This document shows, piece by piece, positions 1-39,449 of a DNA stretch of 39,449 nucleotides. The position numbers and the translations under genes are program-made. The notes under the pieces were generated by a model. That model did no database searches. It was not told where the DNA came from and worked only from the letters and a program-made list of their open reading frames with translations. This stretch comes from Planctomycetia bacterium (GTDB lineage: Bacteria; Planctomycetota; UBA1135; UBA2386): positions 1 through 39,449 of the forward strand of contig SXPK01000073.1 of NCBI GenBank assembly GCA_005776365.1, read 5' to 3'. Numbering within the stretch: the stretch's first letter is position 1; the number at the start of each line of letters is the position of its first letter.

Positions 1-128
1 ATGTGCAGGTAGCCGTTCGGTTCCGGCGGAAAGCGCGTGACGACTTGTTTGACCTTGCCGGACTCCAGGTCCGCGCGAACGCGTTCGCGGATGAAGTCGG
101 ACGGAGAGGCTGGAACGGCGTCGGTCAT
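1..128 (-). CDS. glnS: Glutaminyl-tRNA synthetase, N-terminal 42 residues (partial)
   Basis: The leftward reading frame from the ATG at 128 gives 42 residues before the window ends. They contain [16 protein letters not shown] followed by [12 protein letters not shown], which is the GlnRS start (E. coli has NFIR..DLASGK and [14 protein letters not shown]). The class I HIGH motif therefore begins exactly at the window edge. GlnRS charges tRNA-Gln directly with glutamine in the cytoplasm; many bacteria lack it and use Glu-tRNA plus GatCAB. GluRS normally has FAPSPTG at this place, so GluRS is unlikely. The gene is divergent from the iron-sulfur membrane protein, with 53 nt between starts. Only the N-terminus is visible, so completeness cannot be judged. 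Confidence 0.85.
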
Positions 129-166
129 GGGCGAGTGTGGTAACGGGCGTTCGGAAGAGGGGCAAG

Positions 167-172
167 TATGCT
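167..172 (+). promoter_or_regulatory. -10-like hexamer TATGCT close to the start codon
   Basis: TATGCT lies 9 nt before the ATG at 182. The same hexamer occurs in the putative rpsB and gap promoters of this window. There is no convincing -35 and no Shine-Dalgarno sequence, so the transcript could be leaderless or nearly so. Weak evidence on its own. Confidence 0.3.
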
Positions 173-181
173 GCGCCACCG

Positions 182-1768
182 ATGACGATGCCGATCTCGC
201 CCGTTCGCAACGACCCGCTCGACGCGCTGCCGCGCCTCGACCGGCACAAGCCGAAGAACGGCCCCGTCGCCAAATCCAAAGTCAGCAGGAAGCGGGCCTA
301 CGTGCTGATCGGCGTGCACCTGCTGATTGCTGCGCACATCGTGCAGTGGCTCGCGTCCGGAACGACCTTGACCCCTGTCGAGCCGTCGGAAGCCGGCTAC
401 CTGCTCGACGAGGGCAAGCTCAATGCCGGCGTGATCCTGTTCGGCGTGGCCATCCTCGGGACTCTCGTGTTCGGGCGGTGGTTTTGCGGTTGGGCTTGCC
501 ACCTCGTCGCGGTGCAGGACCTGTCGGCCTGGTTGCTCGGCAGGATGGGATTGAAGCCGCGGCCGTTGCGCAGCCGGCTCTTGGTGTTCGTGCCCTTCGT
601 CGTCGCCTTTCACATGTTCATCGAGGGACCGCTGCTGCGCTGGTGGCACGGAGTCGATCACCCACCGATCGAGGCGGCGTTTTCGACGAGCGAGTTCTGG
701 GAGCGATTCCCGGGCCCCGTCATGGCGGTGCTGCAATTCGTCGTGCTCGGTTTTTTGATCGTCTGGTGGATGGGTGCGAAGGGCTTTTGCACGCACGGTT
801 GTCCCTACGGGGCCTTCTTCGCCGTCGCGGATCGCTTCGCGCCGATGCGGATCAAGGTCTCGGATGCGTGCAATGGCTGCGGCCACTGCACGTCGGTCTG
901 CTCGAGCAACGTGCGGGTTCACGAAGAGGTCGCAAAGCACAAGCAGATCGTCGATCCCGGTTGCATGAAGTGCCTCGACTGCGTGTCCGTTTGCCCGACC
1001 GATGCACTGTCCTTTGGTCTGGCGATGCCAAAGCCGTTCGCGACCAGCCAGAACCGCATCGCGGCGCGCGCGGACTTCACCTGGCCTGAAGAAATCGCGC
1101 TCGCGGTGATCACGGTCTTGGCGACGATCGCGTTCCGCGGCGCGTGGTTTGGCGAGCACGTGCCGTTCTTGCTCGCGGTGGGACTGGGTGTCGTGACGGC
1201 GGTCTTCGCGCTGTTGTTGTGGCGGCTCGTGCGACGGCCCAACGTCGCGTTCCAGCACACGGAGCTAAAACAGCGCCACGCGTGGACCCCTGCGGGCAAC
1301 TTCGCGGTCCTCGCCTCATTTGCTTGGACGGCGCTTTTCGTCGACTGCGCCGGCATCCGTTGGCACTCGCTGGCGGCCAACTCGATCGAGCGTGCGATGG
1401 CGCCGTGGTCAAATCCTGAGCAGCGTCAAAAGGACTTGCTGGCCTACGACGCGGCGCTCGCGAAGGCCGAGCAGTGGGAACTGGTCGAAGATCCCGAGGT
1501 GCAGCGCAAGCGTGGCCTCGCGCAGCGCGACCTCGCAGTGCTGACAGAGGACCCGGCGCGCATGGCGGATGCCGAGATGCGTCTGCGTCGCGCACTTGCA
1601 GCGATGCCAACTTCGCTCGGCTCGCTCGTTCCGCTCGCCGACGTGCTGCACATCACCGGTCGGGATCCGGAAGCGATCGAGTTGCTGCAACGCGCCGACA
1701 AGGCAAGGCCCGGCAACGCCGAGGTGCAAAAGCGGCTGCAGGCGATTCAAAACGTGTCGCCGCGGTGA
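182..1768 (+). CDS. CcoG/NapH-like polyferredoxin membrane protein with TPR-like tail
   Basis: A 528-aa membrane protein. After a basic N-terminus there are about four hydrophobic segments (near 40-58, 82-98, 132-148 and 181-197). Cysteine pairs lie at membrane edges (C102/C106 in RWFCGWACH and C203/C207 in FCTHGCPYG), as in NapH/CcoG/RdxA proteins. Two 4Fe-4S motifs follow: C230-C233-C236-C240 and C261-C264-C267-C271. Two more hydrophobic stretches (about 304-350) precede a soluble C-terminus with a TPR-like helical repeat (about 430-525). Family members move electrons at the membrane, for example in cytochrome oxidase copper handling or quinol oxidation. No cco or nap genes are adjacent, so the partner is unknown. 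The ATG at 182 is chosen over upstream GTG 137 because it leaves a normal basic N-terminus and avoids running into the divergent gene. The gene converges on the secreted protein with 21 nt between stops. Confidence 0.8.
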
Positions 1769-1789
1769 TCGCCTGCGAGGTCCGCCAAC

Positions 1790-3385
1790 TCACTGGCAAC
1801 CTGTGCCGCCGACGCGAACGGTGATGCCGTTGCTGAGATTGAAGTCGCCGAGGAAGGCCCCGGTTCCCGGCGCCAGCGCGGCGCCCTGCAGGGTCACGTC
1901 TCCTGGCAGCAGGCCCGCGGGAATCGGCAGCGGCAGCGGCGCGAAGCCGCCGACATTGGTGACGACGAAACCAAGGCTGATGATCGTCGAAGTGTCGAGG
2001 AACGCGGAGCATCCGACGCCAAGCGGTGTCGTCATCGCGTGCGGGCTCAAGAACACGACCGCTGCCGTCGTGGGTGGCGCCAGCACGAACAAGCGGAATA
2101 CGGGGTTGGGGATCGTCGCGAGGCCGCCTATCTCGAGCGTCGCCGCGGGCGATCCGCATCCTGGCCCGATCCAGACTGACGGCAGGTTGCCTGGCGTCTG
2201 CGTCGGGACGGTGAAGCTCAACGCGCCAGGGCCGATGCGCGCCTGATCGAAGCTCGCGAGGCCAGTTGCCGGAGCTGCGTCAGTCTCGAACCAGAAGTTG
2301 AACATGCTGTTCCAGTTGAGCGGGTTGGCGGCGGGCGCCGAGAAGGCGAGTTCGCCGCCCGATCGTGTCGCGACCCACTGATTGAGCGCATCCTGGTCGA
2401 TGTCGCGGAAGCCGACGTCGCGCACGCGCGCCGAGGGGCACAAGGGGAGCCGAAACGAAGCGACGCCGCGGTGGTTGTCGATATTGTGCGCCACGTACTC
2501 GTAGTGCCAAAACCCGTTGGTCGGGCCCGTGACCTTCACCGCAACGCTGACGCGGCCGTCGTCGTTGCCGTTGCCGCCGAGTTGAATCGAGGCGCCGGGC
2601 CATTGCGTGAGCACAGAGCCAGGGACCGGTTCGCCGACGTTGGTGGCCGACCACGTCGTGCCGCTCCAGGCAAACGCGACGCCGCGCGTCAGCATGTTGT
2701 CGCCGCGCACGGCAACGGACTCGCCTTCGTGCAGCAACTGGATCTGGTAGAAGAAACTCGCGCCCGTGACGATGTCGGACTCACGGATCGTGACGCGGTT
2801 CTTCACCGCGTCGCCAGCCATGTTGAGTGGGCTGCGCGATCCGTCCGAGTTGGCCGGCGGTGCGACCTCAGGTTCGCCGCGGTCGAAGTAGCTGCCGACC
2901 ATGGCCCACGTCCCAAGCCATGGGTTGATCTCGTCGGGCGGGCCGAGGTAGTTGCGATCGGCGTTGTTGCCGGCGGCATAGACGTCCGAGCAACCGAGTC
3001 CCATCAACGAGCCGGTGCCCGGGTCGACGCACGGCAGGCAGACGCCGTTGTTGCTGTTCAACGACAGGAATGCGTGCTTGCAGTAGCTGCGATCCGAGAC
3101 CTGGACCATGCGGTCGCCTTGCAGGCGCGCGACCAGGAACCCGAACTTCGGGTGGTCGGTCTGCGGCACCGCATGCCAGGGGATCAGCACTTGGCCTGGG
3201 TTGCACATCGTGTTCGACGCGGAGAAACCCAACTCGCCATTGGGGTGGGCGGCGCCGCGGCGGCCCCAGACGGTGGGGTTGGCGATCGCCGAGAGCTTGC
3301 CGTCGAGGCCAGCGATGGCGTTGGATTGTGCGGCCAGGGACGAGGCCAGCACGAAGCTCGCGATGTAGAGGCTGGGGCGTTTCAT
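1790..3385 (-). CDS. Large secreted protein, copy B of a tandem pair
   Basis: Predicted 531-aa exported protein. The chosen ATG at 3385 begins MKRPSLYIASFVLASSLAAQ, a clear Sec signal peptide with cleavage likely after AQ; a longer frame upstream has no signal character. The mature part has conserved blocks GLDGKL, NPTVWGRRG, SNTMCNPG, HPKFGF, SYCKHAFLSLN, CLPC, GCSDVYAAGNN, NYLGPPDEINPW, GSYFDRG, LLHEGESVAVR, NVGFRDIDQD-like and NPLNWNSMFNFWF. The end is GAFLGDFNLSNGITVRVGG. I do not recognise a catalytic domain. It matches, block for block and without gaps, the next gene upstream (3536-5131), so this is a tandem duplicate. Secreted proteins with this layout are, from memory, recurrent in Planctomycetota; function unknown. 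Cysteine-rich segments suggest disulfides or metal binding, which is inference. Confidence 0.8.
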   Translation of the reverse strand: MKRPSLYIASFVLASSLAAQSNAIAGLDGKLSAIANPTVWGRRGAAHPNGELGFSASNTMCNPGQVLIPWHAVPQTDHPKFGFLVARLQGDRMVQVSDRSYCKHAFLSLNSNNGVCLPCVDPGTGSLMGLGCSDVYAAGNNADRNYLGPPDEINPWLGTWAMVGSYFDRGEPEVAPPANSDGSRSPLNMAGDAVKNRVTIRESDIVTGASFFYQIQLLHEGESVAVRGDNMLTRGVAFAWSGTTWSATNVGEPVPGSVLTQWPGASIQLGGNGNDDGRVSVAVKVTGPTNGFWHYEYVAHNIDNHRGVASFRLPLCPSARVRDVGFRDIDQDALNQWVATRSGGELAFSAPAANPLNWNSMFNFWFETDAAPATGLASFDQARIGPGALSFTVPTQTPGNLPSVWIGPGCGSPAATLEIGGLATIPNPVFRLFVLAPPTTAAVVFLSPHAMTTPLGVGCSAFLDTSTIISLGFVVTNVGGFAPLPLPIPAGLLPGDVTLQGAALAPGTGAFLGDFNLSNGITVRVGGTGCQ

Positions 3386-3460
3386 CGGCAGTGATGGAGA
3401 GGGCGATCTTGGAATGGACGTCGGGGTCGGGTTGCGAATGGTGCGGCTCAGCAAACGAAC

Positions 3461-3491
3461 GCGGCCCGGAAGCTCTTCGCCGCCGGGCCGC
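3461..3491 (-). terminator. GC-rich hairpin between the tandem secreted genes
   Basis: A perfect 9-bp inverted repeat (GCGGCCCGG at 3461-3469 and CCGGGCCGC at 3483-3491) with a 13-nt loop lies downstream of the copy A stop. Read leftward it is followed by GTTCGTTTGC, only a short T-rich run. It could end copy A transcription and give copy B its own promoter. Confidence 0.55.
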
Positions 3492-3535
3492 GCTCGCGCG
3501 TCGTCACTAACGCTTCAGCAGCATTGTCGCTCAGT

Positions 3536-5131
3536 TCACGGGCAGCCCGAGCCGCCGACGCGGATCTTGATGCCGTTGCTGAGGTTGAAGTCGCCGAGGA
3601 ATGCGCCGGTCCCGTGCGCGACCGTGGCCGCCTGGATCGTCACATCGCCTGGGAACAGGCCCGGGGGGATCGGCAGCGACAAAGAAGCGAGGCCCGCGGC
3701 GTCCGTCAGCACAAACCCGAGGTCGATCATCGCCGTCGTATCGAGGTAGGCGGTGCAACCACCACCCAATGGCGTCGTGATCGCGGTCGGGCTGAGGAAT
3801 AGCGCCGAGCCGGAGAGCGGCGTCGACAGCACCTGCAGCGCGAACGCTGGGCTCGGGATCGTCGGCAGGCCGCTGGTGCGGAGCGTCGTGTTCGAAGCGC
3901 CGCAGCCGTTGCCAAGGTAGACGGTCGGGACGAACCCAGCCACCTGCGTCGGAACGGTGAAGCTCAACGCGCCTGCACCGATGCGCGCCTGATCGAAGGC
4001 CGCATTGCCGGCCACTGGCGCCGCATCGCTGTCGAACCAGAAGTTGAACAGGCTGTTCCAGTTCAGCGGGTTGTTGCCGGGCGCGGAGAACACCAATTCG
4101 CCGCCGACGCGGGACGACGTCCACTGATTGAGCACGTCCTGGTCGATGTCACGGAAGCCGACGTTCTGCACGCGAGCCGCTGAGCACATCGGGATGCGGA
4201 AGGTTGCCGCGCCGCGGTGGTTGTCGACGTTGTGCACCGCGTATTCGTAGTGCCACATGCCGTTGGTCGGCCCGGTGACCTTGACCGCGATGCTGATGCG
4301 GCCGTCGTCGCTGCCGTTGCCGGCAAGGCTCATCGAAGCGCCGGGCCACTGCGTCAGCACCGAGCCGGTGATCGCGTTGCCCACGTTGGCCGTGGACCAC
4401 GCAGTGCCGCTCCAGGTGTAGGAGACGCCGCGGCACATGATGTTGTCCGCGCGCACGGCAACAGACTCACCTTCGTGCAGCAAATGGATCTGGTAGAAGT
4501 AGGTCGATCCAGCCTGGATGTCCGCTTCTTTGATGGTGACGCGGTTCTTCACCACGTCGCCGGTTGTGCTGATGGTGCTGCGGACGCCGTCGGCATTGCC
4601 CGGCGCTGCAACCGCGGGATCGCCGCGGTCGAAGTAGCTGCCAACCATGCTCCAGGTGCCGGTCCACGGATTGATTTCATCGGGCGGGCCGAGGTAGTTG
4701 CGGTCGCCGTTGTTGCCAGCGGCGTAGACGTCAGAGCAGCCGATGCCCATCACCGAGCCGGTGCCGGGGTTGGTGCAAGGCAGGCAGACGCCGCTGTTCG
4801 TGTTGAGCGACAGGAATGCATGCTTGCAGTAGCTGCGATCCGAGATCTGGACCATGCGATCGTTCTGCAGGCGAGTGACCATGAAGCCGAACTTCGGATG
4901 GTTTGCCTGCGGCACTGCCGACCACGGGATCACGATGCTGCCTGGATTGCACATCGTGTTGGAAGCCGAGAAGCCAAACTCGCCATTGGGGTTGGATGCG
5001 CCGCGGCGGCCCCATACGGTCGGGTTGGCAATCGCGTAGAGCTTGCCGTCGAGACCAGCGACGGAGTTTGACTGCGCGGCGAGGGTCGATGCGAGGACGC
5101 TCGACGCGGCGATGAGGTTGCGGAGTTGCAT
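3536..5131 (-). CDS. Large secreted protein, copy A of a tandem pair
   Basis: Predicted 531-aa exported protein of exactly the same length as its downstream neighbour. The start at ATG 5131 gives MQLRNLIAASSVLASTLAAQ, a Sec signal peptide; the frame stays open for 106 more codons upstream but that stretch has no sensible N-terminus. The two copies share nearly all conserved blocks (WGRRG, NTMCNPG, RSYCKHAFLSLN, GTGS.MG.GCSDVYAAGNN, NYLGPPDEINPW, LLHEGESVAVR, GSVLTQWPGAS, VTGPTNG.WHYEY, VDNHRG, DQARIG.GALSFTVPTQ). Both end in DFNLSNGI..RVGG.GC plus one residue. The cysteines are conserved. No enzyme family is recognised. The duplication is old enough for many substitutions but has tolerated no net length change, which suggests selection on a compact folded domain. 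Cell-surface or periplasmic location is expected. Confidence 0.8.
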   Translation of the reverse strand: MQLRNLIAASSVLASTLAAQSNSVAGLDGKLYAIANPTVWGRRGASNPNGEFGFSASNTMCNPGSIVIPWSAVPQANHPKFGFMVTRLQNDRMVQISDRSYCKHAFLSLNTNSGVCLPCTNPGTGSVMGIGCSDVYAAGNNGDRNYLGPPDEINPWTGTWSMVGSYFDRGDPAVAAPGNADGVRSTISTTGDVVKNRVTIKEADIQAGSTYFYQIHLLHEGESVAVRADNIMCRGVSYTWSGTAWSTANVGNAITGSVLTQWPGASMSLAGNGSDDGRISIAVKVTGPTNGMWHYEYAVHNVDNHRGAATFRIPMCSAARVQNVGFRDIDQDVLNQWTSSRVGGELVFSAPGNNPLNWNSLFNFWFDSDAAPVAGNAAFDQARIGAGALSFTVPTQVAGFVPTVYLGNGCGASNTTLRTSGLPTIPSPAFALQVLSTPLSGSALFLSPTAITTPLGGGCTAYLDTTAMIDLGFVLTDAAGLASLSLPIPPGLFPGDVTIQAATVAHGTGAFLGDFNLSNGIKIRVGGSGCP

Positions 5132-5175
5132 CGGGTTCGTTGCTGCCTGTGTAGGAGTGGGGAGGCGAGCCCGAA

Positions 5176-5202
5176 ATCCTACCACTCCTCTCCCGTTGGC
5201 AA
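5176..5202 (-). promoter_or_regulatory. Possible promoter of secreted copy A
   Basis: Leftward TTGCCA (5202-5197), a 15-nt spacer and TAGGAT (5181-5176) lie about 45 nt before the ATG at 5131. The spacer is short for a sigma-70 promoter, so this is tentative. Nothing else is seen in the 205-nt gap 5132-5336. Confidence 0.3.
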
Positions 5203-5336
5203 GGCGCAGTGGATCGTCGCGAACGCGTGTCATCCGCGCGCATGCGTCGGCAACGCAACAAGAATGGGCCCGCCGGTGGTCCCGGCTTGAGACGAAGCCA
5301 TGCGCGGAAGCATTGCGGCGCTCCGCGATGGATGGC

Positions 5337-6449
5337 TCAGCTTCCCTGAGCTTGTTCCGCGCTGCCGGATTCGAGGTCTGGCGCGGCCTTGCCATTCCCA
5401 GATTCCGAGCCGTTGTCGCCGGGGTTGTGTCCGGCATACAGCCAGACATGGTTCTTGCCGCGGCGCTTGGCTTCCTTTAGCGCATGGTTGGCACGGCTTC
5501 GGAGCAACTCAGGGCTTCCCGACGACCGCGCATCGTGCGCGTCGATGCCGATCGAGACCGTGACCTGGCGCGAATAGGGGCCGCGGTGGATCACTGTCTC
5601 GGCGATGCGTTGGCGGATGCGCATCGCTGTCTGCACTGCTTCGCGCGGCGTGGTCTGCGGCAACAGCACGCAGAATTCGTCGCCGCCGATGCGCGCCGCG
5701 AAGTCGGTTTCGCGCACGGTGTTGCGCAGCGTCTCGCCGACCTTGCGCAGCACTTCATCGCCAAACGTGTATTCGGTCGAATCGTTGACGGCCTTGAAGT
5801 CGTCGATGTCGAGGAACAAGAGCGACAGCGCGTCCTGATGTCGGCGCGCGCGCTTCCATTCGAGGATCAGGATGCGCGAGAAGTATTGCTCGCTCAGCAG
5901 GCCGGTCTTGAAGTCGACGCTGATCTGGCCTTCCAGATGTCGCTGCCGCAACAAGAGGGTCGAATGTCGGCGGCGATGGGCGAGCACCAGTTCGACGCGA
6001 TACAGCGTCTCGCTCGACGACATGGGCTTGCGCACGAAATCGCGAATCGGCAGTTGCCAACGGTGCGCGTCGCCGAGCAACTGCAAGTCATCGACGACGA
6101 TCACCACCGGAATCGGGTCGTCTTCGCGCTGCAGCGCCTCGATGAGTTCGAGTTCGATTCCACCTGTGACCAGCGTGAGCGGATTGAGCACGACCACCGC
6201 AGGGCGCACTTCGCGCAGCAAGCGGCGGGTCTCGGCCAGCGACTGTGAGGACCGGACGTCCATGCCGCGCTTGGCCAGCAGTTCCATCAGTTCCTGCAGG
6301 TCGTCGCGACCGTGGTTGCAGACCACTACTGTGGCCGGCGTCGTCGGCGTTGGCGGGGTTTCGGGGGGAGCCGAGGTCAAGATGGTTGCAATGCGGCGAC
6401 GGGGCGGGGCAGGTGTTCCGGAAGCCGTCGGGGTGGCGACCGTAAACAT
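5337..6449 (-). CDS. Diguanylate cyclase (GGDEF) with degenerate receiver domain
   Basis: A 370-aa cytoplasmic protein. After a Pro/Thr-rich N-terminus (1-38), residues 39-158 fold like a response-regulator receiver, but the acidic pocket after strand 1 is CNHG. The usual phospho-acceptor Asp is replaced by Asn89 in VVLNP; the conserved Lys141 (VRKP) remains. Residues about 175-340 form a GGDEF domain with LDIDDFK (metal Asp214), an intact GGDEF at 255-259 and an I-site RETD at 246-249. It should therefore make cyclic di-GMP from two GTP and be product-inhibited. The receiver is unlikely to be phosphorylated and may instead bind a ligand or partner. The tail after 343 is Gly/Ser/Glu-rich and disordered. 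The gene stands alone, divergent from rpsB, with no kinase nearby. Confidence 0.85.
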   Translation of the reverse strand: MFTVATPTASGTPAPPRRRIATILTSAPPETPPTPTTPATVVVCNHGRDDLQELMELLAKRGMDVRSSQSLAETRRLLREVRPAVVVLNPLTLVTGGIELELIEALQREDDPIPVVIVVDDLQLLGDAHRWQLPIRDFVRKPMSSSETLYRVELVLAHRRRHSTLLLRQRHLEGQISVDFKTGLLSEQYFSRILILEWKRARRHQDALSLLFLDIDDFKAVNDSTEYTFGDEVLRKVGETLRNTVRETDFAARIGGDEFCVLLPQTTPREAVQTAMRIRQRIAETVIHRGPYSRQVTVSIGIDAHDARSSGSPELLRSRANHALKEAKRRGKNHVWLYAGHNPGDNGSESGNGKAAPDLESGSAEQAQGS

Positions 6450-6577
6450 CTTTCGACCCCGAGGCTACGCGCTACAAGCGGCCCAGCAACTGGGGGACGA
6501 CGCATCGTCCGGGCGGTAGACCGCAAGCTGGGAGTTCCGCCACGGCGATTCGCCGATGGGATCGGCGGTGCGAACAC

Positions 6578-6605
6578 TTGACCGGCGCAAGGTCGTGTCT
6601 ATGCT
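6578..6605 (+). promoter_or_regulatory. Sigma-70-like promoter of the rpsB operon
   Basis: TTGACC (6578-6583), a 16-nt spacer and TATGCT (6600-6605) lie 53 nt before the rpsB start. Five of six -35 positions and four of six -10 positions match consensus. Transcription would start near 6612, leaving a 5' leader of about 47 nt. This is the best promoter match in the window. Confidence 0.6.
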
Positions 6606-6658
6606 CCCCGCCCCTTTCTTTACCGTACGCTTCCCTTCGCAGGCCAGGAGATGCCAGA

Positions 6659-7630
6659 GTGCCGCTCGTAACCGCCCAGCAGTTGATCGACGCCGGAGTT
6701 CACTACGGCCACCAAGCCAGCCGGTGGAATCCGAAGATGCAGCCGTACATCCACGGCAAACGGCACAAGATCCACATCATCAACCTGGAGGAGACCATCA
6801 AGGGCCTCTACCGGGCGACGCACTTCCTGCGGCACCTCGCGGCCACGGGCGGGCAGATCTTGTTCCTTGGCACCAAGAAGCAAATCCGCGCGGTCGTCGA
6901 GTCGGAGGCGCAGCGCGCCAACATGCCGGCCGTGACCGAGCGTTGGATCGGCGGCACGCTGACGAACTTCTCGACCGTTCGCGAGCGCCTCTCGCGCTTG
7001 ATCGAGCTCGAGAACCTGGAGAGCACCGGCGCGCTCGACAAGTACAAGAAGAAGGACCAGTCGTCGATGCGCCGCGACATGAAGAAGATCAAGCGCAACC
7101 TCGAAGGTGTGCGCGTGCTTCATGGCCTTCCGTCGGCGCTGATCGTCGTCGACCCTCGTCGCGAGGAGAACGCAGTCAAGGAAGCCGCCCGCATGAATGT
7201 GCCGGTCGTCTGCATCCTCGACACGGATTGCGATCCCGGCTACGCGGATATCGTGATCCCGGCGAACGATGACACCATGAGCTCGGTGCAGTTGATCCTG
7301 AGCCACCTCACGGAGGCCGTGATCGAAGGCCGCAAGACCTGCGACGAATCGACCCTGCGTGACGCCCAGCGCGTCGCCAGCGACGACGTCCGCTGCCGCC
7401 AGGCCCAGGGCCGGCGCACCGAAGGCGGGCGCGGCGAAGGTGGCCGTGGACGAGGCGATGGCGGCCGCGGACGCGGTGGTCCCGGCGGCGGCCGTGGCCC
7501 GCGTGGCTTTGGCGGCCCTGGCCGTGGCGGCCCGGCTGCCGGTGGTCAGGCTCCAGGTGGTCAGGCAGCTGGCGGCCACGCCGATTCCGTGTCGATTGGC
7601 GGCCCGGACGCTGACGGCCCGGCGACCTGA
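6659..7630 (+). CDS. rpsB: 30S ribosomal protein S2 with Gly/Arg-rich C-terminal tail
   Basis: A 323-aa protein. Residues 1 to about 235 are a standard S2: QQLIDAGVHYGHQASRWNPKM at the start, then FLGTKKQ, RWIGGTLTNF, LPSALIVVDP, VPVVCILDTDCDP and IPANDD. S2 binds the 30S head-platform junction and helps recruit S1. The GTG at 6659 is the start because AGGAG (6646-6650) sits 8 nt upstream; ATGs farther up would give an unrelated N-terminus. S2 is usually about 230-260 aa; here the last 75 residues or so are a low-complexity tail rich in RGG/GRG units that turns into GGQAPGGQAAGG. The reading frame is intact to the TGA, so the tail is probably real and may contact RNA. It heads the conserved rpsB-tsf-pyrH-frr block. 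Confidence 0.95.
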   Translation: MPLVTAQQLIDAGVHYGHQASRWNPKMQPYIHGKRHKIHIINLEETIKGLYRATHFLRHLAATGGQILFLGTKKQIRAVVESEAQRANMPAVTERWIGGTLTNFSTVRERLSRLIELENLESTGALDKYKKKDQSSMRRDMKKIKRNLEGVRVLHGLPSALIVVDPRREENAVKEAARMNVPVVCILDTDCDPGYADIVIPANDDTMSSVQLILSHLTEAVIEGRKTCDESTLRDAQRVASDDVRCRQAQGRRTEGGRGEGGRGRGDGGRGRGGPGGGRGPRGFGGPGRGGPAAGGQAPGGQAAGGHADSVSIGGPDADGPAT

Positions 7631-7682
7631 GAGGAGTTTCTTGTCGAGGCGCGACGCGGCCCGCTGCCGCTTCGCGCAATGC

Positions 7683-7705
7683 AGCAGGTCAAAACGCGAC
7701 CTGCT
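7683..7705 (+). other. Hairpin in the rpsB-tsf spacer
   Basis: AGCAGGTC (7683-7690) and GACCTGCT (7698-7705) form a perfect 8-bp stem with a 7-nt loop. It lies in the 177-nt gap between rpsB and tsf. No T-tract follows, so attenuation or RNA processing is as likely as termination. The rest of the gap shows nothing I can name. Confidence 0.4.
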
Positions 7706-7807
7706 CCGCGGGGCGGTCCTCACGAAGGGCGGCTCCGCGACCGGCGCGAGATCGTTCGCAGCAGATGGCGACGATGCGGCCGGCCCGAGTTTCAAAGAGA
7801 GGCGACC

Positions 7808-8422
7808 ATGACGACGATCGATGCCAAGACAGTGATGAAGCTGCGCGAAATGACCGGCGCACCGATGATGGACTGCAAGCAGGCACTGACCGAGAACGGC
7901 GGGGACATGGCCAAGTCCACCGACTGGCTGCGCAAGAAGGGCAAGGCCTCGGCGGAGAAGGCAGCCAGCCGCGAGGTCAAGGAAGGCAAGCTCTTCAGCT
8001 ACGTGCATCACAATGGCAAACTCGCCGTGCTCGTCGAAATCGTCTGTGAAACGGACTTCGTCGCGCGCAACGAGGACTTCAATCGATTCGGCAAGGGCTG
8101 CTGCCTCACGGCCGCTGCCTTCGCCCCGGCATTTCTCAATCGCGAGTCCTTGGATCAGGCTGCCGTCGAGCGCGAGCGCGCCGTGGTGCTCGAGCAGACC
8201 ATGATGACCATGAAGGGCAAGCCGCAGCCGGTCATCGACAAGGCCATCGAAGGTCGCATGGACAAGTTCTTCCAAGCGAAGTGCTTGGTCGAGATGCCCT
8301 TCGTCAATCCGGACGACCAGTCCGACACTCGCACGATCGAACAGTCGCGTCAGTGGCTCGTCGGCAAGATCGGCGAGAACATTCAGATTCGCAGATTCCA
8401 CTACATGGTCCTCGGCGGTTGA
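7808..8422 (+). CDS. tsf: Elongation factor Ts, short form
   Basis: A 204-aa nucleotide-exchange factor for EF-Tu. The N-terminal UBA-like domain reads [19 protein letters not shown] (residues 9-27). It is followed by the core signature [12 protein letters not shown] and the C-terminal block [28 protein letters not shown]. coli EF-Ts is about 283 aa with a duplicated core; this protein has a single core subdomain, like the short Thermus form. The ATG at 7808 is chosen because it starts the UBA domain and has GAGAGG just upstream (7797-7802); the open frame before it does not resemble EF-Ts. Second gene of the translation block, 19 nt before pyrH. Confidence 0.95.
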
Positions 8423-8441
8423 GCCGGGCTTGGAGGCCGCC

Positions 8442-9155
8442 GTGTCGCTCCCGACGAAGATCCAGCGCATCCTGCTGAAACTGAGCGGCGAGAGCCTTGG
8501 CGCGAACGGCGCGGGCGTCGATCCCGATGTGGTGGCGACGATTGCGGACCGGGTTGCGCGTGTGCAACGTCTTGGAGTCGAAGTGGCGATCGTCGTGGGC
8601 GGCGGCAACCTGCTTCGCGGCGCCGAGTTCAGCAAGCGCGGCACGAATCGCGCAACCGCGGACCAGATGGGCATGCTCGCGACGGCAATCAACACGCTCG
8701 CGCTGCAGGACGGGCTCGAGCGCGCCGGCGTGGAGACGCGCGCCGCCTCCGCCATCGAGATGAAGACCTTGATGGAGCCATACATTCGCCGGCGGATGAT
8801 CCGGCACTTGGAGAAGGGACGGGTCGTCATCCTGGCGGGCGGCACCGGCAATCCATACTTCACCACCGACACTGCTGCGGCGCTGCGTGCGACGGAGCTC
8901 GGCGTCGACGCGATCTTCAAGGCGACCAAGGTCGATGGCGTCTACACGGCGGATCCGAAGAAGGACAAGACCGCCACGAAGTACTCGCGGCTCACCTTCG
9001 CCGAAGCGCTGGAGAAGGACTTGCGCGTGATGGATCGCACGGCGTTCACGCTCTGCATGGAGAACGACATGCCGATCATGGTGTTCGACATGTTTGAGCC
9101 TGGCAACCTCGAGCGTGCAGTGCGCGGCGAAGACATCGGCACCTGGGTCGTTTGA
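8442..9155 (+). CDS. pyrH: UMP kinase
   Basis: A 237-aa amino-acid-kinase-fold enzyme that phosphorylates UMP to UDP with ATP, in pyrimidine nucleotide synthesis. Visible motifs are [10 protein letters not shown] near the N-terminus, [10 protein letters not shown], the [15 protein letters not shown] stretch, [21 protein letters not shown] and [10 protein letters not shown] with MDRTAF. These are typical bacterial PyrH motifs. Length is normal. The GTG at 8442 is chosen because GGAGG (8432-8436) lies 5 nt upstream; the first possible start, TTG at 8430, overlaps that Shine-Dalgarno sequence. Third gene of the rpsB-tsf-pyrH-frr order common to many bacteria. Confidence 0.95.
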
Positions 9156-9175
9156 TGCGTGTTGGTCCTGCTGCG

Positions 9176-9211
9176 TTGGCGGCAGGGCTGTGGCGGGGGT
9201 AGAGTCCCGCC
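9176..9211 (+). promoter_or_regulatory. Possible internal promoter and hairpin before frr
   Basis: TTGGCG (9176-9181), an 18-nt spacer and TAGAGT (9200-9205) could be a separate frr promoter. The same stretch holds an inverted repeat, GGCGGG (9192-9197) and CCCGCC (9206-9211), with an 8-nt loop. Both readings are possible and neither is certain. Confidence 0.35.
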
Positions 9212-9240
9212 TTCCGACAGACCTTCACGCGAGCATTGCC

Positions 9241-9810
9241 ATGGACCTGAGCGCCCAAGTAGTCAACGACCTCAAGCAGAAGATCGAGAAGACCGCCAAG
9301 CACGTGAAGGATCAGCTCGCCGGCATCCGAACAGGCCGAGCTTCTCCGACTCTGGTCGACACGATTCGCGTCGACTACTACGGCACGCCGACGCCGCTGC
9401 AGCAGATGGCGCACGTGTCGGTGCCGGAGCCGCGGCAGTTGATGATCAAGCCCTTTGATCAGAACTCGCAGGTGCTCAAGGAGATCGAACGCGCGATCCA
9501 GAAGTCCGATCTGGGGCTCAACCCGCAGAGCGACGGCAAGGTGCTGCGACTCTCGATGCCGCCCCTTTCTGGCGAGCAGCGGCAGCGGCTTGGCGCCAAG
9601 GTCAAGGATCTCGTCGAGCAGAACCGGGTCGCGTTGCGCAACGAGCGTCGTGACGCCAACAAGCACGCCGAACAGCACAAGAAAGATGGCAAGCTGACCG
9701 AGGACCAGCTGAAGAACCTGCAGCAGAAGATCGACCAGGAAATGAAGGGCGCCGAGCAGAAAATGGATGAGCTGCTGAAGACCAAGACCAAGGAGATCCT
9801 GGAGGACTGA
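9241..9810 (+). CDS. frr: Ribosome recycling factor
   Basis: A 189-aa protein that, with EF-G, splits the post-termination ribosome. The core signature IRTGRASPTLVD, then VDYYGTPTPLQQMAHV, the PFDQ segment and the C-terminal helix with RNERRDANK are all present. Length matches the family (about 185 aa). The ATG at 9241 is the first residue that aligns with RRF; the longer open frame from 9094 overlaps pyrH and is not RRF-like. Separated from pyrH by 85 nt, which may contain its own promoter. Confidence 0.95.
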   Translation: MDLSAQVVNDLKQKIEKTAKHVKDQLAGIRTGRASPTLVDTIRVDYYGTPTPLQQMAHVSVPEPRQLMIKPFDQNSQVLKEIERAIQKSDLGLNPQSDGKVLRLSMPPLSGEQRQRLGAKVKDLVEQNRVALRNERRDANKHAEQHKKDGKLTEDQLKNLQQKIDQEMKGAEQKMDELLKTKTKEILED

Positions 9811-9939
9811 GGTGCAGCTCTGAGGTCTGGTGAGGGAGCCGGAGCCCGTCGTGGCGGCAGGGGGCTGCCGACCTTGCATTGGTAGTGTCTTTGCCGCCGC
9901 CAACCACTTGCGCCCGCCCGCGCATCCGGCTTCACTGCT

Positions 9940-9960
9940 CGCCCCGATTGTGTGGGGGCG
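9940..9960 (+). terminator. Weak hairpin between frr and the tRNA
   Basis: CGCCCC (9940-9945) and GGGGCG (9955-9960) form a 6-bp stem with a 9-nt loop, just before the tRNA. There is no T-run. It may end the rpsB-frr transcript or be a chance GC structure. Confidence 0.3.
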
Positions 9961-9975
9961 CATTCCGCTCCGAGC

Positions 9976-10048
<73 letters not shown>

Positions 10049-10058
10049 CATTCCCGTC

Positions 10059-10331
10059 ATGGCCGTCGACCCCGACTTCCTCAAACTCCTCGTTGCCCCG
10101 GGCACCAGGCAGCGGCTTTCGGAGCTGCCCGCCGCGGACTTGGTCGCGCTCAATACGCGCATTGCCAAGGGCATCGTGAAGAACCAAGGCGGGACGATGG
10201 TCACCCGACCACTCAGCGGGGCGCTCGTGCCTGAAGGCGCGCGCGTCGCTTTTCCGATCCAGGACGGAATACCGATCCTCCTGATCACGGAAGCGATCCC
10301 CCTCGACGGCGATTCGTCGCCCCGTGCCTAG
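10059..10331 (+). CDS. Trm112-like (UPF0434) mini-protein lacking zinc cysteines
   Basis: A 90-aa protein. The beginning (DPDFLKLLVAPGTRQRL) and end (VAFPIQDGIPILLITEA) match the pattern of the YcaR/Trm112-like family, whose E. coli member has LLEIIACPVC and LAFPLRDGIPVLLETEA. The usual CPxC is replaced by VAPGT and there is no cysteine anywhere in the protein. It also has a longer middle (residues about 25-60) than the 60-aa E. coli form. Eukaryotic and archaeal Trm112 activates methyltransferases; the bacterial role is not settled. It begins 10 nt after tRNA-Lys and ends 18 nt before the PpiD-like gene, so it may share transcription with either. Family call is moderate; function unknown. 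Confidence 0.65.
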   Translation: MAVDPDFLKLLVAPGTRQRLSELPAADLVALNTRIAKGIVKNQGGTMVTRPLSGALVPEGARVAFPIQDGIPILLITEAIPLDGDSSPRA

Positions 10332-10349
10332 CCAACCGAACTCAAAAAC

Positions 10350-12641
10350 ATGTCGACGACTAGCGAACCGCTGCCAGAGGATCCCAAGCTCCAGGAGCAC
10401 CATGACGAGTTCTCCGGCGCCTTTGGCTTCTTCCGCAAGTACCAGAAGCTGATCCTCTACACCGCCGGCCTCTTCGCGCTGGTCACGTTCTCGATCAGTG
10501 GCGCGATGACGCAGTGGTTTGCCGACGTCACGGTCGGTCCCACCGGCCCGATGCCAAGCATCGAGGTCGACGGCAAGCGGGTGGAGTTGACGATCGAAGA
10601 CAATGAGATCGGCGGGCGGCTGTCTCGACAGATGGGCACGCTGCCGCCAGGTGTCCTGCCTGAGTTCGTCGTCGGCAAAGATGCCAACGACCTCGCGTCG
10701 CGATTTGCCGTGCTGCGCCGTGCTGCGATCGCATCGGGTATCGACGTCTCGATGACCGAGGTGGATGCCTCGATCGACTGGCTCGTTCGCGCCAGCAACG
10801 AGCGCTCCCAGGCCAGCGACAACGCGACGCAGATGGCGTTGCAGCGCGGCTTCAGTTCGCTCGCGGCCTACCGCCACTTCGTGCTGGAAGGCATGCGCAT
10901 CGGCAACTACGTGACGCTGCTGACGATGGGCATCGACCTGTCGGACTCCGCCGCAGTGCGCCAACTGCTCGAAGGGGAGCAGCAGAAGAAGATTGCCTGC
11001 CGCGTTGCTTCCTTTGACATCAAGGCACTGGAGAAGCAGCTCGAACAAAAGGGCGACATCTCCGAGGACGACGTCAAGAAGTGGATGGAGTCGAAGACAG
11101 ATGACGAGAAGACGCGCCTCGAGGTGTTTGACACCAACCGTGTGTCGCTCGTGCTCGGCGCGGTCTTGTACGAATCATTCGACGCGGCGCAGTGGACCGA
11201 GGAGTTGTCCGGCTTCGAGGTCGGCGACCAACAGAAGCAGATGGTCTACAAGCAAGAGATCGATCGCTTCAAGGACGACAAGGGCAAGAATAAGCCGATG
11301 ACGGATGCCGATGTCGCGGCGCAGATCGAGAAGCTCGTCAAGGTCGACGAGGTGCTCAACAAGCTGGCGACCAAGATCCGTGACGCGCAAAACGAAGTGC
11401 TCAAGCCGCTGATCGAAGAGCAGTCGCGGACCTTCACCGACAAGTTCCAGGCTCAGCAGGACCGCGACCAGGCAAAGGCCAAGAGCGGAGCGGATGCGCA
11501 GAACGAAGTACTCAAGAACGCTCTGCTCGAGGCGGAGAACCGCTTTGTCGCGATGGAGAACGCAGCAAAGGCTGCCGAAACCAAGATCGCCGATGCTCGC
11601 AAGGGCTTCGACTTCCGCGCCAAGTGGACCGAGTTCACCAAGGACAAGGTCGGCGTCAAGTTGCTCGACGTCACGGGCCTCAAGAACGCCAAAGAACTCA
11701 AGGACCTGTCGGCGGTCGAACTCGGCGAGTGGAAGACTCCTGAACGCGCGACGTCCTTGCGCGCAGCGGGCGACTTGGGCGTCATGCCGGAGCGGGCGAA
11801 GAACGGCGGGTTCTTGCTGCAGGCCACCGAGGTCGTCGTGCGGCCGATGAAGTCGTGGGACGAGATCAAGGCCAACCTTCGCGACATGTACTTCCGCGAG
11901 CAGGCCCGGAAGGTCGCAGACGAGAAGAAGAAGATTCTCGCGGACCAGTTGCTCGAACTCGGCAAGGGCAAGGCGCCAGAGAAGGTCGCCGAAGCGCAAG
12001 GCAAGCAGCAGGCTGAAGTCGACAAGCGCTTTGCCGAATGGGAGGCAACCATCATGGCCGAGTTGGCCAAGGCACAGGAGAACCTCGCCAAGTTGAAGGC
12101 CGGCACACAGGCTCACAACGCCTGGGAGCGGGCGCGGCAGTCGGCGCAAGACTCACTCGAAGCCAAAGCTGAGAAGCGCAAGTCCTTCGAACTCGGCGTC
12201 AAGGAAGAGACCGACGCCGAACTCCAAAAGCTCGCCAAGCAGCACTATGGCGCGGTCCTCGAAGACGCTGCAAAGGCCGCGGACTTCAGCGTGACGAAGG
12301 TCGGGCCATACCGTCGCGACCTGCGTTCGCGTCCGTTCTTCGACAAGCGCTACGAGCGCACGGTCGGATTCTTGTGGGCTGGTATCGTCAACGACCTCGA
12401 GGCCGGCGAAAGCACGGACATCGTCGAGGACACTGCCGAACGTCGCTACCAGATCGCGGTCTGTGACTCCGTCGAGTCGATGACGATCGCGGACTTGACC
12501 CGCCGTGAGTTCTCGCAGAAGCGCCTGTTGTTCCCCGTGGTTGAGACTTCGACGGCGATGAGCCAGTCGTACTCGTGGGATGCGCTCAAGCAGCGCTACG
12601 CCTATCAGGAGCCGGAAGGCCGGCAAATCGTCGGCCAGTGA
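10350..12641 (+). CDS. PpiD/SurA-like membrane-anchored periplasmic foldase
   Basis: A 763-aa protein. Residues 1-33 are cytoplasmic, and 34-53 (LILYTAGLFALVTFSISGAM) form one membrane anchor. The remainder is periplasmic and very rich in charged helices. The layout matches PpiD: a SurA-N-like helical region (about 70-210), a connector of the type KKIACRVASFDIKALEKQL..ISEDDVKKW, a long coiled-coil insert (about 290-440), and a C-terminal region resembling the end of PpiD-type chaperones (LGEWKTPERA..GGFLLQATEVV..WDEIKANLR). I could not pick out a clear parvulin active site, so isomerase activity is doubtful and chaperone function more likely. It is longer than E. coli PpiD (623 aa). No Shine-Dalgarno is obvious before ATG 10350. 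It converges on a methyltransferase across a hairpin. Confidence 0.55.
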   Translation: MSTTSEPLPEDPKLQEHHDEFSGAFGFFRKYQKLILYTAGLFALVTFSISGAMTQWFADVTVGPTGPMPSIEVDGKRVELTIEDNEIGGRLSRQMGTLPPGVLPEFVVGKDANDLASRFAVLRRAAIASGIDVSMTEVDASIDWLVRASNERSQASDNATQMALQRGFSSLAAYRHFVLEGMRIGNYVTLLTMGIDLSDSAAVRQLLEGEQQKKIACRVASFDIKALEKQLEQKGDISEDDVKKWMESKTDDEKTRLEVFDTNRVSLVLGAVLYESFDAAQWTEELSGFEVGDQQKQMVYKQEIDRFKDDKGKNKPMTDADVAAQIEKLVKVDEVLNKLATKIRDAQNEVLKPLIEEQSRTFTDKFQAQQDRDQAKAKSGADAQNEVLKNALLEAENRFVAMENAAKAAETKIADARKGFDFRAKWTEFTKDKVGVKLLDVTGLKNAKELKDLSAVELGEWKTPERATSLRAAGDLGVMPERAKNGGFLLQATEVVVRPMKSWDEIKANLRDMYFREQARKVADEKKKILADQLLELGKGKAPEKVAEAQGKQQAEVDKRFAEWEATIMAELAKAQENLAKLKAGTQAHNAWERARQSAQDSLEAKAEKRKSFELGVKEETDAELQKLAKQHYGAVLEDAAKAADFSVTKVGPYRRDLRSRPFFDKRYERTVGFLWAGIVNDLEAGESTDIVEDTAERRYQIAVCDSVESMTIADLTRREFSQKRLLFPVVETSTAMSQSYSWDALKQRYAYQEPEGRQIVGQ

Positions 12642-12648
12642 CCAAAGG

Positions 12649-12680
12649 CAGGCGCCGGCCGCTCATGTGGCCAGCGCCTG
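12649..12680. terminator. Bidirectional terminator-like hairpin
   Basis: CAGGCGC (12649-12655) pairs with GCGCCTG (12674-12680). After one C/A mismatch, GGCC pairs with GGCC, leaving an 8-nt loop. It lies midway in the 81-nt gap between two convergent genes, the expected place for a shared terminator. There is no T-tract on either side. Confidence 0.5.
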
Positions 12681-12722
12681 TGGGGACGAACCGGCGAACA
12701 GCATCGCCTTCGCTTCGCGACG

Positions 12723-13475
12723 TCATCCTTGGGGTCGCTGCGCGACCGCGATCAGGCTGTGACCGAACGGCAGGTTGACGGCACGAAGCGCGAATCGCTC
12801 GCTCGACATGAGCTTGGTGAACAGCCAGTTCAAGGCCTTGGGCACGGGCACCGAGGTGTTGTTGTAGCCCTCGGGAAGCCACCCTAGTGCGCCGCGCAAC
12901 TTCTGGATCAAGACCGACGGGACGATCAGCGGCAACAGCAGCGTGTTGAAGTAGCTCGCCCTTCGCACTTCGAATCCCGCGTTGCGCAAGGCCCGCACCA
13001 GCCGCTTCTTGGTGTAGCGGCGCTGATGGTGCGCGATGTCGTCGTTGTTCGACCACAGCCACTCGTAGGCGGGCACAGAAAAGAACACGTGGCCGCCTGG
13101 CTTCAGGACACGGTGGATCTCGCTCAGTGCGCGGGCCTCGTCAGGAATGTGCTCGAGGCAGTCGAATAGCGCAACCAGGTCGTAGGCCGCGTCCGCGAAC
13201 GGGAGATCGTGCCCCGACCCGGCGAGCACGTTGCGGAACCCGCGCTCCTTGCAGTAGCGCAGGTACTCCACGTCGATGTCCGTTCCGTAGACCTGGCCGT
13301 AGCTCTGCAGCGGGACCAGCATCCCGCCAGCGCCGCAGCCAATCTCCAACACGTTCAGCCCTTCCGTTCGCGGCAGTGCGCGGTCGAGCACGTCGAAGAA
13401 GATTTCTCGCCTGCTCAAGAACCAGAAGTGGGACTTCTCGAGTTCGCGAAACCGTTCATAGGCGATGCGTTCCAT
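12723..13475 (-). CDS. Class I SAM-dependent methyltransferase
   Basis: A 250-aa methyltransferase. Motif I is VLEIGCGAG (42-50), then GTDID for the SAM ribose, FDCLEHIPD as motif II and VLKPGGHVFFSVPA as motif III. The C-terminal third is helical with a partly hydrophobic segment (YFNTLLLPLIVPSVLIQKL), common in envelope-associated methyltransferases of glycan clusters. The substrate cannot be read from the sequence. The ATG at 13475 is preferred over 13508: GAGG lies 8 nt upstream, and the upstream start would overlap the preceding gene by 23 nt. It follows another methyltransferase (10 nt between) and a glycosyltransferase, which suggests work on a surface polysaccharide or lipid-linked sugar. 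Confidence 0.8.
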   Translation of the reverse strand: MERIAYERFRELEKSHFWFLSRREIFFDVLDRALPRTEGLNVLEIGCGAGGMLVPLQSYGQVYGTDIDVEYLRYCKERGFRNVLAGSGHDLPFADAAYDLVALFDCLEHIPDEARALSEIHRVLKPGGHVFFSVPAYEWLWSNNDDIAHHQRRYTKKRLVRALRNAGFEVRRASYFNTLLLPLIVPSVLIQKLRGALGWLPEGYNNTSVPVPKALNWLFTKLMSSERFALRAVNLPFGHSLIAVAQRPQG

Positions 13476-13485
13476 GCCGAGCGCC

Positions 13486-14409
13486 TCAGATGGGTTCCGC
13501 GACGACAATCATCTCGTCGCGGGGGTTCACGTAGAGGCTGGCGCCGGAAAGCAGCTGCAGCGGGCTCGCCAACAAGCCTGCAACCTTGCCGAGTCGGCCT
13601 GCGCGTTCGGCGATGAAGCCGAAGGAGACGTACTTGCCGGCGTAGCTGGCGCCACAGTGCGCGACCCGAAACCCGCAATCGAAAAGAATGCGTTCGATCG
13701 TCTTGGGCGAGAAGTGGTAGAGGTGCTCTTCGTGCTTGTAGTGGTGCCAGCGGCGGCCAAGCAGTTTGGCCCAACGACTCTCCACGTTTTGCGTCTCGAG
13801 CAGCAGGCGCCCGCCCTTGGCGAGCAGCTTGCGGACGGCAAGCAGCGCTTTCTGTGGGTCGGGGATGTGTTCGATGACGTCCCACATCGTCACGAGGTCA
13901 AACGAGCCCTCGCGATACCCTAGCGACACAGGGGCATCGTCGAGGTTGCCGACGAACACGACGCCTTCGCCCAGTTCGCGGCGCGCGACCTGCGCGATGG
14001 CCTCGCTCGGTTCGATGCCGAGAACCGGATGCCCCGCAGCTCGCATGACCTGCAGGAAGTAGCCAGCCGCGCAGCCGATATCGAGGACACGTGCGCCGGG
14101 CGCAGCCCAGCGATGCACGAGGGACAGGCGCTTCCTAAAGGTCTTGAGATAGAGCGAGGCTTCGCGCGCGTAGTCGGCGTAGCCGCGTGCCTTCGGGTTG
14201 TCGCTCTTCCAGTAGCCTTCGCCGTAGACCTTGGCGAGGGCCTCGCCATGCAAGCGTGGCGTCACGTAGACGAAGTCGCACCTTGCGCACTGGTAGACGG
14301 TGAATGGCCTGTCGACGAGCTTCACCCGGCGCTCTCGGCTGGAGCAGATCTGGCACTGCGTGATCTCGACGATGCCAGGTTCCGAGGTCATGGGTGGCGA
14401 GGCGCTCAT
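13486..14409 (-). CDS. SAM-dependent methyltransferase with N-terminal zinc ribbon
   Basis: A 307-aa protein. An N-terminal zinc ribbon is formed by C19-C22 (CQIC) and C41-C44 (CARC). The SAM motif I is VLDIGCAAGYF (108-118), with GIEPS, a WDVIEHIPDP motif and a LLAKGGRLLLETQNVES strand. The zinc-ribbon plus methyltransferase order is frequent among polysaccharide-cluster methyltransferases. The sequence after the catalytic core includes HYKHEEHLYHFS, a pattern found in those enzymes. ATG 14409 is used; ATG 14391 is possible, and neither has a strong ribosome-binding site. It lies between a GT2 glycosyltransferase and a second methyltransferase in one direction, so a three-gene transcript is likely. 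Target sugar or lipid unknown. Confidence 0.8.
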   Translation of the reverse strand: MSASPPMTSEPGIVEITQCQICSSRERRVKLVDRPFTVYQCARCDFVYVTPRLHGEALAKVYGEGYWKSDNPKARGYADYAREASLYLKTFRKRLSLVHRWAAPGARVLDIGCAAGYFLQVMRAAGHPVLGIEPSEAIAQVARRELGEGVVFVGNLDDAPVSLGYREGSFDLVTMWDVIEHIPDPQKALLAVRKLLAKGGRLLLETQNVESRWAKLLGRRWHHYKHEEHLYHFSPKTIERILFDCGFRVAHCGASYAGKYVSFGFIAERAGRLGKVAGLLASPLQLLSGASLYVNPRDEMIVVAEPI

Positions 14410-14428
14410 GGAGTGGGGCGACGTCGCA

Positions 14429-15196
14429 TCAGATCGGGCCGGCGGCGCCAGCTTCGCGCTGGGCGGGCACAGGGGCCGAACGCTCGAAGAAGCGCTTGCG
14501 GCAAATGGTGCGGAACATCTTCATCGCAGTCCTTGCCTGGCGCAGAAATGTGTCGGAGTGCTTGGATTCGCCACCGAGTCGCTCCGCGTAGGTGACCGGC
14601 ACCTCGATCACGCGGCAACGCTCCTGCAGCGCTGCGCACATCATCTCGGGGCTGAATGCCGGACCGGTTTCCGAGAGGCGGTGCTCGATCTTGCGAAAGG
14701 TTTCGCGCGTCAATGCGCGGAAGGTGCAACCGACGTCGGTGAAGCGCGGCTCCGAGGGGCGCAGCCAGCACAACTGCAGGAACTTGGCCATGAACACGTT
14801 TCCCCAACGCAGAAACGCGCGCATGTTGGCGCCCTGCTGCACCATCTGCCGCGTGGTGCGCGTGCCCATCACCATGCCGGCGTCATCGAGGTAGACCAGC
14901 AGCTTCTCGACGTCGCGCGCCCGAAAACTGCCGTCGGCCTCCGTCAGCACCAGGATGTCGCCGGTGGCGGCACGCATGCCCCCGAGCAGCGCCGCGCCGT
15001 AGCCCTTTCTGGCCTCGGGGACTACTCGCGCGCCCTTGGCTGCGGCGATGGCGGCCGTGCGGTCCTTGCAGTTGTTGTCGACGACGATGATCTCGTCGAT
15101 GTGCGGCTCGGCGCGGAACTCGTCAACCACATGGCCAACGGTCTCCTCCTCGTTGTATGCAGGGACGACCAGCGAGACGGTCCGGTTGCGGAACAT
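14429..15196 (-). CDS. GT2 glycosyltransferase, dolichyl-phosphate mannose synthase type
   Basis: A 255-aa GT-A fold enzyme: SLVVPAYNEEETV (8-20), IIVVDNNCKDRTAAIA, the donor-binding KGYGAALLGGM and the metal-binding EADGSF (Asp88, where DxD is common). Then come RFTDVGCTFRALTRETF and an EVPVTYAER..GESKH segment typical of DPM1-like GT2 enzymes. It has no C-terminal membrane helices, so it is expected to act at the inner face of the membrane, moving a sugar to a polyprenyl phosphate. It is first in the leftward set with two methyltransferases and is divergent from the SGNH-like gene, with only 26 nt between starts. Confidence 0.85.
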   Translation of the reverse strand: MFRNRTVSLVVPAYNEEETVGHVVDEFRAEPHIDEIIVVDNNCKDRTAAIAAAKGARVVPEARKGYGAALLGGMRAATGDILVLTEADGSFRARDVEKLLVYLDDAGMVMGTRTTRQMVQQGANMRAFLRWGNVFMAKFLQLCWLRPSEPRFTDVGCTFRALTRETFRKIEHRLSETGPAFSPEMMCAALQERCRVIEVPVTYAERLGGESKHSDTFLRQARTAMKMFRTICRKRFFERSAPVPAQREAGAAGPI

Positions 15197-15206
15197 GGCG
15201 TTGTGC

Positions 15207-15216
15207 AGGATACATT
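15207..15216. promoter_or_regulatory. Overlapping divergent -10-like elements
   Basis: Leftward TATCCT (15212-15207) lies 10 nt before the glycosyltransferase ATG. Rightward TACATT (15211-15216) lies 6 nt before the SGNH-like ATG. The two overlap, so the divergent transcripts would compete and both would be nearly leaderless. Confidence 0.35.
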
Positions 15217-15222
15217 GCGGCC

Positions 15223-16176
15223 ATGGGAAGCGCTCGACTCACGAATGCCCTGACGTGGTTGTTTTCGACCCTGCTCGTCGCCGCGCCCATGCCAGCGCAG
15301 GTGCTGCAAGGGTCCAAGTCCGAGACCACGAGTTCGCTGAAGCCGCTTTGCATCGAGATCCTCGGCGCGAGCGTCAGCGCGGGATTCGTCGACTCGCCGA
15401 TGGCTGGGGGCAGCAAGGACAATGCATCGACGCCGCTCGTCATGCCGTTCCGGGCCTGGCTCGATGGCTCGGACGTGGTGGTCAAGAGCCGCGCGGACAC
15501 CCTGATGTTCCTCGACTCGAGAGCAAAGGGGCGGCTGCAGGTGGAACGAGCTGCGAAGGCTGAACCCGACCTCGTGGTCGCGGTCGACTTCCTGTTCTGG
15601 TTTGGCTACGGGTCTTGGGCGCTTGCGGATGAGGCGGGTGACGAAGAACTGCAGGCGAGGCTTGGCGAGTTGCAGTTGGGACTCGCCATGCTCGACTCGC
15701 TTCGCTGCGCCATCGTGCTTGGCGACTTGCCGGACATGCGCGGCGCGGACCGTCGCATGCTCAAACCCTCGCAGATCCCATCCGTCGACTGTCTGCAGGC
15801 ACTGAACCGCGAGGTTCATGCTTGGGCGAAGGATCGGCCGCGGGTGCGCGTGTTCCCGCTCGCGCGGCATGTGGCTGAGATGAGGGATCAGGGCGTGCGG
15901 TTGCCGCTTCCTGATGGCGAGCTTGCGACGAAGCCGGGCGCTCTGCTGCAGGCGGACCGGCTGCATGCCACCCGTCTTGGTGTCGCCTACTTGACCTACT
16001 TGCTGGAACCCCAGGTCCGCGCTGCGTTGCCGGAGGTTCGTCGGAGTGCGCTGCCGGCTGCGAAGTTCGACAACTTCTGTGCCTATGCCGGTGCCGAGGA
16101 CGAACTCGCGATTCTGCAAGCAGGCAGTGAGACGGAGCAGAAGCAAGAGGCGCCAGTGAAGGACAGCGGCCGTTGA
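15223..16176 (+). CDS. Secreted SGNH/GDSL-like hydrolase
   Basis: A 317-aa protein with a signal peptide (hydrophobic ALTWLFSTLLVA, then APMPAQ). The start ATG 15223 is the one that exposes it. IEILGASVSAGF puts the presumed nucleophile Ser50 in a GAS variant of the GDS block I, and DRLHATRLG gives the block V Asp245/His248 pair. A block like VAVDFLFWFGYGS may take the place of the oxyanion blocks. The family hydrolyses esters, often acetyl groups on glycans. Its substrate here is not known, but its position opposite a glycan glycosyltransferase/methyltransferase set fits deacetylation of a surface sugar (inference). The C-terminal 50 residues are charged and probably disordered. Confidence 0.6.
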   Translation: MGSARLTNALTWLFSTLLVAAPMPAQVLQGSKSETTSSLKPLCIEILGASVSAGFVDSPMAGGSKDNASTPLVMPFRAWLDGSDVVVKSRADTLMFLDSRAKGRLQVERAAKAEPDLVVAVDFLFWFGYGSWALADEAGDEELQARLGELQLGLAMLDSLRCAIVLGDLPDMRGADRRMLKPSQIPSVDCLQALNREVHAWAKDRPRVRVFPLARHVAEMRDQGVRLPLPDGELATKPGALLQADRLHATRLGVAYLTYLLEPQVRAALPEVRRSALPAAKFDNFCAYAGAEDELAILQAGSETEQKQEAPVKDSGR

Positions 16177-16202
16177 GCCTTGGCCGTCAGCAACCAACTC
16201 GT

Positions 16203-16222
16203 GCTGCCGCAAGTCCGGCAGC
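16203..16222. terminator. Bidirectional terminator-like hairpin
   Basis: GCTGCCG (16203-16209) and CGGCAGC (16216-16222) form a perfect 7-bp stem with a 6-nt loop. It lies in the 63-nt gap between two convergent genes, the SGNH-like hydrolase and the O-antigen-ligase-like gene. Confidence 0.55.
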
Positions 16223-16239
16223 CTTACCAAGGCCTGGGC

Positions 16240-18288
16240 TCAGTCCTTGGGTAGCACGGGCCGCCACGAATCGACACTCCGCAGCGGCTCGATCACCTCT
16301 CGCAGCAGCAGCCACTGCCACGGCAGAAGCGTCGAGGCTCGTTTGGCCGCGAGATCGCCCGCAGTTTCCGAAATGCCGGTCTGACCTGTGCGCAGCGACA
16401 GCACCGCGAGCAGTGCAAGCGGTCGGATGTCTGACTCCATCCTCGCTGCCTCGAACAACAACTTCGTTTCGTCGAGTCGTGCCTTGGCGAGCAGGTCGCC
16501 TCGTGGCGTGGCCTCGCGCATCGCGTCGAGTGTTCGGACGAACGAGGCCTCGGCGCGCATACGGGATGCAGCCAAGTCGTTCGAAGCGGCGTTGGCCGCG
16601 GCTGACAGCGCGTCGATCTGTGCGGCAAGGCCCGCGCGGAGAGCGGGTGGGGGATCCGTGGCGAGCGCGATGAGCGCCGCGTCGAAGTCGCCTTCCGTCG
16701 CGTAGAGTCCCGCGAGTTGGATCTGGGTCTGGGTCTCGCCAGGATCGAGCTTCGCCACCGCGGAAATGTCCGCTCTTGCTTCCTTCGTTCTGCCGCACAT
16801 GCGCAGCAGGTCGGCGCGCAACAAGCGGTAAGACGGTTCATCCGGGCGTAGAGCGACGGCGCGGTCTGCGGCTTCGAGGGCGGCCAGTGCGTCGGCGTGT
16901 GACTTGGCGGCTTGAGCCCTCTCGCTTGCCAGCAGCTGCCACGCGGTGGGATCGAATGGCGAGAACGCGATGGCGCGCTCCAACCAGGTGACGTCCGGTG
17001 CGCGTTGTGCCGATGCCGCAAAACGCGCGACGCAGGTTGCGCCGAAGAGGATCGCACCACCGACGAGGGCCATGACGATGCCAGACACGCGCAGTGCGAT
17101 GGCTGTTCGCACGGATTGCGCGCCGTCCGCCTTCGAGGACAAAAGCACCCGCGATGATGCGAGCAGTGCCAGCGCCACTGCGGGAGCGTTCAGCACTGGT
17201 GCGCGCACCAGCATGATGGCGGCGAGTGCGACGAGAGGCGCGCTGCCGGCGTCCAGTTGACGAAGGCGAGAGACGAAGAACGCAACCAGCAGCAGGAGCG
17301 CCGGGATGCCGCCTTCCACCGCGGTCTCGAGCCAATCGTCATGCGCGGTGCCGACGCGGCGCATCTCGGTTCGATGGAGCGATGACAGCTCGATCTCGCG
17401 TTGCGTGCGATAGCGCGGATAGGCGACCTGGAACTGACCCGGCCCGTGGCCGAGCCAGGGGGAGTCGGTGACCATCTGCAGCGCGCCCTTGGCGATCTCC
17501 TTGCGCACTTCCAGCGTCTCGGTCCGCGTCCGTGCTCCTGGCAGAGTGGCGCCAAGGTCCGCATTGATTGGCCCCGATGGCAGCGCGAGCCCTAGCGCGA
17601 GGCCGATGGCGACGGGCGCGAGCGTGCCGCGCAGTCTTGCCCACCAGCTGACCCCAACCCGATCCATGAGCGCGGTCGCCATCACGCCGAGCGGCAGCGC
17701 TACGAGACCGGAACGCGAGCCGTTTGCGGTCGCATACATGCCCGCTAGCAACAACGCGACGAAGGACCACGTCGGTCGGTCGGCTCGCCTGCTTGCGACG
17801 ACAGCGCCGGCGATGGCGACGAACTCGGCGGCGACATTGCGATTGCCAAACAGGCTCACTGGTTCGTCGGGCCCGCCGATCCAGAAGGGCACGCCGACCC
17901 TTTGCCCAATGCCGACGAGGGTCGCGACCAGCAGCGTTGTCGTCGCAACTGCACCGAGCGCGCGTTGGTCGGCACGGGCGCCAGCGCGCCACAACAGCCA
18001 TAACCCGAACCACGTGCCGCAGCGCGCGATTGCGTCGAAGGCGATGATTCCGGCCGCATTCGCGGCGGCAGCGACGCACAACCATGCCGAAAGGGCGAAA
18101 AGCCAAGGGTCGCCGAGCGCGCGCTCGCGGAACGAGCTGGGGCGGGCCAAGAGAACGAGACCGAGCAGGAGCAACAGCACTCCGCGCCTCGCCGCCTCGA
18201 AGTCGATCCAGTCAGCGTCGAAGGGAATCGCGAGCAGGGCAACCAGCGCTGCGGGCCAACGCAAACCGTGCGCGCTTTGCACGGTCAT
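16240..18288 (-). CDS. O-antigen ligase/polymerase-like membrane protein with TPR tail
   Basis: A 682-aa protein. Residues 1 to about 425 hold roughly 10-12 hydrophobic segments, with Wzy_C/O-antigen-ligase motifs: SLFGNRNVAAEF (145-156), TANGSRSGLVAL (187-198), a periplasmic loop with WLGHGPGQFQVAYPRYR (278-294), then AHDDWLETAVEGGIPALL (315-332). Residues about 435-545 are TPR-like repeats, with further helices to the end. Family members join glycan chains to lipid carriers or proteins. The start ATG 18288 overlaps the ftsY stop by 4 nt (ATGA). The open frame continues far upstream, but that part is only a shadow of ftsY. Ligase versus polymerase cannot be decided. Confidence 0.75.
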   Translation of the reverse strand: MTVQSAHGLRWPAALVALLAIPFDADWIDFEAARRGVLLLLLGLVLLARPSSFRERALGDPWLFALSAWLCVAAAANAAGIIAFDAIARCGTWFGLWLLWRAGARADQRALGAVATTTLLVATLVGIGQRVGVPFWIGGPDEPVSLFGNRNVAAEFVAIAGAVVASRRADRPTWSFVALLLAGMYATANGSRSGLVALPLGVMATALMDRVGVSWWARLRGTLAPVAIGLALGLALPSGPINADLGATLPGARTRTETLEVRKEIAKGALQMVTDSPWLGHGPGQFQVAYPRYRTQREIELSSLHRTEMRRVGTAHDDWLETAVEGGIPALLLLVAFFVSRLRQLDAGSAPLVALAAIMLVRAPVLNAPAVALALLASSRVLLSSKADGAQSVRTAIALRVSGIVMALVGGAILFGATCVARFAASAQRAPDVTWLERAIAFSPFDPTAWQLLASERAQAAKSHADALAALEAADRAVALRPDEPSYRLLRADLLRMCGRTKEARADISAVAKLDPGETQTQIQLAGLYATEGDFDAALIALATDPPPALRAGLAAQIDALSAAANAASNDLAASRMRAEASFVRTLDAMREATPRGDLLAKARLDETKLLFEAARMESDIRPLALLAVLSLRTGQTGISETAGDLAAKRASTLLPWQWLLLREVIEPLRSVDSWRPVLPKD

Positions 18289-19211
18289 GCTGGCTTCGGC
18301 CGGTCGAACTGGAGGATCGCATCCACATAGGGTTCGACGGCAAAAGGCTCGAGATCGTCCACGCCTTCGCCGACGCCGAGGTACTTCACGGGCACGGGCA
18401 AGACAGAACGGATGCCAAAGACAGCGCCGCCCTTCGCGGTGCCATCCATCTTGGCGAGGATCAGGCCGGTGACCGGCGCAGCCTTGCTGAACTCGCTTGC
18501 CTGTCGGATCGCGTTTTGACCCGTCGTCGCGTCGAGCACCAGCAAGGTCTCGTGGGGGGCCTCGGGCAGCACCTTCTTGACCACGCGCACGACCTTCTCT
18601 AGCTCGGTCATCAAGTTCTTCTGCGTATGAAGGCGTCCTGCCGTGTCGAGGATCAGGTAGTCGACCTGGCGCGCAACCGCGGCGGATACGGCGTCGAAGG
18701 CCACCGCGGCCGGGTCCGCGCCGGTGTGCTGCTTGACGATCGGGATGTCGAGTCGCGAGGCCCACACCGTCAGTTGTTCGACTGCCGCGGCGCGAAATGT
18801 GTCGCCGGCGCCGAGCATCACCTTGTTGCCATCCTGCTGCAGGCGGCGCGCAAGCTTTGCGATCGAGGTCGTCTTGCCCGCGCCATTGACGCCGACGACG
18901 AGCACCACGGTCGGTTTGCTCGCAGCGCGCGCGATCGGCTTCGCGGCCCCATTCAGCATCAGCAACAGCTGCGAGCGCAGCCAAGGCGGGACCTGCTCGA
19001 CCTCGGTGATCTCGCGCCGCTTCCAGGCTGTCTTGAGCAACTCAACGAGCTGCGTGCCGAAGGGACCGAGGTCCGCCTGATAGAGCACGTGCTCCAACTC
19101 GTCGAGGAAGCCCTCATCCAGCTTCCGGCCGAACGAGAACAGTCGCGAGAGTCCCGTGGTCAGGGCTTCGCGTGTCTTCTTGAGCGCGCCAAGCAGCTTG
19201 CCGAAGACCAT
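18285..19211 (-). CDS. ftsY: Signal recognition particle receptor FtsY
   Basis: A 308-aa SRP GTPase that docks ribosome-SRP complexes to the membrane for co-translational insertion. N domain helices (1-95) include an amphipathic start, MVFGKLLGALKKTREALTTG. The G domain has G1 GVNGAGKT (107-114), DTFRAAA (137-143), G3 DTAGR (189-193), a G4 variant AKMDG (253-257) and the FtsY-type ending KYLGVGEGVDDLEPF. The long acidic A domain of E. coli is absent, as in many phyla. ATG 19211 is chosen because it begins the conserved NG core and leaves 7 nt after the nusB stop. The gene ends in an ATGA overlap with the O-antigen-ligase-like gene. Confidence 0.95.
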   Translation of the reverse strand: MVFGKLLGALKKTREALTTGLSRLFSFGRKLDEGFLDELEHVLYQADLGPFGTQLVELLKTAWKRREITEVEQVPPWLRSQLLLMLNGAAKPIARAASKPTVVLVVGVNGAGKTTSIAKLARRLQQDGNKVMLGAGDTFRAAAVEQLTVWASRLDIPIVKQHTGADPAAVAFDAVSAAVARQVDYLILDTAGRLHTQKNLMTELEKVVRVVKKVLPEAPHETLLVLDATTGQNAIRQASEFSKAAPVTGLILAKMDGTAKGGAVFGIRSVLPVPVKYLGVGEGVDDLEPFAVEPYVDAILQFDRPKPA

Positions 19212-19218
19212 GCCGCGT

Positions 19219-19704
19219 TCACTCGGCCTGCGCGGCCGAGATGTCTTGGGCGCCAGACGTGGCTGTGCGCTCCTTTTCGAGGTCCATGCGCACGCGATCG
19301 AGGATGCCGTTGACGAACCCACCGGAGTTGGCGGTGGAGTACTTCTTGCCGAGTTCGATTGCTTCGTTGATCGCGACCTTGGGCGGCACGTCCTGGCAGT
19401 GCGCGAGTTCGAACACGGTCATCCGGAGAATGTTCCGGTCCACGCTGGCCATGCGTTTCAGGTCCCAGTTGCGCGTGACGGACTTGAGTCGCTCGTCGAT
19501 TTCGGGGCGCAGCCGCAGAGTGCCTTCGACGAGCCGCTGCGCGAACTTGCAGACTTCGCGGTCGCCATCGCTCGCTTCTAGGCAGAGCGCATCCAAGTCT
19601 GCGCCGAGTTCCTGCCCGTAGTTCGGGCCGCGCAGGTCGAACTGGAACAGCAGTTGGAGCGCGACTTCGCGGGCTTTCGTGCGGCGACGAACAGGTTGGG
19701 GCAT
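19219..19704 (-). CDS. nusB: Transcription antitermination factor NusB
   Basis: A 161-aa all-helical RNA-binding protein. RRRTKAREVALQLLFQFD at the N-terminus, VTRNWDLKRMASVDRNILRM in the middle and PPKVAINEAIELGKKYST..GFVNGILDRV at the end are diagnostic. With NusE (S10) it binds boxA RNA and prevents premature termination of rRNA transcripts. ATG 19704 begins the family sequence; the open frame upstream runs into ribH and is not used. A promoter-like pair lies just upstream inside the end of ribH. Gene order ribH-nusB-ftsY runs leftward; ribH-nusB neighbourhood is common in bacteria. Confidence 0.95.
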   Translation of the reverse strand: MPQPVRRRTKAREVALQLLFQFDLRGPNYGQELGADLDALCLEASDGDREVCKFAQRLVEGTLRLRPEIDERLKSVTRNWDLKRMASVDRNILRMTVFELAHCQDVPPKVAINEAIELGKKYSTANSGGFVNGILDRVRMDLEKERTATSGAQDISAAQAE

Positions 19705-19739
19705 GGCAAGGAGCAGCGCAGGGGTGGCGCGAGGCGAAG

Positions 19740-19767
19740 ATGCTAGCAGGATGCAGCTTTTGCTCAA
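19740..19767 (-). promoter_or_regulatory. Putative nusB promoter
   Basis: Leftward TTGAGC (19767-19762), a 16-nt spacer and TAGCAT (19745-19740) fit a sigma-70 promoter. The -35 overlaps the ribH stop codon. Transcription would start about 30 nt before the nusB ATG. Confidence 0.45.
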
Positions 19768-20246
19768 CGGGGGGCTACCGAGCAGACTCGAAGTTTGAGC
19801 TGGGCCATTTCCAGGGCGGCAAGGACGGCATCGGTGCCCTTGTTGCCGGCGTCGCCTCCGGCGCGCGCAAGCGCTTGTGCGAGGTTGTCGCACGTGAGCA
19901 CCCCGAAGGCGATCGGTGTCTTGGTGTCGAGACCGACGCGCAGCGTGCCATCGCTCGCGGCGGCGCAAACGTAGTCGTAGTGGCTGGTCTCGCCGCGAAT
20001 CACTGCCCCGAGCACCACAACTGCGTCGCAGCGCATGGTCGTCGCGAGCCAGAGTGCGGCTTGCGGCAACTCGAATGCGCCGGGCACGCGCGCCACGATG
20101 ACATCGGCATCTGCGACGCCGCGTTCACAGCATGCTGCGATCGCGCCTTCGAGCAGGCGTTCGGTCACGACCTCGTTGAAGCGGGCGACGGCTATGCCGA
20201 CCTTCAAGCCGCGACCGTCTGGCTCTGCGTGCAGTTCCTTTCGCAT
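19764..20246 (-). CDS. ribH: 6,7-dimethyl-8-ribityllumazine synthase
   Basis: A 160-aa enzyme that condenses 5-amino-6-ribitylaminouracil with dihydroxybutanone phosphate, the penultimate step of riboflavin synthesis. Motifs are VARFNEVVTERLLEGA, the VPGAFELP loop (54-61), LGAVIRGETSHYDYV with the catalytic His89, and FGVLTCDNLAQALARAG with Arg128. Length is normal. The ATG at 20246 is directly preceded by TACCTT with 6 nt between (20258-20253) and has no Shine-Dalgarno sequence, so the mRNA may be leaderless. It is the first gene of a leftward group with nusB and ftsY, 59 nt before nusB. Confidence 0.95.
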   Translation of the reverse strand: MRKELHAEPDGRGLKVGIAVARFNEVVTERLLEGAIAACCERGVADADVIVARVPGAFELPQAALWLATTMRCDAVVVLGAVIRGETSHYDYVCAAASDGTLRVGLDTKTPIAFGVLTCDNLAQALARAGGDAGNKGTDAVLAALEMAQLKLRVCSVAPR

Positions 20247-20382
20247 CGGGGCAAGGTAGCGAGAACGCGGTGCGCCGCCATGGCGGAAGCCGCATCGCAA
20301 GAGCAGCTGCCAGGGCGATTGGCAACAATGCGGCGGAGCTTCGTTGCGATCCGTCGCGCCGTTTGCCACAGTCGGCGACCCC

Positions 20383-20772
20383 ATGAGTGCTGACATTTGG
20401 TTCTGGGTGGCGTTGTCCGCGACGGTCGTGCTGATTGCGCTCGCGCTGGTATCAGGTTGGCAGCGCAAGCGCCGGGCGCATCTCGTCGCGGGCCCTGCAT
20501 CGATGGCCAGTTTGACGATTGCGATTCTGCTCACCGAACAACTCGCCCGTCTCTACACGTTCGTTCCGGAAGTCCAGCGTATCCATCTGATCTGCGCCAA
20601 GGTCGGCGGCCTGCTCGCCCTGCCGGTCGTGATCACCGGGATCTGGTTGTGGCGTCGTCCTGCAGCCAGACGCATGCATGTCTTTGCGGTCTGGGCCTTC
20701 GTCATCGCGACCTTGGTCGCGACTGCGACCGGGATCTGGATGTTTGCTGGCGCTGTGCTGAAGCCGCGCTGA
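20383..20772 (+). CDS. Small four-helix membrane protein
   Basis: A 129-aa protein with four evident membrane segments: residues about 4-24 (WFWVALSATVVLIALALVSG), 36-52, 69-88 and 99-122. Short basic loops lie between them (QRKRR, RRPAARR). Two histidines sit near membrane edges (RIHLICAKVGG and RRMHVFAVW), reminiscent of haem or quinone sites in small four-helix proteins, but no family is recognised. ATG 20383 is preferred to TTG 20344 because it gives a compact first helix. It stands alone, divergent from ribH (136 nt) and followed by a 338-nt gap. Coding character is supported mainly by the regular hydrophobicity. Confidence 0.6.
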   Translation: MSADIWFWVALSATVVLIALALVSGWQRKRRAHLVAGPASMASLTIAILLTEQLARLYTFVPEVQRIHLICAKVGGLLALPVVITGIWLWRRPAARRMHVFAVWAFVIATLVATATGIWMFAGAVLKPR

Positions 20773-21110
20773 CTCGAGGGGCGTTGAGCGCAGGATGGCG
20801 CTGCGAGGCGCCTTCCGTCGTGGCACATCCTTGCTTGCTCGTCGATCGAGCCTTCTGCGTCTCACTGCAAGCAGTGGAACGACGACTGCGCCGGCAGCGC
20901 AAGGGCGAAGGAACGGAGAAGGGCGGTGGCGTCGAAGGTCGAGCAGCCGACCGCTGCGAGTTGGCTGGTGTCGGTCCCTAGGCCGCCGGTCATCGGATCG
21001 GGGACCACCGGATCAGGCCGCGCTAACGACAGGCCAAGGACGCCGTTGGTCAGCGGCAACCAACCCACCTGGGGGAGTTTCCCTCAAGCCCTGGGGGCTC
21101 AAGAGGTGGA
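20773..21110. other. 338-nt gap without a recognised gene
   Basis: No protein family, tRNA, RNase P, SRP or tmRNA signature was recognised here. A leftward frame 20862-21068 (68 codons, GTG start) is open but resembles nothing and lacks a ribosome-binding site. The end of the gap holds a CTCAAG direct repeat (21083 region and again near 21098) and the AAGAGG that serves lepB. It may be a long 5' leader or contain a small RNA. Confidence 0.3.
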
Positions 21111-21797
21111 GTGGAAGTGTCGATAGCGCGGGATGTGACGCTGTTGCTCGATCCTCGGGTGCTGCAGACCCTGACGCCGATTGCGCAGTCGGGCGAGGTG
21201 CCCGATGCAGCAGCCGGCGATGCCGTGTCGGTGGCGCGAACCGTGCCCAACGCGTCGTGCTCGCGAGCGGCAGGCGATTGGGTGGCAAGGCGAAGAGACA
21301 GCGGCGCTCCACGCTGGGCGATCGAAGCGCTGATCGGCGCCATGCTGATGGCGGCCTTCCACCTGTTCATCGTGCAGGTCTCCGTGGTGAAGGGGCACTC
21401 GATGGAGCCTTCTCTTCACGACGGCGATCGACTCGTCGTCAATCGGCAGTCGCCCGCAGTCGCAGAACTCGTGCGCGGCGACGTGGTGATCCTGCGCTAC
21501 CCTCGCAATCCGTCCGTCGACTTCGTGAAGCGCGTCGTCGGCCTGCCGGGGGATCGAGTCGCCCTGCGCAATGGCCAGCTGTGGGTCAACGGCAGCATGG
21601 CCGAGGACCGCTGGACCTGCATTGCGGACCTCGACACCACGCATGAAGTGGTGGTGCCCGAAGGTAGCTGCTTCGTGCTCGGCGACAACCGACCTGTCAG
21701 TTGCGACTCGCGCGAGTTCGGCCTGGTCCCAGAAGGAATGCTGCGCGGTCGCGTCTGCGCCCGCTTCTGGCCGCTCGACCGTTTTTCGGTCTTCTGA
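21111..21797 (+). CDS. lepB: Signal peptidase I with N-terminal extension
   Basis: A 228-aa leader peptidase that cleaves Sec signal peptides at the outer face of the inner membrane. The single anchor is at about 70-92 (AIEALIGAMLMAAFHLFIVQV). Box B KGHSMEPSLHDGDRL carries the nucleophile Ser97, box D DFVKRVVGLPGDRV carries the general base Lys140, and box E is GDNRPVSCDSREFG (191-204). The first 70 residues before the anchor are not conserved and include several Ala/Val-rich turns, an unusual soluble extension. The start is GTG 21111 with AAGAGG just before it; GTG 21117 is nearly as good. The SDR gene follows 58 nt later. Confidence 0.9.
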   Translation: MEVSIARDVTLLLDPRVLQTLTPIAQSGEVPDAAAGDAVSVARTVPNASCSRAAGDWVARRRDSGAPRWAIEALIGAMLMAAFHLFIVQVSVVKGHSMEPSLHDGDRLVVNRQSPAVAELVRGDVVILRYPRNPSVDFVKRVVGLPGDRVALRNGQLWVNGSMAEDRWTCIADLDTTHEVVVPEGSCFVLGDNRPVSCDSREFGLVPEGMLRGRVCARFWPLDRFSVF

Positions 21798-21855
21798 GCG
21801 CTCGCTCCTGCGGTGCCGCTTGCGCGTCGGCGCGCCATCATGTCCAACTGCGAAC

Positions 21856-22524
21856 ATGGCCAAGAGCGGCTCGCACGTTGTCGTCGTCGGCGGAACCAAA
21901 GGCATCGGCCGCGCCGTCGCGGACGCGCTCGGTGAAAAAGCAGTGGTGTGGTCGCGTGAGCGCGGCGTCGACGCCACGGACTCGGAGTCGGTGCGAGTCG
22001 CGGCGGAACGGCTCCTCGTGCAGCAAGGCGCTCCTTGGGGACTCGTGCACTGCGTCGGCGACTTCTACGAGGCTCCTTTGCTTTCGACTGAGCCCCTCGA
22101 GTTCGGCAAGCTCATCGCGAGCAACTTGACGTCGGCCTTGCTCGTCACGCAGGCGATCGTTCCGTCGATGCTCGCGGCGAAATGTGGACGCGTCGTGCTG
22201 TTCGCCGCCGCGGGCGCCGGCAAGCACCGGGCGATGTCGCGTGCGCCGGCTTACTTCGCGATCAAGGCAGCGCTCGTGCACCTGGCGCGTTCGCTCGCGG
22301 CTGAGTGCGCGCCTTCGTCAGTGACCGTCAACGTCGTGTCTCCTGGTCTGGTCGTCCATGAGCACAGCCACGAAGCAAGCCAGCGGAGGATACTGCCACG
22401 CGTTCCGATGGGCCGACTCGGCACCACCGCTGAACTCGCCGGCGTCGTGCGTTGGCTCCTGTCGGAACAGAGCGGCTACATGACGGGCGAAGACATCACC
22501 GTCGACGGCGGCTTGCAACTCTGA
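21856..22524 (+). CDS. SDR-family oxidoreductase without the usual catalytic serine
   Basis: A 222-aa Rossmann protein of the short-chain dehydrogenase/reductase type. The cofactor motif is GGTKGIG (12-18), N90 lies in SNLTSALLVTQ, and the YxxxK pair is Tyr133/Lys137 in AYFAIKA. The VSPG turn and C-terminal SGYMTGEDITVDGG are typical of FabG-like enzymes. The position 13 residues before the Tyr, normally Ser, falls in VLFAAAGAG and is Gly or Ala. Catalysis may be weak or altered. The NAD(P) preference and substrate are unknown. It converges on the FAH-family gene with only 12 nt between stops. Confidence 0.8.
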   Translation: MAKSGSHVVVVGGTKGIGRAVADALGEKAVVWSRERGVDATDSESVRVAAERLLVQQGAPWGLVHCVGDFYEAPLLSTEPLEFGKLIASNLTSALLVTQAIVPSMLAAKCGRVVLFAAAGAGKHRAMSRAPAYFAIKAALVHLARSLAAECAPSSVTVNVVSPGLVVHEHSHEASQRRILPRVPMGRLGTTAELAGVVRWLLSEQSGYMTGEDITVDGGLQL

Positions 22525-22536
22525 TGTGGCGCGCGG

Positions 22537-23427
22537 CTACCGCGGAGGCAGTTCCTTCCGGACCGGGTTACGCAGCGTTCCGAGCCCTTCGATCGAGACG
22601 GCCATCGAGTCGCCGTCGACGATCGGCCCGACGCCCTCGGGCGTGCCCGTCGCGATCAAGTCCCCACAACGCAGAGTGGTGCATCGCGCCATTGCCGCAA
22701 GCACCTTGCCGATCGAGAACACCATCTCGCTCGTGCGCGCCTTCTGCCGGACTGCGCCGTTGACGGTCATCGAGATCTCGAGGTCGTTGCCGTCGATCGC
22801 GTCGGAAGGCACGACGAACGGACCAAAGGGGCAGAACGAATCGAGCGACTTGCTGCGCAGCCAGGGATACTTCTGGTCGCGATCCGAGCCCTGCAAGGTG
22901 CGCGCAGTCACGTCGTTGACAATCGTGTAGCCGGCGACCAGGGACGGCGCCTCGGACTCGCTTACGTATTTCCGTCCAGCATCCTTTGGATCGGCGAATC
23001 CGAGCACGAGCCCGAGTTCTGCTTCGTGATCGACGCGCGAGTCGAGCCAGTGGGGGACTACGACGTCCTCGCCGTGCGCGCGCAACGTGTCGGGCAGTTT
23101 GGCGAAGAAGATCGGCTCCGGCGGGGCGTCGGCGCCGAACTCGCGCGCATGCTTCACGTAGTTCTTCGCGACGCACAGGATCTTTCCTGGTCTGGGGACC
23201 GGCGTGGCGAAGCGCTGTGGTGCGGCGATCGAGCGTGCCTTCTGGATGCGAGAGAGCAAGTCGCGAAGCCGCAATCCGCCCTGCGCGAGCAGCGCGTGCA
23301 CGTCGAGAGCGCCGAGGTCGTAGTAGCGCGCGTCCTCGGCGCGTGCGCCCGGCTCGACGGCGCCGACATGGACACTCTCGTTGTTGTGGAAACGAAACCA
23401 GGCGGGAGCTTTGGGCAGCGCGTGCAT
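22537..23427 (-). CDS. Fumarylacetoacetate hydrolase-family enzyme
   Basis: A 296-aa protein. An N-terminal small domain (1-78) precedes the FAH fold: KILCVAKNYVKHAREFG (82-98), the metal triad Glu135/Glu137 (DHEAELGLVLG) and Asp172 (NDVTART), then KSLDSFCPFGPFVV, VNGAVRQKA and GDLIATGTPEGVG. This is the 2-hydroxyhepta-2,4-diene-1,7-dioate isomerase/acylpyruvase branch, whose members hydrolyse or isomerise C-C bonds of dicarbonyl acids or decarboxylate oxaloacetate, using Mg or Mn. The exact substrate cannot be told. It is last in a leftward run, 24 nt after the prenyltransferase-repeat lipoprotein, so co-transcription is likely. Confidence 0.85.
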   Translation of the reverse strand: MHALPKAPAWFRFHNNESVHVGAVEPGARAEDARYYDLGALDVHALLAQGGLRLRDLLSRIQKARSIAAPQRFATPVPRPGKILCVAKNYVKHAREFGADAPPEPIFFAKLPDTLRAHGEDVVVPHWLDSRVDHEAELGLVLGFADPKDAGRKYVSESEAPSLVAGYTIVNDVTARTLQGSDRDQKYPWLRSKSLDSFCPFGPFVVPSDAIDGNDLEISMTVNGAVRQKARTSEMVFSIGKVLAAMARCTTLRCGDLIATGTPEGVGPIVDGDSMAVSIEGLGTLRNPVRKELPPR

Positions 23428-23451
23428 CGGCGGCAGGTCGTGTTTTTCAGT

Positions 23452-25266
23452 TCAGCGGCAGCGTTCGAGGGCGAGCAGCGCGTAGCAAGTGCAGAGCACA
23501 TGCATGGACTCCATCCAGCGCGCGTTTTTCTCGTTGACGAAGGAGCCGTCTGCTTGCTGCAGCGAGATGATTCTCGCCCGCAGAGCCTTCTTCCATTCGA
23601 TTGGTTCGGGTAATGCGTCGGGAGCCTTCGGGTCCGCGGCCTTCCTTTGGTGAACGACTTCGACCTTGGCGAGGTCCAGCGCCTGCGCGAGCACCATGTA
23701 GTAGTAGTAGAGGCCCGCTTGCCTAGCCTTGTCGCCAAGCGGTGCGGTGAACCCCGGGTTCTCGTCGAGCGTCCAGTTCTGGGAGATCCAGAGCACCGCA
23801 GCCTGCACGCGCGGGTCGCTGCTTGGCAGCCCGCACAAGGTGTAGGACTTGAGCAGCGCGTAGGTCATCGAACCGTAGCTGCGAGGATGCGACTTGCCGT
23901 CCGGGGTCGCGTCGTAGCCAGCCGCCGAGTTGCCCGGGTAGTAGCCCGAACCGCCGTCATTGCCCGCCTCGATCTCCATGATCTTGCCGCCGGCGTCGGG
24001 GTCCGAGACCTTGCCGCGGAAGTCGTTCACGTTCTTCAAGTTTTGCGATCGCTGCAAAAAGACCAACGCCTTCTGGAAGGCCTCGTGTTCTGCCGGCAGT
24101 CCCGACTCGCGCAGCGCCTGCAAGGCGAAGTTCACATTGCTGAGGTCGCCGCGCTGGCTGCCGCCGTAGCCGATCGAACCGTAGTCTCGGTCCCCTTTCT
24201 CGTAGCCATCCTGCTCGGCATGCTGGCAAGCGAGGATGTAGCGCTGCGCCTTCTCGATCGCAGGCTTGGCCGGCGGCATTCCCCAGCGCAGCAGTGCGCC
24301 CACAGCGACGCTGGTCGTGTAGTTCTGCAGTTGCTTGCCGAAGGATCCGTCTTCGTTCTGACACGACAGCAGCCAGTGCACTCCGGTGTCGAGCGCGGCC
24401 CCTTCTGCCTGCGTGCGCAGCGGCGCTGGCTTGGTCAGCAACGCGAGCAACGCGATCGCAGTGATCGCCGGGTCGGCGACTTTCTGCTCGCCGAACTGCA
24501 CGAGCATCGTGCCGTCGTGGAGCTGCGCCATCAGGTAGTCGAATGCCTTTTTCTGCTCGGGGGCAAACGACACGGCGCCCTGCGTCGAGGCCGCGACAGC
24601 ATCGAGATCCCGGTTGGCCTGTTGGCAGGCGACGAGTCGAACCAGCAATGCGACGCCTTCAGCCAAGTCGAAGGCTGTCGATTCCCGCAACTTCGCGGCG
24701 GCGGCGACGGTGGCCTGTGCGATGTGCTCGGGAAAGACATCCGCGCGCAACTGGGCCATGGTCTCAGCGACACTGCCAGCAAAGGGCGAGCCCTCGATCC
24801 CCTGGCCGGCGAGCCACTTCTTGGCAGTCTGGATTTCGTCGCGGTAGCGCTCGGCGTCCATGACCGTCATCGCATCGACGACCCATGCGGTCGTCATCGG
24901 GTCCTCGCCGGCAGTGGCGCCAAAGCTGCCGTCGTCGCGGCGACCGGCGATCAGCATGCCGAGCGTGGCGCGAATGCGCGGGTGGTCGACGGCGACGTAG
25001 TAGCGGTGGCAGTGTCCCATCGCGCAGAGCATTCGTGCGGCGCCGTCGATCGTGGGCACGTAGGGCGCGGCGCTGCCTGGCTTGTTGGTCTGCGCGGCGA
25101 TCGCCTCGACCAGCGTGTCGACATCGCCCTTCAGGATCGTGCCCTGCGTGCGCGTAGGCAGCGTCTGCTCTTGTGGCACGGGCGCAGTCGTTGGCGCGAT
25201 CGCTGCTGCGGCGCAAGAAACCAAGCTGGCGAACAGGACGAAAGGGGCGAACGGCAGCAACGTCAT
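23452..25266 (-). CDS. Lipoprotein with prenyltransferase/squalene-oxidase-type repeats
   Basis: A 604-aa predicted lipoprotein. The start ATG 25266 gives MTLLPFAPFVLFASLVSC, in which LVSC is a lipobox with Cys18 lipidated after signal removal. The body is built of alpha/alpha-toroid repeats with the QxxDGSF/G signature: RRDDGSFG, SCQNEDGSFGKQ, ACQHAEQDGYEKGDRDYGS and SLQQADGSFVNEKN. Aromatic GYGGSQRGDLSNVNFALQAL and GSGYYPGNSA segments lie between them. Such repeats occur in terpene cyclases and in secreted proteins of unknown function. I see no DxDD or DCTAE cyclase motif, so a binding or scaffolding role at the envelope is as likely as catalysis. Downstream of ubiD and the rhodanese gene and upstream of the FAH-family gene. 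Confidence 0.7.
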   Translation of the reverse strand: MTLLPFAPFVLFASLVSCAAAAIAPTTAPVPQEQTLPTRTQGTILKGDVDTLVEAIAAQTNKPGSAAPYVPTIDGAARMLCAMGHCHRYYVAVDHPRIRATLGMLIAGRRDDGSFGATAGEDPMTTAWVVDAMTVMDAERYRDEIQTAKKWLAGQGIEGSPFAGSVAETMAQLRADVFPEHIAQATVAAAAKLRESTAFDLAEGVALLVRLVACQQANRDLDAVAASTQGAVSFAPEQKKAFDYLMAQLHDGTMLVQFGEQKVADPAITAIALLALLTKPAPLRTQAEGAALDTGVHWLLSCQNEDGSFGKQLQNYTTSVAVGALLRWGMPPAKPAIEKAQRYILACQHAEQDGYEKGDRDYGSIGYGGSQRGDLSNVNFALQALRESGLPAEHEAFQKALVFLQRSQNLKNVNDFRGKVSDPDAGGKIMEIEAGNDGGSGYYPGNSAAGYDATPDGKSHPRSYGSMTYALLKSYTLCGLPSSDPRVQAAVLWISQNWTLDENPGFTAPLGDKARQAGLYYYYMVLAQALDLAKVEVVHQRKAADPKAPDALPEPIEWKKALRARIISLQQADGSFVNEKNARWMESMHVLCTCYALLALERCR

Positions 25267-25373
25267 GGCGGGGGCGGGCAGGGTAGGAGTGCCGCGGCGG
25301 TCCGACAAACGGAAAGGCGGCGCCACAGGTTCAGGCTTGGCGCATCAAGCTCGGGCGAAGGCGGGCCCGTCTG

Positions 25374-25691
25374 TCACTGCTGCACGGGCAATCCGCAGCC
25401 AATCCAGTGCGCGATGCCGCCGCGCAGGTTGGTCAAGTTCTCGAACCCAGCCTGCTGCAGGATCTCGCAGGCAAACATGCTGCGCCGACCGTGTTCGCAG
25501 TAGACGAGCCACTTCGCGGTCCGATCGAGTTCAACCAGGCGCTTGCCGAGTTCCTGCACGGGAACGAGCACGGAGCCAGGCAGCCGGTAGAGGCGGTGCT
25601 CTTCGTCGGTACGCACGTCGAGGACCTTCCAGCTGGCGTCAGTGGACAAGGTGTCGAGGGCGTCCTCGGGACTGAGATCGCGGTAGCTCAC
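25374..25691 (-). CDS. Single-domain rhodanese (sulfurtransferase)
   Basis: A 105-aa GlpE-like rhodanese. VLDVRTDEEHRLYRLPGSVLVP carries the family's DVR-E-H core, and the active-site loop is CEHGRRS with Cys65 as persulfide carrier. LRGGIAHWIGCGLPV is the usual C-terminal turn. It can move sulfane sulfur from thiosulfate or a cysteine desulfurase to an acceptor in the cytoplasm. It lies 28 nt after ubiD and 107 nt before the lipoprotein gene, in the same direction. The connection to those neighbours is not evident from sequence. Confidence 0.9.
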   Translation of the reverse strand: MSYRDLSPEDALDTLSTDASWKVLDVRTDEEHRLYRLPGSVLVPVQELGKRLVELDRTAKWLVYCEHGRRSMFACEILQQAGFENLTNLRGGIAHWIGCGLPVQQ

Positions 25692-25719
25692 GTGGCTTGG
25701 TGTAGCGGCAGATCTGGTG

Positions 25720-27528
25720 TCAGTCGAGATGCCCGCGATCGCTGTCGCCCATCGCCACGTCGCCCGCTGGGAAGTATTCGCGCCACCGTTGGTCGACGAG
25801 GGCTCGGGTGCGGTCGTCGCAGAAGAGTTCCTTGGGGTAGCTTGGCTTCATCCGTGCGTCGATCACGATCGGCGGCGTATAGCTCGGTTGGTGGCGCACG
25901 ACGCGCATGGCCTGCGCGTGGATGTCCGCGGCGGGTTCGAAGCGAGTGAACGTGGTCCACAAGAAGTTGACCGTCGATTTCGCAGCCTTGTTGGCATCGT
26001 CGACCAGGACCACGAGCGGCCACTCCCGCAGGCTTGGAGACGCCGCGAGCCGCTGGGCCGCGGTTGCTTCGCGTTCGTAAGGAGGGCCTTCGACGACGAG
26101 GCAGCCGGCGCAGAATGGGACCGCCCGCGCGAATCCATTTCCCAACTCCCCCGTGAACTCACGCGGCAACTTGCGGACCGGTTCGCCGTAACCGAGCAAC
26201 ACGCCCTTGCTCCCTTCATTGACCGCCGGTCCCGCGTAGTCGAGCGTGTCCATCGATAGGTTGCCGATCACGTAGAGGTCGGTCTCAAAGTTCGTTCGCG
26301 CGAGGATGTGCTCGAGTGTCGCGCGGAAGTTGCGCAGGTCGATGGCGCGATCGGTGAGCAGCAGGAACTTCGTCAGGGACAACTGGCCCTCGCCGAGGAT
26401 GCGGAAGGCGGCCTGCATTGCCTCGCGCTTGTAGCGCTGCTTGCACACTGCGGCCGCGAGCGAGTGGTAGCCCGTCTCGCCATAGCTCCACAGATCGGTG
26501 ACGCTGGGCATCGCGACCTTGCACAGGGGCAGCAGCAGTTCTTGCAAGTAGTCGCCGAGGAAGAAGTCTTCTTGGCGCGGCTTGCCGACGACGGTGGCGC
26601 ACAGGATCGGGTCCTTGCGATGCAGCAGGGCTTTGACGGTCACGCGGGGGTAGTCGTGACGAAGCGAGTAGTAGCCGTAGTGATCGCCGAATGGGCCCTC
26701 GGCAAAGCGATCGCCTGGTTTCACTTCGCCGGTGATGCAGAACTCGCAGTCGGCGACTAGCGGCAATGGGCCCATCGGGTTGTCGCCGCTTCTTAGGCGC
26801 TGACCCATCAGCAAGGAGCACAACAAGACCTCGGGCACGTTCTCCGGCAGCGGCGCGATGGCCGACAGGATCAGCGCTGGCGGGCCGCCGACGAAGATGT
26901 TGACCGGCATCGCCGTGCCGCGCCTCTCGTGTTCGGCGAGGTGGAAGCCGCCGCCCTTGCCAATCTGCACAGGCAGTCCAGTGTGCGTGTCGTCGTGACG
27001 CTGGATGCGATACATCCCGAGGTTGGAGCCCAGCCCGTCCGGGTGCTCCGTATAGACGAGTGGCAACGTGAGGAATGCGCCGCCGTCTTCTTCCCAGGTT
27101 CGCAGCAGTGGCAGCCGCGACAGCGACGGCGGCGCGTCGATGCGTTCACAGACCGGCGGCCGTCGAACGCGCTTCTTTCCGACGCGCAGCAGCGAACCGA
27201 GCAGGTCGCGGTTGTGCCACAGCTTGGAGAGGCTCGGTGGCAACATCGTGTGCGGCGCGTCGGCAAGTCGCTGCACGAGGCGCTGGGGTTCCTTGCCGAA
27301 CGCGAGTTCGACGCGGCGGGCCGTGCCAAAGAGATTGGTGACGGCTGGCCACGGCGAGCCTTTCACGTTTTGGAACAGCAGCGCCGGCCCGCCGGCGGCG
27401 ATCACGCGCCGATGGATTTCGGCAGCCTCGAGGTCGGGATCGACTTGCGTTTCGATCACGCGCAACTCGCCTTGCTGCCGCAGCACGTCGAGGAAGGCGC
27501 GCAGATCGGTCAACGAAGTTGGCTTCAT
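25720..27528 (-). CDS. ubiD: UbiD-family decarboxylase
   Basis: A 602-aa prenylated-FMN-dependent (de)carboxylase. The N-terminus LTDLRAFLDVLRQQGELRVI, VTNLFGTARRVELA, the EGPFGDHYGYYS loop with its catalytic Glu, KDPILCATVVGKPRQEDFFLG and the C-terminal DYAGPAVNEGSKGVLLG are family marks. In quinone synthesis UbiD removes the carboxylate of a polyprenyl-hydroxybenzoate or, in futalosine-type pathways, of a naphthoate. Which applies here is not visible. UbiX, which supplies the prenyl-FMN cofactor, is not in the window. The ATG at 27528 overlaps the lpxB stop by 4 nt (ATGA), so translation is probably coupled. Confidence 0.85.
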   Translation of the reverse strand: MKPTSLTDLRAFLDVLRQQGELRVIETQVDPDLEAAEIHRRVIAAGGPALLFQNVKGSPWPAVTNLFGTARRVELAFGKEPQRLVQRLADAPHTMLPPSLSKLWHNRDLLGSLLRVGKKRVRRPPVCERIDAPPSLSRLPLLRTWEEDGGAFLTLPLVYTEHPDGLGSNLGMYRIQRHDDTHTGLPVQIGKGGGFHLAEHERRGTAMPVNIFVGGPPALILSAIAPLPENVPEVLLCSLLMGQRLRSGDNPMGPLPLVADCEFCITGEVKPGDRFAEGPFGDHYGYYSLRHDYPRVTVKALLHRKDPILCATVVGKPRQEDFFLGDYLQELLLPLCKVAMPSVTDLWSYGETGYHSLAAAVCKQRYKREAMQAAFRILGEGQLSLTKFLLLTDRAIDLRNFRATLEHILARTNFETDLYVIGNLSMDTLDYAGPAVNEGSKGVLLGYGEPVRKLPREFTGELGNGFARAVPFCAGCLVVEGPPYEREATAAQRLAASPSLREWPLVVLVDDANKAAKSTVNFLWTTFTRFEPAADIHAQAMRVVRHQPSYTPPIVIDARMKPSYPKELFCDDRTRALVDQRWREYFPAGDVAMGDSDRGHLD

Positions 27529-28898
27529 GGCTGCACCGCAGTGCGGTGGATGAAAGCGTCGACGATCGCGACGACCCGAGTCGTCGCACCCGGGCCACCA
27601 AGCTTCCGTCGCACTTCGGCGAGGCCCTCTTCACATTCGCGGCGCGCAGTCTCGTCCGTCCAAAGGCGCAGCGCGGCATCGGCGACGCGATGCCATCCGT
27701 CGGCGTCGTGGAAGCAGAGTTCTGGCACGACCTCGCGGCCGGCGATCAGGTTGGCGGCGGCGATGAAGGGCACGCTGAGGATGTTGTGGTAGCCCAGGGA
27801 CGCGAGCGCGGAGCGGAGTTTGTAGACGACGACCACGGGGTTGCCGAACAAGCAGGCTTCGAGCGACCCGGTGCCGGATTTTGCGAGCGTCAAGCGCGCG
27901 CCGGCGAGTCGCGGCGCGAGCGGGCCGATGTGCACTTCGACGCCAGCACGCGCCGCGTGAGTCGCGACCAATTCGCGCAGAAGCGCTTCGCGGTTCTTGT
28001 CGCAGTGCGCCACCACGACATGGGCAAGTGGATCGTGCGAGCGGATGGTCGCGGCGGTCCTGAGCATGCCGGGCAAGTTGGCCTCGATCTCAGAACGCCT
28101 CGAACCTGGCAACAAGCAGATCGTTGGACGCGCGCGCATCGCCAAGACCTCGGCTGCGTTTGGCGGCGCTGCGGCGAGTTGATCGAGCAGCGGGTGGCCG
28201 ATGTAGCACGCGGGCACTTCGAACTGGGCGAAGAACGCGGTCTCGAAGGGCAAGATCGTCAAGGTCGCGTCCACCGCGCGACGGTAGCGACGCATGCGCC
28301 ACGGTCCCCAGGCCCAATACTGCGGTGCGACGTAGTGCAGCACGGGGACGCGAGCGCGCTTGCAGGCCTTTGCCATCACGAGATGGAGGCCCGGGTAATC
28401 CACGAGCACGACGAGGTCCGGTGGTTCGTCGCGCAAGATGCGCAAGAAGGTCGCGTAGGCTCGCAGCACCATCGGCAGTTGCTTCAGCACGGAGACCACG
28501 CCCATCACCGCATGCTCGGCGAGCGGGAAGCGGACGTCCGCCCCGGCAGCGCGCATTGACTGACCGCCGAAGGCAACTACGTCCGCACTGTCTGCAATCG
28601 CCGTGCACAAGCGCGCGCCGTGCGCATCGCCGCTCGCCTCGCCGGCCGAGATGAAAACTCGGGGCCGCCTGTCCTTGGCGCGAAGCCTGCGCCCGATGAC
28701 CGCTCGCTCCACGAGTCGATCGACGACGGCAGTCGAACTCTCGGTGTCGGCGCTGCTCTGTGCGGCCGCGGCGAGCGCTGCGCGGGCAAGCCGTCGCCAT
28801 CGGTTGCGGAAGGGCAAGTAAGCCAGCAAGCGAAGCGGCGCGCCGAGTGCGCGCAAAGCTTCGCGGACGAGGCTCGTGGCGACGGCGAGCGCGATCAT
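27525..28898 (-). CDS. lpxB: Lipid-A-disaccharide synthase with N-terminal extension
   Basis: A 457-aa GT19 glycosyltransferase that joins UDP-2,3-diacylglucosamine to lipid X, forming the lipid A disaccharide at the inner membrane. Motifs are FISAGEASGDAHGARL (82-97), LVDYPGLHLVMAK, HYVAPQYWAWGPWR, CYIGHPLLD, CLLPGSRRSEIEANLP and KSGTGSLEACLFGNPVVVVY. E. coli LpxB is 382 aa and starts a few residues before AGEASGD; here about 76 extra residues precede it, with a basic, partly hydrophobic helix that could help membrane contact. ATG 28898 lies 1 nt after the permease stop with GGAG upstream, which supports the long form. No other lpx genes are in the window. Confidence 0.9.
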   Translation of the reverse strand: MIALAVATSLVREALRALGAPLRLLAYLPFRNRWRRLARAALAAAAQSSADTESSTAVVDRLVERAVIGRRLRAKDRRPRVFISAGEASGDAHGARLCTAIADSADVVAFGGQSMRAAGADVRFPLAEHAVMGVVSVLKQLPMVLRAYATFLRILRDEPPDLVVLVDYPGLHLVMAKACKRARVPVLHYVAPQYWAWGPWRMRRYRRAVDATLTILPFETAFFAQFEVPACYIGHPLLDQLAAAPPNAAEVLAMRARPTICLLPGSRRSEIEANLPGMLRTAATIRSHDPLAHVVVAHCDKNREALLRELVATHAARAGVEVHIGPLAPRLAGARLTLAKSGTGSLEACLFGNPVVVVYKLRSALASLGYHNILSVPFIAAANLIAGREVVPELCFHDADGWHRVADAALRLWTDETARRECEEGLAEVRRKLGGPGATTRVVAIVDAFIHRTAVQP

Positions 28899-28899
28899 G

Positions 28900-29712
28900 T
28901 CACGGCTCCAGGTCGCGCAACGCGCGCCAAGCGAGGTAGTAGAACAACGCGGCGCCGAGCAGAGTCCACAGCGAGTTGGCCGGGCCTTCAGTCGGCAAGA
29001 ACATCTGTGGGAGTTCCACGTTGCCGGCGAGGATCGGCCCGTACCAGTCGAAGTCCGAGAGCCGGAACAGGCTGCTCCACCGCCATCGCGGCACCAGATA
29101 GACGCCGATCTGCAGCACGACGATGCCGCCCACCCAGAAGGCGACGTGCGCTTGCGTTCGGCACTTCACTGACACGAAAGTCGTGAACGCGAGGATCATC
29201 AGCGCGAACAGGCAGCCGTGCAGGTTGGCGAGTTGAAGCGGCCAGAATGGCGCCTCCATTTCGATCGCGCGGGAGACGAAGATCGACGCCGTGTTCATGA
29301 CGAAGATCGGCAGCGTCACGCAGACCGCGGTGGGCCAGAACTTCTGCCAGAGGATGGACGCTCGCGACACCGGGCGCGACAAGAGGAACTCCATCGTCTG
29401 CGTCTCGCGCTCGCGCGCGAAGAGCGCGGTGCCGAGCAGCACGCTCGCAGCGATGCCGAGGAGGTTGACGCTGCGGAAGTAGAGCATCACCGCGAGCCAG
29501 TTCCGGTAGGCGACGTCTTCGCTGCGATCCGTGATGCCGCTGCCGATTCGCTGCAAGAAATCGAAGCCGATGTTGCGCAACAGCGCCGACTTCTTGAGGT
29601 CGTCGTAGACCTCGGGCCAGAGCAGGATCACCGGGAGCTCGAGCAGCAGCAGCAGGCACGCGTAGACCAGAGCCATGACGCGCAGCTCGCGGAATGTCTT
29701 CTGGGCGATCAC
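28900..29712 (-). CDS. ABC-2-type transporter permease
   Basis: A 270-aa integral membrane protein with about six helices: residues about 14-33 (ALVYACLLLLLELPVILLWP), 80-98, 125-145, 157-180, 188-206 and 245-262. The cytoplasmic segment FARERETQTMEFLLSRPVSR is the typical coupling region of ABC-2 permeases, which often act on drugs, lipids or glycans. The GTG at 29712 overlaps the ATPase stop (GTGA), and the frame in front of it is only a shadow of the ATPase gene. The stop lies 1 nt before lpxB. Partner of the ATPase encoded just upstream; substrate unknown, with an envelope lipid or polysaccharide plausible from context. Confidence 0.8.
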   Translation of the reverse strand: MIAQKTFRELRVMALVYACLLLLLELPVILLWPEVYDDLKKSALLRNIGFDFLQRIGSGITDRSEDVAYRNWLAVMLYFRSVNLLGIAASVLLGTALFARERETQTMEFLLSRPVSRASILWQKFWPTAVCVTLPIFVMNTASIFVSRAIEMEAPFWPLQLANLHGCLFALMILAFTTFVSVKCRTQAHVAFWVGGIVVLQIGVYLVPRWRWSSLFRLSDFDWYGPILAGNVELPQMFLPTEGPANSLWTLLGAALFYYLAWRALRDLEP

Positions 29713-30608
29713 GCCGAAGGCTCCGCAGGTTGCTGAGGCAGGTAGAGCAATTCGTAGAGGTCGTCGAGCCGGGGATCTCCGGCCTCGAAGGCGAGTGTCG
29801 CGCCACTTTGCTGCGCCGCGATCCACGCCAAGGGGTCGCCGTCGCATTCGATGATCCAGGAGCCGTCGCCGCATCGGCGCACGATCCTCGCCCCTTGTGG
29901 CGGTGCGTCGTTCGTGAGTCGCACTCGCGCCCTTTGGCGCAATGCGGCCTCGGCGACGCGCAGCTCGGCATCGGCAATCCAGCGGCCGCTGCGCAAGAAC
30001 TGCAAGCGACTTGCGAGGTCGCGAAGTTCTTCGAGGTGGTGGGAGCTGAGCACGAAGGTAGCGCCCTGCTTCCACATCTCGCGGAGGATGCCGCGCAGTT
30101 CCATCCGCATCGTTGCATCGAGCGCGCGGTCGGGCTCGTCGAGCAGGTAGAGCTCGGCGTCGACGGCAAGCGCAGCGAGGACCGCGAGCTTCTGCTTCAT
30201 GCCCGCGCTGTAGGCGCGGACGCGCTGGCGCATGGGCAAGGCGAACAACTCTGTGAGCCGCCGCGTGCGCGTGGCGTCGACGTGTGCGTGGAACGCGACC
30301 GCGAACTCGAGGAACTGCGCGCCAGTCATCTCGCGGTAGACCGAGGTCTCGCCCGGCAGATACGACAGCCGCGAGCGCACCGCGATCGGTTCGCGCTCGG
30401 GGTCGAGTCCGAACACGGCGCAGTCGCCGCGGGTTCGTCGATGCAGGCCGACCAGGATGCGCAGCAAGGTCGACTTGCCGGAGCCGTTCGGACCGACAAG
30501 ACCGAGGAAGTCGCGACGTCCGACGCAGAGGTCGAGGTCCGCGAGCACGTTGAGATCGCCAAACGTCTTGCTCAGTCCTCGGACTTGCACGAGTCCCACG
30601 TCGTTCAT
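29709..30608 (-). CDS. ABC transporter ATP-binding protein
   Basis: A 299-aa ATPase. Walker A is GPNGSGKST (39-47). In the Q-loop region, LSYLPGETSVY has no obvious glutamine. The signature is a YSAGMKQKLAVLAAL variant (133-147), Walker B is LYLLDEPDRALDA (153-165), and the switch His lies in SSHHLEEL. This matches the CcmA/NatA/NosF-like group that pairs with ABC-2 permeases. About 90 residues follow the core and may regulate it. It starts at ATG 30608 overlapping the pabA-like stop (ATGA) and ends in a GTGA overlap with the permease, so all three are translationally linked. Confidence 0.9.
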   Translation of the reverse strand: MNDVGLVQVRGLSKTFGDLNVLADLDLCVGRRDFLGLVGPNGSGKSTLLRILVGLHRRTRGDCAVFGLDPEREPIAVRSRLSYLPGETSVYREMTGAQFLEFAVAFHAHVDATRTRRLTELFALPMRQRVRAYSAGMKQKLAVLAALAVDAELYLLDEPDRALDATMRMELRGILREMWKQGATFVLSSHHLEELRDLASRLQFLRSGRWIADAELRVAEAALRQRARVRLTNDAPPQGARIVRRCGDGSWIIECDGDPLAWIAAQQSGATLAFEAGDPRLDDLYELLYLPQQPAEPSA

Positions 30609-31180
30609 GCCGCCGCCTCCGGCCCAGCGATGGCGAGGAAGTTCTCGAGCAGCCGTGTGCCATGCGGAGACCGGAATGACTCCGGGTGGAACTGCACTCC
30701 GTGCACAGGATGTCGCCGATGGCGCAGACCCATGACGGTGCCGTCATCGAGCCAGGCGCTTGCGATCAGAGCGTCAGGCAGCGGGCGCTTTACGCACAGC
30801 GAGTGGTAGCGACAGAATGGCGATCCATCTGGCACGCCGGCGAAAAGCGCCGAGCCGTCATGGCGGATCGGCGAAGTCCTTCCGTGGCACGGCTGCACGC
30901 GATCAACCAAGCCGCCGTAGGCCTGGCCGATCGCCTGGTGACCGAGGCACACACCGAGCGTCGGCATTCGCGCGCCATGAAGGCGCAGCACGTCGAGCGT
31001 CGCGCCGGCGTCTTCTGGGCGACCGGGGCCCGGCGACAGCACGATCGCGCCCGTGCCGGGTGGCAGATCCTTCGGGTCGAACTGGTCGCTGCGGCGGATC
31101 TCGACGCGTGCGCCGAGCACGGCGAACGCCTGAGCGAGGTTCCACACGAACGAATCCTGGTTGTCGAGCAGCAGGATCAA
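30605..31180 (-). CDS. pabA: Glutamine amidotransferase subunit (PabA/TrpG type)
   Basis: A 191-aa class I amidotransferase. From the TTG at 31180 the protein begins ILLLDNQDSFVWNL, exactly where PabA/TrpG proteins start (MILLIDNYDSF). The active site is GVCLGHQ with Cys78, and the His165/Glu167 pair is in HGVQFHPES; HGRTSPIRHDGSALFAG and RYHSL also match. It would feed ammonia from glutamine to a chorismate-using partner for folate (PabB) or tryptophan (TrpE), but neither gene is in the window. No ATG or GTG exists near the true N-terminus; a CTG at 31189 is the alternative. It heads the overlapping pabA-ABC-lpxB-ubiD run and is divergent from trkA with 32 nt between starts. Confidence 0.85.
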   Translation of the reverse strand: MILLLDNQDSFVWNLAQAFAVLGARVEIRRSDQFDPKDLPPGTGAIVLSPGPGRPEDAGATLDVLRLHGARMPTLGVCLGHQAIGQAYGGLVDRVQPCHGRTSPIRHDGSALFAGVPDGSPFCRYHSLCVKRPLPDALIASAWLDDGTVMGLRHRRHPVHGVQFHPESFRSPHGTRLLENFLAIAGPEAAA

Positions 31181-31193
31181 GGGGCGCAGAGAG

Positions 31194-31199
31194 TATCCT
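31194..31199 (+). promoter_or_regulatory. -10-like hexamer before trkA
   Basis: TATCCT lies 13 nt before the trkA ATG and would give a leader of about 7 nt. The same hexamer precedes the glycosyltransferase gene at 15196. No clear -35 is seen, so this is tentative. Confidence 0.3.
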
Positions 31200-31212
31200 C
31201 TTCGCCCAGCCC

Positions 31213-32562
31213 ATGAACATCCTGATCGTCGGCCTCGGCGAGGTCGGTTCGTATCTCGCGAAGGTGCTCTCCACCGAGGGACACTCGGTGACGGTGGTCG
31301 ACCCGGACCGTCATCGCCTCCGCCGCGTCGCGGATTTGCTCGACGTGCAAGCGGTACTCGGCGACGGCTCACGGCCCGACGTGCTCGACAAAGCCGAAGC
31401 GCACGCGGCCGACCTCGTGCTCGCCGTCTCGAACGACGACAAGGTCAACATGCTGACCTGCCTGTTCGGCAAGCGGCTCGGTGCGAAGAAGACCGTGTTG
31501 CGGCTGAAGGACACGACGGCATTCCGGCGCAGCAAGACCTTCTTTCGCAAGAACCTGCTCTACGACCTGCTGCTGTCGCTGGACGACCTCGCTGCCGAAG
31601 AAGTGGTCCGCAACGTGCGACTCAATCAGGCGGTCGGCGTCGACAACTTTGCCGAGGGCAAGGTCCAGATGCGGCGGTTCAAGATCGACGAGGACAGCCT
31701 TTTTGTCGGCGTCGCGGTCAAGGACCTGAAGATACCGAGCGGCGTGCTGATCACCGCAATCGACCGCAACCACGAAGTGATCGTTCCTGGCGGCAGCGAC
31801 GTGATCTCGGTCGGCGACGAAATCTTCGTGCTCGGTGAGCCCAAGGGCATCACGGCCTTCGAGAAGAAGACTGGGGCGAAGCAGAGCTTTTTGAAGAGTG
31901 TCGTCGTCTACGGCAGTTCAGGCGTCGCGGTCCAGGTCTGCCAGGCGATGCAGCGCCACCACGTCAACACGCGGGTGATCGTCGACGACCGCGAAGAAGC
32001 CGAGCGGATGTCGGAGATCCTGCAGGGAGTCGTCGTGCTGCACGCCGAGGCGACGGACCTAAACTTCCTGCAAGAGGAGCATGTCGGCGAGGCCGATGCG
32101 TTCCTTGGCATCGGCGAGCAGGACGAGCGCAACCTGATGTCGTGCCAGCTTGCGCGCAACCTCGGCATCGCGCGCACGGTCGCGCTGGTCCAGAAGCCAG
32201 ACTATGTGACGCTCTACGAGCGGCTGGGGATCGATGTCGCGGTGTCGCCGCGGCTCCTGTGCGCCAACCGCATCCTTGCGTTCGTACGCAGTCGCAGCAT
32301 CAGCAAGATCGCGACGATCGAGGAAGGCAAGGCCGAGGTGCTCGAGATCCAGGTGCAACCAGGCAGCAAGCTCGTAGGACGCAAGTTGCGCGAGGCGGGC
32401 TTTCCGCGCGGTTGCGTCGTTGGAGCGATCACGCGCGAAGAGGGCGAGGTGCTGATCCCGACCGGCGACGACGAAATCGAGCCGCACGACCAGATGGTGT
32501 TGTTCGTGCTCGCAAAGGTCGTCGACGAGGTGATGGACCTTGCCGGGATCGTGCGCGAGTAG
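31213..32562 (+). CDS. trkA: Trk potassium uptake regulator TrkA
   Basis: A 449-aa cytoplasmic ring-forming regulator of a Trk/Ktr K+ channel. There are two RCK-N/RCK-C units. The first Rossmann motif is GLGEVG (7-12) with the ribose-binding Asp30 in VVDPD, followed by RCK-C (about 145-215). The second Rossmann unit begins at VVVYGSSGVA (230-239), where the glycine motif is weaker, and ends with RCK-C (about 365-445, LEIQVQPGSKLVG...IPTGDDEIEPHDQMVLFV). The first unit should bind NAD(H). The TrkH/TrkG membrane subunit is not in this window. ATG 31213 starts the Rossmann fold; the longer open frame upstream is an antisense shadow. Confidence 0.9.
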   Translation: MNILIVGLGEVGSYLAKVLSTEGHSVTVVDPDRHRLRRVADLLDVQAVLGDGSRPDVLDKAEAHAADLVLAVSNDDKVNMLTCLFGKRLGAKKTVLRLKDTTAFRRSKTFFRKNLLYDLLLSLDDLAAEEVVRNVRLNQAVGVDNFAEGKVQMRRFKIDEDSLFVGVAVKDLKIPSGVLITAIDRNHEVIVPGGSDVISVGDEIFVLGEPKGITAFEKKTGAKQSFLKSVVVYGSSGVAVQVCQAMQRHHVNTRVIVDDREEAERMSEILQGVVVLHAEATDLNFLQEEHVGEADAFLGIGEQDERNLMSCQLARNLGIARTVALVQKPDYVTLYERLGIDVAVSPRLLCANRILAFVRSRSISKIATIEEGKAEVLEIQVQPGSKLVGRKLREAGFPRGCVVGAITREEGEVLIPTGDDEIEPHDQMVLFVLAKVVDEVMDLAGIVRE

Positions 32563-32579
32563 TCGCTCGCGGACCGCGA

Positions 32580-33278
32580 CTACTTGCCGGTGCTTGGTTG
32601 CGCCGGCTTTTGGACAGTGATGTTGTCCGGCCGGAACTTCGTCTCGTAGTCGGTCGGGTGCACTTCGGGCACCGCCAGCATCTCGCGAATGCGATCGAAA
32701 CCGGAAAACACGTAGTAATCGCCCGGGTTCGACGTGCCCTGAAGGCGCGCGCGCCCGGAAACGAGGCCGACGAACAGCATGTTGCCGTCGTCGACGACGA
32801 AGAGCGCAGCCCCCGCTGGCAATTCGCAGCCCGGATCGCGCAGCACGTCGCCCTGCACGCCTGAAACCGCGGCCAAGCCGACGTCGACGGTCATGAGGTT
32901 GGTGCCGTCGGGGGTCCACATCGCCAGGATTTCATCGTCTCGCGTCACGTTGCGGTCGAGCACGCGCACGCTCTGCGTCTTGAGGTCGATGTCCGCTCGG
33001 CAGAATCCAGCGCTGGAGGGGCGCAAGACCCCGTCCTCGATCATCGGCGTCGGGCCCAAGAAGTAGTGGACGCGGCAAGGTCCGTCTTGTGCGGTGCGGC
33101 CGAGAGTGAGGATGCCGAATTCAGTCGTGGCGCCAAACTCGACGCCGCCGGTCGTCTCGACCAACGCGACAGGCTTGGTTCGGTCGATCGTGTCGTATCC
33201 CGAGAAGAGCCATCCGCTGCATGAGCTCAGCAACAAGGCGGCGGCAATCGTGTGGATGCGGGCACAGGTGGGGTTCAC
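32580..33278 (-). CDS. Predicted lipoprotein of unknown function
   Basis: A 232-aa protein. It begins MNPTCARIHTIAAALLLSSC, a signal sequence with lipobox LSSC, so Cys20 would be lipid-modified and the protein attached to a membrane outside the cytoplasm. The rest is beta-rich, with segments such as FGATTEFGILTLGR, EILAMWTPDGTNLMTVDVG, CELPAGAALFVVDDGNMLFVGLVSG and NPGDYYVFSGFDRIREML. I do not recognise a family. It converges on trkA (17 nt) and follows the PNP-like gene (86 nt) in the same direction. Its role is unknown. Confidence 0.65.
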   Translation of the reverse strand: MNPTCARIHTIAAALLLSSCSGWLFSGYDTIDRTKPVALVETTGGVEFGATTEFGILTLGRTAQDGPCRVHYFLGPTPMIEDGVLRPSSAGFCRADIDLKTQSVRVLDRNVTRDDEILAMWTPDGTNLMTVDVGLAAVSGVQGDVLRDPGCELPAGAALFVVDDGNMLFVGLVSGRARLQGTSNPGDYYVFSGFDRIREMLAVPEVHPTDYETKFRPDNITVQKPAQPSTGK

Positions 33279-33364
33279 AGGTTCTCCAAGGACGGTCGCG
33301 ATTGCCCGCGCAGCAGCACTTCGGGTCGAAGCAGGTTAGCGCGGATCCCGTGTCGGGGCGAAGG

Positions 33365-34198
33365 TCAGTCGAGCAGCTTCTGGCCTTCGGCCACGACGCC
33401 GACCAGCACCGAGGCGATCCGCGGCGCTGCGAGTTCTGCGGCCTCGATCATCGCTTCGATCGACGCTTCGGCGGGCGGTCGCTGCGGCAAGGCATGCTGC
33501 GTGACGCCGACCAAGGCGAGGACCTGGAAGCCAGCATGAACTGCAGAGATGACTTCGGGCACCATCGACATGCCGACGAGGTCGGCGCCGATCTGACGCA
33601 AGAAGCGGTATTCGGCGCGGGTGGGCATCGACGGTCCTGGCACCGCTGCGAGCACGCCCGGAAGGCACGGCACTCCGGCGCGCATCGCGACATCGCGAGC
33701 GACGGCGAGCCAGCGTGGCGAATACGCCTCGCTCATGTCCGGGAAGGTCGGTCCCCAATGCTCGTCGCTCTTGCTGCGCAGCGGTTGGGCGCCGGTCAGG
33801 TTGATGTGGTCCTCGATCAAGGCGATCGAGCCCGGCTCGATCTGCGGCGACAGACTCGCCGCGCCGGCCGTGACGATGAGAGTCTCGCAACCGAGTGCGC
33901 GCAGCAGTCGCACGAGCAACGTGACCTCGACTCCGGTCTCCAGCGTCATGATCGGCGCGTCAGCGACCGCGACCGGCGCGCCTTCGAGCAGGCCGAGCAA
34001 CAACGGCGAAGCGAGGCCTACGCCAGGCGGCAGATCTTCGGCGTGGACCGAGACCTTTTCTCGCAGTTGGCCTGCGATCGACGCGTGGCCGCTGCCCAGG
34101 AGCAGCGCCATGCGCGGGCGATGCGGACAACGCTCGAGGATCTTCTGCGCCGCTTCGCGCAAGCGGGACGTCTTGCCGCCGGGTGCTGGTCCGACCAT
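33365..34198 (-). CDS. PNP-fold protein with altered catalytic residues
   Basis: A 277-aa protein of the trimeric purine nucleoside phosphorylase type. Family features are LLLGSGHAS (32-40, phosphate loop), VPGPSMPTRAEYRFLRQIGADLVGMSMVPEV and VISAVHAGFQVLAL. However, key positions differ from active PNPs. The RxHxYEG stretch is replaced by ADAPIMTLETG (79-89), NAAGG by TAGAASL (110-116), FET by MPT (191-193, losing the purine-contacting Glu) and TN by TQ (233-234). Normal enzymes cleave inosine or guanosine with phosphate. This one may bind a different nucleoside or be non-catalytic. It lies 57 nt after the YggU-family gene in the same direction. Confidence 0.65.
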   Translation of the reverse strand: MVGPAPGGKTSRLREAAQKILERCPHRPRMALLLGSGHASIAGQLREKVSVHAEDLPPGVGLASPLLLGLLEGAPVAVADAPIMTLETGVEVTLLVRLLRALGCETLIVTAGAASLSPQIEPGSIALIEDHINLTGAQPLRSKSDEHWGPTFPDMSEAYSPRWLAVARDVAMRAGVPCLPGVLAAVPGPSMPTRAEYRFLRQIGADLVGMSMVPEVISAVHAGFQVLALVGVTQHALPQRPPAEASIEAMIEAAELAAPRIASVLVGVVAEGQKLLD

Positions 34199-34255
34199 GC
34201 ATGAACCGTAGCGGAGCGGGCTCTTGCGTCCCAGGAACAGGTGCGTGACTTCGCG

Positions 34256-34558
34256 TCAGCGGCCAATCGCCGCATGAATTCTTGCCCGCGCTTCGTCCAC
34301 ATCGAGACCGAGCACGGTCACCGACTTATTGGGCGCGGAATGACCGGCGACGACCGCGATGTCGCGGCGGTTGACGAGAAACGCAGTTGCCAGGATCTCG
34401 CAGATCCGGTCGTTGGCCTTCCCGTCCTCTGGCGGTGCCGCGACGCACACCTTCAGTGCATCGCCGAGGATCCCTGCGATGCGGTCCCGACTGCTGCCAG
34501 GAACTGCCTTGATGGCGATCCGCACGCCGCCGTCGGTCGGAAGGATCCGCAGGCTCAC
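34256..34558 (-). CDS. YggU/DUF167-family protein
   Basis: A 100-aa protein. VRIAIKAVPGSSRDRIAG near the start and LKVCVAAPPEDGKANDRICEILA in the middle are the DUF167 signature, followed by VVAGHSAPNKSVTVLG. The structure of this family is a small alpha/beta fold; its function is not established. The start GTG 34558 overlaps the stop of the kinase gene by 4 nt (GTGA), so its translation probably depends on the kinase mRNA. Upstream in-frame sequence is out-of-frame kinase sequence and is not used. Confidence 0.85.
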   Translation of the reverse strand: MSLRILPTDGGVRIAIKAVPGSSRDRIAGILGDALKVCVAAPPEDGKANDRICEILATAFLVNRRDIAVVAGHSAPNKSVTVLGLDVDEARARIHAAIGR

Positions 34559-37143
34559 GGCATCCCGGTCACGCAGAAACTGTGTGCGTGCTCGGCAAGC
34601 AGTCGGTCGACGTGGTTGGCGGCGGCGAGATTGCGGCGTTCGGACAACGCGCGTAGACCCGCAGCCAGCATCCGACTGGCCAGCGCCTCGTCGCGGACGC
34701 CTTGGGCCCAAGGCGCATCAGCGGGCAGTTGGCCGAGCAGCACGTCGAAGACGGTCACCCCCAAGGCATAGCCGCTGGCTCCGGTGCCCGATTGGTCGTC
34801 GCCCGATTTGAGGCTGCGCAAGAACGCGGACGCCGCTCGTTGATGTGCGAGGATCGCTGCAAACGCGAGGGTCGCGGCACGACCGCCTGCTGCGGTGGCC
34901 GGTTCGGGCGCCTTCGCAAGCAAGGCCTCCCATTGCTCGAGCGAGACGTCGGCGAGCGCGACAACGGTCTCCTTCAACGGCTTCTTCGTCGTGTCGGCGA
35001 ACACCAGTTGGCCTTCGGCAACGCGCCACCCGGTCCAGGTCAGGGGCGTTTCCGAGCCGGGGAGGGCGAACTGGATGCTGCCCTGGGGCAAGGATTGTCG
35101 CAACCCATCGAGGTAGGCGGCGGCCCGTTGCAGCGACTCCGCGAAGCCAGCAGCGCGCACGCCCATCGGCGAGTCCTTGGCCGACGCAGCCAGTTGCAGC
35201 AACGATTGTGCAGCCGATGCGAAATCGAGGCGCGCCATCGCTTCGCCGACGCCGCCTGGTTGATGGAGCAGCGTGGCGTAGGACCGCCACTTCGCCGTCG
35301 TCGCATCGTGTTCGAGCGTGTCGGCGTCCAATAGCGCCGCGGACTTCGCGGCCTGCAGCGCGGCGCGACCACTCACGATCGCATCGGGCCAGCCCGTTGC
35401 GTCCACGACCGCGCCGAGCGATCGCGCTGCGTTGCGCAGCGCAGTTGGGTCGCCGATCTTGCGCGCATCGTCGACCTGCGACCGCAGGGTTGCGATGTGA
35501 GCCGTGGCCGCTGCCAATATCTGCTCTCGCAGTCGTGCGAGTCCTTCGTCGAAGGCCGCGATGTCGGCGGCCGGCGTTGGCTTGGCCGCTTCGATCAGCG
35601 CCAGTGCGCGCGGCATGTCAGCGCTTGCTTGCGCGGTTGCGACTTCGGCCGCGATCGCGGCGATCGCGGCTGCGGCCTTGTTGCGCGCTGCTTCTGCGTT
35701 GGCGAGTTGCAGCGCGAGTGCAGCGCGCGTCGAGGCTGCAAGTTCGCTCGCTTCGGCGGCGGCACTCGTGCCCTTGTGCGCCGCGGCGATGCCATCGAGC
35801 GTGCTCGCGAATGCCTCGCCCGTCCCGGCCTCCAGGCGAGCGCGCAGCAGTGCGATCGTCCCGCGGTGCTCGCGCGCCGCGGCTTCGAGTTCTTTGTTGG
35901 CAGCGGCGAGGCGCGCGGCTTCGGGGTTGTCGATGTATTCGGTCTTCTCGATGACGTCCTTTGGCTTGGTGACCGCCCAGTAGATCGCGCCCGACGCGAG
36001 CAAAGCACCGGCGGCTGCAAGGCCGATCCACAGGCCCTTCTTGGCTGGCGGCTGCAGCAGCGCATGCGCCGCTTCGAGCAGGTCGTTCGCGCTCTGGTAG
36101 CGATCGCCCGGCTCCTTCTGCATCAGCTTCTGGATGATCGCTGAAACCTCGGGCGGGACGGCTGAGTCGGCCTTGTGCGCAGGCTCCGCGTCCTCTTTCA
36201 CCTGCGCCCGCAGGATGTCCTTGACCGTCTGTCCCTTGAACGGCGTTTTGCCGGTGACGAGCCGATAGAACGTGCACCCGAGCGCATACAAGTCGGTGCG
36301 GTGGTCGAGCGGCTTGCGCAGCACCTGTTCGGGTGCCATGAAGTGCGGAGTGCCCGCGACCTGCTCCTCGCCGGTGTCCTCGGTGAACGCGAGCCCGAGG
36401 TCTGCGATCTTCACGTTGCCGTGTTGGTCGAGCATCAAGTTGTCGGGCTTGATGTCGCGATGGACGATGCGCAAGGACTCGGCGTAGGCGAGGCCGGATG
36501 CTGCGTCAGCGATGACCTGCAAGGCGCGCTCGACCGGCATCTTGCCGTTCTTCTTGAGCCACGCTTCGAGGGAGCCGTGATGCATCAGCTCCATCGCGTA
36601 GTAGTAGGTGCCGCCGTCTTGTTCGACGTCGAATACGTGGACGACGTTGGGGTGCGAGAGCTTGGCTGCGGCGCGTGCCTCGGCGACAAACTTGGCGACG
36701 AAGGCCGGGTCCGACGTGCGCCTCGTGTCGAGCACCTTGAGCGCGACTTGCCGCTTCAGGCTCGTTTGTTCGGCGAGGTAGACCTTGCCCATGCCGCCAC
36801 GACCCAGTTCACCCAGGATCTGGAAACCGCGGATCGACAGTCCGCGTGACGGCGCGATCGCGCGCAGGCCGTAGACGATGCGGGAGGCGCCGAGCTCGAT
36901 GGTGTCGCCATCATGAAGCGGAGCTGCTTCGACCTCGGCGCCGTTCACGCGCAGGCCAGGGGCCAGCGCCTTGATGCCAAATCCCTGGTCGCGCAGCGCC
37001 TTGACGACTGCATGTTGCTCCGCGATGCCGGGCTCCGACAAACGCAAGGCGCAACCCGAGCCGCTGCCGATGGTGGTGGGTTGGTTGCGGTCGAGTTCGA
37101 CCGACATGCCCGACATGGGGCCGGAATCGACAAAGAGGCGCAA
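34555..37143 (-). CDS. FHA-domain Ser/Thr protein kinase with membrane anchor and long outer helical region
   Basis: An 862-aa transmembrane kinase. Residues 1-95 form an FHA-like domain (TIGSGSGCALRLSEPGIAEQHAVV, then VNGAEVE and GDTIELG). The kinase spans about 105-362: glycine loop LGRGGMGKVYLA (113-124), Lys136 in VALK, catalytic Asp230 in HRDIKPDN, DLG in place of DFG (248-250), GTPHFMAPE, and DLYALGC. One membrane helix follows (370-391, WIGLAAAGALLASGAIYWAV). The outer 470 residues are Ala-rich helices, coiled-coil-prone to about 600. FHA-like phosphopeptide binding suggests self-recognition. The start is a TTG at 37143, required to include the first FHA strand; an in-frame ATG lies 9 codons downstream. 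Partner substrates unknown. Followed by a YggU gene at a GTGA overlap. Confidence 0.85.
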   Translation of the reverse strand: MRLFVDSGPMSGMSVELDRNQPTTIGSGSGCALRLSEPGIAEQHAVVKALRDQGFGIKALAPGLRVNGAEVEAAPLHDGDTIELGASRIVYGLRAIAPSRGLSIRGFQILGELGRGGMGKVYLAEQTSLKRQVALKVLDTRRTSDPAFVAKFVAEARAAAKLSHPNVVHVFDVEQDGGTYYYAMELMHHGSLEAWLKKNGKMPVERALQVIADAASGLAYAESLRIVHRDIKPDNLMLDQHGNVKIADLGLAFTEDTGEEQVAGTPHFMAPEQVLRKPLDHRTDLYALGCTFYRLVTGKTPFKGQTVKDILRAQVKEDAEPAHKADSAVPPEVSAIIQKLMQKEPGDRYQSANDLLEAAHALLQPPAKKGLWIGLAAAGALLASGAIYWAVTKPKDVIEKTEYIDNPEAARLAAANKELEAAAREHRGTIALLRARLEAGTGEAFASTLDGIAAAHKGTSAAAEASELAASTRAALALQLANAEAARNKAAAAIAAIAAEVATAQASADMPRALALIEAAKPTPAADIAAFDEGLARLREQILAAATAHIATLRSQVDDARKIGDPTALRNAARSLGAVVDATGWPDAIVSGRAALQAAKSAALLDADTLEHDATTAKWRSYATLLHQPGGVGEAMARLDFASAAQSLLQLAASAKDSPMGVRAAGFAESLQRAAAYLDGLRQSLPQGSIQFALPGSETPLTWTGWRVAEGQLVFADTTKKPLKETVVALADVSLEQWEALLAKAPEPATAAGGRAATLAFAAILAHQRAASAFLRSLKSGDDQSGTGASGYALGVTVFDVLLGQLPADAPWAQGVRDEALASRMLAAGLRALSERRNLAAANHVDRLLAEHAHSFCVTGMP

Positions 37144-37227
37144 TTGCTGCGAAGTCTCGAGGGCACCGGAGTATGGCGCGCACCGACGCGCTGCGGAAGC
37201 GACGATTGGCTTCGGGCCGACGTTCGC

Positions 37228-38658
37228 TCAGGCTGTGGTCACGCGGACTTCGACGCAGCGGCGCGTATTCAGCATCAGCCGCGCTGGTTCGGCGATGTCG
37301 GCGCCTGGGACCCAGAGGATCCGGTCGTTGGCATCGACCAGCAGTGGGAGGCGGTCGCGATCGAAGCGCGGCACGTGGCGGGCCAATAGGAATCGGCGAA
37401 GTTCCTGTTCGGCGCGGGCGCCAAGCGGCTGGATCCGATCGCCGGGTCGGCGAGCGCGAATGCGCCAAGGCAGCGGCGCATTGCGCGGGTCGATCAGCGC
37501 GCGGAAGGGACCGGCTTCGCTCGGGCTCGGCGATAGCGGTGGCAGCGGATGCTCGATCGCCTGCACGTGCCACTCCGTGGCGCCAAACCGTTGCCGGCCC
37601 AGGTCCCACTGCAGCAGCGCTCCATCGCCAACGGGGGGAGCGCCAAGGCGATCGGGATCGACCAATAGCAGCCCCTTGCGCGTGCGCTCGACGAGCAAAC
37701 CGCCGCGCCCGCACAGGCGAGTGCCATCGGGCTTGTCGAGCAGCACGAGCGCGCGCTCGATCCAACGCTGCAACGGCGCTTCGCCCCGTGCATGCAAGTC
37801 AGCATGAGCGATGCGCAGCGCTTCGCCAACGAAGGTCAAGTCGTCTTTCCCGACGCCGCGCAGATCGAGATGCAGGCAGTGCGAAGAACGCCGGATCGAA
37901 CGCTCGGCCAAGACGCGACGCGCTTGCGCGTCGAGGATCTCGGTTGCAGCGCGCGCCGTCGTCGCGACCGTCATCAGCGCGACATCGAGGCCGACACCCA
38001 GTTCCTTCTGCAACCGCGGGATCGTCTCCATCCGCAGGCGGTTCCTGGTGTAGCTGACGTCGGCGTTGGTGGAATCCTGGTAGACCGGAATGCCGACCCG
38101 AGCCAAGAGGCCGCGCAGTGTGTTGCGGCGGACCTTCAGGAAGGGCCGGACGAGCAGGCAGCGAGAAGCTTCTCCGCACAACCATCGCGCCTCGGGGATC
38201 CCCGCGAGCCCGCGCGGGCCAGTGCCGCGCAGCAACCGGAACAGCACGGTTTCCAAGTTGTCATCGGCATGGTGGCCGGTGACGACCGCACCGGCGCCGA
38301 TCGCACGGGCGATGTCGGAAATCGCCGCGTAGCGGGCCTGCCGCATGCGGTCTTCGCTCGGACGGTCGCCGAGCGATTCGAGACGACGCAAGTGGAAGGG
38401 GACTTCGAGTCGCTCCGCCAGTGCGCGAACGTGCTCGACGTTCTCGGCGCTGTCCGCGCGCACCCCGTGATCGACGTGGCAGAAGGCCAACGGACCAGTC
38501 AGTCGGTCCTCGGCCCGCAATCGCTCCAGGACGTAGGCCAGCGCGGTGCTGTCGGCGCCACCGGAGATGGCGGCGAGCAGCGGGCGTCCACCGACGAGGT
38601 TTTCGTAGCGGACTAGGCAACGCGAGGTCGCGTCGAGGAGGCGGCGCAGACTGTCCAT
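37228..38658 (-). CDS. tilS: tRNA(Ile)-lysidine synthase
   Basis: A 476-aa PP-loop ATPase that converts C34 of the CAU-anticodon tRNA-Ile to lysidine, so that it reads AUA. The PP-loop is ISGGADST (31-38). CHVDHGVRADS, VVTGHHADDNLETVLFRLLRG and YQDSTNADVSYTRNRLR are N-domain marks. The substrate-binding C-terminal domain has WRIRARRPGDRIQPLG and ELRRFLLARHVPRFDRDRLPLLVD..ILWVPG. Length is typical for the two-domain form. It is the first gene of a leftward set with the kinase (84 nt away) and is divergent from the GAPDH gene. Confidence 0.95.
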   Translation of the reverse strand: MDSLRRLLDATSRCLVRYENLVGGRPLLAAISGGADSTALAYVLERLRAEDRLTGPLAFCHVDHGVRADSAENVEHVRALAERLEVPFHLRRLESLGDRPSEDRMRQARYAAISDIARAIGAGAVVTGHHADDNLETVLFRLLRGTGPRGLAGIPEARWLCGEASRCLLVRPFLKVRRNTLRGLLARVGIPVYQDSTNADVSYTRNRLRMETIPRLQKELGVGLDVALMTVATTARAATEILDAQARRVLAERSIRRSSHCLHLDLRGVGKDDLTFVGEALRIAHADLHARGEAPLQRWIERALVLLDKPDGTRLCGRGGLLVERTRKGLLLVDPDRLGAPPVGDGALLQWDLGRQRFGATEWHVQAIEHPLPPLSPSPSEAGPFRALIDPRNAPLPWRIRARRPGDRIQPLGARAEQELRRFLLARHVPRFDRDRLPLLVDANDRILWVPGADIAEPARLMLNTRRCVEVRVTTA

Positions 38659-38686
38659 TGGGGAGAGGGGGGTGTTTCGCTATGCT
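38658..38686 (+). promoter_or_regulatory. Putative promoter of the GAPDH gene
   Basis: TTGGGG (38658-38663), a 17-nt spacer and TATGCT (38681-38686) lie 42 nt before the ATG. The -10 is identical to that of the rpsB promoter. A Shine-Dalgarno AGAGGA (38714-38719) follows 9 nt before the start codon. Confidence 0.5.
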
Positions 38687-38722
38687 GCCGCGCCTTTTAC
38701 GCGCAGCAACAACAGAGGATAG

Positions 38723-39449
<727 letters not shown>

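Follow-up and report, generated by a model that had tools for sequence, protein, structure and literature searches.

A conserved PNP-fold protein of Planctomycetota that lacks the residues of phosphorolysis

The locus and its PNP-fold gene

The window (the whole stretch of 39,449 nucleotides analysed here, contig SXPK01000073.1 of a Planctomycetia bacterium) was found to carry a gene for a PNP-fold protein without phosphorolysis residues. The label PNPL is used for such altered PNP homologues. The window's family is called f1; f2, f3 and f5 to f8 are working family codes, and G- and L-numbers are working labels of genomes and loci, respectively. The genes of the locus were as follows.

33365..34198, minus strand: PNPL, 277 aa, ATG start (Pfam, alignments, structure model)
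34256..34549, minus strand: DUF167/YggU-family gene directly upstream of PNPL, part of the conserved cluster, start codon uncertain (TIGR00251, 78.6 bits, cut-off 35)
34555..37143, minus strand: Ser/Thr protein kinase with an N-terminal FHA domain, part of the conserved cluster (locus comparison)
37228..38658, minus strand: tilS-like gene (PP-loop and TilS_C), part of the conserved cluster (locus comparison)
32580..33278, minus strand: 232-aa protein without a Pfam match at E 0.001, at the usual place of purN (locus comparison)

Within PNPL, the following features were assigned by alignment.

34085..34096, minus strand: phosphate loop GSGH, residues 35-38; Ser36 (human S33) kept, His38 in place of human Leu35
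33932..33964, minus strand: loop ADAPIMTLETG, residues 79-89; Pro82 for Arg84, Met84 for His86
33851..33871, minus strand: TAGAASL, residues 110-116, in place of TNAAGGL
33605..33637, minus strand: GPSMPTRAEYR, residues 188-198; Pro192 for Glu201
33551..33577, minus strand: VGMSMVPEV, residues 208-216; Met219 and Ser220 kept
33497..33502, minus strand: Thr233-Gln234; Gln for Asn243

A PNP_UDP_1 domain was found in the window protein (Pfam PF01048, E 1.2e-33), and its best solved relative was the Planctopirus limnophila PNP 4m1e (E 4.3e-50). The trimeric-PNP pattern that a sequence-only reading had seen in the phosphate loop, GPSMPTRAEYR and VGMSMVPEV was borne out by PF01048 and by alignment to human PNP and 4m1e. 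Residue numbers of active-site positions follow human PNP, with a reference sequence identical to PDB 7zsl over 289 of 289 residues. Two more PNP_UDP_1-family matches were present in the window's genome (G000:C57:1-546 and G000:C227:15137-15679).

Loss of the catalytic residues

The same reading had described changes in four PNP motifs (RxHxYEG, NAAGG, FET and TN), and all four were real on alignment to human PNP and 4m1e. In the loop ADAPIMTLETG, Arg84, His86 and Tyr88 were replaced by Pro, Met and Leu, respectively, and in TAGAASL the residues N115, A116, G118 and G119 were replaced by A, G, A and S. F200 and E201 had become M and P in GPSMPTRAEY, and N243 had become Q in TQ. Beyond these sites, His64 was gone and His257 was replaced by Ile; Ser33, Glu89, Phe159, Thr202, Met219, Ser220 and Thr242 were retained. 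No intact catalytic His, Glu or Asn was placed in the pocket by the alignment, which showed Met86, Pro201 and Gln243 instead. Misalignment was rejected as the source of the residue loss, since the motifs were gap-free in most relatives; a two-residue loop deletion and Leu88 were confined to the three rows of the window's genus.

According to the available text of PMC9916683, catalysis requires the hydrogen bond between Glu201 and N1, and a Glu89-His86-phosphate triad is proposed; in that of PMC6128611, Asn243 sets the 6-oxo preference and Asp at this position gives adenosine activity. Because Arg84, His86, Glu201 and Asn243 are gone, and Glu89 alone of the described residues is kept, ordinary phosphorolysis by PNPL is very unlikely, and we strongly infer from these replacements that PNP chemistry has been lost.

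An AlphaFold2 model of the window protein had a mean pLDDT of 87.5 and a pTM of 0.88, and its weakest parts besides the N-terminus were residues 81-90 (the loop of the lost Arg and His) and 141-150. Structure prediction supported retention of the PNP fold, the model matching 4m1e best, with a Foldseek TM of 0.86 and a VIA-align Z of 35.5 (rmsd 2.0, 263 residues), although the model leans on the PNP fold because its alignment contained seven PNPL and 18 canonical relatives. The 50 matches listed per structure search were PNPs or xanthosine phosphorylases by title, and 3lba was a hypoxanthine-bound protein.

Conservation of the replacements in two families

When 151 genomes drawn from the window's order were searched at the protein level, close PNPL relatives (45-86% identity) were found in 32 of 34 f1 genomes and in all eight f6 genomes, i.e. 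in 40/42. Both f1 genomes without PNPL (G094 and G100) also had no clear PurN, which may mean that the assemblies have a gap there or that PNPL and PurN were lost together. A profile search across 392 genomes of the phylum gave matches with E <1e-120 solely in seven genomes (four f1, three f6), and the next-best match, at 1.4e-85, was a canonical PNP. L049, of f3, was a divergent member, and L052, of f7, diverged further.

The replacements were conserved in all 40 PNPL rows of f1 and f6, which include one cut by a contig end (L041). Arg84 and Glu201 were each replaced by Pro in 40/40 rows, position 86 was other than His in 40/40, and position 243 was Gln in 38 and Glu in one of 39. Since Pro84, Pro201 and non-His86 are common to all rows, the changes are not due to chance.

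For contrast, 96 other PNPs were taken, 73 from the contig scan (among the matches listed) and 23 from the phylum. Among the matches listed, Arg84 and His86 were kept in 96/96, position 201 was Glu in 92 and Met in three of 95, position 243 was Asn in 61 and Asp in 34 of 95, and position 257 of canonical PNPs was often other than His. These sites differ in diagnostic weight: 201, 243 and 257 vary naturally, whereas Arg84 and His86 do not. The second PNPs fetched from f1 and f6 genomes had the canonical set in 23/23 cases (21/21 from PNPL carriers).

Glu201 was replaced by Met, with Arg84 and His86 kept, in PNPs of L128 (Evansella), L135 (Aliibacillus) and L147 (Salipaludibacillus). A second PNP-like match lay directly downstream in L128 and in the planctomycete locus L228.

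Automatic naming of PNPL proteins

The window protein scored 218.2 bits against NCBIfam NF006054, a PNP equivalog model with a cut-off of 218 (a margin of 0.2 bit), and fell below the cut-offs of TIGR01697 (173 vs 197.1) and TIGR01700 (154.5 vs 293.35). L010 and L030 were above NF006054 and narrowly above TIGR01697, L038 was above NF006054 and 0.6 bit short of TIGR01697, and L049, L052 and the f8 member L254 were below both. Because NF006054 accepted four of the four f1/f6 PNPL proteins scanned despite their absent catalytic residues, automatic names are unsafe in the PNPL clade, and false reaction assignment is likely in metabolic models of these bacteria. Identity as MTAP/MTIP was rejected, with 49.6 vs 274.85 bits for TIGR01694 and 38.1 vs 223 for NF006599.

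The narrow pass at NF006054, together with the natural variants at 201 (Met) and 243 (Asp), would fit an ordinary PNP in which other residues do the work, so that the apparent loss would reflect misalignment or a variant of specificity. The gap-free motif alignment, the joint absence of Arg84, His86, Glu201 and Asn243, and the intact PNP in the same genomes make this explanation highly improbable.

Selective constraint and composition of the pocket

In six PNPL pairs, three of them from one genome trio, dN/dS was 0.10-0.16; the two pairs of intact type B PNP gave 0.146 and 0.451, respectively. Mean identity over 210 genome pairs was 61.1% for PNPL compared to 61.8% for type B PNP, and PNPL was the more conserved of the two in 86/210 pairs. 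PNPL is under about as much constraint as the intact type B PNP, and its dN/dS of 0.10-0.16 and its divergence, near that of an intact PNP, show that it is not in decay. A completeness of 65%, in 283 contigs, for the genome of the window might suit a decaying pseudogene or a sequencing error in a single MAG, but PNPL was carried by 40/42 genomes of two families, with no internal stops among the matches listed. Together with the dN/dS values, this conservation rules out decay or error, whose probability is practically nil.

Switch columns were defined as at least 90% conserved in PNPL and at least 80% in type A, with differing residues. Eight were found (type A to PNPL): 35 L to H, 83 G to A, 84 R to P, 118 G to A, 119 G to S, 201 E to P, 243 D to Q and 260 I to M. 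The new His at 35, beside the kept Ser33, was invariant in the 40 f1/f6 rows, and the catalytic His86 was mostly Ala in the clade (Met in the window). Five of the eight columns were on the active-site list for calf PNP in the available text of PMC9916683 (p 1.1e-4 for 268 columns, 9.5e-4 for the 70 conserved columns). Seven of eight lay in the motif windows, which were set post hoc (p 7.3e-6; 2.8e-4 among conserved columns), and four of eight were on a strict active-site list (p 0.001; 0.012 among conserved columns). All of these p-values ignore the relatedness of rows and are optimistic.

Conservation of the pocket compared to the rest of the protein was 0.84/0.74 in f1 and f6 PNPL (pocket 0.88 in f1 and 0.87 in f6), 0.88/0.65 in type A and 0.97/0.72 in type B. 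The PNPL pocket is conserved, but it exceeds the rest by a narrower margin than the pocket of intact PNPs does. Of the trimer-interface residues, Phe159 and Glu205 were present in 40/40 f1/f6 PNPL proteins, Asn137 in 36/40 and Asn145 in 8/40.

Gene neighbourhood and purN

Upstream of PNPL, a DUF167/YggU match was found in 18/39 testable loci, the kinase in 21/30 and tilS in 19/27. Downstream, purN was present on the same strand within about 1.1 kb in 35 of 38 testable loci (37 from f1 and f6, and L049), and the three loci without it were those of the window and of its two congeners. PurN was found on other contigs in the genome of the window and in that of one congener, G051, so purN adjacency is not obligatory. 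The 32580..33278 protein occurred only in the window's genus (three loci) among the loci compared. The gap between PNPL and purN was -4 to +14 bases in 15 of the 24 pairs with both ORFs called, starts being uncertain, and purN was retained in 9/9 loci without the upstream kinase (of 30 testable).

Around canonical type A genes of planctomycetes, purN was adjacent in one of 20 loci (L231); four others had it on the same strand at a distance of up to 5 kb. L231 had the full YggS-kinase-DUF167-PNP-PurN order around an intact type A PNP, which indicates that the slot is ancestral and that part of the arrangement was there before the loss. In six loci, from f5 (four), f2 (one) and f7 (one, G007), PurN was present but the slot had no PNP-like match; PurN thus does not need the slot protein everywhere.

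Both PurN motifs (N-x-H-P and the Asp of D-x-G), whose residues we take to be E. coli N106, H108 and D144, passed a pattern check in 23/25 slot ORFs, and a suspected loss of the catalytic Asp from the slot PurN was rejected on this basis. Of the two that failed, L044 reads INIHP on inspection and L092 is cut by the locus end. The slot PurN of L089 scored 139.3 against the TIGR00639 cut-off of 150.1, so its name denotes similarity below the curated line.

Phylogeny and the slot proteins of f8

In the tree without the two longest rows, PNPL formed one group (98/96), and one branch parted 31 canonical rows from 26 slot rows (100/93; 99/98 with the two long rows included). Type B PNPs formed a separate clade (100/99). 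A tree that placed PNPL with type A and f8 apart was not rejected (p-AU 0.256), and in a quick tree the long row L052 was placed elsewhere and PNPL without L049 had a support of 14. The simplest reading of these trees would be a single loss event for all slot proteins.

PNPL shares with 4m1e and type A PNPs the framework of GTG, GPxLxTRAEY and VGMSTVPEV, and type A occurs in the same slot (L231), but type A had Arg84, His86, Glu201 and Asp243 in 23/23 rows. The type B PNP (e.g. G000:C78, locus L056) is of the same superfamily and of similar length and divergence; unlike PNPL, it has a canonical active site and belongs to a separate clade.

In 14 f8 loci (L249-L260, L267 and L268), a PNP-like ORF was present in the slot in 14/14 and adjoined PurN in 13/14, the contig ending first in L258. 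The f8, type A and type B sets were chosen from matches, not at random, and the f8 set is not a census. The f8 slot proteins resemble PNPL in lying beside PurN in the same slot and on the same side of the branch that splits off canonical PNPs, but they are far more diverged. Arg84 and His86 were absent from all 14 and Ser220 was lost in 13/14; conservation was 0.52 in the pocket, 0.61 in the rest and 0.74 at the trimer interface (12 rows, two near-duplicates dropped). With Ser220 mostly lost and the pocket less conserved than the rest, a pocket function does not extend over the whole order, and f8 indicates that the pocket is not always needed.

Proposed role of PNPL

The sequence-only reading had claimed a retained fold with a lost phosphorolysis site and, from these, a new substrate or ligand-binding role. 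The first part is upheld by the sequences, their clade-wide conservation and the AlphaFold match. The second is favoured as a proposal for f1 and f6, because the pocket there has new residues that are themselves conserved. The new His and Gln among them point to a ligand, and the close linkage to purN points to a role with PurN.

We therefore tentatively regard PNPL as a PurN-linked, non-phosphorolytic, PNP-derived partner or regulator with a rebuilt pocket (probability roughly 0.4). A planctomycete trimeric PNP would be the ancestor of PNPL, phosphorolysis would have been lost early in one order, and the intact second PNP would cover purine phosphorolysis in the same genomes. The fold would have been kept, probably as a trimer, with the phosphate-loop hydroxyls of Ser33 and Ser220; the catalytic Arg, His, Glu and Asn have given way to Pro, mostly Ala, Pro and Gln, respectively, and the invariant His has arisen beside Ser33. 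The rebuilt pocket may then bind a different ligand without phosphorolysis, and PNPL may act on PurN (glycinamide-ribonucleotide formyltransferase) as partner or regulator. A bolder version appears unlikely: across the order, an ancient PNP would have become a subunit of GAR formyltransferase (PurN) that senses a ligand or activates the enzyme, its salvage pocket rebuilt so as to read a metabolite of the purine pathway and to tune de novo synthesis, and some lineages (f8) would have kept the scaffold alone.

A less probable but serious rival is that PNPL is purely a scaffold or pseudoenzyme, a trimer that serves PurN, DUF167 or the kinase as a structural partner and has its pocket filled in. 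This explanation fits f8 as well, where the trimer interface is more conserved and the pocket less, and it agrees with the retention of Phe159, Glu205 and Asn137 in f1 and f6 and with a site filled by small or hydrophobic residues. However, the f1/f6 pocket is more conserved than the rest of the protein and has an invariant His and a near-invariant Gln, and interface Asn145 is mostly missing.

A second serious rival, likewise less probable, is a re-specialised enzyme acting on a non-purine or non-nucleoside substrate, with a pocket of His38, Gln234, Ser36 and Ser211 in window numbering (and Tyr or Phe at 88 in most relatives). The conserved polar newcomers His35 (40/40) and Gln243 (38/39) would be hard to explain in a dead pocket, and the pocket conservation of f1 and f6 is near that of type A, though below that of type B. 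Both positive phosphate ligands are gone, no acid replaces Glu201 or Asn243, and the f8 relatives do not keep the residue set, all of which speak against such an enzyme.

PNPL is a clear natural case of hallmark catalytic residues lost in an ancestral slot with an intact paralogue for the old job, which makes the steps from enzyme to new role testable. If the link to PurN is real, PNPL would be an unrecognised partner of de novo purine synthesis. We know of no link between plant vegetative or bark storage proteins and PurN. These proteins are, in the available text of PMC3751785, PNP-like paralogs without evidence of a salvage role, as PNPL is, but they have a storage function in plants, and the likeness is one of description. 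A case is known elsewhere of a pseudoenzyme making a biosynthetic step possible, according to the available text of PMC12727527. Among the top-ranked matches of a literature search of partial coverage, a weak indication, there was no paper on the PNPL subfamily.

Other contexts of the PNPL-purN pair

In part of f1 (L081-L085, L089, L093, L095-L097 and L103), the PNPL-purN pair was found in another context. Several of these loci had a NadR-like AAA ATPase or a Lon-N-type protein upstream, and several had a sugar (ribose-type) ABC transporter downstream, these names being read from sequence.
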